Part shown: one piece after another, positions 1 through 63,181 of the stretch
Numbering within the stretch: the first letter of the stretch is position 1
How the letters are laid out: the number at the start of each line of letters is the position of its first letter
NCBI GenBank assembly: GCA_016213735.1
Contig: JACQZU010000010.1
Coordinates: forward strand, 1 to 63,181
DNA from: Acidobacteriota bacterium
GTDB lineage: Bacteria > Acidobacteriota > Holophagae > Holophagales > Holophagaceae
Direction of reading: 5' to 3'
DNA: 63,181 nucleotides
Program-made: the position numbers and the translations under genes
Notes under the pieces: generated by a model
Databases searched by the model: none
Seen by the model: the letters and a program-made list of their open reading frames with translations, nothing else
What the model was told of the DNA's origin: nothing

Positions 1-19
1 CCCCACACCCCGCGCCCTC

Positions 20-36
20 GGCAGGCGGAGCCTGCC
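20..36. terminator. Hairpin downstream of hutI
   Basis: A perfect 7-bp inverted repeat (GGCAGGC, 3-nt loop, GCCTGCC) begins about 35 nt past the hutI stop codon. It could end the hutI transcript. It lacks a U-tract, so it may only stabilise the 3' end or belong to the neighbour outside the window. Confidence 0.4.
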
Positions 37-71
37 TCGGGGTTGATGCTCCATGGGGGCCGGGCTTGCGT

Positions 72-1289
72 TCAGGGCTCTTCGGCCAGGGGGAACTCGG
101 GCCGGAAATCGGCGCCGAGCCAGTAAACCAGTTCCAGGGGGTCGGCCAGGTCCCAGAGGAGGATCGCCGCCCGGGCTCCAGGATGGAGGTGCCCCAGATC
201 CCTTCGCCGGAGGCTGCGGGCAGGATGCAAAGTCATGGCCGTGAAGGCCTCCTCGAAGGTCATCCGAAGCTGGAGGCAACCCAGACGCAGGACGAGCAGG
301 GGGTCCAGGCAGGGACAGGAACCGGGATTGAAATCCGAGGCCAGGGCCACGGCGCACCCCGCCTCGATCATCCGCCGGGCCGGCGCCCAGTCCCGCATCC
401 CCAGGAAGAGCGTCGTCCCGGGCAGGAGCACGGGAGTGACCCCGGCAGCGGCCATGGAGGCGATGCCCGCCTCGCTGCAGAACATGAGGTGGTCGGCGCT
501 CGCGGCCCCCAGTTCGGCCGCCAGTTCCGCTCCTCCGGTCCACCCCAGCTCGTCGGCATGCACCCGCGGGGCCAGTCCCAGGGCCTGGCCGGACTGGAAG
601 ATGCGCCGTCCCTGGTCCACGGAGAACACTCCCTTCTCCACGAAGACGTCGCAGAAGGCCGCGACCCCCGGGTGGCGCCGCACCAGTTCCGGAAGCCAGT
701 CCTCTGCGATGGCCCGTGCATTGGCCTCCGCATCGCCGGCGAATTCAGGCGCCACTTCGTGGCCGGGAAGCAGCGTGACATCCAGACTCCATCCGGCCCG
801 GCGCAGGAAGGCGTAGGCCTCGAGGAGCCTGGATTCGCTCTCCAGGTCCAGGCCGTAGCCGGTCTTGGCCTCCACGTGCACCACGCCTCGGAGGTGCAGT
901 TCCGCCAGGCGGGCCTCTCCGGCGGAGGCCAGGTCCGCCACCGAGGCGGTCCTGGTGGCCCGGACGGTCTCCAGGATCCCGCCTCCTTCCGCCGCGATCT
1001 CGGCGTAGGTGGCTCCGTGCAGCCGGCGGTTGAACTCGCCGCTTCGATCGCCCCCGAACAGCAGGTGCGTGTGGGGATCCACGAAACCCGGCGTGGCCCA
1101 GCAGCCCCGTCCGTCCACGGTCCGGGCACCGACCCACTCCGGGGGGAGGAGGCTGCGGCGTCCCGTCCAGGCCACCCTTCCGCCGAGGACCACCACGGCG
1201 GGATCCGGGATGCGGTCCATCCCCCACGGTCGTCCGGGATCGGGGGTCAGAAGGCCCCGGCAGTTCACGAGTACCCACGGATCGCGCAT
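72..1289 (-). CDS. hutI: Imidazolonepropionase (histidine degradation)
   Basis: Third enzyme of histidine degradation: it hydrolyses 4-imidazolone-5-propionate to N-formimino-L-glutamate in the cytoplasm. The 405-residue product has the usual family length. It shows the amidohydrolase metal motif HTH (H73, H75) in a GFVDPHTHLLFGG context, then the HVEAKTGYGL and HADELGWTGGAEL segments and a C-terminal SDFNPGSCPC loop typical of HutI. The ATG at 1289 fits the family N-terminus; the same frame stays open far upstream, but that part is antisense to the next gene. There is no Shine-Dalgarno, and CAGACT lies exactly 6 nt before the ATG, suggesting a leaderless mRNA. It stands apart from hutU, which is 55 kb away in this window. 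Confidence 0.95.
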   Translation of the reverse strand: MRDPWVLVNCRGLLTPDPGRPWGMDRIPDPAVVVLGGRVAWTGRRSLLPPEWVGARTVDGRGCWATPGFVDPHTHLLFGGDRSGEFNRRLHGATYAEIAAEGGGILETVRATRTASVADLASAGEARLAELHLRGVVHVEAKTGYGLDLESESRLLEAYAFLRRAGWSLDVTLLPGHEVAPEFAGDAEANARAIAEDWLPELVRRHPGVAAFCDVFVEKGVFSVDQGRRIFQSGQALGLAPRVHADELGWTGGAELAAELGAASADHLMFCSEAGIASMAAAGVTPVLLPGTTLFLGMRDWAPARRMIEAGCAVALASDFNPGSCPCLDPLLVLRLGCLQLRMTFEEAFTAMTLHPARSLRRRDLGHLHPGARAAILLWDLADPLELVYWLGADFRPEFPLAEEP

Positions 1290-1295
1290 GCCGCC

Positions 1296-1301
1296 AGTCT
1301 G
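1296..1301 (-). promoter_or_regulatory. Putative -10 of hutI, leaderless spacing
   Basis: CAGACT followed by exactly 6 nt and the hutI ATG. At this spacing transcription would start at or next to the A of the start codon. The first base is C rather than T. No convincing -35 is seen. Confidence 0.4.
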
Positions 1302-1322
1302 CCAGCGTGGGAGACTCGGGGA

Positions 1323-2078
1323 ATGCGAATCCCCGTGGTCCTTCTGTCCTGGAGCCTCGCGGCCCTCCTCGGCGCGCAGAACACACTGGGGCCCGGGGAG
1401 GGGGCGGCTTGGATTGCAGGGGACGGCACCGTGCGGCTCCAGGGATCGGCCAGCTCGGAAGGCCCCATGGGAGATCTTTCGGTGGTTCCATGGCTCCGCC
1501 TGGAAGGGGCGGAATGGGGAAGTCGCGGAGTCCGGTTCAAGTGCGGGACCGATCCCTCGGGGTGTGGGGGTGCCAAGGGCCACGGTGGCGTGGATCTCCG
1601 GAAGGCGGTCCAGCAGAATTGCCGCCGAGCCATCCTGGCCTGGATCCAGCACGGCATGGGCCTCCGGGCCCGGGTGGAGGGGGAGGCTCCGGCGCGCATC
1701 CGCCTGGTGGAAACCTTCGTTCCATTCCTGGGGTCGCGCCTCCCGCCCGCGGAGGGCCTGCCGACCTTCGGCCCCGAATGGTGCGGGGAAGGACAACTTC
1801 TGCGGGCCTCCCCGGAGCGGGTGGCGAAATGGCTCGCCGATCCGGCCCAGGAAGGTTTTTCGGGGCTTCTGGGCCGCCTGGGCAGCGGCTACGCCGAAGG
1901 GATCTTCGGGGTGGCCGGCGGCTGGGCCTTCGTGGGCCAGGCGGGGTCTGGGAAGGACCTCCAGACCTGGGTGCTGGCGGGGTCCGCATCCACCATGGCG
2001 GTGTTCCGCTTTTCCGGTCCCCTCTCCAGGGAGGCCGCCCTCCGCCGGGCGGGGGCGATGCAAGTTCCCCTCCGGTAG
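1323..2078 (+). CDS. Secreted, degenerate penicillin-binding / class D beta-lactamase-like protein
   Basis: A 251-residue protein with an N-terminal signal peptide (RIPVVLLSWSLAALLGAQ). The middle segment, with CG-x-DPSGC followed by GHGGVDLRKAVQQNC, resembles the second-motif region of class D beta-lactamase/BlaR-type transpeptidase domains (normally GHG-x-DL-x-x-AL-x-x-SCN). The expected active-site residues look lost: the SxxK region reads GDLSVVPW, SxN is replaced by QNC, and KTG is replaced by AGSGK. If the fold call is right this is a non-catalytic relative, perhaps a sensor or binding protein. It is divergent from hutI across only 33 bp. GAGACT lies 6 nt before the ATG. The family call is tentative. 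Confidence 0.5.
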   Translation: MRIPVVLLSWSLAALLGAQNTLGPGEGAAWIAGDGTVRLQGSASSEGPMGDLSVVPWLRLEGAEWGSRGVRFKCGTDPSGCGGAKGHGGVDLRKAVQQNCRRAILAWIQHGMGLRARVEGEAPARIRLVETFVPFLGSRLPPAEGLPTFGPEWCGEGQLLRASPERVAKWLADPAQEGFSGLLGRLGSGYAEGIFGVAGGWAFVGQAGSGKDLQTWVLAGSASTMAVFRFSGPLSREAALRRAGAMQVPLR

Positions 2079-2141
2079 CCGTTCCGGCGGGTGCTCGGTC
2101 CCTCCCCAGGCCAGGGAAATGGAAGCTCCCTGTTGCCAAGG

Positions 2142-2153
2142 CCCGGATCCGGG
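2142..2153. repeat. 12-bp palindrome before the small secreted gene
   Basis: CCCGGATCCGGG is a perfect palindrome in the 105-bp gap between two plus-strand genes, 30 bp before the GTG start at 2184. It may be an operator or a small hairpin. No regulator can be assigned. Confidence 0.3.
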
Positions 2154-2183
2154 AGATCCTGGAATACACAACCGGAGGATCCC

Positions 2184-2486
2184 GTGACCATTTGCCTTTC
2201 CCGCCCGGCCCTTGCCCTGCTCGTGGCCCTGGCCCCCCTCACCGCTTCTTCCAACCAGGGCGCCGCCCAGGCCGCCCCCCGCAGGAGTTCCGCCGTGGCC
2301 GAACCCATCCTCGAAGTCCTTGAACAGAGCCTGAAATCCGGCAAGGGAGTCCTGGTGTACCTGGGGCAGCATTCCGTCGGCGGGGCGGTGGTGAAAATCG
2401 GTGACCAGACGGTCGAACTCCGCAGCCGGGAATACGGCCGCATCGTGCTCAGGCTCGACCGCATCGAGGGCGTGGCCGGGAACTGA
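2184..2486 (+). CDS. Small exported protein with Sm-like C-terminal half
   Basis: I do not recognise this 100-residue protein with certainty. The GTG start is chosen because GGAGG sits 5 nt upstream (2174-2178) and because it places a signal peptide (ICLSRPALALLVALAPLTASS) at the N-terminus. After a short linker, residues 50-98 alternate polar and hydrophobic residues in a five-strand pattern (GVLVYLGQHSVGG, then VVKIGDQTVELRS, then IVLRLDRIEGV) reminiscent of the Sm/Hfq barrel. Sm folds are normally cytoplasmic RNA binders, so an exported copy would be unusual. It lies convergent to rpe with a 9-nt gap. Confidence 0.6.
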   Translation: MTICLSRPALALLVALAPLTASSNQGAAQAAPRRSSAVAEPILEVLEQSLKSGKGVLVYLGQHSVGGAVVKIGDQTVELRSREYGRIVLRLDRIEGVAGN

Positions 2487-2495
2487 GACCCGCGC

Positions 2496-3191
2496 TCAGG
2501 TTTGCCCGGGGGTCCTGGCCGAGGTCATCCGGGCCAGGAGCTCCCGGCAGGCCGCCCCGGGGTCCGCGGCCCCGAAAATCGCGTTGCCCGCCACGAGGCA
2601 GTCCGCCCCGGCCTGGATGATCTCCCCCGCGTTGCCGGGGCCTACCCCACCGTCCACCTGGATGAGGTAGGCGTGACCTCCCTCCCGGCGCAGCCGGTCC
2701 AGTTCCCGGATCTTCCGGAGGGCCCCGGGGATGAAGCGCTGGCCGCCGAAGCCGGGGTTCACGCTCATCACCAGCACGAAGTCCAAGTCCTCGAGGACAT
2801 CGGAAAGAACCTCGACGGGCGTGGAAGGGTTGAGGGCGACCCCCGCCATGGCCCCTGCACCCCGGATCTCGGCCAAGGTCCGATGGAGGTGAGGGTCGGC
2901 CTCCTGGTGGACACTGACCCAGGCGGCCCCCGCCTTGACGAACTCCACCGCGTAGCGCCCGGGTTCCACGATCATCAAGTGGCAGTCCAGGGGCAGGGGC
3001 GTCGCCTTCTTCAGGCTGGCGACCACCGGCAGGCCCACGGTGAGGTTGGGGACGAAGCGGCCGTCCATGACGTCCACGTGGATGAGGCCGGCGCCGGCTT
3101 TCGCCACGGCGGCCAACTCCGTCCCCAGGCGGGAGAAGTCCGCCGACAAGAGGGATGGTGCGAGGGTGGGAGGTCCCGGAGGGGTGCGCAT
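2496..3191 (-). CDS. rpe: Ribulose-phosphate 3-epimerase
   Basis: Interconverts ribulose 5-phosphate and xylulose 5-phosphate in the pentose phosphate pathway. The 231-residue TIM barrel shows the expected order: LAPSLLSADF at the N-terminus, HVDVMDGRFVPNLTVG, the metal-binding DCHLMI, LNPSTP, VMSVNPGFGGQRF and VDGGV. The ATG at 3191 matches the family start; the frame remains open upstream but that stretch is the intergenic region. There is no Shine-Dalgarno. CAGAAT lies 6 nt before the ATG. It is divergent from an HTH regulator gene. Confidence 0.96.
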   Translation of the reverse strand: MRTPPGPPTLAPSLLSADFSRLGTELAAVAKAGAGLIHVDVMDGRFVPNLTVGLPVVASLKKATPLPLDCHLMIVEPGRYAVEFVKAGAAWVSVHQEADPHLHRTLAEIRGAGAMAGVALNPSTPVEVLSDVLEDLDFVLVMSVNPGFGGQRFIPGALRKIRELDRLRREGGHAYLIQVDGGVGPGNAGEIIQAGADCLVAGNAIFGAADPGAACRELLARMTSARTPGQT

Positions 3192-3197
3192 GAGGCC

Positions 3198-3203
3198 ATT
3201 CTG
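3198..3203 (-). promoter_or_regulatory. Putative -10 of rpe, leaderless spacing
   Basis: CAGAAT then GGCCTC then the rpe ATG (6-nt spacer). The spacing fits transcription starting at the start codon. The layout is nearly identical to that before hemG (TAGAAT, GGTCCC, ATG). Confidence 0.4.
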
Positions 3204-3279
3204 GGTCAAATGTAAGATTCCGGGCAGGTCTGGAACCCCTTGGGGCCTCGGAATCCCCCCTGGAAAATTCCCCTTTTCG

Positions 3280-3289
3280 GAAGCGCTTC
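3280..3289. promoter_or_regulatory. Palindrome, possible operator of the HTH gene
   Basis: GAAGCGCTTC is a perfect 10-bp palindrome just upstream of the TAAACT hexamer of the HTH gene and inside the rpe/HTH divergent promoter region. Position and symmetry suit autoregulation by the dimeric HTH protein. This is inference only. Confidence 0.4.
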
Positions 3290-3293
3290 TCGT

Positions 3294-3299
3294 TAAACT
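3294..3299 (+). promoter_or_regulatory. Putative -10 of the HTH gene, leaderless spacing
   Basis: TAAACT ends 7 nt before the ATG at 3307, and no Shine-Dalgarno is present. This fits a leaderless transcript. Confidence 0.45.
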
Positions 3300-3306
3300 A
3301 TTGATC

Positions 3307-3768
3307 ATGACTTCCCGCGGCCCCTACCAGACCTCACCCATGCCGGAGGTTCCCAGGAACCTGCAGGAGCGGCTCCGCTGGCTGCGCAAACGCCGGGGGC
3401 TGACCCAGGTGGAGGTGGCCGAGGCCCTGGGATGCGAGCAGGCCATGATTTCCAGTTGGGAGGTGGGCCGCACCCGCCCCAGCGCGGTTGCGCTGGTCGC
3501 CCTCTCGAGGGAGTACAAGGTATCGGTGTTGGCCCTGGAGACGGGCGACGGGTTCCTGGAAGAGGCCGGGAGGGCCCTCCAGCCCCCAAGCAACAAACCG
3601 GGGGCCGACCAGGACCTCTCCGTCACCCTTCCCGCCGCCGGGGCTGGTCACCTCATGATCATGGACACCCAGTCGGGAAACCAGGATCGCGCCGATGCGG
3701 CCGAAGGCATGGCCCAGCTGCTCAGGGCCCTGAAGAAGGGCCGCCAGGCCTGGATCGTGATCCGCTAA
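3307..3768 (+). CDS. XRE/Cro-type helix-turn-helix transcriptional regulator
   Basis: A 153-residue cytoplasmic DNA-binding protein. Residues 16-70 form an HTH_3 domain: LQERLRWLRKRRGLTQ, then VAEALGCEQAMISSWEVGRTRPS, then ALVALSREYKVSVLAL. The remaining 80 residues are unlike known sensor domains and end in a short basic and hydrophobic segment. The ATG at 3307 is chosen because of the TAAACT element 7 nt upstream; an in-frame ATG at 3340 is the alternative. A palindrome upstream suggests autoregulation. Targets are unknown; rpe, divergently transcribed, is a candidate. Confidence 0.85.
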   Translation: MTSRGPYQTSPMPEVPRNLQERLRWLRKRRGLTQVEVAEALGCEQAMISSWEVGRTRPSAVALVALSREYKVSVLALETGDGFLEEAGRALQPPSNKPGADQDLSVTLPAAGAGHLMIMDTQSGNQDRADAAEGMAQLLRALKKGRQAWIVIR

Positions 3769-3774
3769 GGGCCT

Positions 3775-5391
3775 TCAGCGCCCCTCGAGGGGCCTTTCGC
3801 GGCCGTCCAGCCACATTCTTCCGGGACGAAGTTTTCTGAGTTCCGACGGGGGAAGTTCCCCCAAGGGGGCCTGGACCCACAAGAGGTCTGCCACCGCCCC
3901 GGCCTTCAGCACCCCCAGGTCCTTCCGACCCAGGGCCTGCCCGTTGCCCCACGTGAAGCCCCGGAGGGATTCGGCCCGGGTCAGGTTCTGGGCGGGCAGG
4001 AACCCTCCGGGGGGCTGCCCCTCGGGGTCCTGGCGTGTCTCCGCGGAGGCCAGGCCGTAGAAAGGGTTGGGGTCTTCCACCGGGGCGTCGCTGCCGAAGG
4101 CCAGGAGGGCACCGCCCTGAAGGAACCGGCGCCAGGGGAAGGCTTCCTCGACCCTGGAGGGGCCCAGGCGGGCCGGCGTCCAGGAATGGTCGGAGGTGCA
4201 GTGGACGGGCTGGATGGAAGCCACGATGCCGAGGGGACCGAAGCGAGCGGCGTCCTCCGGGGCGACGATCTGGGCGTGTTCGATCCGGGGATGCAAGGAC
4301 CGCGGGGCCTTCCGCCGGGCCCGCTCGAGCAGTTCGAGGGCCATCCGATTGGCTGCGTCCCCGATGGCGTGAATGGCGGGCTGATACCCGGCCCGCAAGG
4401 TGACCGCGGCTCCCTGTTCCACCTTCGCGGGCTCCGTCACCCAGAGCCCCAACTGCCCGGGCTGGTCGGCGTAGGGCTCCAGCAGACGGGCCCCGCGGCT
4501 GCCCAGGGCGCCGTCCAGGAAGAACTTGACGCCCTGAACCTGGAAAATGGCGGTTCCCGCTCCGCGCCGGCCTTTCAATTCCGAGAGCATGAGCTTCGGG
4601 TCATGCGCCAGGTAGGCGAAGACCCTGATTGGCAGCCGCCCTTCTCCCTGGAGTTTCCTGTAGAGGGACAGGGCTTCCCGGTCGACCCCCATGTCCGCGA
4701 CGGCCGTAAATCCATGGGATTGCAGGATGCGCATTCCGGCCAGAAGCCGCTGGGAGCGCTCCTGGGGTCCGGGGGCCGGCATGGACCTGAGAACCAGCTG
4801 CTGGGCGGCGTCCACGAGCAGTCCCGTGGGGGCCCCCGCGCCATCCCGGAGGATCTGGCCACCGGCGGGAGCCTGGGTCCCTGGACCCAGCCCGGCCACC
4901 TTCATGGCGGAGCTGTTGGCCCAGAGCGCGTGCCCGTCCACCCGCGTCATCACCGCAGGGCGCCCCCCGGTGACGCTGTCCAGCTGGATCGCGGTGGGAA
5001 ACGCCTTGCCGGGCCAGCGGTTCTGGTCCCAGCCCCGGCCTTCGATCCATCCCCCGGGGTTCCGCTCGGCCCAGGCCTTCACCCGGGTCAGCGCCTCCTC
5101 CAGCGACCGGCATCCTGCCAGATCCACCTTCCGCGCCAGGGCCCCGAGGCTTTCCACATGGGCGTGGCCCTCGATCAGGCCCGGGAGGAGGGTTCCCCCG
5201 GGCAGGACCACCTGTTCCACTCCTGCCTGGGCCTTGAGAAGTTTCTCGGCCTCCCCGATGGCCGCAATCTTGCCCTTCCTCACCACCAGGGCCCAGCCCC
5301 GCTTGGCTTCAGCGACTTTCCCGTCGTCCACCCAGAGGTCGGCGCCCGTGATGATCAGGGCAGGGGGCGGCGGGGGCGCTGGGAGCAGCAT
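3775..5391 (-). CDS. YtcJ-type amidohydrolase (amidohydrolase_3)
   Basis: A 538-residue metal-dependent hydrolase of the YtcJ/N-substituted formamide deformylase-like group; the substrate cannot be read from sequence. Visible features are the metal motif HAH (H76, H78) in [24 protein letters not shown], the [10 protein letters not shown] segment, [24 protein letters not shown] and a C-terminal [13 protein letters not shown] loop supplying the last metal ligand. The proline-rich N-terminus ([19 protein letters not shown]) is not a clear signal peptide. TAGACT lies 21 nt before the ATG and CGAGG lies close to it, so this is a leadered gene. It converges on the HTH gene with a 6-nt gap. Confidence 0.88.
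3781..3792. terminator. Palindrome at the HTH/amidohydrolase convergence
   Basis: CCCCTCGAGGGG is a perfect palindrome followed on the plus strand by CCTTTC, 12 nt after the HTH stop codon. It overlaps the 3' end of the amidohydrolase gene. It could be a weak terminator for the HTH transcript. Confidence 0.3.
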
Positions 5392-5475
5392 GGCAGCCTC
5401 GGAGTGGTCCCCAGTCTACCGCCCCTGGGAATCCCCGCCGGAGGGCCCTGGTACCCTGGCCTGGGAGGGTGCGCC

Positions 5476-7131
5476 ATGTACGAGGCGGATTTCCTCAGGC
5501 AGGTCCGCGAGCTGATGTCCGTGCGTGAGGACCCCTCCAGGCTCCGTCAGCCGCGCTTCCTCACCAGCTCAGGGGTGGAGCTGAAGAATGCCTACACCCC
5601 CGCGGACCTTGAGGGTCAGGACCCTCTTCGGGACTTGGGCCGGCCGGGATCCTTCCCCTTCACCCGCCACGTCCAGCCCACGGGCTACCGTGGCCGTCTC
5701 TGGACCATGCGCCAGTACGCCGGCTTCGGCACCGCGGAGGAGAGCAACGCCCGCTACCGGTACCTGCTGGAACAGGGCCAGACGGGCCTCTCGGTGGCCT
5801 TCGACCTGCCCACCCAGATCGGCATGGACCCCGACCACCCCATGGCCCTCGGCGAGGTGGGCAAGGTGGGGGTGTCCATCGCCTCCATCCGGGACATGCG
5901 GGTGCTGTTCAGGGACATCCCCCTGGGCAAGGTCAGCACGAGCATGACCATCAATTCCCCGGCCTCCGTGCTGCTGAGCCTGTACCTGGCGGTGGCCGAG
6001 GAGCAGGGCGTGGGTCTGGAGCAGGTCAGCGGCACCATTCAGAACGACATCCTCAAGGAGTACATGGCCCGGGGCACCTACATCTTCCCGCCCCGGCCCA
6101 GCCTCCGCCTCATCACCGACATCGTCGCCTTCTGCGCCGACCGGGTGCCCAACTGGAACACCATCTCCATCAGCGGCTACCACATCCGTGAGGCGGGCTG
6201 TACGGCGGCCCAGGAGATCGCCTTCACCCTGGGGGACGGCATCGCCTACGTGGAGGCCGCCCTCCAGGCCGGTCTCAAGCTGGAGACCTTCGCCCCGCGT
6301 CTCTCCTTCTTCTTCAACGCCCACAACCAGTTCTTCGAGGAGATCGCCAAGTTCCGGGCCGCCCGCCGGCTCTGGGCCCGGATCATGAAGGAGCGCTTCG
6401 GCACCTCGGACCCCAAGTCGCAGATGCTGCGATTCCACACCCAGACCGCGGGCTCCACGCTCACGGCCCAGCAGCCTGACAACAACATCGTTCGCACCAC
6501 GGTGCAGGCCATGGCGGCGGTGCTGGGGGGCACCCAGTCCCTCCACACCAACAGCCGCGACGAGGCCCTGGCGCTCCCCACCGAGGCCAGCGCCCGGATC
6601 GCCCTGCGCACCCAGCAGATCCTGGCCTTCGAGAGCTGCATCGCGGATGTGGTGGACCCCTTCGGGGGGAGCTACCTCATCGAGTCCCTCACGGACCAGC
6701 TGGAGTCCCAGGCGGCAGGCCTCCTGGCCCGGGTGGACGAACTGGGCGGCATGGTGGCGGCCATCGAGCGGGGCTTCCCCCAGCGGGAGATCCAGAATGC
6801 CGCCTACCAGTACCAGAGGCAGGTGGAGAGCGGGGATCAGGTCGTGGTGGGGGTCAACCGCTTCGCCATCGGGAGCGAGGCCCCGCCCGAACTTCTGCGG
6901 GTGGACGAGGCCCTGGGCGAGGCCCGGCGGAAACAGATGGCCCGGCTGAGGGAAGAACGGGACAACGGGGCGGTGCGCTCCCGCCTGGAGGCCCTGTCCC
7001 TGGCGGCGGGGGGGACCTCCAACCTGCTGCCCTTCATCCTCGAAGCCGTGAAGGCGGAGGCCACCATCGGCGAGATCTGCGATTCGCTTCGGGAGGTTTT
7101 CGGGGAGTACCAGGAGAACCTGGTCGTCTGA
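5476..7131 (+). CDS. Methylmalonyl-CoA mutase, large (catalytic) subunit
   Basis: Catalytic TIM-barrel subunit that interconverts methylmalonyl-CoA and succinyl-CoA. The 551 residues cover only the substrate-binding part: [21 protein letters not shown], then [72 protein letters not shown] and [11 protein letters not shown]. It ends without the cobalamin-binding DxHxxG domain, so it must pair with a separate small B12 subunit not present in the window. GGGAGG lies 7 nt before the ATG at 5476 and TACCCT 18 nt before it. The frame is open upstream, but that is antisense to the amidohydrolase. It probably serves propionate or branched-chain metabolism. Confidence 0.93.
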
Positions 7132-7183
7132 GCCCCTTTCCGGGGTCGACATTCGATTCTCGTTCGGGGAAGGGCTTGGCTTC

Positions 7184-7189
7184 TACACT
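7184..7189 (+). promoter_or_regulatory. Putative -10 of ftsW, near-leaderless spacing
   Basis: TACACT, then GGGGC, then the ATG at 7195 (5-nt spacer). No Shine-Dalgarno is present. This fits a leaderless or near-leaderless transcript starting within the first codon. Confidence 0.4.
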
Positions 7190-7194
7190 GGGGC

Positions 7195-8292
7195 ATGGCT
7201 CCGGATGTTCGACGGCCCATCGACCGCGCGCTCCTCTTCTTCGCGCTGATGCTCCTGGCCGTGGGCCTGGTGTGGGTCTATTCCGCCTCCGGGGTGCGCA
7301 GCCCCACCAGCACATCCTTCCTGCTGCGCCAGATGGTGGGGGGAGGGATCGGCCTCGCGCTGATGCTGGCGCTCTCCCAGACTGAACTGGGCTTCCTCCG
7401 GGACAATCCCCGGCCGCTCCAGGCGCTCTACATCGTGTCCGTGCTCCTGCTCTTCGCGGTCTTCTTCTTCCCGAAGGTAAACAACGCCCACCGATGGATC
7501 CGGATCATGGGCCAGCAGTTCCAGCCTTCCGAGGTGTTCAAGCCCGTGATGGTGCTGGTGGTGGCCTGGTGGATGGTGCGTCATCAGGAGGCCTGGACCC
7601 AGCGGCAGGACGCCATCCCCAAGCTCCTCACCCTGGTGGGGATCCTGGTAGTTCCCGCGGCCCTCATCCTCCGGGAGCCCGACTTCGGGACCACCTTCCT
7701 CCTCCTTTTCGTGGCCCTCCTCCTGGTGTTCATGGGGGGGGCCCCGAAGTGGATCTTCGTCATCGCGGTGCCGGTGCTGTGTGCGGTGGGAGCCGCCTTC
7801 ATCCTCACCAGTCCCTACCGCCTGGCCCGGGTCACCAGCTTCCTCAATCCGGAACAGGATCCCCTCGGCAAGGGGCACCAGGCCCTCCAGAGCCTGGTGG
7901 CGGTCGGCAACGGGGGGCTGATGGGGGTGGGACTCGGGGGAGGGCACCAGAAATTGTTCTTCCTGCCGGAGGCCCACACGGACTTCATCTACGCCGTGAT
8001 CGCCGAGGAAGCGGGCCTGGTGGGAACCGTCGCCATCCTCCTGCTCTACCTCGGCATTCTCTGGCGGGGCTACCGCATCGCCCGGGGGGTGCGCGACGGC
8101 TTCCTCAAGCTGAGCGCCCTGGGGCTGACACTCCTCCTCGTGGTCCAGGCCTTGATGAACATCAGCGTGGTCCTCAGCCTGGCGCCGAACAAGGGGATTC
8201 CGCTGCCCTTCATCAGCTACGGGGGGACCAGCCTCATCGTCTCCCTGGCCGTCCTCGGCCTGCTCTTGAGCATCAGCAAGGAGACGGGCTGA
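7195..8292 (+). CDS. ftsW: SEDS peptidoglycan glycosyltransferase, FtsW type
   Basis: Polytopic inner-membrane protein that polymerises septal peptidoglycan with its cognate class B PBP. The 365 residues form about ten membrane segments. SEDS hallmarks are RWIRIMGQQFQPSE near residue 100, ILREPDFGTTFLL near 160, HQALQSLVAVGNGGLMGVGLGGG near 225, HTDFIYAVIAEEAGLVG, and the closing LAPNKGIPLPFISYGGTSL. The FtsW call over RodA rests on the QALQSLVAVGNGG and PEAHTDFI motifs. No division-cluster genes (mur, ftsZ) flank it, so RodA or a paralogue is possible. The upstream TACACT element suggests its own promoter. Confidence 0.85.
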   Translation: MAPDVRRPIDRALLFFALMLLAVGLVWVYSASGVRSPTSTSFLLRQMVGGGIGLALMLALSQTELGFLRDNPRPLQALYIVSVLLLFAVFFFPKVNNAHRWIRIMGQQFQPSEVFKPVMVLVVAWWMVRHQEAWTQRQDAIPKLLTLVGILVVPAALILREPDFGTTFLLLFVALLLVFMGGAPKWIFVIAVPVLCAVGAAFILTSPYRLARVTSFLNPEQDPLGKGHQALQSLVAVGNGGLMGVGLGGGHQKLFFLPEAHTDFIYAVIAEEAGLVGTVAILLLYLGILWRGYRIARGVRDGFLKLSALGLTLLLVVQALMNISVVLSLAPNKGIPLPFISYGGTSLIVSLAVLGLLLSISKETG

Positions 8293-8365
8293 ATTATCCA
8301 AGTCCTCCTTTTTGGGTGGATTCCCGGGACCCGGGGGTGTTCAATGTGCCCACAAGGAGCGGGCC

Positions 8366-8641
8366 ATGACCGAAGGCGTGAAACCCCACCGAGGAACCAT
8401 GATCCTGGTGTTCGGCATTCTGGGGATCATCTGCTGCATCATCTTCGCCATCCTGGCGTGGGTGATGGGCAGCTCGGACCTCAAGGCCATGGCCGCGGGC
8501 CAGATGGATCCAGCCGGCGAGGGCACCACCAAGGCCGGCAAGATCCTCGGGATCATCGGATGCATCCTGGGCATCCTGTCGCTGTTGTGGATCGTGTTCT
8601 TCGGCGGCCTCGCGGCCCTCAGCGCCCTCACGGGGCGCTGA
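8366..8641 (+). CDS. DUF4190-type small membrane protein
   Basis: A 91-residue protein with two membrane segments: MILVFGILGIICCIIFAI and ILGIIGCILGILSLLWIVFF. Between them is a soluble stretch (GSSDLKAMAAGQMDPAGEG) that fits the DUF4190 pattern of two helices joined by a D-x-x-x-M-x-x-G-x-M loop. Function is unknown. AAGGAGC precedes the ATG at 8366, which supports that start. It is followed 7 nt later by a DUF2752 gene, so the two are probably co-transcribed. Confidence 0.75.
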   Translation: MTEGVKPHRGTMILVFGILGIICCIIFAILAWVMGSSDLKAMAAGQMDPAGEGTTKAGKILGIIGCILGILSLLWIVFFGGLAALSALTGR

Positions 8642-8648
8642 ACCCGGC

Positions 8649-9059
8649 GTGAAGCTGGACTGGGCGAAGGCCTCACGCCTTCCCCGGCCTCCGGCCTGGG
8701 CTGCGGGGGTGGTCGCCCTCTGGGGGGGGCTTGTCCTTGCCTCGGTGATGCTGGAGCGATGGACGGGGAGACCCCTGGAGACCTGCCTGTTTCACCGGGT
8801 CACCGGCCGGCCCTGTCCCACCTGTGGCGGCACCCGCGCGCTGGTGGCCCTGGCCGGGGGGAGCGTGCTCGAAGCCCTGGGGAACAACCCGCTGGTGACG
8901 CTGCTCCTGGGAGCGGGAGGAGGGTTGATGTTGCTCCGGGCCTTCAGCGGCCGAAGGCTGTCGCTCCAGTTCGAAGGGCGGGAGCGGGCCGCGGCCATGG
9001 CCCTGGCGCTCGTGGCCCTGGGCCTCAATTGGTGGTGGGTCTGGCGTCGCGGCCTCTGA
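8649..9059 (+). CDS. DUF2752 membrane protein
   Basis: A 136-residue protein with membrane helices near residues 18-35, 75-97 and 113-132. The motif CPTCGGTRALVALAGG (near residue 55) with an upstream CLFHRVTG is the DUF2752 signature, two cysteines in a CxxCGxTR loop. Function is not established. The GTG start at 8649 lies 7 nt after the preceding stop codon, implying translational coupling. Confidence 0.8.
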   Translation: MKLDWAKASRLPRPPAWAAGVVALWGGLVLASVMLERWTGRPLETCLFHRVTGRPCPTCGGTRALVALAGGSVLEALGNNPLVTLLLGAGGGLMLLRAFSGRRLSLQFEGRERAAAMALALVALGLNWWWVWRRGL

Positions 9060-9085
9060 TTTCAAAGGGACCGTGAAGGACAGGA

Positions 9086-9108
9086 GGACCGGGGTCATCC
9101 CCCGGACC
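9086..9108. terminator. Hairpin between convergent genes
   Basis: GGACCGGGG and CCCCGGACC face each other around a 5-nt loop, with one A-A mismatch. It lies between the DUF2752 gene and the DUF2344 gene, which converge. No U-tract; a bidirectional terminator is plausible. Confidence 0.4.
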
Positions 9109-9140
9109 AAGGATGTCGTTTGTCTGGACCGGCGGAGCCG

Positions 9141-10148
9141 TCAGCCCAGGACCAGGGGGTCCTCATCGTCCTCCTCGAGGATCCTGAGGTTCCCTTCCTC
9201 CCGGAGGAGAACGGCGTCCTCGAACATGTTCTTGAGCTTGGGTTGGAACCGCTCCTCATGGGAAAGCTTCGGATCCTCGGCCAGTTCCACACACTCTCGC
9301 ACCAGCCCAGTGACGGACGCGGGCTCCAGCCCGACCACCCCGGCGACCAGGCGGGCGGGGTTGAGGGCATTCCCCTGCAGGATCCTGAGGTTCAGCCGGA
9401 GAGAACTGCCTTCCCATTCCAGGGATTCCACGAGGGACCGGACCTCCACCTCCTTCTGGACTTTCTGCCCGCCTTCCTTGCCGCCTTTCCGAATGCTCCA
9501 CTGTTCCGCGGCCGTGAACGCCTCGAAAGCGGCGCGGGCGGATGGGAGGATCGCCGCGGGGCATGGCCAAACCCAGGTGGCCCTCCGGGCCAGTTCAAGG
9601 ACCGGGGTCGCGTGGGGAGGGAGCAGGGTGGCGGAGAGGAAACGGAGGCCTTCGGGGGCGTGGCGGTTGAGACTTTCCAGGAGGGCCGGTTCCCTGGGGG
9701 CCCGGGCGAGGCAGAGGTCGAAATGCTCCCGCAGGCCCTCTGCCCCGGGCGGGAGAGGGTAGCCCAGGTGGAGGAGGGGGCGGGCCTGTTTTTCCAGGCT
9801 CAGAGAGGGCTCGAGCCCGGCCCGGAGACAGAGGTCCAGCAGCAGGGCCGAGAAGGCTCCAGTGCTCCCGGCGGCCAGGGGGGCCCGTCGGGCATAACAG
9901 ACCCGCAGGAGGACTCGGTTAGGGTCGAAATGCAATTGAGCCTGCCGCTGGGGTTTTTGCCGCGAAAGGGCCTCCCGGAAGAGCTTGGCCAGGGCTGGCC
10001 TGGGAGGGTGACGGGCCAGGAGGATCGCCAGGGCCTGTTCCAGACCTCCCTCGCGCTCAAGGCGGGGCATCAAGGCCGTGATGGCCTCGGGGGCGGCCCC
10101 ACGATCCAGCAGGTCTTCCAGCTCTTTCCAGGTTTGGGGACGTTCCAT
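9141..10148 (-). CDS. DUF2344 (TIGR03936-like) protein, without a radical SAM partner
   Basis: A 335-residue cytoplasmic protein. The central part (LHFDPNRVLLRVCYARRAPLAAGSTG, then LHLGYPLPPGAEGLREHFDL, then APEGLRFLSA) fits DUF2344. That domain is usually fused to, or encoded next to, a radical SAM protein near the ribonuclease G and ribosomal protein L21/L27 genes. None of those is here. The N-terminal 85 residues are alanine- and leucine-rich helices. The last 90 residues are extra and end in acidic EEDDEDPLVLG. TATCCT lies 9 nt before the ATG. The family call is fairly sure; the role is unknown. Confidence 0.65.
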   Translation of the reverse strand: MERPQTWKELEDLLDRGAAPEAITALMPRLEREGGLEQALAILLARHPPRPALAKLFREALSRQKPQRQAQLHFDPNRVLLRVCYARRAPLAAGSTGAFSALLLDLCLRAGLEPSLSLEKQARPLLHLGYPLPPGAEGLREHFDLCLARAPREPALLESLNRHAPEGLRFLSATLLPPHATPVLELARRATWVWPCPAAILPSARAAFEAFTAAEQWSIRKGGKEGGQKVQKEVEVRSLVESLEWEGSSLRLNLRILQGNALNPARLVAGVVGLEPASVTGLVRECVELAEDPKLSHEERFQPKLKNMFEDAVLLREEGNLRILEEDDEDPLVLG

Positions 10149-10230
10149 GAGACTCCCAGGATAGTGCGCCCAGCCGCCTCCGCGGGTTTTCCGCAGGGTG
10201 TGCGGGAATCTCGCACCGGAGCCATGAAAG

Positions 10231-11046
10231 GTGCCCGCAGTTCAGGGGCTCTTCATCCTGCACAGTTTCCAGTGCACCGCCGGGATCCATCCCTGGCCCC
10301 GAAAGCGGAAGCGCGCAAAGCTGGTGGATCAAAAGGACCTTCGCCCCGTGACCCTCTGGATCCCCCCCGTGCCTTCGTCCTGGCCCTTCCAGCCACGGGA
10401 AGAACCGCCGACCGCTGAGGAGTTCGAGGACCGGGCCTTCGGAGAGCTGGGTGCGGGCTGGCGGGGCGTCGGCCAGGCCTTGATGTTGACCTCTGGACCT
10501 TGGGTCCCCCTCGAAGGGGCCTATGGGCGTGGGGGACTTCGGAGGTGCGGGGACCTGGTGCTCCGCCCCTACCGTCGTGGAGGATGGGTCCGGTTTTTCA
10601 ACCAGGGATCCTACCTGAGCCCCCGCCGTTTCGAGCGGGAATGGGAAATCCACAGGGCCCTCTGGATCCAGGGCTTTCCGACCGTTTCCCCTGCGGGCTT
10701 TGGGTGGAGACGGCAGGGGTTGCTCTTCGAAGGCCTGTTCATGACCCGCTGGGAGGAGGGGCTTCCATGGCCCCGCGACTGGCGGAAGGGGCTCGAGGGC
10801 CTTTCTGAAATTTTCCGCGCCGTGGAGGCGCTTGCGGAATGGGGTCTGCTGGCCCCGGACCTCAACGCCACCAATGTCCTCCTGAAGGCGGGAGGCGGGG
10901 TGGCCCTCCTGGACTGGGACCGGGCGGCCTTCCTTCCGGGGCAGAACCTTCGGCCCGCCTACCGCCTTCGAATGGCGCGGAGCCTGGCCAAGCTGGGGGC
11001 TCCCCAGGAACTCAGGGAGGCCTGGGAGGGCCTCTGGAAGGCATGA
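10231..11046 (+). CDS. Lipopolysaccharide kinase family protein (Kdo kinase/WaaP-like)
   Basis: Predicted kinase that phosphorylates a core sugar of lipopolysaccharide at the cytoplasmic face. The protein-kinase-like fold shows a glycine-rich region (GAYGRGGLRRCGDLVLRPYRRGG), REWEIHRALWIQGFPTVSPAGF as the helix-C and hinge region, a catalytic loop with DLNATNVLL (about residue 210) and a metal loop LLDWDRA (about 226). The start is uncertain. GTG at 10231 has CGGAG 9 nt upstream and gives 271 residues; GTG codons at 10324 and 10348 would still leave the domain intact. It converges on the repeat protein gene with a 21-nt gap. Confidence 0.75.
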   Translation: MPAVQGLFILHSFQCTAGIHPWPRKRKRAKLVDQKDLRPVTLWIPPVPSSWPFQPREEPPTAEEFEDRAFGELGAGWRGVGQALMLTSGPWVPLEGAYGRGGLRRCGDLVLRPYRRGGWVRFFNQGSYLSPRRFEREWEIHRALWIQGFPTVSPAGFGWRRQGLLFEGLFMTRWEEGLPWPRDWRKGLEGLSEIFRAVEALAEWGLLAPDLNATNVLLKAGGGVALLDWDRAAFLPGQNLRPAYRLRMARSLAKLGAPQELREAWEGLWKA

Positions 11047-11067
11047 CCTGCCTGGAGGACCAGACCC

Positions 11068-11083
11068 TCAGCTCTGGAGCTGA
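11068..11083. repeat. Short inverted repeat at a convergent junction
   Basis: TCAGCTC and GAGCTGA are separated by 2 nt, covering the last codons of the repeat-protein gene and lying just past the kinase gene. The loop is very tight, so a terminator role is weakly supported. Confidence 0.25.
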
Positions 11084-12828
11084 CGGGCCAGGCGCTCCCG
11101 TTCGGCCTTGAAACCAGGAAGCCCCGCCGCCGATTCCAAGGCCTGACGGGCCGCCTCCTTCTGCCCCAGCCGGCCCAGACAGGTGGCTCGCATGAGGGCC
11201 ACCCAGGCTCGCTGCTCGGGGCTGGTTTCCACCGGATACAGGGCCAGGGCCCCCCGCCAGTCCCCGGCCTTGGCCCGGAGGTCCGCGACGAAGATCGCCA
11301 GGGCTTCCCGGTCACGCCCCTTTTCAGGGGCCCGGCCCAGGTAGCTCTCAGCCTCCTTCAACCGGGCAGCGGGGGGGCCGTCCAGGGGGCGCCCCAGGTA
11401 GCGGACAACACAGGCGATCCTCTCCGACCCTGGGGCGGCCCTCGGGATGTGGGGAGCGGATTTGGCCCAGTCCTGGCCGGCCAGGAGGATTTGGAGGCGC
11501 CGCAGTGATTCAGTGGGAGAAGACACCTTGGGTCCCAGGATTCGCCCGGTCTCCTCCAGGTGGATCCCCGACGGCAGCTCCTCCAGGGCCGCGCTGCGCA
11601 GAACCCCCCTCTCTCCGGGGGGTGAAAGGGCCATCATCGCCTCCGCGGGCTCTGGCAGGCCTCCCCGGGCGAATCGCCGCACGAGCTGCAGACGCTGGTC
11701 CGGGGTGAGGGAGTCCACGGATTCCGCTTCCAGGAGGCCCAGGAAGGCCCCGGGCCGTCCCTGTTCCAGGCACTGCTGGGCCAGGGCCCGGACCGCCTTG
11801 GCCCTCAGGTCGGCCACCACGGCGGCCTCGCTTCCACCCATGCCGCGGTACTCGGCGACAAGGGCGATCACCTCGGCCCAGGCGGAACGCCCCGTGGCGA
11901 GGCGCAGCTTCACCATGAGGGCCTTCTTCGCGGGTTCAGTGTTGCGCTCGGCCTTGGTCAGCTCCGCCAGGAGCTTGTCCGGGGAGGGGAAATTGGCCGC
12001 GGCCTCGGGGGGCAGGCGGCCTTCCGTGAGGAGGGTGGCCAGGGCGAGCCGAGCTTCGTCAGCCTCCGCGCTCCGGGGGTGCTGGACGATCACACTTCGG
12101 AGGGTCTGGGCGCTCTCGGTCGCGTCCCCCAGGGCCCCCGCCAGCCGGGCCCAGGCCATGTCCACCCGTGCTCCGTTCGGCCCGCCGGGATACAGCGAAT
12201 GGTAGTCCTTCCGGGCCCCGTCGGCCTGGGAGCGGTCCTTGGCTGCGCAGAGCACCTGGACCATGGCCGCCAGGCCCCGCTCGCTGGGCTGGCTGTGGGC
12301 GGAGAGCGGGGTGAGGTTTTTCAGCACGGCAAGGCCCTCATCGGGACGCCTGGCCTCCACCAGGACCCAGAGCAGGAGCTCCTGGGCCTTCCGCTTGGCC
12401 TCCACCGGGAGGTCCCCCGCCAGGGACTTCCGGAGCCGGTCCTCGGCCTCCTTGAATTTCTGCCGTTCCACGGCCTCGCCGGCCAGGATCACCTGGCCGT
12501 CGGCCAGCAGGGGCGAGCGGGGCCAGGCGCGCTCGAGGCGGTGAAAGGTGGCGGCGGCATCCTGGGGACGCCCCAGCCGGTCCTCCAGGATGGCCTGGGC
12601 ATGGAGGGCCTTCTCCCGGGCGGGGTCCTTCAGGGACCGGAACCGGAGCGCCTTCAGGGCCGCCAAGGCTTCCTGCTGGGCCCGGGGGTCGGTGAGGCCC
12701 AGGGCGCGCCCCGGCAGCCCCGAGGGGTCCTCACCCTGGGGGCTTGGCCGACCCTGCGGCTGGACCGGCTCTGCGTACCCCGGCGCCGAGAGGAGGCACC
12801 CGAGAGCCAAGGAGAGCAGGGCCCTCAC
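11068..12828 (-). CDS. Exported tetratricopeptide-like repeat protein
   Basis: A protein of 586 residues with a signal peptide (RALLSLALGCLLSAPGYA). The rest is alanine- and leucine-rich helical repeats with TPR spacing, for example AQAILEDRLGRPQDAAATFHRLERAWP and ALYPVETSPEQRAWVALMRATCLGRLGQKEAA near the C-terminus. It probably acts as a periplasmic scaffold; no enzyme motif is visible. The GTG at 12828 is preferred because it overlaps the stop codon of the response regulator gene as GTGA; another in-frame GTG at 12837 adds three residues. It is the last gene of the flagellar export operon, which suggests a link to motility or its control. Confidence 0.7.
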   Translation of the reverse strand: MRALLSLALGCLLSAPGYAEPVQPQGRPSPQGEDPSGLPGRALGLTDPRAQQEALAALKALRFRSLKDPAREKALHAQAILEDRLGRPQDAAATFHRLERAWPRSPLLADGQVILAGEAVERQKFKEAEDRLRKSLAGDLPVEAKRKAQELLLWVLVEARRPDEGLAVLKNLTPLSAHSQPSERGLAAMVQVLCAAKDRSQADGARKDYHSLYPGGPNGARVDMAWARLAGALGDATESAQTLRSVIVQHPRSAEADEARLALATLLTEGRLPPEAAANFPSPDKLLAELTKAERNTEPAKKALMVKLRLATGRSAWAEVIALVAEYRGMGGSEAAVVADLRAKAVRALAQQCLEQGRPGAFLGLLEAESVDSLTPDQRLQLVRRFARGGLPEPAEAMMALSPPGERGVLRSAALEELPSGIHLEETGRILGPKVSSPTESLRRLQILLAGQDWAKSAPHIPRAAPGSERIACVVRYLGRPLDGPPAARLKEAESYLGRAPEKGRDREALAIFVADLRAKAGDWRGALALYPVETSPEQRAWVALMRATCLGRLGQKEAARQALESAAGLPGFKAERERLARQLQS

Positions 12829-13484
12829 GGGGCCCACCGGGCCAGGATGGCCCGCTTGGAGGCTTCGAACTGATCATCGCTGAGCAGGCCCCGCTCTTTC
12901 AGGGAGGCCAGGCGGTGCAGGTCTTCCAGGCCGTCTCCCAGAGGCCCCTCCGGGCGCTTGGGGGTGATCTGCTTGGCGAGCATCTCCATTCGGCCCAGGA
13001 CCGCCTCCAACTCCTCCGCCCGGGCCTGGATGGCGAACAGCTTCCGCTTCAGTTCGTCCCGTTCGTGCAGCAGGAGGGCCCGCTCCACGAGCCGCCGCAG
13101 GGTCTGCCGGAAGGCCTCGACCTGGAGAGGCTTGGTGACCAGCCCGTAGGCCCCCAGTTCCACGGCCTCCGCAGCCTCGGGGATGTTCCCGTAGCCGGTG
13201 AGGACCAGCACGGTGCAGTTGGGGTCCGCGGCCATGGCGGCCTTCAGGACGTCGATGCCCCCCTTTCCAGGCATCACCAGATCCGTGATCACCAGTTCGA
13301 AGGGGGGGAAGGCCTCGGCCAGCATGGCTTCCGCTTCTTCACCGTTCGCGGCGGGGGTGACCTTGAATCCTTCGTGCTGGAGAATCGTCCCCAGGGTCTC
13401 CCGGATGATCGGGTCATCGTCCACCAGCAGGAGCCGGAGGGGCGGCAGGTGGGGGGGGACGACCGGGGCCGGGGCTGGAGGCAT
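12825..13484 (-). CDS. Response regulator with coiled coil and SHOCT-like tail
   Basis: A 219-residue protein. Residues 16-130 are a receiver domain with the acidic pocket D22-D24, phospho-acceptor D68 (LVITDLVMPG), T96 and K118. Residues 140-180 are a coiled coil. The C-terminus (LEDLHRLASLKERGLLSDDQFEASKRAIL) matches the SHOCT short C-terminal domain rather than a DNA-binding output. It probably works by protein contact. The ATG at 13484 is chosen; an in-frame TTG at 13523 has no ribosome site. It lies between flhB and the repeat-protein gene, so a role in flagellar control is reasonable inference. Confidence 0.82.
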   Translation of the reverse strand: MPPAPAPVVPPHLPPLRLLLVDDDPIIRETLGTILQHEGFKVTPAANGEEAEAMLAEAFPPFELVITDLVMPGKGGIDVLKAAMAADPNCTVLVLTGYGNIPEAAEAVELGAYGLVTKPLQVEAFRQTLRRLVERALLLHERDELKRKLFAIQARAEELEAVLGRMEMLAKQITPKRPEGPLGDGLEDLHRLASLKERGLLSDDQFEASKRAILARWAP

Positions 13485-13553
13485 GGTGATCGGGGACCCT
13501 CCGATTTTGCCCTGATCCAGCAAACGGAGTGCCAGGGAATTGAGCGGGGTCCT

Positions 13554-14603
13554 CTAGGCGGCCCCCCGCAGGCGGTACACATAGGCCAGGACCTGGGCCA
13601 CGGCCTGGTAGAGCTCCTTGGGAATGGGACGGTCCACCCGCACGGATCCGTGCAGGATCCTGGCCAGGGGAGGATTCTCCACCATCGTCACCCCCGCGGC
13701 CCTCGCCTTTTCCCGGATCCGGAAGGCCATGAAGTCCACCCCCTTGGCGACGCACAACGGGGCCGGGGTCCCCGGATCGTAGCGCAGGGCCACGGCGTAG
13801 TGGGTCGGGTTGGTGATGACCACCGTGGCCCTGGGAACGGCGGCCAGCATCCGCCGCTGGGCGGCGTTGAGCATGAGGCTGCGCTGCCGCTGGCGGATTT
13901 CGGGGCTCTGCTCCGCGTCCTTCATCTCGTCCTTGACCTCCTGCTTGGTCATGCGGATGGACTTCTCGAAGTGGTGACGCTGGTAGAGGAAATCGGCGAG
14001 GGCGATCACCGCCATGGCGAGCATCACGTCCCGATAGAGGATGAAGAGGGTCTCACGAAGGAGATCCATGGAATTCCCCAGGGGCGCCCGGACCGTAGCC
14101 AGCAGGGCAGGGATCCGGGGGCCGATCACCCCCCAGGCGACCGCGGCCAGGACCAGGAATTTCGCCAGGCTCTTGAGGGTGTCCACCGCCGCCTTGGCCG
14201 AGAAGAGGCGGCCGAATCCGGTGGCGGGGTTGAGGCGCTCGAATTTGGGCTGGAGGGGCTTGGCGTGGAAATGGAGTCCCCGCTGGGCGGCCTGGATGAG
14301 GAGGGCCAGCGCGAGGTTCGCCGCGAGGAAAGGTAGGAGCAGCTTGGCCGTCTGCAGGGCGACCTCCATGAGCAGAGGCCCGGCTTCCCCCAGGACACCG
14401 GGCTGGGCCCGGCGCAGCACCTGGGCCATCTGCTGAGCCAGAAGGGTCACGGTGAAACCGCCCAAGGCCAGCAGGAGGAAATAGTTTCCCCACAGGATCA
14501 GGGCCGAATCCAGGTCCACGCTCTTCGGGAAGCTGCCTTCCTCCCGGGCCTTCTGGCGTCGTTTCGGCGTGGCCTTTTCGGTGCGGCTGGGATCGAAGGC
14601 CAT
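13554..14603 (-). CDS. flhB: Flagellar export switch protein FlhB
   Basis: Inner-membrane component of the flagellar type III export gate that switches substrate class from rod/hook to filament. The 349 residues begin with the typical SRTEKATPKRRQKAREEG and carry four membrane segments. The cytoplasmic domain contains the autocleavage motif NPTH (in VITNPTHYAVALRYD). KSIRMTKQEVKDEMKDAEQSPEI is the conserved linker. It starts 4 nt after fliR ends, and so shares the operon fliO-fliP-fliQ-fliR-flhB. flhA, usually next, is absent here. Confidence 0.97.
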   Translation of the reverse strand: MAFDPSRTEKATPKRRQKAREEGSFPKSVDLDSALILWGNYFLLLALGGFTVTLLAQQMAQVLRRAQPGVLGEAGPLLMEVALQTAKLLLPFLAANLALALLIQAAQRGLHFHAKPLQPKFERLNPATGFGRLFSAKAAVDTLKSLAKFLVLAAVAWGVIGPRIPALLATVRAPLGNSMDLLRETLFILYRDVMLAMAVIALADFLYQRHHFEKSIRMTKQEVKDEMKDAEQSPEIRQRQRSLMLNAAQRRMLAAVPRATVVITNPTHYAVALRYDPGTPAPLCVAKGVDFMAFRIREKARAAGVTMVENPPLARILHGSVRVDRPIPKELYQAVAQVLAYVYRLRGAA

Positions 14604-14607
14604 GGGC

Positions 14608-15390
14608 TCAGCTCAGCAGCCGCGCAGCCCAGGCCGGCACCTGGCGGTAGAGGGGCTCGATCCAGCCCGGCAGCTCCCGGAGCACGATGCCGACCAGGAC
14701 CAGGCCGACGGCGATCTTGAGCGGGAAGCTGAGCTGGAGCAGCTGGAGCTGGGGCATGAAGCGGGCTGAGAAGCCCTCCAGCACATCCACCAGGAACAGG
14801 GCGAGAAGCACCGGGAAGGCCAACTGAACCCCCCGGGCGAGGAGACCGCTGGTGAGGGCCACGAGTTCAAGGGTTCGCAGGTGGGCAGGGCCGCCCAGCG
14901 GCACCAGCCGGTAGCTCTCTGCCAAGGCCAGGATCATCTGGTGGTGCAGCCCCGTCACGAAGATCAGGACGAGGGCCAGCTGCCCCATCATGGTCCCCGC
15001 CACGGACGCCGGCTGGGGATTGGCCGGGTTGAGGAACTGGACGAAGGAGAAGCCGGTCTGGACGTCGATGAGGGAGGCGCCGAATCCCACCGCCGCCAGC
15101 ACCAGGGCCACCAGGATGCCCATGAGCAGGCCCACCGCGAGTTCCAGGGTCATGGCCCCGAGCAGATCGGGCAGGCTGACGGGCAGGGCCCCCGGGCGGG
15201 GGATCACGGGGACGAGCACGAAGGACAGGAGGGCCGCCAGCGCCGCGCGGGTGGGAAGGGGGAAGGTCTCGTTTCCGAGGCCCGGGATGGCCGCCAGGAG
15301 CCCCGTGATCCGGGTCAGGACCAGCATCCAGACCGTGGCCTGGGCGCTGGTGGAGGCCCAGGTCTGGGGATTCTCGAGGACGCCCTGCAT
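14608..15390 (-). CDS. fliR: Flagellar export gate protein FliR
   Basis: A 260-residue, six-helix inner-membrane protein of the flagellar export gate, which assembles with FliP and FliQ into the helical entrance channel. Features are RITGLLAAIPGLGNETFPLPTR near the N-terminus, the FGASLIDVQTGFSFVQFLNPANPQ segment and LFLVDVLEGFSARFMPQLQLLQLSFPLKI, all typical of FliR. It lies 16 nt after fliQ. Confidence 0.96.
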   Translation of the reverse strand: MQGVLENPQTWASTSAQATVWMLVLTRITGLLAAIPGLGNETFPLPTRAALAALLSFVLVPVIPRPGALPVSLPDLLGAMTLELAVGLLMGILVALVLAAVGFGASLIDVQTGFSFVQFLNPANPQPASVAGTMMGQLALVLIFVTGLHHQMILALAESYRLVPLGGPAHLRTLELVALTSGLLARGVQLAFPVLLALFLVDVLEGFSARFMPQLQLLQLSFPLKIAVGLVLVGIVLRELPGWIEPLYRQVPAWAARLLS

Positions 15391-15406
15391 CGCGCTTCCC
15401 GGGCCC

Positions 15407-15685
15407 TCACTGGAGGACGCGGACCACGGCGTTGAAGTCGGTGAACATCCGCGCCGTGAACTGGAGCATCACCCGCATCATCCAGGGAAAGCTGAACACC
15501 ACCACCGCCAGCACCGCGATGATCTTGGGGACGAAGGCGATGGTCTGGTCCTGGAGGCTGGTGACCACCTGGAAGATGGAGATCACGAGCCCCACCACCA
15601 GGGAGACCACCAGGGCCGGGGCGGCGACGAGGAGACCCGTCACGAGGGCGTCCTTGGCGATCTGGGCGACGAGGATCTCGTTCAT
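15407..15685 (-). CDS. fliQ: Flagellar export gate protein FliQ
   Basis: A 92-residue protein with two membrane helices (residues about 14-38 and 52-72), the standard FliQ size. IFQVVTSLQDQTIAFVPKI between the helices is the family signature. It lies 3 nt after fliP within the export operon and contributes to the export channel rim. Confidence 0.96.
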   Translation of the reverse strand: MNEILVAQIAKDALVTGLLVAAPALVVSLVVGLVISIFQVVTSLQDQTIAFVPKIIAVLAVVVFSFPWMMRVMLQFTARMFTDFNAVVRVLQ

Positions 15686-15688
15686 GGG

Positions 15689-16441
15689 CTATCCCGTGTA
15701 TCCCCGGACGAGGGAACCGACGATCAGGTACCACCCGTCCACGAGGACGAAGAGCAGCACCTTGAAGGGCAGGCTGATCATCACGGGGGGGAGCATCATC
15801 ATGCCCATGCTCAAAAGGATGGCGGCCACCACCATGTCCACCACCAGGAAGGGCAGGAAGATCATGAAGCCGATCTCGAAGGCGGTCTTCAGTTCGCTGA
15901 TCATGAAGGCCGGCAGCAGCACCTCCATGGGAACGTCGGCCTTCGTTCTCGGGGCGGGGGCCTTGGCGATGCGCAGGAAGAGGGCGATGTCCTTCTTCCG
16001 CGTGTGCTTGAGCATGAAGACCTTCAGGGGGGCCGCGGTGCGGTCCATGGCCTGGTCCGTGGTGAGCTCGTTCCGCTGGAGGGGCTGGAGCACGGTCTGA
16101 TTGATCTCCCGGGCGGTGGGGGCCATCACGAAGAAGGTCATCACCAGCGCCAGGCTGATCAGCACCTGGTTGGTGGGAGTCTGCTGGGTGCCCAGGCCCT
16201 GCCGGAGAAAGTGCATCACCACGATCATTCGGGTGAAGCTGGTGGCGGTCATGATGATCGTGGGGGCCAGGGTCAGCACCGAGAGCAGGAGCACGGCCTG
16301 GAGGGTGGAACTGAGGGCGGGACCCGTGGGCGCCTTCCCGAAGTCCACCGTGACGCTGGGCAGGCCCGCGGGCTGTTGGGCCTGGAGGGCGGCACCGGCC
16401 AGGAGCAGGAGCAGGGGCCAGGCCCCGAGGAGCCGACGCAT
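15689..16441 (-). CDS. fliP: Flagellar export gate protein FliP
   Basis: The core of the flagellar export gate. The 250-residue product has a cleavable signal peptide (RRLLGAWPLLLLLAGAALQAQ), as is usual for FliP, followed by VLTLAPTIIMTATSFTRMIVV, LRQGLGTQQTPTNQVLISLAL, the AFMISELKTAFEIGFMIFLPFLVVDMVVA segment and MMMLPPVMISLPFK. The ATG at 16441 overlaps the fliO stop codon (TGATG), which fixes the start and implies translational coupling. Confidence 0.97.
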   Translation of the reverse strand: MRRLLGAWPLLLLLAGAALQAQQPAGLPSVTVDFGKAPTGPALSSTLQAVLLLSVLTLAPTIIMTATSFTRMIVVMHFLRQGLGTQQTPTNQVLISLALVMTFFVMAPTAREINQTVLQPLQRNELTTDQAMDRTAAPLKVFMLKHTRKKDIALFLRIAKAPAPRTKADVPMEVLLPAFMISELKTAFEIGFMIFLPFLVVDMVVAAILLSMGMMMLPPVMISLPFKVLLFVLVDGWYLIVGSLVRGYTG

Positions 16442-16941
16442 CACGGCTCGCCCCGCAGCATGGCCTCGACCTCCCGGACAGGGCCCTGGACCTGGACCGC
16501 CTGTTCGCGGGACAGGGCCTCCGCGAAGACCGCGGATTCCGCGTGGGGGCCCTCCAGCCGGGCCAGGAGGGTGATTCCGGCGGGGCTGAGGGCGATGAGG
16601 AAGCGTTCCTCCTCCGCCCGAAGGATGGACACGAAACGCCGGTCGCCCAGGGCCAGGCTCTCCTCGACCTTCAGGCGGCCGCCCCCGCTGCCGGGAATCC
16701 GCTTCAGGCCCCAGCGCCGCAGGGCCCAAAGCCCGGCCCCGGCCACGCCCAGGACGAGCACGAGGGATCCGAAGGCCCGCAGGGCGGAGGGCCCCTCGGG
16801 GGGAAGGGTCGGTTTTCCGTCCTCCAGGGTGATGGGGGACTGCAATTCCTTCTCAGCCGGCGTCGGGGCCGGGGGCGGCGACTGGCCCCAGAGGGCAAGC
16901 CCCGCAAGCATTCCCAGGCTCAGGACGAAGGCACGGCCCAC
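16441..16941 (-). CDS. fliO: Flagellar biosynthesis protein FliO
   Basis: A 166-residue assembly factor for FliP. It has a signal peptide (GRAFVLSLGMLAGLALWG), a proline-rich periplasmic stretch, one membrane helix (SLVLVLGVAGAGLWALRRW, about 58-77) and a cytoplasmic FliO domain (GRLKVEESLALGDRRFVSILRAEEERFLIALSPAGITLLARL). The GTG start at 16941 has GGGAGA 5 nt upstream. It begins the export operon, 51 nt after a lipoprotein gene on the same strand. Confidence 0.9.
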   Translation of the reverse strand: MGRAFVLSLGMLAGLALWGQSPPPAPTPAEKELQSPITLEDGKPTLPPEGPSALRAFGSLVLVLGVAGAGLWALRRWGLKRIPGSGGGRLKVEESLALGDRRFVSILRAEEERFLIALSPAGITLLARLEGPHAESAVFAEALSREQAVQVQGPVREVEAMLRGEP

Positions 16942-16992
16942 GACGGTCTCCCGACACGGCGGGGGCAGAGTGCCAGGGCCGTGCCAGGGGGA

Positions 16993-19341
16993 CTACTTCC
17001 CGGAATCTTCCTTCGGAGGCGATTTGGGGGTCACGGATGTCCAGGTGATCCGGAGGGTGCCTCCCAGGCTGGAGTCGGTGAACGCCCCGCCGGCCGGGGG
17101 CTGGAGCGTGAAGTCGTTCCCGAAGGCGAGGTTGAGGGCCGGGAGGGGGAGTTCCATGGAGTTCTCCTCCTGGGTGTAGGGGAGGTTCGCAGGTCCCTGG
17201 AGCAGGCCGAAGGCGGGGGTGGTCTTGAAGTCCCCGGAACAATCCCGTCCGCGGTAGGCCAACGACCAGGGTGAAATGTCCTGGCTTTTCATGCCGAAAG
17301 CGAGGCCCAGGGACCCGGTCTTGGCTTGGGGATCGATCCGGATCGGGGAGAGAAGGATGAAATCGGGGGTGCTGCCTGGATTCGGATTGTGGGTGGGAAA
17401 GGCCCCCGAGCCCGAGAGGGTCACGGTGCAGTCTTCCGTGGGCGGCCCCACGTGGGCGGAACCGGATCCGGTCACGGGCAGGCTCGAATCGCGGGTGGGC
17501 ATGGTCCCGCGCTGGGGGTAGACCAGGGCTCCGCCGGGCTTGCGCCGGAAGGCCCCGACGTCCAGGCGGTAGCGGATGGTCGCCGACCCGTCGAACTTGA
17601 GGCCGGCCAAGTCCCCGAAGTTGTTCCAGGTGTAGTGCAGGGGGACTCGCCATTCCGAGAGCTGCCGGAGATTGCTCTTCAACTCCCGGACCTTCACCTG
17701 AACGTCCCCGGAGGCCTGGTCCGGCAGGTCGCAGAGGACCTCGTCCGGGGCCCAGCTCTTCACGGCCACCTCGTTACCGTCCACGGTGACCTTGCCCGGA
17801 TTCTCTCCAAAATAACCGAGGAGCTTGAGCTCCCGGGCCCATTCGTCCACCACCAGGAGGCGGATGCTCGGGGCCAGGATGGGCGGGATTCCGCTCTGAG
17901 AAGCGGGCATGCCCAGGAGCATTCCGCCGCTGCCAGGATCCAGGGTGAGCCCCTTCGCCTGCATGTCCTGGAGGACCAGGTCCCAGGGGAAGGGACGCTG
18001 ATTCGGGCTCTCCTTTTGGTACTGGTTCGCACCCAGCACCCGGTCGGCGAAGTAGCGGATGCGGGTGTAGGCGGTATCGGAGGTGAGCTTCTCGGACCAC
18101 CCCAGGACCACGGAAGCCCCCTTCTGCTGGCAGGCGAAGATGAACTCGCTGTTCCGGCTGCTGAAGCAGGCGTTGATGAACACGATGCTGTCGCGGGCGA
18201 AGCTCATGTAGCGCTGGACGAAGGACGCCGTGATGCCGTAGCGCGTGTCCCAGTCGGCGTAGGAGATGCCCAGGATGCTCTTGGTATCGCCGTTCCTGGC
18301 CGTGAAATGCACGATCCGGTGGGCCGCCAGATCGTCCTTGTACTCCGGGATCTTCTCCAGGTTGTCGTCCTGGAGCGTGGAGGACTGGAGGGCGTAGACC
18401 TTCTCGGTGCCCCCAGGGCCGGGGATCTCCACCCGTCCCCCGTGGCAGTTGATGTAGAAGAACCCGTCGCCCGCGACCGTCTTAAGGGTGGCCAGGCGGG
18501 CGTCTCCCTCCTGCCCGGCCCGCAAGGTCCAGCCGGCGCTGCGAAGCCACCCTGCCACGTCGTCAATGGGGGCCTGGCCTTCGAAATTGGCCCCGAAGGC
18601 GTGCAGGAGGCGGGCATTGGAACTGGGGGAGATGGCACCGCCCGCTGCAGCCATGGCCGTGGGTGCGATCCCGCCTGGAGGACGCCAGGGATCCCGGTTG
18701 GCCGCCACGATGTGCAGGCTCCCGTCCTTCATGAGCCCCCAGGCGCAGAGCCCGTCCAGGGTCACCCCAGTGGAGGCGTATTCGTTCCGGCCGGCCATCA
18801 CGCCGGCCACCGATTGGAGAAAGGCCGCCGGCTGGGGGTTCTGGGCCCACAGGGTCCGACATTGGTCCTCCACCGCCACGATTCCCGTGTTCCTGCTGGG
18901 ACCCTGGGGGACCGTGAGGGTCAGCGCCGCGGTGGCGTCGGCGAATCCGGGGCTCGACCCGCGGATGACCAGGGTCTGGGTGCCCGGGGAAAGGCCGGTG
19001 GTGTCGATGGCGAGGGTCAGGGCGCTCCCCGAAGGCGAACTGGCAGGATTGAAGGAGCCCGCGGCCCACGCAGGTGGTGAAAGCAGGCTGAAGGTGACGG
19101 CCCCGGTGAATCCACCGCTGGGGATCACCTGGACCGCCGTGGTCAGTTGGGCCGGACCGCTCCCTGGCGGGGGCGTGGCCAGGGAGCCAGGGTTCAAGCC
19201 GATTGAGAATCCAGGGGTGGGGCCGGTCCCGCCCCCTCCGCCTCCGGGGGTGCCACCCCCTCCCCCGCCACAGGCAAGGAGGCCCCCGAAGATCAGGGCA
19301 GAAGAGGTCCAAGCAAGATGACGCAGAAGTCGGAAAAACAT
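16993..19341 (-). CDS. Large lipoprotein with predicted caspase-like (clan CD) cysteine peptidase domain
   Basis: A 782-residue lipoprotein. The lipobox LLAC puts the lipidated cysteine at residue 24, followed by a glycine-rich tether. Residues about 45-145 look like an Ig-type beta domain. The central region holds GDGFFYINCHGG (His300) and DSIVFINACFSS (Cys392), each after a hydrophobic strand, followed by KGASVVLGWSEKL. This is the His-Gly and Cys layout of caspase, gingipain and CHAT peptidases. Residues about 500-570 resemble an IPT/TIG fold, and the rest is beta-rich. It is probably anchored to the outer membrane. TATTCT lies 23 nt before the ATG. It precedes fliO on the same strand; a functional link to flagella is not shown. 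Confidence 0.65.
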   Translation of the reverse strand: MFFRLLRHLAWTSSALIFGGLLACGGGGGGTPGGGGGGTGPTPGFSIGLNPGSLATPPPGSGPAQLTTAVQVIPSGGFTGAVTFSLLSPPAWAAGSFNPASSPSGSALTLAIDTTGLSPGTQTLVIRGSSPGFADATAALTLTVPQGPSRNTGIVAVEDQCRTLWAQNPQPAAFLQSVAGVMAGRNEYASTGVTLDGLCAWGLMKDGSLHIVAANRDPWRPPGGIAPTAMAAAGGAISPSSNARLLHAFGANFEGQAPIDDVAGWLRSAGWTLRAGQEGDARLATLKTVAGDGFFYINCHGGRVEIPGPGGTEKVYALQSSTLQDDNLEKIPEYKDDLAAHRIVHFTARNGDTKSILGISYADWDTRYGITASFVQRYMSFARDSIVFINACFSSRNSEFIFACQQKGASVVLGWSEKLTSDTAYTRIRYFADRVLGANQYQKESPNQRPFPWDLVLQDMQAKGLTLDPGSGGMLLGMPASQSGIPPILAPSIRLLVVDEWARELKLLGYFGENPGKVTVDGNEVAVKSWAPDEVLCDLPDQASGDVQVKVRELKSNLRQLSEWRVPLHYTWNNFGDLAGLKFDGSATIRYRLDVGAFRRKPGGALVYPQRGTMPTRDSSLPVTGSGSAHVGPPTEDCTVTLSGSGAFPTHNPNPGSTPDFILLSPIRIDPQAKTGSLGLAFGMKSQDISPWSLAYRGRDCSGDFKTTPAFGLLQGPANLPYTQEENSMELPLPALNLAFGNDFTLQPPAGGAFTDSSLGGTLRITWTSVTPKSPPKEDSGK

Positions 19342-19364
19342 GCCTACTCCGAGGGTGTTCCCTC

Positions 19365-19370
19365 AGAATA
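19365..19370 (-). promoter_or_regulatory. Putative -10 of the caspase-like lipoprotein gene
   Basis: TATTCT lies 23 nt before the ATG in a local AT-rich patch (19365-19388), with CGGAG 7 nt before the ATG. The leader between them contains a small GAGGG/CCCTC hairpin. No good -35 at 17 nt. Confidence 0.35.
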
Positions 19371-19407
19371 ATCCAATTGAACAATAGCGCCAGCAAGTCT
19401 TCGGCTC

Positions 19408-19449
19408 GCAGGGGCACCCATGCTGGCGGGACTTCCCAAGTGCCCCTGC
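19408..19449. terminator. Strong hairpin after the NTF2-like gene
   Basis: GCAGGGGCAC (19408-19417) pairs perfectly with GTGCCCCTGC (19440-19449) around a 22-nt loop. On the minus strand it begins 45 nt past the stop codon of the NTF2-like gene and before the lipoprotein promoter. It probably separates the two transcripts. No U-tract follows. Confidence 0.5.
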
Positions 19450-19493
19450 AGACCCCCGAGCGGGAGCGGGACCTTTGGGAACGGGCCCTTGGT

Positions 19494-20297
19494 TCAGTCC
19501 AAAGGAAGCTCGAGGTCGAGATCCAGTTTCCAGACCTTCCCTTCCAGGCGCCAGAAGCGGGCGAAGGCGGCGAGGGCCTTTCCGCTTCCGTCCTGGCGGG
19601 TCCCGAAGGAGAAGGCCAGGTCGCCGGAGGCCGCGGCCCCCCCGCCTTCCCGGACCCAGCGGTGTCCTTTCAGCCCTTCCAATTCCGCCTGGGTCAGGGA
19701 GGCCGATGGCTGCTGCCCACTCCGAATGAAGCGGGTGCCTCCTCCCCTCGCGGCGAAAGCGGCGGCGACCCCCCCTTGGGCAGCGTCGGCGCTGAAGGCT
19801 TCATCCAGGCCCTCGGGCCCTGGGGCGCCCTTTCCGGGCGGCCGGGAGGGTTCGGCTTCCTGGGCCGGCAGTTCGAGCAGGGGGGGCGCGGGGTGGGGGG
19901 CCCCGGCGTCCAGGAGGGCTTCCCAGCGGTCGCCGGACTTCCGCCAGACCGTGACGAAATGGCCGTGGGCCGGAGGACGACCCCCCTCGGGGGTGTACTG
20001 GTAGGGGCCGGATGAAAATCCGAAGGCCCCATCCGCGCTGACCCGGCACCAGGAGGGGTACCAGCGCAGCTGCCCGGGATCCCTCGGGGCCTTGGCGTAG
20101 AAGGCACGGGCGTTGACGGCCCGGGGCCGGAGCACCACGCAGTTCTCCGCGAAGTGCTCCAGGAAGGCCTGCTGGTATCCCACCGCCTGCCCCCGGTGCG
20201 CGAAGGCCAGTTCGACTGCGGGCAGGGTGGAACGCGCAGGGGGTGGTCCCCCGGCCAGGGGAGGCAAGAGCATGCAGGAGAGGAGGGCGCTTCGCAT
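19494..20297 (-). CDS. Exported protein with two NTF2/SnoaL-like domains
   Basis: A 267-residue exported protein, signal peptide RSALLSCMLLPPLAGG. Residues about 30-135 (LAFAHRGQAVGYQQAFLEHFAENCVVLRP, then PSWCRVSADGAFGFSSGPYQY, then GHFVTVWRKSGDRWEALLDAG) match the DUF4440/SnoaL cone fold. Residues about 160-265 repeat the layout (DEAFSADAAQGGVAAAFAARGGGTRF, then DLAFSFGTRQDG, then FARFWRLEGKVWKLDLDL). Function is unknown. The ATG at 20297 has AAAGG 6 nt upstream; TAGGAT lies at 20326-20331. An alternative ATG at 20327 overlaps that hexamer. Confidence 0.7.
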   Translation of the reverse strand: MRSALLSCMLLPPLAGGPPPARSTLPAVELAFAHRGQAVGYQQAFLEHFAENCVVLRPRAVNARAFYAKAPRDPGQLRWYPSWCRVSADGAFGFSSGPYQYTPEGGRPPAHGHFVTVWRKSGDRWEALLDAGAPHPAPPLLELPAQEAEPSRPPGKGAPGPEGLDEAFSADAAQGGVAAAFAARGGGTRFIRSGQQPSASLTQAELEGLKGHRWVREGGGAAASGDLAFSFGTRQDGSGKALAAFARFWRLEGKVWKLDLDLELPLD

Positions 20298-20433
20298 CGG
20301 CAGCCTTTCGGTGCAGGTCCTTTCCATCCTAGGGGGCCTACCTGCGGGAGAGGATCCCCCCCGCCCCGGCGGGAGACCCTCCCACCCCCGGGGCGGCCGG
20401 TCCCACCCCTGCCCGGCGTGCGAAGCTGGAGGA

Positions 20434-21450
20434 ATGCGGGAAATGGTGGAGGTGATGGCGGGGATCCGTGCGGGCGCGGCCCGCGGGGAGAGCCTCTCCC
20501 TGGCCACGGTGGTCGCCGTCGAGGGATCGGCCTACCGCCACCCCGGGGCGCGGCTGCTGTTGGGGCCCGAGGGTCCGCGATGCGGCAGCGTGAGCGGGGG
20601 TTGCCTCGAGGCCGAACTGCAAGCCCGGGCCGCCGAACTCTCTCCGGGAGGCCGCATCCTCCTTCGCTTCGATCTTCGGGGGGACCTCGACCTCATCTGG
20701 GGAAGCGGCTCGGGCTGCGAGGGGGTGGCGGAGATCCTCCTGGAGCGGCTGCCCGAAGGCCAGACACCGGACTGGGTTCACGAAATGGAACGCGCACGGA
20801 AGGAGCGCCGAACCCTTCGGATGGCCACGGCCCTGGAAGCGTCGGGAGAAAAGGGGATCCACCTCGGAGACCGCTGGTACCTCGCAGGAAAGGATCGACC
20901 GCCGGAGGGAATCCGGGTGCTGGTGGAGGAGATCCACCCCCCGATCGCCTTGTGGTGCCTGGGCCTGGGGGAGGATGCCCGGCCCCTGGCCGAGGGGGCC
21001 GTCGCCCAGGGTTGGACCCTCGGGATGGCGGACCACCGGCCGGGCTTCGCTCGGCCGGAACGCTTCCCCCAGGCCCAGGCGGTGCTGTGCGGGCGGCCCG
21101 AGGAAACCATCCCCCGCATGGGCCTGGATTCTCGCAGTGCCTGCGTCCTGCTCAGCCACCACTGGGACCGGGACCGGGAGGCCCTGCGGATGCTGCTTCC
21201 CTCGCCCGTGGCCTATGTGGGGCTCCTGGGACATCGCCGCCGAAGCCAGCGCCTGCTGGCGACCCTGACCGAGGAGGGGTTCTGCCCGACCGGGGCCCAG
21301 CTCGCGAAGCTCCACGCCCCGGTGGGCCTGGACCTCGGCGGGGATGGGGCGAGTGGGCTCGCCCTGGCGGTGCTCGCCGAGGTCCAGGCGGTGATGGCGG
21401 GCCGGCACGGAGGGCACCTCCGGGACCGCCAGGGACCGATCCATGGCTGA
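20434..21450 (+). CDS. XdhC/CoxF family molybdenum-hydroxylase maturation factor
   Basis: A 338-residue cytoplasmic protein. The N-terminal XdhC_CoxI domain shows SLATVVAVEGSAYRHPGARLLLGP and CGSVSGGCLEAEL. The C-terminal part is the Rossmann XdhC_C domain, with WCLGLGEDARPLAEGAVAQGW, VLLSHHWDRDREALR and YVGLLGHRRRSQRLLATL. Such proteins bind molybdenum cofactor and help sulfurate and insert it into xanthine dehydrogenase-type enzymes. No target enzyme is encoded nearby. GGAGGA precedes the ATG. It overlaps the following mocA-like gene by 8 nt, so the two act together. Confidence 0.88.
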   Translation: MREMVEVMAGIRAGAARGESLSLATVVAVEGSAYRHPGARLLLGPEGPRCGSVSGGCLEAELQARAAELSPGGRILLRFDLRGDLDLIWGSGSGCEGVAEILLERLPEGQTPDWVHEMERARKERRTLRMATALEASGEKGIHLGDRWYLAGKDRPPEGIRVLVEEIHPPIALWCLGLGEDARPLAEGAVAQGWTLGMADHRPGFARPERFPQAQAVLCGRPEETIPRMGLDSRSACVLLSHHWDRDREALRMLLPSPVAYVGLLGHRRRSQRLLATLTEEGFCPTGAQLAKLHAPVGLDLGGDGASGLALAVLAEVQAVMAGRHGGHLRDRQGPIHG

Positions 21451-21994
21451 CGCGGCCGTCCTTCTCGCCGCCGGGGCCTCCCGGCGCCTGGGGAGGCCCA
21501 AGCAACTGGAGGAGATCCACGGCGAGGCCCTGATCCACCGCGCCGCCCGGCTGGCCCTGGAGGCGGGCTTTTCGCCCGTTCTGGTGGTGCTCGGCCACGG
21601 CGCCGACCGGGTCGGAAAGGCGCTGGAGGATTTGGCAGTCCAGGCGGTCCACAATCCCGGCTGGGAGGAGGGCATGGCCTCCTCCATCCGGGCCGGGGTG
21701 TCGGCCCTTCCCCCCGAGGCCGAGTCCGTGCTGCTCCTGGTGTGCGACCAGTTGGCCCTTGCCCGCGGCCTGCTGGAGACCTTCCGTGCGGTCCACGCGG
21801 GATCCCCCGGCCTCACCCTGGCCAGCGCCTACGAGGGCGGCCTCGGGGTTCCCGCCCTCTTCCCCCGCGCCCGCTTTCCCGAGCTCATGGGCTTGCGCGG
21901 GGATCGGGGCGCGAAGGGTCTCCTTGAGGACGGCGCCCTGGGGATCCCCTTTCCGGGAGGGGAGCGGGACCTGGACCTGCCCGGACCGGATTAG
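21443..21994 (+). CDS. MobA/MocA-like molybdenum cofactor nucleotidyltransferase
   Basis: A 183-residue protein with the NTP-transferase signature LLAAGASRRLGRPKQL at residues 7-22, NPGWEEGMASSIRAGV near 72 and LLLVCDQLALARGLL near 97. It is closest to molybdenum cofactor cytidylyltransferase (MocA), which makes the MCD cofactor used by xanthine dehydrogenase-type enzymes. The 8-nt overlap with the upstream XdhC gene supports this. The last 4 nt overlap the convergent hxlR-type gene. Confidence 0.87.
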   Translation: MADAAVLLAAGASRRLGRPKQLEEIHGEALIHRAARLALEAGFSPVLVVLGHGADRVGKALEDLAVQAVHNPGWEEGMASSIRAGVSALPPEAESVLLLVCDQLALARGLLETFRAVHAGSPGLTLASAYEGGLGVPALFPRARFPELMGLRGDRGAKGLLEDGALGIPFPGGERDLDLPGPD

Positions 21995-22362
21995 CCGGTA
22001 TTCCCGAATTTCCGCAGGGCCTTCTGCCATTCGGGGAGGTGGGTTTCCGCCCAACGGCAGAGCGCCCCCAGGGGCTCCAGGAGGGTGCGGCCCAGGTGGG
22101 TGAGCTCGTATTCCGTATGGGGGGGAACCACCGGGTACACCGTGCGCGTCACCAGGCCGTTCTGCTCCATCTGCCGCAGGGTCTGGGTCAGCATCTTCTG
22201 GCTGATCCCCCCAATCCCCTTGTGGATCTCCCCGTATCGCATGCGCCCGCCCCGAAGCAGGTGGATCACCAGGGTGGTCCACTTGTCGGCGATGAGATCC
22301 AGGGCCCGGCGGCTCGGACAATCGGCGTGGAGGACGTTGGCGGCGGGACCCTTGCGAACCAT
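21991..22362 (-). CDS. HxlR-family winged-helix regulator
   Basis: A 123-residue regulator with the HxlR domain: CPSRRALDLIADKWTTLVIHLL, then GGRMRYGEIHKGIGGISQKMLTQTLRQMEQNGLVTRTVYPVVPPHTEYELTHLG. C15 is the conserved N-terminal cysteine that senses electrophiles or oxidants in YodB/HypR-type members. The ATG at 22362 fits the family start. It is divergent from a nitroreductase gene, a common pairing in which the regulator represses the reductase. Two inverted repeats lie directly upstream. Confidence 0.9.
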   Translation of the reverse strand: MVRKGPAANVLHADCPSRRALDLIADKWTTLVIHLLRGGRMRYGEIHKGIGGISQKMLTQTLRQMEQNGLVTRTVYPVVPPHTEYELTHLGRTLLEPLGALCRWAETHLPEWQKALRKFGNTG

Positions 22363-22364
22363 AC

Positions 22365-22393
22365 GGTATGTACCATCCCCTTCAGTACCTACT
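22365..22393. promoter_or_regulatory. Tandem inverted repeats, probable HxlR operator
   Basis: GGTA-TG-TACC (22365-22374) and AGTA-CC-TACT (22384-22393) are two dyads with centres 19 bp apart in the hxlR/nitroreductase intergenic region, starting 3 bp upstream of the hxlR ATG. TAC/GTA dyads are typical of HxlR-family operators. Binding here would block both directions. Confidence 0.5.
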
Positions 22394-22478
22394 TGTTCAT
22401 TGGGATGAAATGCCCCAACCTCTCCCAAGCATAGCCGTGGAGCCCTGCGGCGCCACCCTGGCCTTTCCCGGAGCCCGA

Positions 22479-23135
22479 ATGTCCTTCGAAGCCCTTCCGC
22501 CCGCCCGCCTCCTTGAAGCCCAGCGCTGGCGCTACGCCACTAAGAAGTTCGACCCGGCCCGGCCCATCCCCCCCGAGCTGTGGGCGGCCCTGGAAGAAAC
22601 CCTGGTCCTCACCCCCAGTTCCTACGGATTGCAGCCCTGGAAGTTCCTGGTGATCACCGATCCGGCCCTCAAGACGAGACTCCGGTCCGCATCCTGGAAC
22701 CAGGCCCAGGTGGAGGACTGCTCGCACCACGTGGTTTTCCTGGCCCGGGAAGCCCTTTCGGAGACGGACCTGGACCGCTTCCTGGCCCGGACCGCCGAGC
22801 TCCGGGGCCAGAGCCTGGAGAGCCTGGCCGGCTACAAGGGCTACATGATGGGCGACCTGGTCACCGGGGGACGCTCGGCGGAAATCCGGGAGTGGGCCGT
22901 CCGCCAGGTCTACATCGCCCTGGGAAACTTCATGACCAGCGCCGCGCTCCTGGGGGTGGACACCTGCCCCATGGAGGGTTTGAACCCCGTGAAATACGAC
23001 GAGATCCTGGGCCTGAAGGGCTCGGGCTATCGCACGGTGGTGGCCTGCCCCGCCGGGTTCCGCGCCGCAGGGGACAAGTACGCGGCCGCTCCCAAGGTCC
23101 GCTTCCCGCTGGAGGAGATCATCGAGCGGCGCTGA
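22479..23135 (+). CDS. NfsB-like NAD(P)H nitroreductase
   Basis: A 218-residue FMN-dependent oxidoreductase, the size of E. coli NfsB. Visible features are QRWRYATKKFDP near the N-terminus (FMN phosphate contacts), LTPSSYGLQPWKFLVI, REWAVRQVYIALGNFMTSAALLGVDTCPMEGL and GYRTVVACPAGFRA. It reduces nitroaromatics and quinones; the true substrate is unknown. The ATG at 22479 with GGAG 7 nt upstream is preferred to longer in-frame starts that run into the operator region. It is probably repressed by the divergent HxlR-type regulator. Its 3' end overlaps pyrD by 17 nt, tail to tail. Confidence 0.9.
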   Translation: MSFEALPPARLLEAQRWRYATKKFDPARPIPPELWAALEETLVLTPSSYGLQPWKFLVITDPALKTRLRSASWNQAQVEDCSHHVVFLAREALSETDLDRFLARTAELRGQSLESLAGYKGYMMGDLVTGGRSAEIREWAVRQVYIALGNFMTSAALLGVDTCPMEGLNPVKYDEILGLKGSGYRTVVACPAGFRAAGDKYAAAPKVRFPLEEIIERR

Positions 23136-24165
23136 GACACTCGTTGATGCGCCTCACCAGCCCGGGCCCCTGGAAGATGAGGGCGGTGTAGATCTGCAGG
23201 AGGGCGGCGCCGTCACCCAGAGCGGCGCGGGCCTCCTCGGGTGACGAGAGGCCTCCGCAGGCGATGAGGGGGAGGCGCCCCCCCAGGAGTTCCAGGATGC
23301 GCAGGCGCACCGACCGGGCCTTGGCCGCCAGGGGACGGCCCGAGAGCCCCCCCGCGCCCCAGGCCTCGACCCTGGGCCGCAGGGCCTGGACGACGATGCC
23401 CCGGTCGAGGGTGGTGTTGGTGGCGATGATCCCCGAGATGCCCGACGCGGCGGCAACCCCCACGGTGGCCTCCAGTTCCTCCTGCCCCAGGTCCGGCGCC
23501 AGCTTGAGGAAGAGGGGCCGGGCCTCCAGGCCCATCTCCTTGCGCAGACCCAGAACCCCGTTCAGCAGGGGCTTCAGGGCTTCCGGGGCCTGGAGCCTCC
23601 GCAGGCCCGGGGTGTTGGGGCTGCTGACGTTGAGGGCCACGTAGTCCACGAGGGGGGCGATGAGGCGGTACGAGGCGCAGTAGTCTTCCAGGGCGCCTTC
23701 GTCGGGAGTCTCCTTGTTCTTCCCCAGGTTCCCCCCCACCCGCAGTCCCGCGGGTCGGTCCCGGAGGCGCCGGGCCACCACCTCGGCCCCTTCGCTGTTG
23801 AAGCCCATGCGGTTGAGAAGGAGCCCTTCCTCGGGGAGCCGGAAGATGCGGGGCTGAGGATTCCCGGGCTGGGGCCGGGGCGTCACCGTCCCGATCTCCA
23901 CGTGGCCGAAGCCCAGGCCCTTCCAGAAGGGGAGCAGCTCCGCGCCCTTGTCCAGTCCGGCCGCAAGGCCGAGGGGGGTGGGGAAGTCCAGGCCGGCCAC
24001 GGATCGGCGCAGCCCCGGCAGGCCCCCCCCCGAGAGGGCCGCCGCGGCGCCGCCGAACCCAGGCATGGCCTGCAGGAAGCGGCCCCAGGCAAAGGCGAGG
24101 GCATGCGCCCGTTCGGGCTCCAGGCGGAAGAGCAGGGGCCGGATCAGGGCGTAGGGATCCCTCAT
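23119..24165 (-). CDS. pyrD: Dihydroorotate dehydrogenase (quinone), class 2
   Basis: Oxidises dihydroorotate to orotate in pyrimidine synthesis, passing electrons to membrane quinones. The 348 residues begin with the amphipathic membrane-contact segment RDPYALIRPLLFRLEPERAHALA that marks class 2. Then come TPLGLAAGLDKGAE, GTVTPRPQPGNPQPRIFRLPEEG, LNRMGFNSEGAEVV, VALNVSSPNTPGLRRLQ (the catalytic serine loop), LFLKLAPDL, IIATNTTLDR, GGLSGRPLAAKA and LIACGGLSSPEEA. TACCTT lies 6 nt before the ATG at 24165 with no ribosome site. It is divergent from a POT transporter gene. Confidence 0.97.
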   Translation of the reverse strand: MRDPYALIRPLLFRLEPERAHALAFAWGRFLQAMPGFGGAAAALSGGGLPGLRRSVAGLDFPTPLGLAAGLDKGAELLPFWKGLGFGHVEIGTVTPRPQPGNPQPRIFRLPEEGLLLNRMGFNSEGAEVVARRLRDRPAGLRVGGNLGKNKETPDEGALEDYCASYRLIAPLVDYVALNVSSPNTPGLRRLQAPEALKPLLNGVLGLRKEMGLEARPLFLKLAPDLGQEELEATVGVAAASGISGIIATNTTLDRGIVVQALRPRVEAWGAGGLSGRPLAAKARSVRLRILELLGGRLPLIACGGLSSPEEARAALGDGAALLQIYTALIFQGPGLVRRINECLSAAR

Positions 24166-24170
24166 GCTCT

Positions 24171-24182
24171 CAAGGTACCTTG
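24171..24182. promoter_or_regulatory. Palindrome in the pyrD/POT intergenic region
   Basis: CAAGGTACCTTG is a perfect 12-bp palindrome in the 52-bp gap between divergent genes. It contains the TACCTT hexamer (24172-24177) that sits 6 nt before the pyrD ATG at leaderless spacing. It could be a promoter core, an operator, or both. Confidence 0.4.
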
Positions 24183-24217
24183 GAGCCCGCACCCTCGACA
24201 CCGGCCCCGGAGCCTTC

Positions 24218-25528
24218 ATGAAATTCGCCTTCCTGCGCCAGCTGCCCGGCACCCTCTATTCGGCGGTGCTCATGGAGCTCTTCGAGCGCCTCGCCTACTA
24301 CGGCATGGTGCTGGTGCTGGGCATCTACCTGATGCAGCACCTGGGCATGCGACCGGCCCTCTTCGGGACCCTCTACGGAATCTTCACCGCCGTGCTCTAT
24401 TTCCTGCCCATCCTGGCGGGGGCCCTGGCGGACCGCTTCGGCTACCGTCCCGCCCTGGTCCTGGCCTTCTCGGTGCTGGCGGCGGGGTATTCCCTGCTGG
24501 GCACGACCCGGTCCTTCCCCCTGATCGTCCTGGCCCTGGGGCTGATCGCGGTGGGGGGGTCCATCGTCAAGCCGACCATTTCCGGCACCGTGACGCGCAC
24601 CACGGAGGCAGGCTCCACGCGCCCGGTGGGTTTCGGGCTCTACTACACCATGATCAACGCCGGAGGCCTGGTGGGCCCGGTGCTCGCAGCCCAGATCCGG
24701 AACCGGGCCGCCTTCCGCTACGTGTTCCTCGCCTCGGCGGCCGCCTGCGCCCTGATGCTGCTCCAGGCGCTGCTGGCCTACCGGGAGCCCGTTCCGGAGG
24801 CCGAGCGGAGGGCTGGCAAGTGCCTGAAAACCGTGTTCCGGGAGATGGTCATGGTGCTCGGGAACTGGCGCTTCGTGCTCCTCCTGGTGCTCTTCTCGGG
24901 CTTCTGGGGGATGTTCAACGGCGCCATGTACGGCTTCATGCCCACCTACCTGGAAACCTTCACGGGACTCCGGGACACCGAGGCGGCCATCGCGCGCTGG
25001 CTTCCCTTCACCCGGCACTTCGGGCACTGGCTGAACGCCGAGGTCTTCATCTCCCTGGACGCCCTGCTCATCGTCCTGCTCCAGGGCCCAGTCAGCTACC
25101 TCACCCGGCGCTGGCCCACGCTTCGGGCCATGTCCCTGGGCACCTTCCTGGCGACGGTCTCGTGGCTCCTGCCCATGGCTTCCCCCTTGCCCGCGGTGGT
25201 CGCCCTGGGGATCGTGGTGTGGACCCTGGGGGAGGTCACCTGCTCCGCCCGATTCTTCGAGTACTGCGGCAGCGTCGCCCCCAGGGACCAGGTGGCCGTG
25301 TACCTGGGCTACGCTTTCCTCTCGATCTTCCTGGGCAACCTCATCGCCGGCCCCTGGTGCGGCTTCCTCTACCAGCGCTTCGTCCGGGGGCCCATGGAGG
25401 CGGGCCTTGGCCCCAGCCCCTGGGGCTTCTTCGGCGGAGTCATGCTCCTCGGGGGCGTCTCCACGGTGGGGCTTCTCGTCTACGGGCGCTTCGTGGCCCA
25501 CGAGGACCTGAAAAATTCCGAGGGGTGA
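24218..25528 (+). CDS. POT/PTR-family oligopeptide transporter-like MFS protein
   Basis: A 436-residue inner-membrane transporter with about 12 segments. The N-terminal MELFERLAYYGMVLVLGIYL carries the ExxER-type motif of proton-dependent oligopeptide transporters. DRFGYRPALVLAF is the MFS loop 2-3, and GLIAVGGSIVKPTISG and FGLYYTMINAGGLVGPVLA match the PTR signatures. Likely substrates are di- or tripeptides, but this group also includes nitrate and drug carriers. GGAG precedes the ATG at 24218. It is followed 98 nt later by a secreted PKD protein gene. Confidence 0.85.
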   Translation: MKFAFLRQLPGTLYSAVLMELFERLAYYGMVLVLGIYLMQHLGMRPALFGTLYGIFTAVLYFLPILAGALADRFGYRPALVLAFSVLAAGYSLLGTTRSFPLIVLALGLIAVGGSIVKPTISGTVTRTTEAGSTRPVGFGLYYTMINAGGLVGPVLAAQIRNRAAFRYVFLASAAACALMLLQALLAYREPVPEAERRAGKCLKTVFREMVMVLGNWRFVLLLVLFSGFWGMFNGAMYGFMPTYLETFTGLRDTEAAIARWLPFTRHFGHWLNAEVFISLDALLIVLLQGPVSYLTRRWPTLRAMSLGTFLATVSWLLPMASPLPAVVALGIVVWTLGEVTCSARFFEYCGSVAPRDQVAVYLGYAFLSIFLGNLIAGPWCGFLYQRFVRGPMEAGLGPSPWGFFGGVMLLGGVSTVGLLVYGRFVAHEDLKNSEG

Positions 25529-25562
25529 GCGGGGTCCCCGTGCCCAGGGCCCCCTGGAAAAA

Positions 25563-25578
25563 TTAACAACACTTAACA
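25563..25578. repeat. TTAACA direct repeats in an AT-rich island
   Basis: Two TTAACA copies start exactly 10 bp apart (25563 and 25573), one helical turn, in an AT-rich patch between the POT gene and the PKD gene. Such spacing suits a regulator or activator site upstream of the PKD gene at 25627. Confidence 0.4.
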
Positions 25579-25626
25579 CCGCCGACCTCGCCGGGCTCCG
25601 CAGACTGTCTCCGTGAAGGAGGCCTC

Positions 25627-27291
25627 ATGCCCTTGCGCGCTGCCTTGATCCTGTCCCTGTCGGCCCTGTGCCTCCTGGCCCAGGTCCCCAAGAAGATCCT
25701 CTTCGACCACACCGGCTACCAGGACGCCGGGACCTCGGCCTACTGGCTCATCGACACCCACGAGCCCGACCCGGTGCCCGCCCATCCGGTGGCGGAGACC
25801 AGCTGGAACGGCGGGATCTCCTCCTGGGGGTTCGATCTCTACAAGAAGGGATATGTCGTCCAGACCCTTCCCGCCACCGGGCGGATCACCTTCGGGGATT
25901 CCACCAATGCCCAGGACTTGGCGAACTATGCCGCCTTCATCATCCCCGAGCGCTACAAGCGCTTCACGGTGGCGGAGAAGCAGGCCATCGTGGCCTTCGT
26001 CCAGGCCGGGGGTGGACTCTTCCTGCAGGGCAACCACATCGGCGCGGCCCGGGCCACCAGCCGGGACCCGAACAGCACCGACGCCTACACCGTCTTCAAT
26101 GACCTCCTCGCGACCCACGGCAGCGGCTTCGGCTTCACCTTCGTGGCCGGGCACGGATCGGGGGACGCCAACGCCAACACCCTCACCAGCGCGGTGACCG
26201 CCGCGACCGGGAGCATCGAGGACGCCCTGGTGCGGGGTCCCAACGGCTCCCTGGTGTCCATGGACTTCCACTCCTACAGCTACCTCAACCTGACGGGATC
26301 CAACCCCTCGGCCCGTCCCATCCTGGGCACCCAGGTGGCCGGGGATCCCTCCACCGCCAGCTTCATTGTGGCCGCCCCCTACGGCAGCGGCCGGGTCGTC
26401 GCCATCAGCGACAGTGCCCCGGCGGACGACGGGACCACCACCACCACGGGCAAGAAGCTGTACATCTCCTGGACGCTCTACAGCAACCGTGCCTTCCACC
26501 TGAACGCCAGCGACTGGCTGGCGGGGGGGGCGCCGGCCGCCAACACCGTTGCCGCTTCCATCACCGCCCCGGCCTCCAACCTCACGGTCGCCAGCGGGAC
26601 CCTGGTGGCCTTCGCCGGCAGTGCCACCGACAGCAGCCCCACGGCAACACTGAGCTACGCGTGGAACTTCGGCGACGGGGGCACGGCCACGGGAGCCGGC
26701 GCCAGCCACGCCTTCACCAATACCGGGGCCTCCGCCGTGACCCGCACGGTGACCTTCACCGCTACGGACGACACCGGGGCCAGTGGATCCGCCACCCGGA
26801 CGATCACGGTGAACCCCGCCTCAGGCACGGAACTGCTCACCAACGGCGGCTTCGAGTCGGGGGCCACGGGCTGGAGCGGCAGCACCGCCCAGATCGGGAC
26901 CTGGACCGCCGAGCCCGCCCGCACGGGGGTCAAGGACGTCTGGCTCTGCGGCAAGGGGACCACCACCACCCACACCCTCTACCAGCAACTCACCATTCCT
27001 GCCTCGGCCACCCGGGCCACCCTCAGCTTCTGGCTCCACGTGGACACGGCGGAGACCACGAGCACCACGGCCTACGACACGCTGCTGGTGAGGATGCTGA
27101 ACAGTTCCGGGAATGTCCTCCAGACCCTGGCGACCTACTCGAACCTCCACGCCGCGGCGGGCTTCCAGCAGAGGAGCTTCGACGTTACGGCCCTCAAGGG
27201 CCAGACCGTCCGCATCCACTTCAAAGGGGTGGAGGATTCCACCCTGAAGACGAGCTTCGTGGTGGACGACGTGAGTCTGACCGTCCAGTAG
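25627..27291 (+). CDS. Secreted protein with GATase1-like, PKD and C-terminal binding domains
   Basis: A 554-residue exported protein with signal peptide PLRAALILSLSALCLLAQ. Residues 20-300 resemble a glutamine-amidotransferase-like (ThuA/DUF4350-type) fold: KILFDHTGYQDAG, then NYAAFIIPERYKRFTVAEKQAIVAFVQAGGGLFLQGNH, then YGSGRVVAISDSAPADD. Residues about 302-398 are a PKD domain (YAWNFGDGG). Residues about 403-554 (LLTNGGFESGATGWSG, then VVDDVSLTV) are a CBM-like jelly roll often found on Acidobacteriota exported enzymes. No catalytic residues can be named. AAGGAGG lies 5 nt before the ATG. It is probably a cell-surface carbohydrate- or protein-binding factor. Confidence 0.7.
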   Translation: MPLRAALILSLSALCLLAQVPKKILFDHTGYQDAGTSAYWLIDTHEPDPVPAHPVAETSWNGGISSWGFDLYKKGYVVQTLPATGRITFGDSTNAQDLANYAAFIIPERYKRFTVAEKQAIVAFVQAGGGLFLQGNHIGAARATSRDPNSTDAYTVFNDLLATHGSGFGFTFVAGHGSGDANANTLTSAVTAATGSIEDALVRGPNGSLVSMDFHSYSYLNLTGSNPSARPILGTQVAGDPSTASFIVAAPYGSGRVVAISDSAPADDGTTTTTGKKLYISWTLYSNRAFHLNASDWLAGGAPAANTVAASITAPASNLTVASGTLVAFAGSATDSSPTATLSYAWNFGDGGTATGAGASHAFTNTGASAVTRTVTFTATDDTGASGSATRTITVNPASGTELLTNGGFESGATGWSGSTAQIGTWTAEPARTGVKDVWLCGKGTTTTHTLYQQLTIPASATRATLSFWLHVDTAETTSTTAYDTLLVRMLNSSGNVLQTLATYSNLHAAAGFQQRSFDVTALKGQTVRIHFKGVEDSTLKTSFVVDDVSLTVQ

Positions 27292-27352
27292 GCTCCGCCC
27301 GAGGAGGTTCCCCCGGCGGCTGGTAGGATTCCTCCCAGCCCCGGGGGCTCCC

Positions 27353-28579
27353 ATGTACCGATGCATCGCGATCCTGGGCCTGGCCGCGCATTCCCTGGTG
27401 GCCGGGTCCCAGTGGGTCCGGGGCTCCGCGGGGCGCATCCGGGTTGAACAGGCCGGGAAGGGCGGCATTCCCCTGGTGTTCGTCCACGGCAACGGGGCCT
27501 GCCGCGGGCAATGGCTGGAGCAGGTGAAGCGCTTCTCGAAGGAGCGCCTCGTGGTGACCCTGGACCTGCGCGGCCTGGGAGAATCCGATCCTCCCGCCGA
27601 TGGGACCTATGGTCCGGAGGCGGGGGCCGGGGACCTCCACGCGGTGGTCGAGGCCCTGGCCCTGCCTTCCTTCGTCCTGGTGGGCCACAGCTACGGCGGT
27701 GCGGTGGTGGCGGCCTACGCGGCCACCCACCCGGAGCGCCTCGCGGGCCTTGTCTTCAACGACGTGGCCGGGGACATGCGGGGCACTCCCGCGGACCAGG
27801 CCCAGGCCGCGAAGGATGCCCTTTCCCCGGAACGCTACCGGGCCACCACCCGCGCCTGGTTCGAGCAGATCCTCGCACGGGCCGCGGAAAGCACCCGCCG
27901 GCGGGTGCTGGCCGATCTCGAAGCCACCCGCCCGGAAGCCTTCCGGGGCTGTTCCCTCTCGCTCCTTCGATTCGATCCCGCCGGGGCCGGGAGCTTCAAG
28001 GGGCCCAAACTTCATCTCTACACCGAACTCCTGGAGAACAACCCCCTGGCCCTCCATGCCTCCGTTCCGGGCCTGGAGGCCCGCCTCGTTCCCGGCACGA
28101 GCCACTGGCCTCACCTGGACCGCCCCGACGCCTTCAACGCGGTCCTGGGGGAATTCCTCCGGGGGGTGGAGGCCGGGGCCCAGTGTCAGGGACCCGGAAG
28201 CCACGACCTGGACTTCCTGCTCGGGGAGTGGAGGGTTCGAAATCCCGAAGGGACCCTCCTGGGCACCCTGAGCGTGCAGAAGGAGGCGTCCGGTTGCGCG
28301 TTCCTGGAGCGCTTCCGTCCCGTCCAGGGCCCAGAATCCACGAGTTTCTACGCCCTGGACGCCGCGACGGGCCGCTGGTCCTGCACCTGGGCCCAGGGCG
28401 GCGCCGTTCGGGCAGGGTCCCAGGCGCGGGGAGGGGGCCCTGTCTGGGAGGGCGCGGGGGGCACCTGGGTGCTGCGGTGGGAGCGCCGGGAAGAAGGCAG
28501 GCTTCGGCGGATCGTGGAGCTTCAAGGGCCGGACGGGATGACCCGCAGGCAGGTCTGGAACTGCCGGCGGGAGCCGTGA
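27353..28579 (+). CDS. Alpha/beta hydrolase fused to a DUF1579-like lipocalin domain
   Basis: A 408-residue, probably exported protein (YRCIAILGLAAHSLVAG). Residues 27-275 are an alpha/beta hydrolase: oxyanion loop LVFVHGNGACRGQW, LDLRGLGESD, nucleophile S113 in LVGHSYGGAVVAAYA, and a C-terminal GTSHWPHLDRPDAF giving the histidine near 251-254. Residues about 285-408 (HDLDFLLGEWRVRNPEGTLLG, then GCAFLERFRPV, then SFYALDAATGRWSC) match the DUF1579-type small-molecule-binding barrel. The fusion is unusual; the substrate is unknown. TAGGAT lies 23 nt before the ATG. It ends immediately before the convergent PPIase gene. Confidence 0.78.
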   Translation: MYRCIAILGLAAHSLVAGSQWVRGSAGRIRVEQAGKGGIPLVFVHGNGACRGQWLEQVKRFSKERLVVTLDLRGLGESDPPADGTYGPEAGAGDLHAVVEALALPSFVLVGHSYGGAVVAAYAATHPERLAGLVFNDVAGDMRGTPADQAQAAKDALSPERYRATTRAWFEQILARAAESTRRRVLADLEATRPEAFRGCSLSLLRFDPAGAGSFKGPKLHLYTELLENNPLALHASVPGLEARLVPGTSHWPHLDRPDAFNAVLGEFLRGVEAGAQCQGPGSHDLDFLLGEWRVRNPEGTLLGTLSVQKEASGCAFLERFRPVQGPESTSFYALDAATGRWSCTWAQGGAVRAGSQARGGGPVWEGAGGTWVLRWERREEGRLRRIVELQGPDGMTRRQVWNCRREP

Positions 28580-30502
28580 CTACCGTTTTCGTTTCCCTTT
28601 GGCTTTGGAGGGGGATTTCTTCGGGGCGGCCTTCGGGGGGGTCTGGGGTTCCGCGGGGGCTTCCTCCAGGACCTCCACCCGTTCCAGGCGGGCGCCCAAT
28701 TCCAGGTCATCGAGGACCCCGAGGCCCAGCTCCGGATCCTCCAGTTCGCCCACCCGCGTGTAGCGCCCGATGAGGTGAGGTGTGGCGTTGAGGGTGATGA
28801 AGAACTGGCTGCCCCCCGTGTCCTTTCCCGACAGGGCCATGCCCACGCTGCCCGGGACGAAGGAGGCGAGGCTGTCCTCGCAGCGGACCGTGTAGCCGGG
28901 GCCTCCGTCCATGGTGTCGTAGGGGCTGCCCATCTGGACCACGAAGTCGGGCACCACCCGGGGCACCAGGCGTCCGTTGAAGGCGCCTTCCCGGGCGAGG
29001 AGGAGCAGGTTGGCCACGTTCAAGGGGGCGGACGCAGAATCCAGGCGGCACACCACGCTCCGGCCCCCGTTGAAGACGAGACGGAGGCGGGGGGGTTGCT
29101 CCCGAGTGAGGAGCCGTTCGGCCTCCGCGAGGATGGCCAGGTCGCGTTCGGAGGGGGGCGGGGCGGAGGGCCAACCCATTCCGGGGTCCAATTTGGCCAG
29201 GGCCTTCCAGGCTTCGTGGCGCTTTCCCCAGTCGGCGTCCTTGAGGAAGGGCAGCAGGAGGGCCCGCCGCGCCTCCGGAGGAAGGTGCCAGCGTTCCAGG
29301 GCAGGAATGAGGGCCTGGAGGGGATCCAACTCGGTGTCCGAATGCACGAGCTTGAGGAGTTCCTTGAGCTTGGAGGGAAGCCGCCCCAGGTCCTCGATGG
29401 CGACGCCGCGGGCCACGGGGTCTTTCCCGAAGAGCAGACGCTCCCGGAGGAGGTCTGCCGCAGGTGCATCCAGGCGCCGCAGTCCCGGCAGCAGGTGCCA
29501 GAGCACCCGGGGATCCTTGTGCTTCGACAGCTTCCGGGCCAGCGCCGCCGCGGCGGGGACCTGGAAGCGCGGCAGGGCCTGGAGGGCGGGCCAGCGCCAA
29601 GTGGGGGCCACGTCGTCCAGCGAATTCAGGACCGCCTGCACCAGGGGCCATGACTCCGCGGGGGCCGGGTCCGGAAGCCCTTCCATCCACCGGGCCATCA
29701 GCATCTCGAAGGCCCCGTAGGAGGGAAGGACTTCCCCGAAGGCCTGGGCCTTCACCGCGGGGTCCGCCGCGGGGGTGGCCTTGAGGCCGATGACATCCAG
29801 GTTCTTCAGCGGGGCGGCCAGGAAGTCGCGGTACTTGGGATGGCGCTCGCGATGTTCCAGGGGCGCGCGGTTCCAGGCCTCCATCATCGTCAACACCGCA
29901 CGGGGCGTGGCCTCGAGCGGATCCAGGAGGACCTTTTCCTTTCCAGCCAGGACCAGGCGCAGCTGGGCGGCCTGGAGGTGGAGGGGGTCGAAGCGCCCCG
30001 CCTTCACGAGGTCGTCGAGGAAGTCACGAACCCCCATGGACGCCGGGGATCCGTTGATTCGGGCGGCGGCCACCTGGTTTTCCAGGTTGAGCCGGGATGG
30101 CCATCGGGCGGCGTCCTCCGCGCCGAGCCCCTCCAGCGCCTCGAAGGCGTGGGCCGAACGCAGGCGGTTCAGCATGAACAGCGCGGTGAAGCGTTCCAGC
30201 GGCGACTTGGCCTGTTTGGCAAGGGCTTCCCAGGCCTCCGGGGTCGGGCGTTCGAGTTCCGGGGGGAGCAGGGGGGGGGTGCCGGGGGCCCCGATCCTCC
30301 GCAGGGTGAGCTCCAGCCGGGCGCGATCCTCCGGCCGGACCTCCTCCGGCCGGACTCCGGGGACCTGGCGCTTCCATTCGGCGTGAAGGGCGTCCACGGC
30401 CGTGAACCGTTGTTCCTGGGAATGGGCCGATGAGGCTGCGAGGCAGAGCCCGAGGAGGCTCCAGGCCAGCCGGGAGGAAAGGGAAGGGAAGCTGCGGATC
30501 AT
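28580..30502 (-). CDS. Exported HEAT-repeat protein with cyclophilin-type peptidyl-prolyl isomerase domain
   Basis: A 640-residue periplasmic protein with signal peptide (SSRLAWSLLGLCLAASSAHSQ). Residues 40-460 are helical HEAT-like repeats. Residues about 475-615 are a cyclophilin: LDSASAPLNVANLLLLAREG, the catalytic arginine region LVPRVVPDFVVQMGSP, GSVGMALSGKDTGGSQFFITLNATPHLIGRYTRVG. The position equivalent to human CypA W121 is histidine, which lowers cyclosporin sensitivity in bacterial forms. The last 20 residues are very basic (KKSPSKAKGKRKR), odd for an exported protein. It probably assists folding of envelope proteins. Confidence 0.85.
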   Translation of the reverse strand: MIRSFPSLSSRLAWSLLGLCLAASSAHSQEQRFTAVDALHAEWKRQVPGVRPEEVRPEDRARLELTLRRIGAPGTPPLLPPELERPTPEAWEALAKQAKSPLERFTALFMLNRLRSAHAFEALEGLGAEDAARWPSRLNLENQVAAARINGSPASMGVRDFLDDLVKAGRFDPLHLQAAQLRLVLAGKEKVLLDPLEATPRAVLTMMEAWNRAPLEHRERHPKYRDFLAAPLKNLDVIGLKATPAADPAVKAQAFGEVLPSYGAFEMLMARWMEGLPDPAPAESWPLVQAVLNSLDDVAPTWRWPALQALPRFQVPAAAALARKLSKHKDPRVLWHLLPGLRRLDAPAADLLRERLLFGKDPVARGVAIEDLGRLPSKLKELLKLVHSDTELDPLQALIPALERWHLPPEARRALLLPFLKDADWGKRHEAWKALAKLDPGMGWPSAPPPSERDLAILAEAERLLTREQPPRLRLVFNGGRSVVCRLDSASAPLNVANLLLLAREGAFNGRLVPRVVPDFVVQMGSPYDTMDGGPGYTVRCEDSLASFVPGSVGMALSGKDTGGSQFFITLNATPHLIGRYTRVGELEDPELGLGVLDDLELGARLERVEVLEEAPAEPQTPPKAAPKKSPSKAKGKRKR

Positions 30503-30527
30503 GACGGTCCCCTGTGCTCTGCCCGTC

Positions 30528-31472
30528 TCAGGCGATGCCTAGGGCCTGGCGCATCCAGGCCACCGTGCGTTGGAGTCCTTCCTCGAGGTCCACCTGAGCC
30601 CGCCAGCCGAAACGCTGGAAGGCCCTGGAGGTGTCCAGGCAGCGCCGTGGCTGCCCGTCGGGGAAATCCGGATTGAATCGGAGTTCCCCTTCGAAGCCGG
30701 TGAGCCCTTGAATCAACCGGGCCAGGTCCAGGATGGTGATCTCCCGCCCCGTGCCGAGGTTCACGGGCTCGATTCCCTCGTAGTGTTCCAGGCCGTCCGC
30801 GATGCCTCGGGCCGCGTCCTCCGAGAAGAGAAACTCCCGGCTGGCGGCCCCCGTGCCCCAGAGCTCCACGAAGCCCAGGCCGTCCCTCCTCGCCTCCAGG
30901 AACTTCCGGATCAGGGCGGGGATCACGTGGTTTCCAGCAAGGTCCAGGTGGTCCCCGGGGCCGTAGAGGTTCACGGGGACGAGGTAGATCCCCCGGGTCC
31001 CGTACTGCTGGCGGTAGGCCTGGAGCTGGACCAGCAAGGCCTTCTTCGCGATGCCGTAGGGCGCGTTGGTCTCTTCCGGGAACCCGTTCCAGAGGTCCTC
31101 TTCATGGAAAGGCACCGGGCAGTGCTTGGGGTAGGCACAAACCGTCCCCACCACCGCCAGCTTTTCCACGCGTTCCCGGCGGCAGGCCTCGATGAGGTGG
31201 AGGCCCATGGCCAGGTTGGCGTAGAAGAAGTCCCCCGGGTTGTTCCGGTTCGCGCCGATCCCCCCGACCCGGGCCGCCAGGTGCAGCACCCCTTCCGGGC
31301 GCTCCCTCCGGAGGAATCGTTCCGCGGCCCCGGGGTCCAGGAGGTCCACCTCGGTGGACCGGGTGGCCAGCACCTCGGCGCCGCGGCGTTGCAGTTCGGC
31401 CACCACGGTCCGCCCCAGGAAACCATGCCCCCCCGTGATCCAGAGGCGGCGGCGCTCCAGGGGGAAGCTCAT
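30528..31472 (-). CDS. fcl: GDP-L-fucose synthase
   Basis: NADPH-dependent 3,5-epimerase/4-reductase that converts GDP-4-keto-6-deoxymannose to GDP-L-fucose. The 314-residue SDR protein has an N-terminal GHGFLG nucleotide motif, [47 protein letters not shown], the YxxxK pair in [22 protein letters not shown], and [24 protein letters not shown]. It overlaps gmd by 4 nt (ATGA), so the two steps are coupled. Products feed O-antigen or other surface glycans. Confidence 0.96.
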
Positions 31473-32512
31473 GGTTCGCCGCCCGCCCGGTCCACCCCGT
31501 GGCCGGCGTCCCGAAGCACACGCTCCCGTTCCGCGAGGCGAAGGTCCGCATCCACCCTCATGGCGGCCAGGGCCTGGACGTCCACCCGGGGCTGCCAGCC
31601 CAGGATCCGCCGGGCCTTCGAGGGGTCCCCCTCCAGGTGGTCCACCTCGGCGGGCCGGAGGTAGCGGGGGTCGAATTCCAGGTGGGCCCGCCAGTCCAGG
31701 TCCAGCCGTTCGAAGACCAGGTCCAGGAAGCCCCGGATGCTGAGGGAGGTCCCGGTGGCCACCACGTAATCGCCGGGGGCGTCGTGCTGGAGCATGCGCC
31801 ACATGGCCTCGACGTAGTCCCCGGCGAAGCCCCAGTCCCGCCGGGCGTCCAGGTTGCCCAGGTAGAGCTTGTCCTGCAGGCCCAGCTTGATGCGGGTGGC
31901 GGCCCGGGTGATCTTGCGGGTGACGAAGGTTTCCCCGCGCCGGGGGCTCTCGTGGTTGAAGAGGATCCCGTTGCAGATGAACATCCCGTAGGACTCCCGG
32001 TGGTTCACGCACTGGTGGTGGGCGTAGACCTTGGCGCAGGCGTAGGGGGAGCGGGGCTGGAAGGGGGTGCCCTCGTGCTGGCGGGGGGGGGCCGCGCCGA
32101 ACATCTCGGAGGAGCCGGCCTGGTAGAAGCGGACCTTCACCCCCGTGGCGTTCTGGTAGGCCCGGAGGGCCTCCAGGATCCGCAGGGTCCCGAGCCCGAC
32201 CACGTCGGCGGTGAATTCAGCCTGGTCGAAGCTGACCCGGACGTGGCTCTGGGCGCCGAGGTTGTAGATCTCGGCGGGTTGGACCTCGTCGAGCAGGCGT
32301 CGGAGGCCGCCGCCGTCCGCGAGGTCGCCGTAATGGAGGTGAAGTCCCGTCTTCTGGTGGGGATCGGCGTAGAGGTGGTCGATGCGCCCGGTGTGGAAGG
32401 TGGAGGCCCTCCGGATCACGCCGTGCACCTCGTAGCCCTTGGAGAGCAGCAGCTCGGCGAGGTAGCTCCCGTCCTGGCCGGTGATGCCGGTGATCAGCGC
32501 GCGCGGTGCCAT
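31469..32512 (-). CDS. gmd: GDP-mannose 4,6-dehydratase
   Basis: Makes GDP-4-keto-6-deoxy-D-mannose from GDP-D-mannose, the first step towards GDP-fucose. The 347-residue extended SDR shows [84 protein letters not shown], the active-site [13 protein letters not shown] and [16 protein letters not shown]. The ATG at 32512 has CGGAG 5 nt upstream, and TACACT lies 19 nt upstream. It is divergent from the rfbACDB genes. Confidence 0.97.
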
Positions 32513-32618
32513 GTTCGCTCCGAAGGGGAATAGTGTAGCGGCAGGGGACGGGCCGGCGGGCCTGTGCGAACATGGTGGGCCGCCCCACCCGGCCGGCGGC
32601 GCATTCGTCGAGGGATCC

Positions 32619-33359
32619 ATGAAAGGCATCGTCCTGTCCGGTGGCACCGGATCGAGGCTCTACCCGCTCACCAAGGTGACCAACAAACACCTGCTCCCGG
32701 TGGGCCAGGCCCCCATGATCTGGCACCCCATCTGGAAGCTGGTCTCGGCCGGCGTCGAGGAAGTGCTCATCGTGACCGGGACCGAGCACATGGGCGACGT
32801 GGTGGGTCTGCTGGGCTCCGGCAAGGACTTCGGATGCCGGTTCACCTACAAGGTCCAGGACGAGGCCGGCGGCATCGCCCAGGCACTCTCCCTGGCGGAG
32901 AATTTCGCGGGAGGCAGCCCCGTCTGCGTGATCCTCGGGGACAACATCTTCGAGGACGGCCTTGCGAATGAGGTGACCGCCTTCTCGGCCCAGGCCCTCG
33001 GGGCCCGCATCCTGGTCAAGGAGGTGGAGGATCCCCAGCGCTACGGCGTGGCCGAAGTCCGGGGGGACCGGGTGCTCGGCATCGAGGAGAAACCCTCGGC
33101 CCCGAAGAGCAACCTGGCGGTGACGGGCATCTACTTCTATGACGGGCAGGTCTACGACATCATCCGCACCCTCAAGCCCAGCAAGCGCGGCGAGCTGGAG
33201 ATCACGGACGTGAACAACGAATACCTTCGCCGGGGCGCCATGACCTGGGGCCGCCTCTCCGGGTGGTGGACCGACGCCGGGACCTTCCCCAGCCTCCTGA
33301 AGGCCAACGAGCTGGCGCAGGCCTCGGAGCTTCCCTTCCCGTCGCTGAAGCGAGGCTGA
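32619..33359 (+). CDS. rfbA: Short-form glucose-1-phosphate thymidylyltransferase (RfbA/RmlA-like)
   Basis: Nucleotidyltransferase that activates glucose 1-phosphate to dTDP-glucose. The 246-residue protein begins [28 protein letters not shown] (dNTP loop), then [59 protein letters not shown] and [16 protein letters not shown]. It is shorter than classical RmlA (about 290 residues) because the C-terminal allosteric helices are missing, as in many short homologues. GAGGG precedes the ATG at 32619. It leads the rfbA-C-D-B operon; the next gene begins one base after its stop codon. Confidence 0.88.
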
Positions 33360-33360
33360 G

Positions 33361-33864
33361 ATGGAATTCAGGAAAGGGTCCATCGAGGGCGTCGAGGTCC
33401 GGTCCTACCGGAAGTTCATCGACGAGCGTGGATGGCTTGCGGAGCTCTTCCGGCACGACGAACTGCCCGCGGAATTCCACCCCGCCATGGCCTACGTATC
33501 CGTGACCCTGCCGGGGGTGCTGCGCGGGCCCCATGAGCACGTGGACCAGGCGGACCTCTTCTGCTGGGTGGGTCCCGGGGACTTCAAGGTCACCCTCTGG
33601 GACAACCGGAAGGAAAGCCCCACCTACCTCAACCGGATGGAGCTCTTCTTCGGGACCAACCATCCCGGGTCCGTGGCGGTGCCCCGAGGGGTCGTCCACT
33701 GCTACCGCTGCGTGAGCCAGGAGCCCGGGTGGGTCTTCAATGCCCCCAACCGGCTCTTCATGGGGCCCGGGCGGAAGGAGGCCGTGGACGAGATCCGCCA
33801 CGAGGACGATCCCGAGAACCCCTTTGTGCGGGACGAGAGGGCCCGGAGGAGCCTGACGCGATGA
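33361..33864 (+). CDS. rfbC: dTDP-4-dehydrorhamnose 3,5-epimerase-family protein (divergent RmlC)
   Basis: A 167-residue cupin placed where RmlC is expected, between rfbA and rfbD. It keeps the N-terminal DERGWLAELFRHDEL, LRGPHEHVDQADLFCW with the catalytic-type histidine H58, NRKESPTYLNR and VPRGVVHCYRC. It differs from standard RmlC: the conserved lysine after the active-site histidine is absent, and the region that normally carries the catalytic YK-x-x-x-YY reads FNAPNRLF. It may still epimerise, or do a partial reaction. It overlaps rfbD by 4 nt (ATGA). Confidence 0.8.
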   Translation: MEFRKGSIEGVEVRSYRKFIDERGWLAELFRHDELPAEFHPAMAYVSVTLPGVLRGPHEHVDQADLFCWVGPGDFKVTLWDNRKESPTYLNRMELFFGTNHPGSVAVPRGVVHCYRCVSQEPGWVFNAPNRLFMGPGRKEAVDEIRHEDDPENPFVRDERARRSLTR

Positions 33865-34700
33865 AGGTGCTGGTGACGGGGGGGAACGGACAACTGGCCA
33901 GGGCCATCGCGGAAACCTGGACGGGAGACGAACTCCGGCGGGTGGACGTCGAGGATTTCGACCTGGGGACGCCGGGGGCCGCCGCGGAGGCGGTTGAGGC
34001 CTTCCGCCCTCAGGTGGTGGTGTCCGCCGGCGCCTGGACCGCCGTGGACGCCTGCGAGGCCGACCCCTCCCGGGCGGACCTCGTGAACGGGAGGGCGGTG
34101 GGCTGGCTGGGGGAGGCCTGCGAGGCCCAGGGGGCCCTCCTGGTCCACCTGAGCACCGACTACGTCTTCGACGGCCATTCCCTGCGACCCTACCTCGAGA
34201 CCGACCCCGCGGCCCCCGCCACGGCTTATGGACGCAGCAAGCTCCTCGGAGAGCAGGAGGCCCTGAGGGCGAAGGAGCATCTGGTCCTCCGGACGGCCTG
34301 GCTTTACGAATCCTGGGGCAACAACTTCCTTCGCACCATGCTTCGCATGGCCCGGGAGGGCCGTTCGCTCAAGGTGGTGGACGACCAGTTCGGCAGCCCC
34401 ACCAGCTGCCGGGCCCTGGCCCGCCAGATCCGTTCCGCCGTGGACGAGGGCTGGCGGGGGCTCTTCCACGCCACCTGCGGCGGAGAGACTTCCTGGTATG
34501 GGTTCGCGCGGGAAATCTTCAGGCAGGCGGGTTTGGAACCTGCCCTCCACCCCTGCACCAGCGCGGCCTTCCAGCGCCCGGCGCCCCGTCCGGGATTCAC
34601 GGTCCTGGACAATGCCAAGCGGCTGGCCGCAGGCCGGAACCTGATGCCCCACTGGCGGGAGGCCCTGGCCGAGGTGCTGGCCTCGGGCGTGGAGGACTGA
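33861..34700 (+). CDS. rfbD: dTDP-4-dehydrorhamnose reductase
   Basis: Last step of dTDP-L-rhamnose synthesis, the NADPH reduction of the 4-keto group. The 279-residue SDR protein has KVLVTGGNGQLARAIAE, VVSAGAWTAVDACEADP, the HLSTDYVFDGHSLRPYLETDPAAPATAYGRSKLLGE active-site region with YxxxK, LRTAWLYESWGNNFLRTMLRMA, and DDQFGSPTSCRALA. The ATG overlaps the rfbC stop codon and is preceded by GGAGGAG. It lies 4 nt upstream of rfbB. Confidence 0.96.
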   Translation: MKVLVTGGNGQLARAIAETWTGDELRRVDVEDFDLGTPGAAAEAVEAFRPQVVVSAGAWTAVDACEADPSRADLVNGRAVGWLGEACEAQGALLVHLSTDYVFDGHSLRPYLETDPAAPATAYGRSKLLGEQEALRAKEHLVLRTAWLYESWGNNFLRTMLRMAREGRSLKVVDDQFGSPTSCRALARQIRSAVDEGWRGLFHATCGGETSWYGFAREIFRQAGLEPALHPCTSAAFQRPAPRPGFTVLDNAKRLAAGRNLMPHWREALAEVLASGVED

Positions 34701-34704
34701 ACCC

Positions 34705-35688
34705 ATGGCGGAGACGATCCTCGTCACGGGAGGGGCCGGTTTCATCGGCTCGAACTTCGTCCACCACTGGCGCGGCCGCCGTCCCGGGGATCGAATCCTC
34801 GTGCTGGACCGGCTGACCTACGCCGCGGACCCCTCCCAGATCGAGGGCCTGGAAGGGGTGGAGCTGGTGGTGGGGGACATCCAGGACCGGGAACTCGTCC
34901 GGGGCCTCCTGGAGCGAAACCGGGTGCGAACCTTGGTGCATTTCGCCGCCGAGAGCCACGTGGACAACAGCATCACGGGGCCCGCGGCCTTCATCCAGAC
35001 CAACGTGGTGGGGACCTTCGTGCTGCTGGACGCCGCGAGGGAACTCTGGGCCGGCGATCCTGCCTGCCGCTTCCTCCACGTGTCCACGGACGAGGTCTAC
35101 GGCTCCCTGGGCCCGGAGGGGAAGTTCCACGAGGCCATGGCCTACGCTCCCAACAGCCCCTACAGCGCCACCAAGGCCGGCAGCGACCACCTGGTCCGCG
35201 CCTACCACCACACCTACGGCCTGCCCACCCTCACCACCAACTGCTCCAACAACTACGGGCCCCGCCAGCACCGGGAGAAGCTCATTCCCCTGGCCATCTC
35301 CAGGATGGCCGCGGGCCAGGCGGTGCCGGTCTACGGCGACGGCCAGAATGTGCGGGACTGGCTCTTCGTGGAGGACCACTGCGCCGCCATCCTGCGGGTC
35401 CTGGAGGCCGGGATCCCTGGGGAGACCTACTGCATCGGCGGGGACAACGAGTGGAAGAACCTTGACCTGCTCCACCTCCTCGCCGACCTGGTGGACCGGC
35501 ACCTGGGACGCACCCCCGGGGAGGGGCGGAAACTCCTCACCTTCGTGAAGGACCGCGCCGGACACGACCGGCGCTATGCCATCGACGCGTCCAAGATCAG
35601 GGCTGACCTGGGCTGGAGCCCCGCCACGAGTTTCCAGGGGGGCCTGGAACGCACGGTGGCCTGGTACCTGCCCGGGGGTGGTGCCTGA
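34705..35688 (+). CDS. rfbB: dTDP-glucose 4,6-dehydratase
   Basis: Converts dTDP-glucose to dTDP-4-keto-6-deoxyglucose. The 327-residue SDR protein shows ILVTGGAGFIGSNFVHHW, LDRLTYAADPSQIEGLEGVELVVGDIQD, HFAAESHVDNSITGPAAFIQTNVVGTF, HVSTDEVYGSLG, NSPYSATKAGSDHLVRAYHHTYGLP with the catalytic YxxxK, and NCSNNYGPRQHREKLIPL. It ends in a 1-nt TGATG overlap with aroC, so surface-sugar genes and a chorismate gene share a transcript. Confidence 0.97.
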   Translation: MAETILVTGGAGFIGSNFVHHWRGRRPGDRILVLDRLTYAADPSQIEGLEGVELVVGDIQDRELVRGLLERNRVRTLVHFAAESHVDNSITGPAAFIQTNVVGTFVLLDAARELWAGDPACRFLHVSTDEVYGSLGPEGKFHEAMAYAPNSPYSATKAGSDHLVRAYHHTYGLPTLTTNCSNNYGPRQHREKLIPLAISRMAAGQAVPVYGDGQNVRDWLFVEDHCAAILRVLEAGIPGETYCIGGDNEWKNLDLLHLLADLVDRHLGRTPGEGRKLLTFVKDRAGHDRRYAIDASKIRADLGWSPATSFQGGLERTVAWYLPGGGA

Positions 35689-36806
35689 TGCTCTTCGACT
35701 CCCCCTCCACCTTCGGCCGCGCCTTCCGCATCCTCACCTTCGGGGAGAGCCACGGCGTGGGCGTGGGCGTGGTGCTGGACGGGGTGAAGCCGGGGCTTCC
35801 CTTCGACCTGGAGGCGATCCAGGCCGAGCTGGACCGGCGCCGACCGGGGCAGTCCGACCTGGTCACCCCGAGGAAGGAGGCAGACCGCGTTCAGGTGCTG
35901 TCGGGGGTGTACCAGGGGCGCACCACGGGCCACCCCATCGCCCTGGTGGTCTTCAACGAGAACCAGCGCAGCGGGGACTACTCCGCCATCCAGGACCTCT
36001 TCCGCCCCGGCCACGCGGACCTCACCTTCGACCGCAAGTACGGCATCCGGGACCCCCGGGGAGGCGGGCGCTCCAGCGGGCGGGAGACCCTTGCGCGGGT
36101 GGCGGCCGGGGCCTGGGCCAAGCAGCAGCTGGGGCTGATGGGGGTGCGCATCCGGGGCTTCAACCGCGAGATCGCGGGCATCGCCGGGGTGGCGGTGGAC
36201 TGGGACTTCGTGGAAAGGAACCCCCTGCGGGTGGCGGATCCCGCGTTCTTCCAGGCCCAAAGGGAGGCCGTGGAGGCCGCCCGCTCGGAGGGGGACAGCG
36301 TGGGCGGGGTGGCTGAGTTGTGGATCGAAGGCCTGCCGGTGGGCCTGGGGGATCCGACCTTCGCCAAGCTGGACGCCCTGCTCGCCTACGGGGCCATGAG
36401 CATCGGCGCGGTGAAGGGCGTCGAGCTGGGCGCGGGTTTCGCCTCCGCCCGGCGCCGGGGAAGCGAGAACAACGATCCCCTCACGCCGGAGGGCCCCGAA
36501 AAGAATGACGCGGGCGGAACGCTCGGAGGCATCAGCACCGGCGCCCCCGTGGTGCTTCGGCTGGCCGTGAAGCCCACCAGCTCCATATCGAAGGCCCAAC
36601 GCACCATCTCCAGGGACGGGGAGGCCGCGGAAATATCCACCAATGGACGCCACGACCCCTGCATCGCTCCCCGGATCGTTCCCGTGGCCGAAGCCATGTG
36701 CGCCATCGTCGTCTACGACGCGTGGCTGACCCAGCAGGAACTGCGGACCGGGGCCATGCCCGACCTTCCCGAATGGGAAGAACCCCAGGGCGGAATTCAG
36801 CCCTGA
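35688..36806 (+). CDS. aroC: Chorismate synthase
   Basis: Makes chorismate from 5-enolpyruvylshikimate 3-phosphate, FMN-dependent. The 372 residues carry LTFGESHGVGVGVVLDGVKPGLP, DLEAIQAELDRRRPGQSDLVTPRKEAD, GRTTGHPIALVVFNENQRSGDYS, FRPGHADLTFDRKYGIRDPRGGGRSSGRETLARVAAGA, GSENNDPLTPEG and GRHDPCIAPRIVPVAEAM, the full set of family signatures. Its start overlaps the rfbB stop codon by one base. A 189-bp gap follows before hemC. Confidence 0.98.
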   Translation: MLFDSPSTFGRAFRILTFGESHGVGVGVVLDGVKPGLPFDLEAIQAELDRRRPGQSDLVTPRKEADRVQVLSGVYQGRTTGHPIALVVFNENQRSGDYSAIQDLFRPGHADLTFDRKYGIRDPRGGGRSSGRETLARVAAGAWAKQQLGLMGVRIRGFNREIAGIAGVAVDWDFVERNPLRVADPAFFQAQREAVEAARSEGDSVGGVAELWIEGLPVGLGDPTFAKLDALLAYGAMSIGAVKGVELGAGFASARRRGSENNDPLTPEGPEKNDAGGTLGGISTGAPVVLRLAVKPTSSISKAQRTISRDGEAAEISTNGRHDPCIAPRIVPVAEAMCAIVVYDAWLTQQELRTGAMPDLPEWEEPQGGIQP

Positions 36807-36825
36807 AGGCTCCCGCGTGACCCGG

Positions 36826-36880
36826 TTGTGACCGATGCCTGGAAAGCCCATGAGGCGGTGGCCGGGCCCTCCGGTCACAA
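36826..36880. repeat. Inverted repeat between aroC and hemC
   Basis: TTGTGACCG (36826-36834) and CGGTCACAA (36872-36880) are perfect inverted copies separated by 37 bp. The arms carry TGTGA/TCACA, the half-sites of CRP/FNR-like regulators, but the spacing is too long for one dimer. It may be two half-sites or a long mRNA stem ending the aroC transcript. Confidence 0.4.
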
Positions 36881-36995
36881 TGGAGGAAGCATGACGGCGC
36901 CCGCCGATCCGCCCGAAGGCCGCAATGATCCTCTCCCCTCCAGTCCAGTCCTTCCATGCCCGAGGCGGCGGGCCCAGCATGCCCGGAGGTGCCCG

Positions 36996-37889
36996 ATGAG
37001 CGCCGCGAAGATCCGCGTGGGGACGCGAGGTTCCAAACTGGCCCTGGCCCAGGCCCGGCCGATGGTGGAGTTCCTCCGTGCCCAGGGCATCGAGATCGAG
37101 TGGAAGGAATTCACCACCAGCGGCGACAAGTGGCTGGCCGGTCCCCTGGACGAGAACCGGGGGAGCGGTTTCTTCACGAAGGAACTCGAAGCCGCCCTCC
37201 TGGAGGGAGACGTGGACCTCCTGATCCACAGCCTCAAGGATGTGGCCCTGGACCGCCCCCATGGCATCGTCCCGGCCTGCGTGCCCACCCGCGAGGACCC
37301 TCGGGACGTTCTGGTCCTGCGGGAGGATGCTCCGGCCTTCGCCGACGGATGTGTGATCGGCACCAGTTCAGTCCGGCGGGAGCGGATGCTCGCCGCAGCT
37401 TTTCCGGGGGCCCGGTTCACCTGGATTCGGGGAAACGTGCCCACGCGCGTCCATCGGGTCCGGGAGGGAGTGCTCCGGGATGCGCCCCTGCACGGGACCG
37501 TGCTCGCCGCCGCGGGACTCCGGCGGCTCGACCTGGACCTGAGCGGGCTGCGGGTCCGTCCCCTGGAAGCCCATGAACTCCTGCCCGCGCCGGGCCAGGG
37601 GGCCCTCCTGGCCGAGACCCGGGAGGACCGTCCGGACATCGTGGAGGCCCTCAAGGGCTACGAGGACTCGGTGACCCACCGTTGCGTTCTGCTGGAGCGC
37701 GCCGTGCTTCGTGGCATCGGGGGAGGATGCCAGCAGCCCCTGGCGGCCTTCGCCGAGCCCCTGGGCCGGGGCCGCTTCCGCCTCCAGGCGGCCTTCGCCG
37801 GCGAGCAGGGCCTCCGCCGCGGCTGTGCGGAAGGTTCGCCCGAGGAAGACCTCCCCGGCCGGGTCCTGGCGGAAATGGGGCTCCCGTGA
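36996..37889 (+). CDS. hemC: Hydroxymethylbilane synthase (porphobilinogen deaminase)
   Basis: Joins four porphobilinogen units into hydroxymethylbilane. The 297-residue product has KIRVGTRGSKLALAQARPMVEFL, FTKELEAALLEGDVDLLIHSLKDVALD (substrate-binding arginines and lysine and the catalytic aspartate region), IGTSSVRRERMLAAAFP, IRGNVPTRVHRVREG and GIGGGCQQPLAAFAEP, whose cysteine holds the dipyrromethane cofactor. The ATG at 36996 with CGGAGG 6 nt upstream fits the family start. A second in-frame ATG at 36891 also has GGAGG (4 nt upstream) and would add 35 proline- and arginine-rich residues. It overlaps hemD by GTGA. Confidence 0.96.
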   Translation: MSAAKIRVGTRGSKLALAQARPMVEFLRAQGIEIEWKEFTTSGDKWLAGPLDENRGSGFFTKELEAALLEGDVDLLIHSLKDVALDRPHGIVPACVPTREDPRDVLVLREDAPAFADGCVIGTSSVRRERMLAAAFPGARFTWIRGNVPTRVHRVREGVLRDAPLHGTVLAAAGLRRLDLDLSGLRVRPLEAHELLPAPGQGALLAETREDRPDIVEALKGYEDSVTHRCVLLERAVLRGIGGGCQQPLAAFAEPLGRGRFRLQAAFAGEQGLRRGCAEGSPEEDLPGRVLAEMGLP

Positions 37890-38560
37890 AACCCAGGCTC
37901 GCACTCGCCCGCCCCGCGGAGCATCCCATCAGCCAGGCGGTGGCGGCCGCAGGCTGGGAACCCGTGGACTTCCCGCTCACACGCATTGCTGCCAGCGGCG
38001 CGCCTCCTCCCCAGCCCCTTGACCGCTACAGCGCTGTGATCCTCCTGAGCCCAGGCGGCGCCTGGGCCGCCAGGCCCTGGCTGGAGGCTCCGGGCCAACC
38101 GCTCCTTCTCGTCCAGGGGCCGGGCACCCTGGAGGCCCTGGGAACTCCCACGGCCCGGACCCGGATGCCCGACCTCCCCTCGGCGGAGGGCATCTGGGCC
38201 CTCCTCCAGAGGGATTTCCCGGAGGGGGGGAGCTTCCTCCTGGCCCGAGCCGAGCGTTCCAGGGGATACCTCGAGGACGTCTCCGCGGGAACCCCGTGGA
38301 AGCTCTGGCCCTGGATCACCCACCGGGAGGAGGCGGTGAATCCCCTTCCCGCGCTGCCCAGGGTGGAGGCGGTGCTCGCCTTGAGCCCCATGCAGGCGGA
38401 ACTGTTGGCCCCCCTCAGCGAGGGGGTCCTCCGCTTCTGCTGGGGTGAACGCAGCGTCTTCGGCTTCCGGAAGGCAGGTCTGGAGCCCACCGCCACGTGT
38501 GAACCCCGCCTGGAGGCCCTGGGCGCCCTGCTTCGGGAACACTTCCCCGCCGAGACCTGA
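37886..38560 (+). CDS. hemD: Uroporphyrinogen-III synthase (short, divergent)
   Basis: Closes hydroxymethylbilane to uroporphyrinogen III. Sequence conservation in HemD is always low; the call rests on position and size. It starts at GTG in a 4-nt overlap with hemC and ends 2 nt before hemL. The 224 residues are slightly short (240-260 is usual). The two-domain layout is visible: ARPAEHPISQAVAAAGWEPVDFPLTRI at the N-terminus, YSAVILLSPGGAWAARPWL, LLLVQGPGTLEAL, GSFLLARAERSRGYLEDV, and AVLALSPMQAELLAP. Confidence 0.82.
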   Translation: MKPRLALARPAEHPISQAVAAAGWEPVDFPLTRIAASGAPPPQPLDRYSAVILLSPGGAWAARPWLEAPGQPLLLVQGPGTLEALGTPTARTRMPDLPSAEGIWALLQRDFPEGGSFLLARAERSRGYLEDVSAGTPWKLWPWITHREEAVNPLPALPRVEAVLALSPMQAELLAPLSEGVLRFCWGERSVFGFRKAGLEPTATCEPRLEALGALLREHFPAET

Positions 38561-38562
38561 CC

Positions 38563-39822
38563 ATGAGCAACGACATCCTCTTCCAGGAAGCCCTCACCCA
38601 CTTCCCGGGCGGCGTCAGCAGCCCCGTCCGGGCCTTCCGCGCCGTCGGAGGCACGCCCAAGTTCTTCCGGCGCGCCTGGGGCTGCCGCTTCGAGGACGAG
38701 GAGGGACGCACCTTCGTGGACCTGTGCATGTCCTGGGGCCCCCTGATCCTTGGCCACGCCCACCCGGACATCCTGGCCGCCGTCCAGGAGGCGATGCAGG
38801 AGGGCCTCAGCTTCGGCGCTCCCTCCCGCCGGGAGCTTGCCCTGGCCCGGCGCATCAAGGAGATGGTGCCCTTCATCGAGAAGATGCGTTTCGTGAGCAG
38901 CGGCACCGAGGCGGTCATGAGCGCCCTGCGCGCGGCCCGGGGATTCACGAGGCGGGACCGGGTGCTGAAATTCGACGGCTGCTACCACGGCCACGCAGAC
39001 GCCATGCTGGTGAAGGCAGGGTCCGGCCTGGTGACCTTCGGAACCCCCAGCAGCGCGGGGGTCCCCGCGGCCTTCGGGGAACTGACCTCGGTGCTTCCAC
39101 TGGACGACTTCGAGGCCCTGGAGCGCTTCTTCGTGGAGCGGGGCTCGGAGTTGGCCTGCGCCATCATCGAGCCCGTTCCCGCCAACAACGGTCTCCTGGT
39201 CCAGAAGCCCGAGTTCCTCCGCCGCCTCAAGGACCTCTGCGCCACCTACGGGGCCCTCCTGGTCTTCGATGAAGTGATCAGCGGGTTCCGGCTGGGGCCC
39301 GCGGGGGCCGCGGGCCACTACGGCATCACCCCGGACCTCGTCACCTACGGCAAGATCATCGGCGGCGGGATGCCCGTGGGCTGCTACGGAGGACGCAAGG
39401 ACGTGATGGGGGTGGTCTCCCCGGACGGCCCGGTGTACCAGGCCGGCACCCTCAGCGGCAACCCCGTGGCCATGGCGGCCGGCCTGGCCACCATGGCCCA
39501 CCTGACCCCGGCCTTCTACCAGGGACTGGACGCCACCGCCGCCGCCTGGGCGGCGGCCTTCGAACGCCTGCCAGGGCTCCGCTGCCCCCGCATGGGCTCC
39601 CTGCTCTGGCCCCTCTTCCAGGACGGCGTCACCCGAAGCGACGCGGTGCAGGGGGAGAGCATCACCCGCTTCAACCTGCTCCACCGCGCCCTTCTGGCCC
39701 AGGGGATCTACCTGCCTCCCAGCGGCTACGAGGTGGCCTTCCTGTCCTCCGCCCACGACGCCACGGCCCTGGGGGACTTCGAAAGGGCCATCACGGCCGT
39801 GGCCGGATCCCTCGGTGGATGA
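38563..39822 (+). CDS. hemL: Glutamate-1-semialdehyde 2,1-aminomutase
   Basis: PLP enzyme that makes 5-aminolevulinate from glutamate 1-semialdehyde, so this organism uses the C5 pathway. The 419 residues show FPGGVSSPVRAFRAVGGTPKFFRRAWG, the FVSSGTEAVMSALRAARGFTRRDRVLKFDGCYHGHAD segment, LVFDEVISGFRLGPAG, and VTYGKIIGGGMPVGCYGGRKDVM with the PLP lysine in YGKIIGGG. The partner glutamyl-tRNA reductase (hemA) and hemB are not in the window. It lies 2 nt after hemD. A hairpin follows the stop codon. Confidence 0.97.
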   Translation: MSNDILFQEALTHFPGGVSSPVRAFRAVGGTPKFFRRAWGCRFEDEEGRTFVDLCMSWGPLILGHAHPDILAAVQEAMQEGLSFGAPSRRELALARRIKEMVPFIEKMRFVSSGTEAVMSALRAARGFTRRDRVLKFDGCYHGHADAMLVKAGSGLVTFGTPSSAGVPAAFGELTSVLPLDDFEALERFFVERGSELACAIIEPVPANNGLLVQKPEFLRRLKDLCATYGALLVFDEVISGFRLGPAGAAGHYGITPDLVTYGKIIGGGMPVGCYGGRKDVMGVVSPDGPVYQAGTLSGNPVAMAAGLATMAHLTPAFYQGLDATAAAWAAAFERLPGLRCPRMGSLLWPLFQDGVTRSDAVQGESITRFNLLHRALLAQGIYLPPSGYEVAFLSSAHDATALGDFERAITAVAGSLGG

Positions 39823-39874
39823 GCCGGCGGGGGTGGCATGAAAAAGGGATCCCCCTTCCGACGCGCGGGCCTGG

Positions 39875-39927
39875 ACCACCTGGAACTCCCGGGTGTCTTC
39901 CGGGGGCCAGGTGGTGAATTTTCTTTT
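39875..39927 (+). terminator. Rho-independent-type hairpin with T-tract, just before hemE
   Basis: ACCACCTGG (39875-39883) pairs perfectly with CCAGGTGGT (39907-39915), with a nested CCCGG/CCGGG stem inside, then GAATTTTCTTTT. It fits an intrinsic terminator for hemC-hemD-hemL. It ends only 11 nt before the hemE ATG, so it could also act as an attenuator or hide the hemE start. Its distal arm is part of a short repeat shared with the hemN leader. Confidence 0.65.
39891..39927 (+). repeat. Copy 1 of a short leader repeat (before hemE)
   Basis: GGTGTCTTC, then a 10-nt insertion (CGGGGGCCAG), then GTGGTGAATTTTCTTTT. The flanking blocks match the hemN leader (copy 2). Only these two copies are seen in the window, both directly 5' of heme genes. 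Similar phrases occur in intergenic regions of other bacteria, by recollection only. Confidence 0.5.
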
Positions 39928-39938
39928 CAGGGATTTCC

Positions 39939-40925
39939 ATGAAAATGCTCCAGCAGGTACTCAACGGCGCGGTGGCGGACAGGCCTCCGGTGTGGTTCAT
40001 GCGGCAGGCGGGACGCTTCCTCCCGGAGTACCGGGCCGTTCGGGCCAAGGCCACCTTTGAGCAGCTCCTCACGGACAGCGACCTGGCCGCCGAGGTCACG
40101 CTCCAGCCCATCCGGCGCTTCCCCAAGCTTGACGGAGCCATCATCTTCAGCGACATCCTGGTGATCCTGGACGCGCTGGGTTGCGGCGTGACGATCCCGG
40201 AGGGCGGGCCCCGCCTGGGACGGACCCTGGACCAGATCCCCCTGGACCAGCCCCTCGACGAACGCGTTTGGGAACCCGTCCAGGTCGCCATCCGCAAGGT
40301 GAAGGCGGCCCTCCCGGCCCACGTCACCATGCTGGGCTTCGCCGGGGCTCCCTGGACCCTTCTGGCCTACGGCATCGAGGGAAAGGGGAGCAAATCCTGG
40401 TCCCGCGCCAAGGCCTTCCTGCATCAGGAGCCGGTGAAGGCGAAGGCCTGGCTGGACCGCCTCTCCGACGCCGCCGCCCGGCTCCTCAACCTCCACATCG
40501 CCGCTGGGGCCGAGGGGGTGCAGCTTTTCGACACTTGGGCGGGGGAGCTGGATCCCGAGGACTACGCGGCCTTCTCCCTGCCCGCCGTGGAGCGGACCCT
40601 GAGGCAGGTGGAGGGCGCACCCCGCCTCTTCTTCGCCCGCACCGGCTACCTTCCCGACGCCTTGAACACCCTCCCCTGCGAAGGCCTCGCCGTTCCCTGG
40701 CAGGTGCCCATGGCCGACGCCCGGCGGCGCTTCCCCGGCAAGGTCCTCCAGGGCAACCTGGACCCCCTGGCGCTCCTGGCCGGGAAGGAGATCTCCTGCG
40801 CCAAGGCCCGCCGCATCGTGGAGGCCATGAAAGGCGCTCCCCACGTCTTCAACCTCGGCCACGGCCTCACACCCGAAACCGACCCCGGGGTCGTCGCCGC
40901 GGTCATCGAGGAAGTGAAAAAATAA
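39939..40925 (+). CDS. hemE: Uroporphyrinogen decarboxylase
   Basis: Decarboxylates uroporphyrinogen III to coproporphyrinogen III. The 328 residues include PVWFMRQAGRFLPEYRAVR (the binding arginines), FSDILVILDALGCGVTIPEGGPRLG, MLGFAGAPWTLLAYGIEGKGSKSW, LFDTWAGELDPEDYAAFSLP, and a C-terminal GNLDPLALLAG and FNLGHGLTPETDP. The ATG at 39939 is the only family-consistent start. GGG lies 9 nt upstream, a weak ribosome site. It is preceded by the hairpin with T-tract and followed by a 120-bp gap to hemN. Confidence 0.97.
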   Translation: MKMLQQVLNGAVADRPPVWFMRQAGRFLPEYRAVRAKATFEQLLTDSDLAAEVTLQPIRRFPKLDGAIIFSDILVILDALGCGVTIPEGGPRLGRTLDQIPLDQPLDERVWEPVQVAIRKVKAALPAHVTMLGFAGAPWTLLAYGIEGKGSKSWSRAKAFLHQEPVKAKAWLDRLSDAAARLLNLHIAAGAEGVQLFDTWAGELDPEDYAAFSLPAVERTLRQVEGAPRLFFARTGYLPDALNTLPCEGLAVPWQVPMADARRRFPGKVLQGNLDPLALLAGKEISCAKARRIVEAMKGAPHVFNLGHGLTPETDPGVVAAVIEEVKK

Positions 40926-41002
40926 AACCCTCACCCCGGACCCAGGGGCGGCGCAACCAGGGGCGGGCACCGACCGCCAGCCTCGATCTCCTTGTTGACC
41001 TC

Positions 41003-41040
41003 AGCGTCCTCCGTGTCTTCGTGGTGAAATTTCTTTCTGG
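41003..41040 (+). repeat. Copy 2 of a short leader repeat (before hemN)
   Basis: AGCGTCCTCC, then GTGTCTTC and GTGGTGAAATTTCTTTCTGG, ending 5 nt before the hemN ATG. It matches copy 1 upstream of hemE but lacks the 10-nt insertion and so cannot form the hemE-type hairpin. Confidence 0.5.
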
Positions 41041-41045
41041 ACCCC

Positions 41046-42413
41046 ATGAGCCACTCCCTCGCCGAACTCGTCCGACACTACGACCGCCCCGGGCCGCGCT
41101 ACACGGGCTACCCCATGCCGCCGGCCTGGCGGGACGATTTTCCCGAGGAGGAACTGGTCGCCGGGCTCGAGCGGGCCGCCGGCAGCGACGCCCCTCTCTC
41201 CTTCTATGCGCACCTGCCCTTCTGCAAGCGGCGATGCGCCTACTGCGGCTGCAACGTCACCATCAGCCCCTACTACGATCCGGTGGAGCCTTTTCTCCAG
41301 ACCCTGGAGCGGGAGTTGGACCTCTTCGCCGCGCACCTGAAGGACCGGAGGGGCCTGCTCCAGCTCCATTGGGGGGGCGGAACGCCCACCTACCTGAAAG
41401 TCCCCGAACTGGAGCGGGTCTTCCGCCTCATCACCGCCCGGTTCCCCCTGCTGCCGGGGGCGGAAGTGAGCCTGGAGGCCGATCCCACCTTCATGACGGA
41501 GGACCAGCTGCCCGCGCTCCGCGCCCTGGGCTTCAACCGCGTGTCCTTCGGGGTTCAGGACCTGGATGAAGGCGTGCAGGAACTCATCACCCGTGGCCAG
41601 ACCTGGGACCACACCCTTTCCGCCGTGGGCCAGGCCCGGAGCCTGGGCTTCGAGGGCATCAACATCGACCTGGTGTATGGCCTGCCGGGGCAGACCCTGG
41701 GCACCTTCGGCCGCACCCTGGACGAGGTCATCGCCTTGGCCCCGAGCCGCCTGGCGGTGTACGGCTTCGCCTACCTGCCCAAGATGATGCCCTTCCAGCG
41801 GAGCATTCCCACCGAGACCCTCCCCAGCCCGGACCTGCGCCTGGAGCTCTTGCTCCTGGCCTCCGAGAAGCTGGAGGCCGCCGGCTACGTGCCCGTGGGC
41901 ATGGACCATTTCGCCCACCCGGAGGACGAACTGGCCAAGGCCGTCCACGACGGCCGGATCATCCGGAATTTCATGGGCTACGCCGTCCAGGCCGGCCCCG
42001 ACATGGTGAGCGTGGGACCCAGCGCCATCAGCGACGTGGGAGGGGTGTACCACCAGAACGAGAAGATCCTCTCCAAGTGGGAAAAGGCCGTGGACTCCGG
42101 CCACTTCCCGATGCACAAGGGCCACACCGCGGCCGGCGAGGACCGGATGCGCCGCTGGATCATCCACCAGGTGATGGGCCGCTTCGAGCTGCGCTGGTCC
42201 GAGCTTGCGGAGAAGTGGGGCGTGGACGGCCCCCTTCTCTTCGCCGAGGCGCTGGGGCAGCTCCGGGAGGAGGAGCCCTGGGGCACGGTGAAGGTCACCG
42301 ACGAGGGTGTCTTCGTCACGCCCCTGGGCCGGCGCTTCGTGCGCAACCTGGCCATGCCCTTCGACGCCTACCTGCCCCTGCTGGCAGGCAAGACCTTCAG
42401 CCGGACGGTGTAG
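41046..42413 (+). CDS. hemN: Oxygen-independent coproporphyrinogen III oxidase
   Basis: Radical SAM enzyme that converts coproporphyrinogen III to protoporphyrinogen IX without oxygen. The 455 residues carry the cluster motif C60, C64, C67 (FCKRRCAYCGC), then RYTGYPMPPAWRDDF at the N-terminus, LHWGGGTPTYL, EVSLEADPTFMTEDQLPALRALGFNRVSFGVQD, INIDLVYGLPGQT, YGFAYLPKMMPFQRSIP and GMDHFAHPEDELAKA. Length and the RYTGYP motif mark true HemN rather than HemW. One base separates it from the beta-lactamase-like gene. Confidence 0.96.
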   Translation: MSHSLAELVRHYDRPGPRYTGYPMPPAWRDDFPEEELVAGLERAAGSDAPLSFYAHLPFCKRRCAYCGCNVTISPYYDPVEPFLQTLERELDLFAAHLKDRRGLLQLHWGGGTPTYLKVPELERVFRLITARFPLLPGAEVSLEADPTFMTEDQLPALRALGFNRVSFGVQDLDEGVQELITRGQTWDHTLSAVGQARSLGFEGINIDLVYGLPGQTLGTFGRTLDEVIALAPSRLAVYGFAYLPKMMPFQRSIPTETLPSPDLRLELLLLASEKLEAAGYVPVGMDHFAHPEDELAKAVHDGRIIRNFMGYAVQAGPDMVSVGPSAISDVGGVYHQNEKILSKWEKAVDSGHFPMHKGHTAAGEDRMRRWIIHQVMGRFELRWSELAEKWGVDGPLLFAEALGQLREEEPWGTVKVTDEGVFVTPLGRRFVRNLAMPFDAYLPLLAGKTFSRTV

Positions 42414-42414
42414 G

Positions 42415-43419
42415 ATGCCCCGAGGCTTCCTCCTGGCCGGACTGGGCGCCCTGGCCCTGGCCTCCACTCCGATGGCCGGCCAGGCCCCGTCGGGGCCCCC
42501 CATGGCGGGCCGCGCTTCGGAACTCCTGGAGGACATCCGGACTTTCGAGCAGCGCACCGGCGGCAGCGTGGGGGTGGCCATCCTTCATGTGGAGTCGGGG
42601 AGAGAGCTGTTCTACAAGGGAGCCGAATCCTTCCCCATGGCCTCCGTGTACAAGGTCCCCGTGGCGCTGGCCATCCTGGACCTGGTGGATCAGGGCCGCC
42701 TTCAGGCCGCGCAGATGGTCCCGGTGCCCGAGGAGCTGAGGGTGGAATCGGACGGCATCGCGGAGCAGCTGGTGCACCCGGGGATCAGCCTGAGCCTCCT
42801 CAACCTGCTGGAGCTGATGCTGACCCGCAGCGACAACACGGCGACGGACGTGCTCGTGAAGCTTGCCGGGGGTCCGGCCGCGGTGACCCTTTTCCTCAAG
42901 TCCCGGGGCCTCCACGGAATCCGGGTGGACCGGGATACCGCCGCCCTCCTGGAGGACTTCATGGAGATCGGCCGGGGTCCGTACCTGGAGCGACTTGAGA
43001 AGGCCAGGGCCGAAAAGAGGGACCTGGAGATCCGCAGCGGCAAGCCGAACCCCGCCTACGACGAGGACCCTCGGGATACCGCCACCCCGGCCGCCACCGC
43101 CCTCATGCTCGCCCGACTCCACCGCGGTGAGCTCCTGAAACCCGAAAGCACCCGCCTCCTCCTGGACATCATGGCCCGGTGCCGCACGGGCCATCGGCGG
43201 CTCAAGGGACTGCTGCCGGAGGGGACCGTGGTGGCCCACAAGACCGGAAGCCTGGGTGCCACCGCCAACGACGCGGGAATCCTCACCCTGCCGCGGGGCA
43301 AGGGACACCTGGTGGTGGTGGTCTTCGTGAAGAAGAGCACCCGGCCCCACCAAGCCCGGGACCGGGCCATCGCCGAAATCGCCCGGGCCGCCTTCGACCA
43401 CGCCCTGTACGGGCCGTGA
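42415..43419 (+). CDS. Class A beta-lactamase-like serine hydrolase, exported
   Basis: A 334-residue exported protein with a signal peptide ending near ASTPMAGQA. It shows three penicillin-interacting motifs in order: S77-x-x-K80 (MASVYKVP), S139-D-N141 (RSDNTATDVL) and K276-T-G (HKTGSLGATANDAG). The deacylating glutamate of class A enzymes (ExxLN loop) is not seen; the aligned stretch reads DRDTAALLED, and there is an insertion before DTATPAATALML. It may be a slow hydrolase or a peptidoglycan-binding or -cutting enzyme rather than a resistance enzyme. It starts one base after hemN, so it is probably co-transcribed. Confidence 0.82.
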   Translation: MPRGFLLAGLGALALASTPMAGQAPSGPPMAGRASELLEDIRTFEQRTGGSVGVAILHVESGRELFYKGAESFPMASVYKVPVALAILDLVDQGRLQAAQMVPVPEELRVESDGIAEQLVHPGISLSLLNLLELMLTRSDNTATDVLVKLAGGPAAVTLFLKSRGLHGIRVDRDTAALLEDFMEIGRGPYLERLEKARAEKRDLEIRSGKPNPAYDEDPRDTATPAATALMLARLHRGELLKPESTRLLLDIMARCRTGHRRLKGLLPEGTVVAHKTGSLGATANDAGILTLPRGKGHLVVVVFVKKSTRPHQARDRAIAEIARAAFDHALYGP

Positions 43420-43425
43420 ACCCTC

Positions 43426-44658
43426 TCAGGCTCCGGAGTCGCTCCGGAGCAGACGGACGGCGGCCAGACCCAACACCAGCACCACCAGGGCAGCCGCCCA
43501 GGGAAGCCAGGGACGGGCCCGTTCCGCGGCGGCACGGCTCGACGCCTCGCGGGAGGGGATCCCTTCCGGGTCGGATTCCGGGGGTCCCAGGCTCAGGACA
43601 GGCCGGGCCTGGATCGCCCGGCTGGATGGCGGAAGGGAGGCCAGGCTCCCCGGCGCCGGCTTGGCCTCTCCGCCGGTGTGAAGGAAGTATAGGGCACCCC
43701 GCTCCGCCGGGAAGAGGAGCACCTCCCGGCGCACCAGCACCCGCACCTGCTCCACCCGGGCACCCTCCGGAAGGGACCACTCGATCCCGTCCGTGAGGGT
43801 GGGCTCGAGGGCGATCCGGGAGGAGCGGCTCTGCAGCGCGGGCAGGTTCCAGAGCAGGCCCCGGGCCGGGATGGACGATGCAGGTCCCCTGCCTCCGGAT
43901 GGCCGGAAGGCCACGAGGGACATGGGCGCCGCCGGGGGGGCCAGGACAAGGTCCAGGCCCACGATGCGCTCCGGCGCAGGCAGTTTCATGTACCAGCGGG
44001 CGGCAGGGGGCCGGTCGGACGCCAGGGGTCCCCACTGGGCGGGTTCCATCAGGCTTTCCCGGCCGAGGTCCCCGGCCTCGGTGGCGGCGAACACGGAGAG
44101 CCCGGCGAGCCTCGGAGGCCTGCCGTGGAGGGTCCGGAGCACCAGTCGGTAGTGATCTCCATCCCAGGGGATCCGGATGAGGTTGCTTCGGCCCGAGGGG
44201 CCCAGGTCGAAGACATGACGGGGTGGGTCCGCCGGCAGGCGGACGGTCCTCCCTTCCGCCAGGGAACGCTCGACCTCCACCTCGCAGACCCAGGTGCCTT
44301 CCCCGGCGAGGTCCAGGTCGATCCGAAGCTGTTCCCGGTCCCGGGCCTGGGCACCGTCAGGAATCTTGAGGGTGAATTCCGCGGCGGGAGCCCCGTCTTC
44401 CGTTCCCAGGATCCGCTGGCTCAGTTCGAGTCTCCGGGGCTCCCAGAGCCCGTCCCGCTCCAGGAGAAAGGGGACCGGGGTTCCCGTCCCGTCCCCGAGC
44501 CAGAGCCCGGTGGCCTGGCGTTGGGCGGGTCCGTCCAACTCCACCCTGGCCCATCCACTCTCCGTGGGGAGGCTGAGGGGGCGCCGTTCCAGGCCCTGAC
44601 GGGAAGGGGCGCACCCCAGCAGGGCGATCAGGGCCAGGAGGGCGGTCCTCCCCTTCAT
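43426..44658 (-). CDS. DUF3999-family lipoprotein
   Basis: A 410-residue protein with lipobox LLGC (C16), a large beta-rich periplasmic part and one C-terminal membrane helix (LPWAAALVVLVLGLAAVRLL). The WDGDHYRLVL, PRHVFDLG and GRSNLIRIPW stretches fit DUF3999, whose genes commonly sit next to DUF2339 genes, as here. Its ATG overlaps the DUF2339 stop codon (ATGA). Function is unknown; an envelope role with the DUF2339 partner is likely. The frame remains open upstream, but that is inside the partner gene. Confidence 0.8.
   Translation of the reverse strand: MKGRTALLALIALLGCAPSRQGLERRPLSLPTESGWARVELDGPAQRQATGLWLGDGTGTPVPFLLERDGLWEPRRLELSQRILGTEDGAPAAEFTLKIPDGAQARDREQLRIDLDLAGEGTWVCEVEVERSLAEGRTVRLPADPPRHVFDLGPSGRSNLIRIPWDGDHYRLVLRTLHGRPPRLAGLSVFAATEAGDLGRESLMEPAQWGPLASDRPPAARWYMKLPAPERIVGLDLVLAPPAAPMSLVAFRPSGGRGPASSIPARGLLWNLPALQSRSSRIALEPTLTDGIEWSLPEGARVEQVRVLVRREVLLFPAERGALYFLHTGGEAKPAPGSLASLPPSSRAIQARPVLSLGPPESDPEGIPSREASSRAAAERARPWLPWAAALVVLVLGLAAVRLLRSDSGA
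43430..43450. terminator. Hairpin at a convergent junction
   Basis: GCTCCGGAG (43430-43438), a 3-nt loop, then CTCCGGAGC (43442-43450): a perfect 9-bp stem. It lies 10 nt past the beta-lactamase-like stop codon and inside the 3' end of the DUF3999 gene. It probably terminates the plus-strand transcript. No T-tract. Confidence 0.5.
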
Positions 44659-46373
44659 TCGGCCTCCTTCCGGCTCAGCCGGACACGGTTGGCCACCAGG
44701 GCGGCGCCGAGGAAGATGCCCCCCACGCCGAGGAAGACCACGGCTCGCAGGGCCATGTCCGCGCGGTCCAGGTCCACCACCACGAGCTTGAGCCCCGCCA
44801 GCGCCAGCCAGACGTAGCCCGCCACCGCCAGGCCACGGGCCAGGCCGGGGCGCGCCTCCCGCAGACTCCGAATCCACTGGCCCGCCCCGCTGGCCGCGTA
44901 GGTCAACGTCAGGGACATGGAGGCCGCCCGGGCGGACCCCCCCAGCCACCGCACGGCCTGTCCGGCCTCCAGGGCGAGGCCGACATTGGCCACCAGCTGG
45001 AGCAGGGCGAAACTCAGAATCCCCAGGGGCCCCCCGCGACGGGCGAGGAACCCCCACGCCAGGGCTGCGAGAAGCCCTTCGGCGAAGCTCGTGTTGAAGA
45101 CCGGCGTCAGTTGCCGCCAGGGGTAGAGGTCCGCAAGGTGGAAGAGCCACCGGCCGGTGGCGAGGGCCGCCACGGCCACCGCCAGGAAGGCCAGGTGCCG
45201 CCGTTCCTGGACCTCCCCCTCGCCGGCGCCGTCACTGCCCGAGAGCCAGGCCAGGGCCAACGCGTAGGCCGCCCAGAAGGGACCCACCCAGGCCCAGGCC
45301 AGGGCCACGGGCACCGCCAGGGCGAGGTGGCCCGCCGCGAGGGCCAGGAGACCGAAATCGGCACGCCGGTCCCCCAGGCGCACGCGGAGCGGCTTCACGA
45401 GGGCGAGGTTCAGCGCGCCCAGCCCGAGGATCGGCCCTGCGAAAGCCTCGGGCATCCACCCCAGGCGCTTCCAGAGGACCCAGGCCAGGAGGGTTGCGAA
45501 GACGGACACGAAGGACCAGAGCAGGGTGGGGGTGGAGGGGCGCTCAGGGATGCGCGGCAGCCAGACCCAGAGGCCCGAGAGCATCAGGTGCAGCCCCAGC
45601 AGACCCAACAGGGCCGGGGCATCCGAGGGCAGCACCTCCAGGCAGCACAGGGCCAGCAGGATCCAGGTTCCGGCCACGGCGAGCCAGCGCGAGACGCCCC
45701 AGCGGGCCCCCGCCCCGGTGGCGTAGGGGATGGCCAGGGCCGACGCCAGGAGGATGGAGAGGATGACCGCCAGGGCCACCTCGTGGTGCCCGCCCTGGCT
45801 GAAGACCAGGGGTGAGAGGAGGCCGGAGGCCAGGGCCACGCAGAGGCTGGCTCCGGACCGGGCCCGGGCCGCCAGGGCCCCGGCGAAGAGCACAGCCACC
45901 GAGGAGGCCGCGAAGCCCAGGGAGGGTGGGAAGAAGTGGGCCTCGAAGGCCCCCCAGCGGAGCGTGAAGATCAGGGTGCCCAAGCCTGCGAGCAGGAAAC
46001 TCACGCCGACCTTTCGGCTCGAGCCTAGGATCATCCGGGCAGCCCCGGCGGTGATTCCGGCCCCTGCCAGGAGGCCCAGGAGGAACCTGGCCTCGGGCCC
46101 GATCCAGCCCCGCTGGATGGCGAGGTGCAGAAAGAAGACCGCGCCCAGGAGGAAAATCCCCGCCCCCGCCGCCGCCACGAAGAGGATGGGGTTCAGCGGC
46201 TTCCGGACCCGGGGAGGCGGCGCGGGCCGGCGGGCGGGAAGCGGGGTGGAAGCCCTGGGGGCTTGGGGCGGGCCGGTCGTCGCGCCCTGCAGGGCCTGCA
46301 CCTGCTGCCACAGCCAGGCCACCTGGGCTTCGAGTCGAACCACGCGCTCGTCAAGGTTGGGTTCTTCGCTCAT
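44655..46373 (-). CDS. DUF2339-family polytopic membrane protein
   Basis: A 572-residue inner-membrane protein. It begins with a cytoplasmic coiled coil (LDERVVRLEAQVAWLWQQVQAL) and a proline-rich linker, followed by about 18 hydrophobic segments. The coiled coil, linker and LNPILFVAAAGAGIFLLGAVFFLHLAIQRGW are typical of DUF2339. Function is not known. The ATG at 46373 is preferred (GGCGGG 6 nt upstream); in-frame ATGs at 46379 and 46394 are alternatives. It is divergent from hemH and translationally coupled to the DUF3999 gene. Confidence 0.85.
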   Translation of the reverse strand: MSEEPNLDERVVRLEAQVAWLWQQVQALQGATTGPPQAPRASTPLPARRPAPPPRVRKPLNPILFVAAAGAGIFLLGAVFFLHLAIQRGWIGPEARFLLGLLAGAGITAGAARMILGSSRKVGVSFLLAGLGTLIFTLRWGAFEAHFFPPSLGFAASSVAVLFAGALAARARSGASLCVALASGLLSPLVFSQGGHHEVALAVILSILLASALAIPYATGAGARWGVSRWLAVAGTWILLALCCLEVLPSDAPALLGLLGLHLMLSGLWVWLPRIPERPSTPTLLWSFVSVFATLLAWVLWKRLGWMPEAFAGPILGLGALNLALVKPLRVRLGDRRADFGLLALAAGHLALAVPVALAWAWVGPFWAAYALALAWLSGSDGAGEGEVQERRHLAFLAVAVAALATGRWLFHLADLYPWRQLTPVFNTSFAEGLLAALAWGFLARRGGPLGILSFALLQLVANVGLALEAGQAVRWLGGSARAASMSLTLTYAASGAGQWIRSLREARPGLARGLAVAGYVWLALAGLKLVVVDLDRADMALRAVVFLGVGGIFLGAALVANRVRLSRKEAE

Positions 46374-46427
46374 GGTCATCCCGCCCGTCACCATAGCGCC
46401 CTTTCAAGCCGCCGTGCCGGTGAAGGC

Positions 46428-46433
46428 TAGACT
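46428..46433 (+). promoter_or_regulatory. Putative -10 of hemH, leaderless spacing
   Basis: TAGACT, then GTCCCC, then the ATG at 46440. The exact 6-nt spacer and the lack of a ribosome site fit a leaderless transcript. Confidence 0.5.
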
Positions 46434-46439
46434 GTCCCC

Positions 46440-47396
46440 ATGGGAATCCCACCCGACACGGCCGTGCTGCTTCTCAACATGGGGGGGCCGCTTCGCGCCG
46501 ACCGTGTGGAGCCCTTCCTGCGGGAGCTCTTCAATGACCGGGACATCATCCGCCTGGGGCCGGCCTTCCTGCAGCCGCTGATCGCGCGCATCATCGTCGG
46601 GGCCCGGCTGAAAGACGTGGTCCAGCGGTACGGCGAGATCGGAGGCGGCAGCCCCATCCTCCGCGAGTCCGCCGCCCAGGCCGCCGCCCTTCGCCGGGCC
46701 CTGCGGGAGGCTGGGCGGAGCGAGCCCGTGAAGCTGGTCTTCCGGTACGCGGCCCCCCGGGCCGAGGGAATGCTGCGGGCCCTGCGGCGGGACGGGATCC
46801 GACGCCTGCTTCCCGTGACCCTCTACCCCCACGACTGCCGGGCCACCACCGGCTCCAGCCTGCGGGACCTGGAGCGTCGGGCCGCCGGCTTCGGCATGGA
46901 GATCCTGGAGGGGGTCCGGCACTACGCCACCGACGAGGATTTCCTGTCCTCGGTGGAGGAACGCATCCGGGAGGCCCTGCGGGAACGCCCCGGGGCCACG
47001 GTGCTTTTCAGCGCCCACAGCCTGCCCCGGAAGCAAGTGGAACAGGGGGACCCCTACGAGCGGGAGATCAGGGCCACGGTGGCAGCCCTGGAAGCCCGCC
47101 TGGGACCGCTTCCCGGTGGGTTCCGCCTGGCCTTCCAGAGCAAGGTGGGACCCATCCCCTGGCTGGAGCCCAATGTGGCCGATGTGATTCCGGAACTGGC
47201 GGGGCGGGAAGTCGTGGTCGTGCCCATCGCCTTCGTCAGCGAGCACATCGAGACCCTCCACGAGCTGGACATCGAGTACGCCCACCTGGCGAGGGAGCGG
47301 GGCGTGGCCGCCTGGATTCGCGTCCCCACCCCCGGCACCCACCCCGCGTACATCCGCTGCCTGACCCGGAGGACGCTGGCCGCCCTGAAGGCTTGA
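46440..47396 (+). CDS. hemH: Ferrochelatase
   Basis: Inserts ferrous iron into protoporphyrin IX (or coproporphyrin III) at the end of heme synthesis. The 318 residues include AVLLLNMGGPLRADRVEPFLRELFND, RYGEIGGGSPIL, LFSAHSLPRKQVEQGDPYEREI with the catalytic histidine, LAFQSKVGPIPWLEPNVADVI, and VVVPIAFVSEHIETLHELDIEY with the glutamate and second histidine. HemN and HemG nearby suggest the protoporphyrin route. It is transcribed apart from the hemC-hemN run. Confidence 0.97.
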   Translation: MGIPPDTAVLLLNMGGPLRADRVEPFLRELFNDRDIIRLGPAFLQPLIARIIVGARLKDVVQRYGEIGGGSPILRESAAQAAALRRALREAGRSEPVKLVFRYAAPRAEGMLRALRRDGIRRLLPVTLYPHDCRATTGSSLRDLERRAAGFGMEILEGVRHYATDEDFLSSVEERIREALRERPGATVLFSAHSLPRKQVEQGDPYEREIRATVAALEARLGPLPGGFRLAFQSKVGPIPWLEPNVADVIPELAGREVVVVPIAFVSEHIETLHELDIEYAHLARERGVAAWIRVPTPGTHPAYIRCLTRRTLAALKA

Positions 47397-47458
47397 AGGG
47401 CGCCGAGCGCAGGAGCCAGGAGCGACCCGTAGCCCCGCCTTCCAGGGGGGGGAATGGC

Positions 47459-48475
47459 TCAGAAGGGGATGGCCATTCGGCGAAGCTCCGCCATGAGCAG
47501 CACGGGGGTGGTGAAGGGAAGGGTCTGGAGTCCGGCGCCCTGGGCGGCCTTCAGGAACGAAGCTTCCCGGCCGATGTACAGGCAGGATTCCTGGGGGACG
47601 CCCAGTCGCAGCAGCGTCTTACGGAAAACGGCCGGATCCGGGAGGGCAGCCCCGGCTTCGCAGGACAGCACGGTGGCGTGGAACACACCCTTGAGCCCCA
47701 TGGTCTCCAGGCCCCGCGCCTTGATCCAGGGGGCCCCGTTGCCCGTCAGGGCGGCCCGGTGCTGCTGGCCGAGCCCTCTCGCCAGGTTCACCAGGGCCGG
47801 CTGGACCCGGAAGGCCCCCAGGTAGGCCTGCTCGACTCCGGCGGGATCCACAGGGGCCCCTGCCCAGGCCTCCAGGGCCGCGAAGAAGCCCGAGGGTTCC
47901 AGGTCGCCGCCTTCGAGTCCCCGCAGGGCCCCGGGCGCCTCCCACAGGAAGGCGTTCACCGCTTCCCGCGGCTGTCCGGTCCGGTCCGCGAGGAAATCCG
48001 TGAGGTGCCCCTGGTCCCGGGTCGCCAGCACACCCTCCAGTGCGAAGATCACTCCCAGCAGGGGCGCGGACGGCAGGGCTCGCTGGAGGAAGGGGGCGTA
48101 GTCCTGGTCCGACTTGGTGATGTGCTCCAGGTACCAGGTCTTGAGAAAGTCCACGGTCTGCTCGACCGCCTCGGAATCCGCGGGGTCGAAGGAGGCCCCG
48201 AGTTCGGCCACGCGGGCCATGAAGGCCTCGTGCTCCACCCGGTGCTCCGGAAGCCGGGGGTAGTCCGCCGCCTGCATGTAGCGCTCCTCGGCGCTGAAAT
48301 GCGTCTGGGCGTACTCGCAGAGATGGCGGAAAATCGTGGAGACCTGTTCGGGTTCGGGAGAGGGGACTCCGAGGAGGTCGATGAGCTCGTTGAGCATCTC
48401 CAGCAGGCCGCGGTGGTGGGCGTCGATCTCACGGAAATGGATGTTGTAGCGGTCCTTCCACTGGATGTGAAGCAT
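47459..48475 (-). CDS. Bacteriohemerythrin fused to a degenerate HAD domain
   Basis: A 338-residue cytoplasmic protein. Residues 1-130 are a bacteriohemerythrin with all seven di-iron ligands visible: H21, H59, E63, H78, H82, H118 and D123. Residues 139-330 follow a haloacid dehalogenase layout (LLGVIFALEGVLATRD, then ALTGNGAPWIKARGLE, then LPDPAVFRKTLLRLGVPQESCLYIGREASFLKAAQGAG). The catalytic DxD is replaced by A145 and E147, the usual K before PDP is leucine, and the late DD pair is lost. So it is probably an oxygen or NO/iron sensor with a non-catalytic binding domain. GGAGG lies 4 nt before the ATG. It sits between hemH and hemG. Confidence 0.85.
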   Translation of the reverse strand: MLHIQWKDRYNIHFREIDAHHRGLLEMLNELIDLLGVPSPEPEQVSTIFRHLCEYAQTHFSAEERYMQAADYPRLPEHRVEHEAFMARVAELGASFDPADSEAVEQTVDFLKTWYLEHITKSDQDYAPFLQRALPSAPLLGVIFALEGVLATRDQGHLTDFLADRTGQPREAVNAFLWEAPGALRGLEGGDLEPSGFFAALEAWAGAPVDPAGVEQAYLGAFRVQPALVNLARGLGQQHRAALTGNGAPWIKARGLETMGLKGVFHATVLSCEAGAALPDPAVFRKTLLRLGVPQESCLYIGREASFLKAAQGAGLQTLPFTTPVLLMAELRRMAIPF

Positions 48476-48576
48476 GGGACCTCCGGACGAGGGGCTTTTC
48501 GGCACCTCCGGGGCCCGGGTCGAGAAACGATCCCGGCCGGGTGACTCCGGTCAAGGACCGGCCGCGCCGGGACGCC

Positions 48577-48582
48577 TAGAAT
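48577..48582 (+). promoter_or_regulatory. Putative -10 of hemG, leaderless spacing
   Basis: TAGAAT (one change from TATAAT), then GGTCCC, then the ATG at 48589: the best example of the leaderless layout in this window. No ribosome site precedes the ATG. Confidence 0.55.
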
Positions 48583-48588
48583 GGTCCC

Positions 48589-49890
48589 ATGCGGACCCTC
48601 GTGATCGGCGGCGGCGTGACCGGCCTCCTGGCGGCCTGGCACCTTCAGAAACGCGGCCAGGCGGCGGAATTGTGGGAGGCCGAGGACCGCCCCGGGGGTT
48701 GGGTTCAGACCCTGCCCTGGGACCACTCCGATGGCCGCCCGGGCCACGTGGAGAAGGGCCCCCAGGGCATCCTCTGGCAACCTGGAACGCCCGTGGACCG
48801 GGTCTTCAAGGGCCTGGACCTCGCGGTGGAAAGCCCTGTGAAGGAACAAGGCCAGGGGCAGCGCTGGGTGGGGAAGGGGGGCCGTCTCATTCCCGTTCCC
48901 GCCCACCCCGTGAAATTGATGACCTCGCCCTTGATGTCCCTTGGGACCAAGCTTCGGCTCTTCAGGGAACCCTTCGTCAAGCCTGGCCCCCCCGAGCCCG
49001 AGGAAGGCCTGGAGGAATTCATCTCCCGGCGGGCGGGCCGGGGTCTGGCCGAAGAACTCCTTCCGGCCATGGTGGCCGGCATTCTGGCCGCGCCCACCCA
49101 TCTCCTCAGCGTGGATGCGCTGCCCACCCTCCGGAAATGGGAATCCCACGGCAGCCTGTTCGCAGGGGTCCGGAAGAACGGGGTGAGCCACCTCATGGTC
49201 CCCCAGGGGGGCATGGGAGGCTTGACCGCCCGGTTGGCCGCCTCGCTTCCCGAGGTGCAGGTGGCCCGGAAAGCCGAACGCCTGGAACGCCTTCCCGGGG
49301 GCCGCTGGCGGGTCTGGGGCGGCGGGGAAGAAGCCGAGGCGGATCAGGTGGTCCTGGCCCTGCCGGCCTACGCCGCCGCGGAACTTCTGGCCCCCCACGC
49401 CGAGGCAAGCGCCGAGGCCCTTCGGGCCATCCCCTACACCTCCGTGAATCTCTGGAACAGCCGCCACACGCCCCTCGCGCCCTTCCGGGACGGATTCGGA
49501 TTCCTCATCCATCCCCCGGAAGGGAACAGCTACCTGGGAAGCCTGGTCCCTTCCTGGATCGAGCCGAGTTCCTGCGCCCCGGAATTCATGCAGCTCCGGA
49601 GCTTCATCGGGGACCCCCACCTCTGGGGGGTGCGCCGGGAGGAGCGGCCCACCTGGGAATGGGTGTGGACGCAGATCCGGCGCTGGGTGCCTGGCCTTTC
49701 GGAGGCCGTCCAGACCCGGGAGGACCGGGCCCACCAGGCCATCCCCCGGGCGGAGAAGGGACACCGGGGGAGGGTGCGCACCGCCGTGGAGGGTCTTCCC
49801 CAGGGGATCGAATGGATTTCCAACGCCCGTTTCGGCCCGGGCGTGCGGGATGTGATGGAAGGCCTGGAGGCTTGGGTCCAGGAGAGGTGA
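48589..49890 (+). CDS. hemG: Protoporphyrinogen oxidase, HemY/PgoX flavoprotein type
   Basis: FAD enzyme that oxidises protoporphyrinogen IX to protoporphyrin IX. The 433 residues open with RTLVIGGGVTGLLAAWHLQKRGQAAELWEAEDRPGGWVQT (dinucleotide-binding fold and the flavin GG motif), then EEFISRRAGRGLAEELLPAMVAGILA, ALPAYAAAEL, and a C-terminal GLPQGIEWISNARFGPGVRDVMEG resembling the FAD-closing GNGVDD region. Classification is HemY-like amine oxidase; its genetic neighbours support the function. A coproporphyrinogen-oxidising role cannot be excluded. Confidence 0.9.
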   Translation: MRTLVIGGGVTGLLAAWHLQKRGQAAELWEAEDRPGGWVQTLPWDHSDGRPGHVEKGPQGILWQPGTPVDRVFKGLDLAVESPVKEQGQGQRWVGKGGRLIPVPAHPVKLMTSPLMSLGTKLRLFREPFVKPGPPEPEEGLEEFISRRAGRGLAEELLPAMVAGILAAPTHLLSVDALPTLRKWESHGSLFAGVRKNGVSHLMVPQGGMGGLTARLAASLPEVQVARKAERLERLPGGRWRVWGGGEEAEADQVVLALPAYAAAELLAPHAEASAEALRAIPYTSVNLWNSRHTPLAPFRDGFGFLIHPPEGNSYLGSLVPSWIEPSSCAPEFMQLRSFIGDPHLWGVRREERPTWEWVWTQIRRWVPGLSEAVQTREDRAHQAIPRAEKGHRGRVRTAVEGLPQGIEWISNARFGPGVRDVMEGLEAWVQER

Positions 49891-49948
49891 GCCGGCCCAG
49901 GATTTCAGGTTTCCGGATTTCGGTTTTCGATTGAAGCTCATGGCGTGC

Positions 49949-49978
49949 CTCCTTTGGACAGGAGGGCCCTCCTTTGGA
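49949..49978. repeat. Direct repeat and palindrome before the DUF421 gene
   Basis: CTCCTTTGGA occurs at 49949-49958 and 49969-49978, exactly 20 bp apart (two helical turns). Between and partly overlapping them is the perfect palindrome GGAGGGCCCTCC (49961-49972). The second repeat overlaps the ribosome site of the DUF421 gene, so a protein or structure here could control its translation. Confidence 0.45.
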
Positions 49979-49985
49979 GAACTCG

Positions 49986-50549
49986 ATGCCCGCCATGGCC
50001 CTGCTCGACGGTCCGCTGCCCGTCGCCGTCTCCATGTGGAAGCTTGCCCAGCCCTGGTGGGAATTCGTGCTCAGGGGGGTCCTGGTCTACGGCTTCCTGC
50101 TCCTGCTGCTGCGCCTCTCGGGGAAACGCCAGGTCGGGGAGTTGGCGCCCTTCGACCTGGTGCTGCTCCTCGTGCTGAGCAACGCCGTCCAGAACAGCAT
50201 GAACGCGGGGGACAATTCCGTGGCGGCGGGCCTGATCCTGGTGGTCACCCTGGTGGCGCTGAACGGCCTGTTGGGGTGGCTCACCGCCCGCAGCAAGAAG
50301 CTGGAGGCCGTCATCGAGGGAACGCCGGAGATTCTCATCCACAACGGAGTCGCCCAGGAGGGGGTCCTCCACCGAACCCGGATCAGCCGGCACGAACTCA
50401 TGAGCGCCATCCGCCAGGCGGGTCTCACTGAGATCGACCAGGTGCGGGTGGCCATCCTGGAGAACAACGGGCGGATCAATGTGATTCCCCGGGACCACGC
50501 CAGGAAACCGGAGGAAACGCCTGCGAAGGATTCCTTTCCGGCCCCTTGA
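49986..50549 (+). CDS. DUF421 (YetF/YcaP-like) membrane protein
   Basis: A 187-residue protein with three membrane helices (about 24-42, 53-70 and 77-95), then a soluble C-terminal domain (KKLEAVIEGTPEILIHNGVAQEGVLHRTRISRHELMSAIRQAGLTEIDQVRVAILENNGRINVIPR), the DUF421 signature. Relatives in Bacillus are linked to spore germination and the envelope; function here is unknown. The ATG at 49986 with GGAG 6 nt upstream is preferred to the TTG at 49974. It is followed 30 nt later by a radical SAM gene. Confidence 0.85.
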   Translation: MPAMALLDGPLPVAVSMWKLAQPWWEFVLRGVLVYGFLLLLLRLSGKRQVGELAPFDLVLLLVLSNAVQNSMNAGDNSVAAGLILVVTLVALNGLLGWLTARSKKLEAVIEGTPEILIHNGVAQEGVLHRTRISRHELMSAIRQAGLTEIDQVRVAILENNGRINVIPRDHARKPEETPAKDSFPAP

Positions 50550-50579
50550 CGCGGCGAAAAAAAGACGAATCATGAATCC

Positions 50580-51509
50580 ATGACCTCTCTGCTGGCGCCG
50601 GACCTTCAGCCCCGAATGCTGGGGGGCCTGGAAATCGAGCCCGAGGAGGCGCGGAGCATCCTGAGGCCCCAGAAAGACGAACGCTACGGTTTCGGCTTCT
50701 CCCTCAACCCCTACCGGGGCTGTGCCCACGGGTGCCGCTACTGCTACGTGCGGGAGTACCCCCACCCGCTGCGGGGCGGGGAAGGGGCCCTTCGCCCACC
50801 CGAGACCTGGGGAGCCTGGGTGTCTCCCAAGCTCAATGCCCCCGCCCTGCTCTGGGCCCACCGCCACCGCCTCCACGAGCAGACCGTCTTCCTCGCCTCC
50901 AGCACGGATCCCTACATGCCCCTGGAGAGGGAGTTCCGGCTTACCCGGAAGTGCCTGGAAGTCCTTCGGGACTGTCCCACCACCCGGGTGCTGCTGCACA
51001 CCCGTTCGCCCCTGGTGCTCCAGGACCTGGATCTCCTTTTACAATTCGGCCCCCGTCTCACCGTGGGTTTTTCCATCCCTACGGACGACGACACGGTGCG
51101 CCAGGTGACCGAACCCGGCGCCCCCTCCATCCCCAGCCGCTGGCTGGCGATGGAGCGCCTGGCACGGGCGGGCGTGGCGGTGAGCCTCAGCGCCGCGCCC
51201 CTCATGGCCATCCGGGACATCCCCGCCTTCGCCCGGCGGGCCCGGGAGAGCGGCGCCCGGAGCGCCTGGGCAGGGCGCCTGCGCCTCCTCAACCAGGATC
51301 CTTTCTACCAAGTGCTGGCGGAGCATGGGTGGCTCTTCATCCTCCAACCGGACTACGGCGAGCGGGTGAATGCCGCCCTCGCCGAGGCCATGCCCCGACC
51401 CCCCTCCCGGCGGAGACGGGAACACCTCAAAGGGAAGGCCGCGGTGGCCCCGCCCCTCCAACTCCCAGACGCACGCCAGTTGGCGCTCTTCCAGGGCGAC
51501 CTGGCGTGA
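50580..51509 (+). CDS. Rv2578c/SPL-family radical SAM protein
   Basis: A 309-residue protein with a CxxxCxxC cluster motif (C48, C52, C55 in NPYRGCAHGCRYCYVREYP), then FLASSTDPYMPLEREFRLTRKCLEVLR and SIPTDDDTVRQVTEPGAPSIPSRWLAMERLARAGV. These match the Rv2578c-type radical SAM group related to spore photoproduct lyase. The reaction is not established. It may repair or modify DNA; the next gene, dnaX, lies 34 nt downstream and is probably in the same transcript. Confidence 0.85.
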   Translation: MTSLLAPDLQPRMLGGLEIEPEEARSILRPQKDERYGFGFSLNPYRGCAHGCRYCYVREYPHPLRGGEGALRPPETWGAWVSPKLNAPALLWAHRHRLHEQTVFLASSTDPYMPLEREFRLTRKCLEVLRDCPTTRVLLHTRSPLVLQDLDLLLQFGPRLTVGFSIPTDDDTVRQVTEPGAPSIPSRWLAMERLARAGVAVSLSAAPLMAIRDIPAFARRARESGARSAWAGRLRLLNQDPFYQVLAEHGWLFILQPDYGERVNAALAEAMPRPPSRRRREHLKGKAAVAPPLQLPDARQLALFQGDLA

Positions 51510-51543
51510 GCCCGCTGCCGCCCATGCGATCATGGGCCTTCCC

Positions 51544-53133
51544 ATGACCACCCTCGCCCTCACCTACCGACCCCGCGTCCTTGCCGACCTGGTGGGCCAG
51601 GAGGCCAGCGTCCGGGCCCTGGGCAACCTCCTCCGGCGGGCCAGGGAGGCTGGCCGGGCCCCTCACCAGGCTTTTCTTTTCGCCGGGCTCCGGGGCACCG
51701 GGAAGACCAGCACCGCCCGCATCATCGCCCGGGCGCTGAATTGCATCCAGGGCCCCACCGCCACCCCCTGCGGGGTCTGCGATCCCTGCGTGGCCGGCGA
51801 GCGCCCCGACACCAGCCTGGACATCGTGGAAATCGACGCTGCGAGCCGTGCCTCCGTGGAGGACGCCCGGGCCCTCCGGGAGCAGGCCCAGACCCGCCCA
51901 GCCTTCTGCCGTTACCGGGTCTACATCATCGACGAAGTGCACATGCTCAGCGCCCAGGCCTTCGACGCTTTGCTGAAGCTGCTGGAGGAGCCGCCGGAAC
52001 ACGCCATTTTCGTCCTGGCCACCACCGAGCTCCACGACGTGCCGGACACCATCAAGAGCCGAGTCCAGATCTACCCCTTCCGCCTCATCCCTGTGGGTCT
52101 CATCGAGCAGCGTCTCCGCGAAGTGTGCGAGAAGGAGGGGGTGTCCTTCGAGCCCGGGAGCCTGCGCCTCGTGGCCGAGGCTGGCCAGGGCTCCATGCGG
52201 GACGCCCTCACCACCCTGGACCGGGTCATCGCCGCCGGGGACGGCCAGGTGCGAGAGGATCTCGTCCGGGAGCAGCTGGGCATCGTGCCCGCCGTTCGCG
52301 TGAACGGGGTCCTGGACGCCATCCAGCAGGGGGATGCCGGGGCCATCCTGGACCACTGCCGGGAGTTGGCCAGCCTGGGGGCGGACTGGGTGAGCTTCTG
52401 GCGGGAACTCATGCTGGGCTTCCGCGACCGCCTGGAGGCGGAGGCCCGCCGGAACCCCGGTCCCCAGGATCTGCTGCGCTGGTCCCGGATGCTGCACCTG
52501 CTGCTCCAGCGGGAGCGGGACCTGAGGGATTCCAGCCTGCCCCGCGTGGTGGTCGAATTGGCCCTGATTACCGCCGCCCAGCTTCCCCACCTGGCGCCCC
52601 TGGACGCCCTCGTGTCCAGCGGAGGATCCCAGACTCCGCGCCCCGGCCCCGCCCCGCGGCCGAGCCTCCCTGTCCCCGTGCCCTCCCCGACGAAACCGGC
52701 GGGGCCCTCGGCCCCCCCCGGGGGCCAGGCCCCCATTCTCCCAGCCCCACCCGCCCCTCGGTTCTCGGATCCGGAGTCCCTCCGCCGCCTCCTGGGGGAG
52801 ACCCTTCGGGGGTCGGCGGAGGGGCGGTTCCGCTCCCTCGGGGTCCTGGCCCAGGTGGCCACCGGGCTCGCCTGGGAGCCTCCCCTCCTGAAGCTGCGTT
52901 TCCCTGTCAACGCCCGGGGAGCGATGCAGGACCTGGAACGGGAACAGGCGAATCCTCACCTCCTCGCCGCCCTTTCCGCGGTCCTGCCAGGGATCACAGG
53001 CCTCCATCTCTCCTTCGAGGGCGGGACGGGGGAACGCCCCGAGGAAATCCTGCGCCGGGACCCCACCGTGCAGCATCTTCTCCAGGCCACCGGAGGGGAG
53101 ATCGTCGAGGCTGGCTGGGAGAAGGAAGCCTGA
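51544..53133 (+). CDS. dnaX: DNA polymerase III subunit gamma/tau
   Basis: Clamp-loader ATPase of the replicative polymerase. The 529-residue protein has LALTYRPRVLADLVGQ, Walker A GLRGTGKT (48-55), four zinc cysteines (C67, C76, C79, C82), Walker B YIIDEVHML near 128-135, the LEEPPEHAIFVLATTELHDVPDTIKSR sensor region and SMRDALTTLD. A proline-rich linker (about 360-410) leads to a short tau-like C-terminus. No poly-A or poly-T slippery site is evident, so a frameshifted gamma form is not supported. The ATG at 51544 matches the family start; the ATG at 51532 would add four residues. Confidence 0.96.
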   Translation: MTTLALTYRPRVLADLVGQEASVRALGNLLRRAREAGRAPHQAFLFAGLRGTGKTSTARIIARALNCIQGPTATPCGVCDPCVAGERPDTSLDIVEIDAASRASVEDARALREQAQTRPAFCRYRVYIIDEVHMLSAQAFDALLKLLEEPPEHAIFVLATTELHDVPDTIKSRVQIYPFRLIPVGLIEQRLREVCEKEGVSFEPGSLRLVAEAGQGSMRDALTTLDRVIAAGDGQVREDLVREQLGIVPAVRVNGVLDAIQQGDAGAILDHCRELASLGADWVSFWRELMLGFRDRLEAEARRNPGPQDLLRWSRMLHLLLQRERDLRDSSLPRVVVELALITAAQLPHLAPLDALVSSGGSQTPRPGPAPRPSLPVPVPSPTKPAGPSAPPGGQAPILPAPPAPRFSDPESLRRLLGETLRGSAEGRFRSLGVLAQVATGLAWEPPLLKLRFPVNARGAMQDLEREQANPHLLAALSAVLPGITGLHLSFEGGTGERPEEILRRDPTVQHLLQATGGEIVEAGWEKEA

Positions 53134-53200
53134 ACGCCACCGCGATGCTTGCCCTGGAGGCGTCTGCGCCTCAGAATGGCCCGCGTCCTCCGGAGTCCCC

Positions 53201-53917
53201 ATGAAGGTCCTGATCGTCCACGCCCACGAGGAGCCCCGCTCCTTCAACGCCGCCATGAAGAACACCGCCATCCGTGTGTTCGAGGAGATGGGCCACACGG
53301 TGGTGGTGTCCGACCTCTACCGGATGCGGTTCAAGGCCGTGGCCGACTCGGACGACTTCCTGGAGCGGAAGGACCGGCACATCCTGGTGCGCCAGGCCGA
53401 AGAGCGCTATTCGACCAACCTGGGCACCCTGGCCCCGGACATCCTCGAGGAGCAGCGGAAAGTTCTCGACTGCCAACTCCTGATCCTGCAGTTCCCCCTG
53501 TGGTGGTTCTCCCTCCCGGCGGTTCTCAAGGGTTGGGTGGACCGCGTGCTGTCCATGGGCTTCGCCTACGATCAAGAGGGGCGCTGGTACGACCACGGGG
53601 GCCTGAAGGGGCGCCGGGCCATGCTCAGCCTCACCACGGGCGATCCGGAATCCTGTTTCAGCCCCAGGGGCATCCACGGGTCCATGGACCAGGTCCTCTG
53701 GCCCATCCAGCACAACACCCTCTACCACTGTGGCTTCGAGGTGATGGCTCCCTTCGTGGCCTACGCGGTGGCCCGCAGGAGCCAGGCGGAGCGCGAGGCC
53801 CTCCTGCAGGCCTATGCCATCCGGCTCCGGGGCCTCGATGGGGAAGCTCCCCTGGCCTTCCACCCCTTGGAACGGTACGGCGACGGCATGCAGCTCAAGG
53901 CCGGGTTCGAACCCTAG
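53201..53917 (+). CDS. NQO1-like NAD(P)H:quinone oxidoreductase, flavodoxin fold
   Basis: A 238-residue flavoprotein with KVLIVHAHEEPRSFNAAMKNTA (phosphate-binding loop), VVSDLYRMRFKAVADSDDF, LILQFPLWWFSLPAVLKGWVDRVLSMGFAYD (flavin contacts, as in NQO1/NQO2) and a C-terminal tail typical of this family. It probably reduces quinones or xenobiotics by two electrons. CGGAG lies 5 nt before the ATG. It sits between dnaX and the GT41 gene with short gaps, so it may be in the same transcript. Confidence 0.9.
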   Translation: MKVLIVHAHEEPRSFNAAMKNTAIRVFEEMGHTVVVSDLYRMRFKAVADSDDFLERKDRHILVRQAEERYSTNLGTLAPDILEEQRKVLDCQLLILQFPLWWFSLPAVLKGWVDRVLSMGFAYDQEGRWYDHGGLKGRRAMLSLTTGDPESCFSPRGIHGSMDQVLWPIQHNTLYHCGFEVMAPFVAYAVARRSQAEREALLQAYAIRLRGLDGEAPLAFHPLERYGDGMQLKAGFEP

Positions 53918-53966
53918 AGATGGACCATTCCCGGGCCCCTTCGAGCCCGGTGCCGGGAGCCGAGTC

Positions 53967-55862
53967 ATGACCGGGGAGGATCGCAGGCTCCTGGAACAGG
54001 CCCGGTCGGCCATCGTGGCGGGGCGCGGGGAGGAGGCCCGCCGCTGGCTCGGACCCCTCCTGGCAGGTCCTTCCGCTCCGCCCGAGGCCCGGCTGCTGGA
54101 ATTGCACGCGCGGCGACTGCTCGGCGAAGGGGGCATCCAGGAGGGCCTGGAGGCCCTGGTGGCCGAACTCGAGGCCGGTGGCCCCGGGGAGGTCCCGGTG
54201 CTCCTCGAGGCCCTGCGCTTCAAGGTGATCCGGGCCATGGCGGAGGAGGGCCACGCGGAGGCTCTTCAGGACCTTTCGCGGGCCCTGGACCTGGATCCCG
54301 ACAATCCTGAACTCCACCAGGCCCGGGGCGCCCTGCTGGCGGGACGGAGGCGCTACGCCGAGGCGAGGATCCACCTGGAAAAGGCGATGCCGCACCGCCG
54401 GGAGGATGCTCATTTCTGGAGCAGCTACGGGCTGGTCCTCCAGTACCTGGGGGAGCCCTCCGGGGCCGAGGACGCCTTCCGCCGCGCGATGGCCCTCGAT
54501 CCGGGGAAGGTGGACCCCGTCATGCTCCTGGCCCAGTTCCTCGCGGACTCGGGCCGCCTCCTGGATGCGGGGCCGCTGCTGGACCGGGCGCTGGAACTGT
54601 CCCCAGGCATGCCCGCCGCGGTGTCGGGCAAGCTCGGAACCGCGCTCTACGACCCGGGGCGCACTCCGCGGGAGGTCGCGGGCCTGCACAGGGCCTGGAC
54701 GGCCACCCTGGAAACCCGGGTGCAGCCCCTTCCCGATCCTCCGAAGGATTGGGATCCGGATCGCCCCCTCACGGTGGCCTACCTGTCGCCGGATTTCCGG
54801 GAACATTCCTGCGCCCACTTCATCGAGCCCCTCCTCCGGGCCCACGACCGCACGCGGCACCGCTTCCTCCTGGTCCACCTGGCCCCGAGCCGGGACGCCC
54901 GGACGGAGGTCTTCGAAGCCCTGGCCGACACCTGGATCGAGGCCTCCGCCCTGGATGACGCGACCCTCGCCCGGCGGCTGCGGGAGGCGGGGGTGGACCT
55001 GCTGGTGGATCTGGCCGGGCATTCAGGGTTCAACCGCCTTCCCCTTCTGGCCCTGAGGCCCGCGCCCGTCCAGTTGGAGTGGCTGGGCTACCCCTTCACC
55101 ACGGGACTCACCCGCCTGGAAGGGAGAATCACGGACAGCCTGGTGGACCCCCCCGGGAGCGAGGCCCTGGCCAGCGAGCCCCTGCTCCGGCTGGACCCCT
55201 GCTACCTCTGCTGGCAGCCCCCCGAAGCCGGGCCGGCGGCCAGCCCTCTGCCCTGCCTCGGGGGCGCTCCCTTCACCTTCGGAAGCTTCAACCACTTCGC
55301 CAAGCTCAACGCGGCCGTGGTGGAGACCTGGTCCACCATCCTCCGGCGCGCCGCAGGCTCCCGCCTCCTTCTCAAGGGCAAGGGATCCCAGGACCCCGTG
55401 CTTCGGGAAAGGATCCTCGAGGCCTTCGAGGCCCAGGGGATCCGGCGAGGTCGGGTCCACCTGGAGGGATGGTCGGAGCGGCCCTCGACCCACCTGGAAC
55501 ACTACCGCGCCGTGGACCTGGCCCTGGACCCCTTCCCCTACAACGGGGCCACCACCAGCCTGGAGGCCCTCTGGATGGAGGTGCCCTTCGTGGCCCTCCA
55601 GGGAGTCCACAGCCTCTCCCGACACGGCAGCATGCTCTTGACCCAGGTGGGCCTGCCGGCCCTGATCGCCCCGGATCCGCAGGCCTATGTCGCCCTGGCG
55701 GTGGCCCTGGCAGGGGATCCGGTCCGGCTGGCCTCCCTTCGCGCGGGCCTCCGGAATTCCCTGCTGGCTTCACCCCTCTGCGACGCGGTAGGCTTCGCCC
55801 GCCGGATGGAGGCGCTCTTCCGGGATCAATGGCGGCGGGCCTGCGCCCTCCGTCAGGGCTGA
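53967..55862 (+). CDS. TPR protein with GT41 (O-GlcNAc transferase/SPINDLY-type) glycosyltransferase domain
   Basis: A 631-residue cytoplasmic protein. Residues 1-235 are TPR-like helices (ALQDLSRALDLDPDNPELHQARGALLAGRRRYAEARIHLEKA). Residues about 258-625 are the GT41 domain: LTVAYLSPDFREHSCAHFIEPLL, LLVDLAGHSGFNRLPLLALRPAPVQLEWLGYPFTTG, FGSFNHFAKLNAAVVETWSTIL, and the UDP-sugar site LDPFPYNGATTSLEALWMEVPFVALQG. It is expected to move a sugar onto serine or threonine of proteins; target and donor are unknown. GGGAG lies 8 nt before the ATG. Its tail overlaps the next, convergent gene by 10 nt. Confidence 0.9.
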   Translation: MTGEDRRLLEQARSAIVAGRGEEARRWLGPLLAGPSAPPEARLLELHARRLLGEGGIQEGLEALVAELEAGGPGEVPVLLEALRFKVIRAMAEEGHAEALQDLSRALDLDPDNPELHQARGALLAGRRRYAEARIHLEKAMPHRREDAHFWSSYGLVLQYLGEPSGAEDAFRRAMALDPGKVDPVMLLAQFLADSGRLLDAGPLLDRALELSPGMPAAVSGKLGTALYDPGRTPREVAGLHRAWTATLETRVQPLPDPPKDWDPDRPLTVAYLSPDFREHSCAHFIEPLLRAHDRTRHRFLLVHLAPSRDARTEVFEALADTWIEASALDDATLARRLREAGVDLLVDLAGHSGFNRLPLLALRPAPVQLEWLGYPFTTGLTRLEGRITDSLVDPPGSEALASEPLLRLDPCYLCWQPPEAGPAASPLPCLGGAPFTFGSFNHFAKLNAAVVETWSTILRRAAGSRLLLKGKGSQDPVLRERILEAFEAQGIRRGRVHLEGWSERPSTHLEHYRAVDLALDPFPYNGATTSLEALWMEVPFVALQGVHSLSRHGSMLLTQVGLPALIAPDPQAYVALAVALAGDPVRLASLRAGLRNSLLASPLCDAVGFARRMEALFRDQWRRACALRQG

Positions 55863-56752
55863 GCCGGGGCCGATTCGGACGGGGGCGCCGGGAAGAAGTC
55901 CCATCGGGGGTCCACCTGGGCCAGGAACTCCAGGGAATAGCAGCGGAAGAACACCGACACCGGCAGGGTGAGCACGGCGCTCAGGTAGGGGAGGAACCCG
56001 ATGCAACAGGTCAGGCAGCCCGCCGCCAGGACCAGGAGTCCCGCCCCCAGGGCCAGCACGAATTTCAAGAGGTAGAAGCGGGTGAAGTCCCAGGCGTGGC
56101 CGGGCAGGACTTCGCGCCGCAGGCACCCCAGGGCCTCCATGGGCGAGAGGCCCTGGCGGGCCATCAGGGGCACCCCGAAGTCCCTGAGGAAGGCCCAGAA
56201 CAGCAGCACGGCCAGGAGCAGGACCACGAACAGCGCGGCGAAGAGAAGGATGGGAAGGAGCGCCGCGAAGTGCCACCCGTCCTTGAGCATGGGCACCAGG
56301 ACCACCGCCCCCGCCAGCACCAGGAGCAGGAAGGCCCCGATGCAGGCCAGCCCGGCCACCAGGGTGAACACGAAGAGGCGGTTGCCCTGGGCGCGGAAGC
56401 GCCGCCAGGGCTCCCGGACTTCCGCCCGGTCGTGCAGGACGTTGTCCAGGAACATGAAGGCGCCCCGGCTCGAGAGCCACGCGAAGAGGATCCCCAGGGC
56501 CAGGGCGAACACCAGGATCCCCACCGCCAGGGCGATCACGAAAGCCATGTGGTCCTGAACCCAGCTCTGGATCTCCGCCGGGGCGCCCCCATGGTTCCCG
56601 ATGCCGCCCGGGTTGAAGGACCCCCCCTCCCCGAGGCTGGCGAGGAAGGCGGAGAAGCCCAGCACGAACCACTTCCCGGCGTCGAAGGGCCGGAAGAGGA
56701 TCCCCTCCATGCGTTCCAGGGCGCGGCTGAGGGCGGTGGAGGCGGAGGGCAT
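55853..56752 (-). CDS. Multipass membrane protein of unknown function
   Basis: A 299-residue inner-membrane protein with about six segments, for example [51 protein letters not shown] and [30 protein letters not shown]. The opening [35 protein letters not shown], the cytoplasmic RFRAQGNR, and [14 protein letters not shown] resemble the DUF4013/DUF7544-type transporter-like membrane families. I cannot name a function. GGGAG lies 5 nt before the ATG at 56752. It is divergent from hutU. Confidence 0.75.
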
Positions 56753-56854
56753 CAGGGCTCCCGGAAGCTTCCTTTCAGTGTGGGCCAGATCGCTCGGGAG
56801 GATTGTGATCCGGGACAGGGGGGGGCCCAGCGGAGCCCAGGCCCCTCCCGGCCG

Positions 56855-56860
56855 TAAAAT
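56855..56860 (+). promoter_or_regulatory. Putative -10 of hutU, leadered
   Basis: TAAAAT lies 19 nt before the hutU ATG, and AGGGAG lies 5 nt before it. It is an example of the leadered layout that contrasts with the leaderless genes. Confidence 0.4.
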
Positions 56861-56879
56861 GGAATCCCAGGGAGCCCCC

Positions 56880-58541
56880 ATGTCCACCGCCACCGAAGCC
56901 CCCGTGATCCGAGCCCCCCACGGAACCCACCTCCACTGCCGCGGCTGGGTCCAGGAGGCCGCCCTCCGAATGCTCATGAACAACCTGGACCCGGACGTGG
57001 CCGAGCGGCCCGAGGATCTGGTGGTCTATGGAGGCCTGGGCAAGGCCGCCCGGAACTGGGACTGCTTCAACGCCATCGTGAAGGAGCTGAAGCGGCTCGG
57101 GGACGACGAGACCCTGCTCATCCAGAGCGGCAAGCCCGTGGGCGTCGTGCGGACCCACCCCGAGGCGCCCCGGGTGCTTCTCGCGAACAGCAACCTGGTG
57201 CCGAAGTGGGCCACCTGGGAGCACTTCCGGGAACTGGACCGCAAGGGCCTGATGATGTACGGCCAGATGACGGCCGGAAGCTGGATCTACATCGGCAGCC
57301 AGGGCATCGTGCAGGGCACCTACGAGACCTTCGCCGAGGCCGCGCGCCAGAAGTTCGGCGGCACCCTGAGGGGCACCTGGACCCTCACGGCGGGCCTGGG
57401 GGGCATGGGCGGGGCCCAGCCCCTGGCGGTGACCATGAATGGCGGCGTGGCACTCTGCGTGGAGGTGGACCGAAGCCGCATCGAGAAGCGGATCCAGACC
57501 CGCTACCTGGACGAATGGACCGACAACCTGGAAACGGCCCTCTCCCTCGTCCGGCAGTACACCGAAGCCAAGGAGGCCCGCAGCGTCGGCCTCCTTGGCA
57601 ACGCGGCCGAGCTGCTGCCCGCCATCCTGAAGACCGGCCACCAGCCGGACCTCGTGACGGACCAGACCAGCGCCCACGACGAGTTCAACGGCTACGTGCC
57701 CGCGGGGCTGAGCCTGGAGGGGAGCCTTCGGATGCGCAGCGAGGACCCCGAGGGCCACGCCGCCAAGGCCCTGGCCAGCATGCGCACCCACGTGGAGGCC
57801 ATGCTGGAGTTCCAGCGGCGGGGCGCCCTCACCTTCGACTACGGCAACAACATCCGGGCCCAGGCCCAGCGCGCGGGCTGCGAGGGGGCCTTCGCCTTCC
57901 CGGGTTTCGTGCCCGCCTTCATCCGGCCCCTCTTCTGCAGGGGCGTCGGCCCCTTCCGTTGGGTGGCCCTCTCCGGGGATCCGGCCGACATCCACGCCAC
58001 GGACGAGGCCATGAAGGCCCTCTTCCCCGACAACGCCGGGATGGTGCGCTGGCTGGAGGAGGCCCGGGAGAAGATCGCCTTCCAGGGCCTGCCGGCCCGC
58101 ATCTGCTGGATCGGGGCGGGCGAACGGCACCTGGCGGGGCTCAAGTTCAACGAGATGGTTCGCAGCGGTGCGCTGAAGGCCCCCGTCGTCATCGGCCGGG
58201 ACCACCTGGACAGCGGCAGCGTGGCCAGCCCCAACCGCGAAACCGAGGCCATGAAGGACGGCTCCGACGCCGTCTCGGACTGGGCCTTCCTCAACGCCCT
58301 GACCAGCGCCTCCGGGGGGGCCTCCTGGGTGAGCGTCCACCACGGGGGTGGCGTGGGCATGGGCTACAGCCAGCACGCCGGGGTGGTCATCGTGGCCGAT
58401 GGGAGCGAACGCGCCGAGCGCTGCCTGGCCCGCGTGCTGTGGAACGACCCCGCCCTGGGCGTCTTCCGCCATGCCGACGCGGGATACGAGGAGGCGCGGG
58501 AACACGCGGCAAAGATCGGGCTGCACGTGCCGATGGGCTGA
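56880..58541 (+). CDS. hutU: Urocanate hydratase
   Basis: NAD-dependent second step of histidine degradation, urocanate to imidazolone propionate, the substrate of HutI. The 553 residues include [16 protein letters not shown]-type sequence ([31 protein letters not shown]), [89 protein letters not shown], and [17 protein letters not shown]. Length and motifs are standard. It is transcribed alone here; hutI is at the other end of the window, and hutH is not seen. Confidence 0.97.
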
Positions 58542-58815
58542 CGAAGGTCGGGCAACGAAGAACCATTCGGACCGCGATGGGAGGGGCAGGGCCCCGCTGC
58601 GCTGCCTGGACGGAGGTGCCTCCCGGATTTCCGTGAAGGGCCCCCTGTTTCGGACCCTGGGCCATCTGCCCGTTGGGCCCCCCGGGCAGGCCCGCCGGCC
58701 ATCCCGGGGGTCCCGCCCGGGGAAGGGCCCGCCTCTTATCCGATCGTCCTGACTAGGCTGGACAGGAAGGCCTGACCTTGCGATTGCCCGCAGCGGGTGG
58801 GCCATGGAGGATCGG
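58542..58815. other. Gene-free stretch after hutU
   Basis: A 274-bp GC-rich region with no supportable gene. It contains several short C- and G-run inverted repeats (for example around 58660-58730) and TAGGCT at 58754-58759, 56 nt before the next gene. It probably holds the hutU 3' end and the promoter of the small lipoprotein gene. Confidence 0.5.
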
Positions 58816-59220
58816 ATGCACAAAAAATCCCTGGTCCTGGGGGCCCTCCTGGCCTGCTGTGCGTGTCAGGGCCCCCGCACGCTGGAAGCCCGGATCCACG
58901 GCCGGGCCGTGGCGACCCTGGCGGCCACCGCCACACGGCGGGGGGACCACTGGATCGTCGAGCTTCCGCTGCCCGCCGGGGCTTGGAGGGCGGAAACGGA
59001 GGAGTCCCAGGCCATGGAGGTGGTACCGGGATCGCCCAGGGGAACCCTTCGGTGGTCAGTCTCTCCGGAGCGCTGGAACCATCGGGACAAGCCCCTTCAC
59101 CTCAAACTGATCCCGGAAACAGGACCCCCGCTGGAATTGGACCTGAAATACCCCTATGCGCCCTCCGCGGCCGAACGGGTGTTCACCTTCGTGTTTACCG
59201 TCCTCCGCCCCCTCCGCTGA
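58816..59220 (+). CDS. Small lipoprotein of unknown function
   Basis: A 134-residue protein. The ATG at 58816 is chosen because GGAGG lies 5 nt upstream; a second in-frame ATG at 58804 overlaps that ribosome site. The signal HKKSLVLGALLACCACQG ends in a cysteine-rich lipobox, giving a lipidated cysteine at about position 14-17. The mature part (RGDHWIVELPLPAGAWRAETEE, then LHLKLIPETGPPLELDLKYPYAPSA) is beta-rich and not recognised. It is followed by a strong hairpin. Confidence 0.65.
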   Translation: MHKKSLVLGALLACCACQGPRTLEARIHGRAVATLAATATRRGDHWIVELPLPAGAWRAETEESQAMEVVPGSPRGTLRWSVSPERWNHRDKPLHLKLIPETGPPLELDLKYPYAPSAAERVFTFVFTVLRPLR

Positions 59221-59267
59221 TTCCGGAGCTCCGGGAGAGGGGCGATCCCCCTCCATGACATGACCGA

Positions 59268-59301
59268 GGGGGGGTCCCGGGCGGGGTGCCGGGACCCCCC
59301 C
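59268..59301. terminator. Very stable hairpin between convergent transcripts
   Basis: GGGGGGGTCCCGG (59268-59280) pairs perfectly over 13 bp with CCGGGACCCCCCC (59289-59301) around an 8-nt loop. It lies 47 nt past the small lipoprotein stop codon and 59 nt past the stop of the RHH gene on the other strand, and so could serve both. It has no T-tract on either side. Confidence 0.6.
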
Positions 59302-59360
59302 TGACCCACCCTGGATCGGTTGCGGAGGAACCCTGACAGGCTTTCGAACCGCCTCAGGCC

Positions 59361-59540
59361 TCAGCTCACGCGTTCCTTGTCTTCCTTTCCATCCCCGCTC
59401 CTGCCTTGGCGCCGGAGCGCCTCGCGCAGCATGAACTCGATCTGGCCGTTGAGGCTCCGCAGTTCCTCTTCGGCCAGGCGCTGCACGGCCTCGAGCAGGG
59501 CCGGGTCCACCCGGAGGAGGAAGGCCTTCCGTTCAGCCAC
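59361..59540 (-). CDS. Small Arc/MetJ-type ribbon-helix-helix protein
   Basis: A 59-residue protein, short enough to be easily missed. GTG start at 59540; the sequence begins MAERKAFLLRVDPALLEAV and continues QRLAEEELRSLNGQIEFMLREALRR, then a charged tail. The strand (KAFLLRVD) and two helices with the NGQIEFMLREAL second helix match the Arc-like RHH fold that binds DNA as a dimer. It overlaps the EFR1-like gene by 8 nt, so it belongs to the SPFH-EFR1-RHH operon. It may repress that operon through the ATGAT repeats near 61583. Confidence 0.8.
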   Translation of the reverse strand: MAERKAFLLRVDPALLEAVQRLAEEELRSLNGQIEFMLREALRRQGRSGDGKEDKERVS

Positions 59541-60681
59541 GAGAGGACTCCGTGGGAACCGGGCGTGGGTCGGTCTTCGATCTCCGTTTCCGGTTCATGG
59601 GGTCGCCGGGGAGTTCGGAAGGACGGAGGCCCGGCATGCGGTAGCGCCGGAACCAGCGGGTGAGGGTGGTGAAGGCGAAGGCCAGGCGCAGGGGCCGCCA
59701 GCGCATGAGCTGGAAGGCCAGCGCATAGGTGGCCACCAGGGCCAGGAGGTACCAGGCATAGTTGAGGAGGAAGCCCGGCAGACCTTTCTGGAGCACGGGC
59801 CCCCCGGTCCAGCCCGGAAGGGCGAGCGCCAGGAGCAGGGCCACCACCGGGGCCCCCGCGGCAAGGTTGAGGAGCACCCCGAGGGAGTGGCTGGCCTCCA
59901 CCGCCTGCCGGGGGCAGAGGTTCATGCAGCGCATGCAGCTCTCGCAGTGGAGGGTCCAGTAGGGCCAGTTCCCGCCGGCCTTCATGCGGATGGCCCCCTG
60001 GGGGCAGTGGAGGGCGCAGAGGCCGCAGGCGTCGCAGCGTTCGTTGGCCATGAAGAGCTTGGCGAAGAGGGGCCTTCCGAAGAGCAGGTAGCCCAGGGAT
60101 ACCGGAGCCAAGGCCATCCCGCAGATCAGCTCGAAGAGGTTGTCGACGCTCCACAGGTGGCGGCGTCCCTCGAGGAGGCGCCGGGCGAAGGCATGGGTCT
60201 TGATCCTCCCCTGGTCGATAAAGTGCGACACGTGTGCCGCGTTCAGGCTGGGGTGCACCGTGATCCAGTTGGAGGGCATGTCCACGCTGAGGACGCCGCG
60301 CACGCGGTAACCCTTGATCGCCAGCAGCAGGGCGGGCAGCCAGGCCGCGCTGCCGCTGAGCCCCCGCAGGCAGGCGCCCATCCACCAGCCCGCCCGGGTG
60401 CTGACCACCGAGGCCGGGCGGCCCCGGCCCAGGGGAAGGGCCAGGCAGAGGCGGAGGACGGGCCAGGGGGTCGTGAAGCCGTGGGTGGGGAAGAACAGGG
60501 CCAGCCAGGCTCCGGGGGGCGGGGGTTCCGGGCGCGGGGCCGCCTGGGACAGCCGCACGGCCACCCCTTTCGCCGCCAGGTCCCCCGCGAAGGCCTGGGC
60601 CAGGCGCAAGGCGTTTCCGGTCCCGCTCATCCAGTGGATGGCGGCCTCGGCCGGGAAGGGAGCCCTGCGCGCCGGGTCCAC
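59533..60681 (-). CDS. EFR1-type ferredoxin with flavodoxin-like domain and membrane helices
   Basis: A 382-residue protein. Residues 14-160 form a flavodoxin-like domain (HWMSGTGNALRLAQAF is the FMN-binding loop). Residues about 212-258 hold two 4Fe-4S clusters: C216, C219, C222, C226 and C246, C249, C252, C256, each followed by a proline. Two helices (about 265-290 and 305-330) anchor it in the membrane. It is expected to carry electrons between a flavin and the clusters; partners are unknown. It starts 7 nt after the SPFH gene and overlaps the RHH gene. Confidence 0.88.
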   Translation of the reverse strand: MDPARRAPFPAEAAIHWMSGTGNALRLAQAFAGDLAAKGVAVRLSQAAPRPEPPPPGAWLALFFPTHGFTTPWPVLRLCLALPLGRGRPASVVSTRAGWWMGACLRGLSGSAAWLPALLLAIKGYRVRGVLSVDMPSNWITVHPSLNAAHVSHFIDQGRIKTHAFARRLLEGRRHLWSVDNLFELICGMALAPVSLGYLLFGRPLFAKLFMANERCDACGLCALHCPQGAIRMKAGGNWPYWTLHCESCMRCMNLCPRQAVEASHSLGVLLNLAAGAPVVALLLALALPGWTGGPVLQKGLPGFLLNYAWYLLALVATYALAFQLMRWRPLRLAFAFTTLTRWFRRYRMPGLRPSELPGDPMNRKRRSKTDPRPVPTESSRG

Positions 60682-60688
60682 GCGTCCC

Positions 60689-61558
60689 TCAGTGGTAGAG
60701 GGTTCCGGCGTTCACCACCGGCTGGGTGGCGCGCTCGCCGCAGAGGACCACGAGGAGGTTGCTCACCATGGCCGCCTTGCGCTCCTCGTCGAGCTTGACG
60801 GTGCCGTGCTCGTCGAGGCGGGCCAGGGCCATCTCCACCATTCCCACGGCGCCGTCCACGATGCGCTGCCGGGCGGCGATGATGGCGCCGGCCTGCTGGC
60901 GCTGCAGCATGGCCTGGGCGATTTCCGGGGCGTAGGCCAGGTGGCTGATGCGGGCCTCCAGCGCCTCGACGCCGGCCTGGGAGAGGCGCTCCTGGATCTC
61001 CGACTTCAACTTGGAGGCCACCACGTCGGTGTGGCCCCGAAGGCTCACCTTCTCCTCGTCGTGGGCGTCGTATGGGTAGTGGGTCGCGGCGTTGCGGAGG
61101 GCGGATTCGGTCTGAATGGTGACGAAATTCTCGAAGGCGTCCACGTTGAAGACGGCCTCGGCGGTATCCACCACCCGCCAAGTCACCACCGCGGCGATTT
61201 CGATGGGATTGCCGTCCAGGTCGTTGACCTTCAGCTTGGTGCTCTCGAAATTGCGGACCCGCAGGCTCACCTTGCGCTTGGCGAGGAAGGGGTTGGCCCA
61301 GACCATGCCCTCCCTCTTCGTGGTGCCCACATAGCGCCCGAAGAGCTGGAGCACGGCCCCCTCGTTGGGATTCACCACGAAGAGGCCCCCGAGCAGGAAG
61401 AACCCCAGGGCCAGGCCGGGCACGGCGATCAGAAGAAGGCCCAGATCCTGACCACGGACGGCCTGGACCAGCAAGGCACCCAATCCGAGCTGGACCAGGA
61501 TGAGCAGAAGGAGCACCGGGATTCCGGGCAATGCGGGGTGGTGGATTTCCTTGTACAT
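60689..61558 (-). CDS. SPFH/band-7 domain membrane protein
   Basis: A 289-residue protein of the stomatin/prohibitin/flotillin type. Two N-terminal hydrophobic segments (about 13-31 and 40-62, [22 protein letters not shown]) are followed by the SPFH domain: [66 protein letters not shown], then a coiled-coil-like [38 protein letters not shown]. Such proteins form membrane microdomain rings and control proteases. GGAGG lies 4 nt before the ATG. It leads the SPFH-EFR1-RHH operon. Confidence 0.93.
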
Positions 61559-61582
61559 GGCGCCTCCTGGGGCGTTGTGAAC

Positions 61583-61608
61583 ATGATATCAGTATGATTT
61601 CGTGTCAA
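61583..61608 (-). promoter_or_regulatory. Putative promoter/operator of the SPFH operon
   Basis: Read on the minus strand: TTGACA (61603-61608) and TATCAT (61583-61588), only 14 bp apart, so the pair is imperfect. TATCAT is 24 nt from the ATG. On the plus strand ATGAT occurs twice, at 61583 and 61594, 11 bp apart; such tandem repeats suit binding of a ribbon-helix-helix protein like the one encoded in this operon. The region is unusually AT-rich for this window. Confidence 0.4.
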
Positions 61609-61719
61609 GCCGAGGGGTCCCTTTGTCCCCCGGGCGGTGCCGAGCGGAATCTCCAACGGGCCGGGCGGAGCCTCGACAAGGCCGGGGGGGGCCTCCAAGA
61701 TCGAAGTCCGGAGCCCTCC

Positions 61720-62115
61720 ATGTCCCGACCCTGCCCCTGCACTTCAAAAAGGACCTTCGACCAGTGCTGCGGGCCCTACCTGGAGGGTCGGCGCCTGCCC
61801 GAGACCGCCGTCCTCCTCATGCGAAGCCGGTTCACAGCCTACGCTCTGGGGAGGGTGGACTACCTCCTCCAGACCACGGCGGCCGAGAAGCGGGCGGGGC
61901 TGGACCGGGAGGAACTGGCCAGCTACTGCAAGGCGGTGCGCTGCGTGGGGCTCAAGATCGTGGCCACCGAGGCGGGGGGCGCCGGCGACGAGGCCGGTGT
62001 GGTGAAGTTCCACGCCAGCCTGCAGCACAACGGGAAGCGCACGCTCCACGTGGAGCGCAGCACCTTCGTCCGTGAGGAGGGTGCCTGGCGGTACGTGGAC
62101 GGAGAGACGAATTGA
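61720..62115 (+). CDS. YchJ-family (UPF0225) SEC-C-motif protein
   Basis: A 131-residue cytoplasmic protein. The N-terminus SRPCPCTSKRTFDQCCGPYLEG is a SEC-C-like zinc motif, followed by the YchJ domain (PETAVLLMRSRFTAYALGRVDYLLQTT, GLKIVATEAGG, VVKFHASLQHNGKRTLHVERSTFVREEGAWRYVDG). It probably binds a metal; function is unknown. The ATG at 61720 has GGAG 5 nt upstream. It is divergent from the SPFH operon. Confidence 0.93.
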   Translation: MSRPCPCTSKRTFDQCCGPYLEGRRLPETAVLLMRSRFTAYALGRVDYLLQTTAAEKRAGLDREELASYCKAVRCVGLKIVATEAGGAGDEAGVVKFHASLQHNGKRTLHVERSTFVREEGAWRYVDGETN

Positions 62116-62211
62116 CCCGGGTTCCGCCGGGCTCAAGATCGGGCCATTCCGAGCCGTTTTTCGCCCAGGATAACGATAACCGCCTTTTTGGGCCTTTTCA
62201 CCCGGGAATCC

Positions 62212-62241
62212 TTGCCCCACAAGGAAAAGGGGGGCTAGAGT
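62212..62241 (+). promoter_or_regulatory. Putative sigma70-type promoter of hppA
   Basis: TTGCCC (62212-62217), an 18-bp spacer, then TAGAGT (62236-62241). It would give a leader of about 110 nt before the hppA ATG. The region between ychJ and hppA (62116-62357) contains no supportable gene. Confidence 0.4.
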
Positions 62242-62357
62242 AGCCTCCGTCCCCGGGCAGGAATCCTGGAAATCCCCGCGCAACCTCGTCGGGTTTCCTG
62301 GGCCCTCCCTGCTGATCCTTTCACACGCGCGTTCCTGAATCCTTCCGGAGGGAAACC

Positions 62358-63181
62358 ATGGTGAAGTTGCAACGCATCTGGAGCGCCATCGCGGCCTCCC
62401 GACTGATCCGGGCCGGTGCCGCCGCGCTCCTGGCCGCTCCCCTCGCCTTCGCCAGCGAGGCCGAGCTCAAGATCCCCGCCCTCCAGGGCAGCTTCATGGG
62501 GATGACGGGGCACAACCTGCTCCTCATCGGCCTGGTGATCTGCGTGGCGGGCATCGGCTTCGGCCTGGTGCAGTACGCCCAGATCCGGGACCTGCCCGTG
62601 CACAAGTCCATGCGGGAGATCTCGGAATTGATCTACGAGACCTGCAAGACCTACCTGATGACCCAGATCAAGTTCATCGCGATCCTCTGGGCCTTCATCG
62701 CCGTGATCATGGTGGCCTACTTCAAGTTCCTGTCGCACACGCCCATGACGTGGCCCCAGGTGGTGGTGGTGCTCTTCTTCTCCATCGTGGGCATCCTGGG
62801 TTCCGTGGCGGTGGCCTGGTTCGGCATCCGGATCAACACCTTCGCCAACAGCCGCACGGCCTTCGCCAGCCTCGGCGGCAAGCCCTTCCCCACCATGGCC
62901 ATCCCCCTCAAGGCGGGCATGTCCATCGGCATGCTGCTGATCTCGGTGGAGCTGGTGCTGATGCTCGCCATCCTCCTCTTCATCCCGGGCGACAGCGCAG
63001 GCCCCTGCTTCATCTGTTTCGCCATCGGCGAGTCCCTGGGCGCCGCGGCCCTCCGCATCGCCGGCGGCATCTTCACGAAGATCGCCGACATCGGCTCCGA
63101 CCTGATGAAGATCGTCTTCAACATCAAGGAGGACGATCCCCGGAACCCGGGTGTCATCGCCGACTGCACCGGCGATAACGC
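62358..63181 (+). CDS. hppA: Membrane-bound proton/sodium-pumping pyrophosphatase (truncated by window end)
   Basis: Integral membrane enzyme that couples pyrophosphate hydrolysis to proton or sodium export. The first 274 residues are present, with the C-terminus beyond the window. A long N-terminal hydrophobic segment is followed by MTGHNLLLIGLVICVAGIGFGLVQYAQIRDLPVHKSM, FGIRINTFANSRTAFASLGG, and a catalytic loop DIGSDLMKIVFNIKEDDPRNPGVIADCTGDN, matching the E/DDPRNPxVIAD and GDN motifs. The DIGSDLMKIVF variant replaces the DVGADLVGKVE of the commonest plant-like type. The ATG at 62358 is preceded by CGGAGGG. Confidence 0.95.
   Translation, partial: MVKLQRIWSAIAASRLIRAGAAALLAAPLAFASEAELKIPALQGSFMGMTGHNLLLIGLVICVAGIGFGLVQYAQIRDLPVHKSMREISELIYETCKTYLMTQIKFIAILWAFIAVIMVAYFKFLSHTPMTWPQVVVVLFFSIVGILGSVAVAWFGIRINTFANSRTAFASLGGKPFPTMAIPLKAGMSIGMLLISVELVLMLAILLFIPGDSAGPCFICFAIGESLGAAALRIAGGIFTKIADIGSDLMKIVFNIKEDDPRNPGVIADCTGDN

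Follow-up and report, generated by a model that had tools for sequence, protein, structure and literature searches.

The window, a stretch of 63,181 nucleotides on a contig from a member of the Holophagaceae (Acidobacteriota), carries a fusion gene that lies antisense between hemH and hemG within a hemC-D-L-E-N cluster and encodes a bacteriohemerythrin joined to a HAD domain. This two-domain architecture had been proposed by a first inspection of the letters (the sequence-only reading) and was confirmed by family models and by structure comparison of an AlphaFold model; the location proposed there, 47459-48475 between hemH and hemG, also holds, with the gene on the minus strand. The 338-residue frame begins at the ATG at 48475 and closes with a stop codon at 47461-47459 (Table 1). 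A GTG upstream of this ATG, at 48505, is an unlikely start because the relatives begin with the same M-x-x-I-x-W-K-D that follows from the ATG. Both strands are open in the GC-rich DNA of the fusion loci, and an open frame is by itself weak evidence here since a GC-rich genome has long chance frames. The fusion frame is nevertheless not a product of chance, because full-length relatives (approximately 30-53% identity to the window protein) are found in 23 other genomes and the codon models detect purifying selection. A scan for a promoter and a terminator at the fusion gene found nothing.

Table 1. Genes, domains and lost catalytic positions at the hemerythrin-HAD locus of the window.
Feature	Position	Strand	Remarks
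hemH (ferrochelatase)	46440..47396	+	Neighbour, on the strand opposite to the fusion gene
Hemerythrin - pseudo-HAD fusion gene	47459..48475	-	338 aa; ATG start at 48475, conserved in relatives
Bacteriohemerythrin domain, residues 1-133	48077..48475	-	Family models, ligands, structure comparison
YihX-like HAD domain, residues 136-338, catalytically degenerate	47462..48070	-	AlphaFold model, structure comparison
HAD C1 cap, approximately residues 155-222	47810..48013	-	Counterpart deleted in frame in G033
A145, lost nucleophile Asp	48041..48043	-	Intact relatives keep Asp; the remaining 7 dead members have Gly
G245, lost motif II Ser	47741..47743	-	Gly in 8/8 dead members
L278, lost motif III Lys	47642..47644	-	Leu in dead members, Pro in G033
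G302-R303, lost motif IV acidic pair	47567..47572	-	His-Arg in other dead members
hemG/hemY-type protoporphyrinogen oxidase (Pfam Amino_oxidase)	48589..49890	+	Divergent neighbour; directly after hemH in relatives

The N-terminal half scores well above the family cut-offs of PF01814 (64.5 bits; cut-off, 25.3), NF033749 (118; 84), and TIGR02481 (109.4; 51.75), and in the AlphaFold model it is placed on DcrH-Hr (2avk; VIA Z 18.9, rmsd 1.8). All seven di-iron ligands of the pattern H-HxxxE-HxxxH-HxxxxD are present, as the sequence-only reading had said (H21, H59, E63, H78, H82, H118, and D123), and by sequence the domain is predicted to be competent for a di-iron site. The four-helix fold is shared with the bacteriohemerythrins of Methylococcus capsulatus (4XPX) and of Desulfovibrio vulgaris (DcrH-Hr, 2AVK/2AWC) at VIA Z 17.5-19.0 and an rmsd of about 1.8-2.2, and so are the seven ligands. 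These proteins, however, either consist of a single domain or are fused to a chemoreceptor, whereas the partner in the window protein is a HAD.

The AlphaFold model of the whole protein has a pLDDT of 89.8, with the HAD domain mostly above 90, and displays both the HAD Rossmann core and the C1 cap (VIA Z 22.8 against 3cnh and 19.4 against YihX 8pno, with approximately 190 to 198 residues aligned). Fold and cap are the same as in the YihX/HAD-1A3 group, which includes the Escherichia coli glucose-1-phosphatase (2B0C, 8PNE, and 8PNO), Bacteroides BT_2542, and the N-terminal phosphatase of soluble epoxide hydrolase, but the window protein lacks all of the catalytic residues. None of the four catalytic HAD motifs (Asp, Ser/Thr, Lys, and acidic pair) is retained. 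These losses were assessed in a ligand and motif table of 30 sequences (19 fusions with an intact HAD, 8 fusions with a catalytically dead HAD, and 3 unfused HADs), and they are real because D, S, K, and DD occupy the same columns in the intact fusions and in the unfused HADs. An intact DxD displaced in an offset alignment was looked for among the homologues, and this explanation is ruled out, as the motifs of the intact relatives show no offset. Nucleophile Asp and Lys are found in 19 of the 19 aligned intact fusions, the single exceptions at the other motifs being an Ala in motif II (L013) and an N-D pair in motif IV (L026).

The loss of the lysine and of the late acidic pair reported by the sequence-only reading is borne out by the alignment, with L278 and G302-R303 standing against K and DD in the intact relatives. 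Its claim of a lost DxD motif holds for A145, where the nucleophile Asp has gone, and fails for E147: nothing has been lost there, since Gly is the residue of the intact relatives at this +2 position (18/19 aligned intact fusions and 3/3 unfused HADs that were aligned), in keeping with the 'DxGNV' motif of the YihX type. The loss of the motif II Ser (G245) had not been reported. Arg303 is invariant in all eight dead members and absent from the intact ones. The intact members match YihX by sequence. The window protein scores 22.5 against a cut-off of 125.4 for TIGR02247, and PRK09456 is not among its matches, although this subfamily test is weak because an intact relative (L020) also stays below the cut-offs of both models (TIGR02247, 64.3 versus 125.4; PRK09456, 62.2 versus 295).

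A search of 77 Holophagaceae genomes, followed by a profile search over the class, identified 28 fusion genes in 24 genomes, all of them Holophagaceae. The HAD looks intact in 20 of these (19 of which were aligned) and is dead in 8, namely, the window protein and those of G018, G022, G029, G031, G033, G038, and G045. Searches of 396 genomes from the phylum and 93 from the class found no fusion outside the Holophagaceae. A pattern scan, which finds close relatives only, returned five named matches, all from uncultured Holophagaceae, and no fusion in other phyla. Spread by phages or plasmids was considered and rejected: a pattern scan found no relative in viral contigs, and plasmids hold no full-length relative, with no record covering 80%.

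The architecture thus occurs repeatedly within one family, and the loss of the HAD motifs is common to 8 of the 28 fusions, which form one clade. Both trees recover this clade, with support of 100/100 for the HAD and 100/99 for the hemerythrin, but its stem measures 1.91 changes per site in the former and only 0.37 in the latter, which places the evolutionary burst in the HAD. Active and dead fusions stand in tandem in G031 and G038. Pseudoenzymes often act as regulators of active partners, and the tandem copies would fit a dead fusion that regulates the active one through mixed dimers in genomes with both. However, an intact homologue is absent (E 1e-6) from six of the eight dead-copy genomes (G000, which is the window genome, G018, G022, G029, G033, and G045), which makes the dead protein more than an accessory to an active one, and we consider regulation through mixed dimers very unlikely. 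The dead fusion of G033 (L025, G033:C1:51952-52761), from a genome listed as 99% complete, has lost approximately 70 residues in frame, corresponding to the C1 cap, while the HAD core and the C terminus are retained.

The position of the window gene had led the sequence-only reading to suggest a link to heme or iron supply, and a sensor tied to that supply would agree with a gene between hemH and hemG inside the hemC-D-L-E-N cluster. The comparison of relatives argues against it. The hemH and hemG genes are adjacent (45-59 bp apart), with no intervening gene, in 23 of the 29 loci examined in relatives (in the other 6, hemG was not found within the stretch examined), and a fusion between them is seen in the window genome only. 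The gene is not part of the hem operon because it lies antisense between hemH and hemG; conserved linkage on the same strand, as expected of a member, is not what was found, the arrangement being antisense and confined to one genome. In the window, genes that resemble by eye a class A beta-lactamase, DUF3999, and DUF2339 (42415-46394) separate hemN from hemH, and hemN adjoins hemH in relatives L077, L085, L087, L090, and L103.

The conserved site of the family is elsewhere. It has the order NMT1-type ABC transporter genes, small membrane protein, fusion, pyridoxamine-oxidase-like FMN protein, and mutS (Pfam assignments), and it is found on 21 fusion-bearing contigs, which include all seven other dead members; most intact fusions are located there too. 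Depending on the genome, this site hosts an unfused HAD (G009, G020, G043, G004, G008, and G050), an active fusion, or a dead fusion. In the window genome this site persists on a different contig (L075, G000:C23:66000-85900) but lacks a fusion; the interval from the ABC transporter to the FMN protein is taken up by unrelated genes, among them, by eye, a TetR-like regulator and a cyclic-nucleotide-binding-like protein. Because the seven other dead members lie at the ABC/mutS site and hemH and hemG are adjacent in 23 relatives, the heme setting is best explained as a relocation in one genome. Conservation of the heme-gene context, which the sequence-only reading had put forward for checking, was therefore not observed, and a sensor of heme or iron supply appears highly improbable. 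Function should not be inferred from a heme-cluster position that is found in a single genome.

Maximum likelihood codon models were used to assess selection on the HAD, because the NG86 dN/dS values of the window HAD (0.5-0.65) are inflated by saturation. In unsaturated close pairs, omega of the dead HAD is 0.06-0.13, versus 0.05-0.11 for active pairs. On the window's own branch the HAD has an omega of 0.19 and neutrality (omega = 1) is rejected (2dlnL 17.8), an estimate that rests on near-saturated synonymous sites, the window HAD being the most diverged of the dead clade; the remaining dead clade has an omega of 0.10. On the stem of the clade, which is saturated, omega = 1 is not rejected (2dlnL 2.3). 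A decaying pseudogene is ruled out by this purifying selection, and the dead HAD is regarded as a maintained pseudophosphatase because the codon models reject neutrality, on the window branch included. The combined evidence of motifs and substitutions supports the view that the window HAD cannot catalyze by the canonical mechanism, yet is maintained.

Such constraint, together with the residues invariant in the dead clade only (R303, Q312, T318, and W204), could in principle reflect a new, non-canonical catalytic activity. We regard this as scarcely probable, as all four motif positions are lost, the cap is missing in G033, and candidate catalytic residues of other members are not shared: His302 and a nearby Cys are not retained in the window protein. 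For the latter reason, a shared new binding site is also not clearly conserved.

The simplest of the rival explanations is that the protein functions as an oxygen carrier or delivery hemerythrin only, the dead HAD being a structural remnant that serves folding, stability, or dimers with no signal output. Several observations are in line with it. Within the dead clade, conservation is higher in the hemerythrin (mean identity, 73%) than in the HAD (59%), the cap is deleted in G033, several further hemerythrin-domain genes are present in the window genome, and in G018 and G029 the dead fusion is followed by a stand-alone hemerythrin that lacks a HAD. The cap deletion and the hemerythrin-only genes hint that the protein can do without its HAD part. 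Against this explanation, the constraint on the dead HAD is close to that on the active one, 44 of its columns are invariant, and its C terminus is highly conserved (80%); we judge the explanation rather unlikely. The stand-alone hemerythrins (L046:10633-11055 and L049:14965-15399) occupy the place where G038 has its active fusion, and they are possibly active fusions that have shed the HAD.

On balance, the window gene appears to encode a two-domain protein in which a di-iron bacteriohemerythrin head is joined to a YihX-like HAD turned pseudophosphatase, a non-catalytic module for binding or scaffolding. What was once the enzyme part probably acts through binding alone or serves to keep the protein together. 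The sequence-only reading had proposed an output by binding only, and this remains the best reading of the HAD once widened to binding or scaffold, because the domain is non-catalytic by its motifs and maintained by selection. Binding of O2 or NO is a property of characterized bacteriohemerythrins. In the mechanism considered most likely, O2 or NO would bind reversibly to the di-iron site of the hemerythrin, and the HAD fold would serve, without catalysis, as a module for dimerization or for binding a ligand or partner; as a guess, Arg303, which stands where the acidic pair used to be, may hold an anion in the absence of Mg2+. The window protein may be a sensor of O2, NO, or iron, as the sequence-only reading proposed, but it may just as well carry oxygen and retain the HAD as a vestigial scaffold. 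A more specific version, in which the O2 or NO state of the hemerythrin controls binding of a phosphorylated metabolite or a partner at the former active site, with Arg303 in place of Mg2+, is tentative and, in our estimation, unlikely. If true, such a hemerythrin-gated pseudophosphatase would be a new type of output for hemerythrin sensors, with the active ancestor preserved nearby in some genomes.

We hypothesize the following history for the binding or scaffolding module. A stand-alone active HAD at the ABC transporter/mutS locus would have gained an N-terminal hemerythrin, and the fusion would then have duplicated, with tandem active and dead copies surviving in two genomes. One copy may have lost all four catalytic motifs in a single burst and come under purifying selection thereafter, to be left as the sole copy in six genomes, and in the window genome the dead fusion would have moved to the heme cluster. 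The family forms a natural series at one chromosomal site, from unfused active HAD through active fusion, tandem copies, and dead fusion alone to a dead fusion without cap; what a pseudophosphatase gains after the loss of catalysis can therefore be tested directly, as can the gating of a phosphatase by a hemerythrin.

Mammalian soluble epoxide hydrolase is likewise a two-domain protein with a HAD from this structural group, joined to a different partner. In this hydrolase and in the drimenol synthases, the HAD is generally described as active. Bacterial drimenol synthases are described as a HAD joined to a terpene cyclase (PMC9128629); the HAD module belongs to the same structural group, and its partner domain is different from the hemerythrin of the window protein. 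A survey of hemerythrins reports 56 domain architectures, with chemoreceptor and GGDEF fusions the commonest (PMC4919030). In the architectures described there, the hemerythrin sits at one end of a longer protein as the part that senses or binds, as in the window protein, and hemerythrin-HAD is not among the frequent architectures that the survey names. No description of a hemerythrin-HAD fusion was found in the literature searched.

Additional observations concern individual members of the family. The seven di-iron ligands are retained in all eight dead-HAD fusions, and H78 is replaced by Gln in 8 of the 19 aligned intact-HAD fusions (L018, L022, L024, L026, L027, L029, L034, and L035). L026 (G030:C86:21311-22321) also has an in-frame TAA near residue 14, which marks either a pseudogene or a sequencing error.
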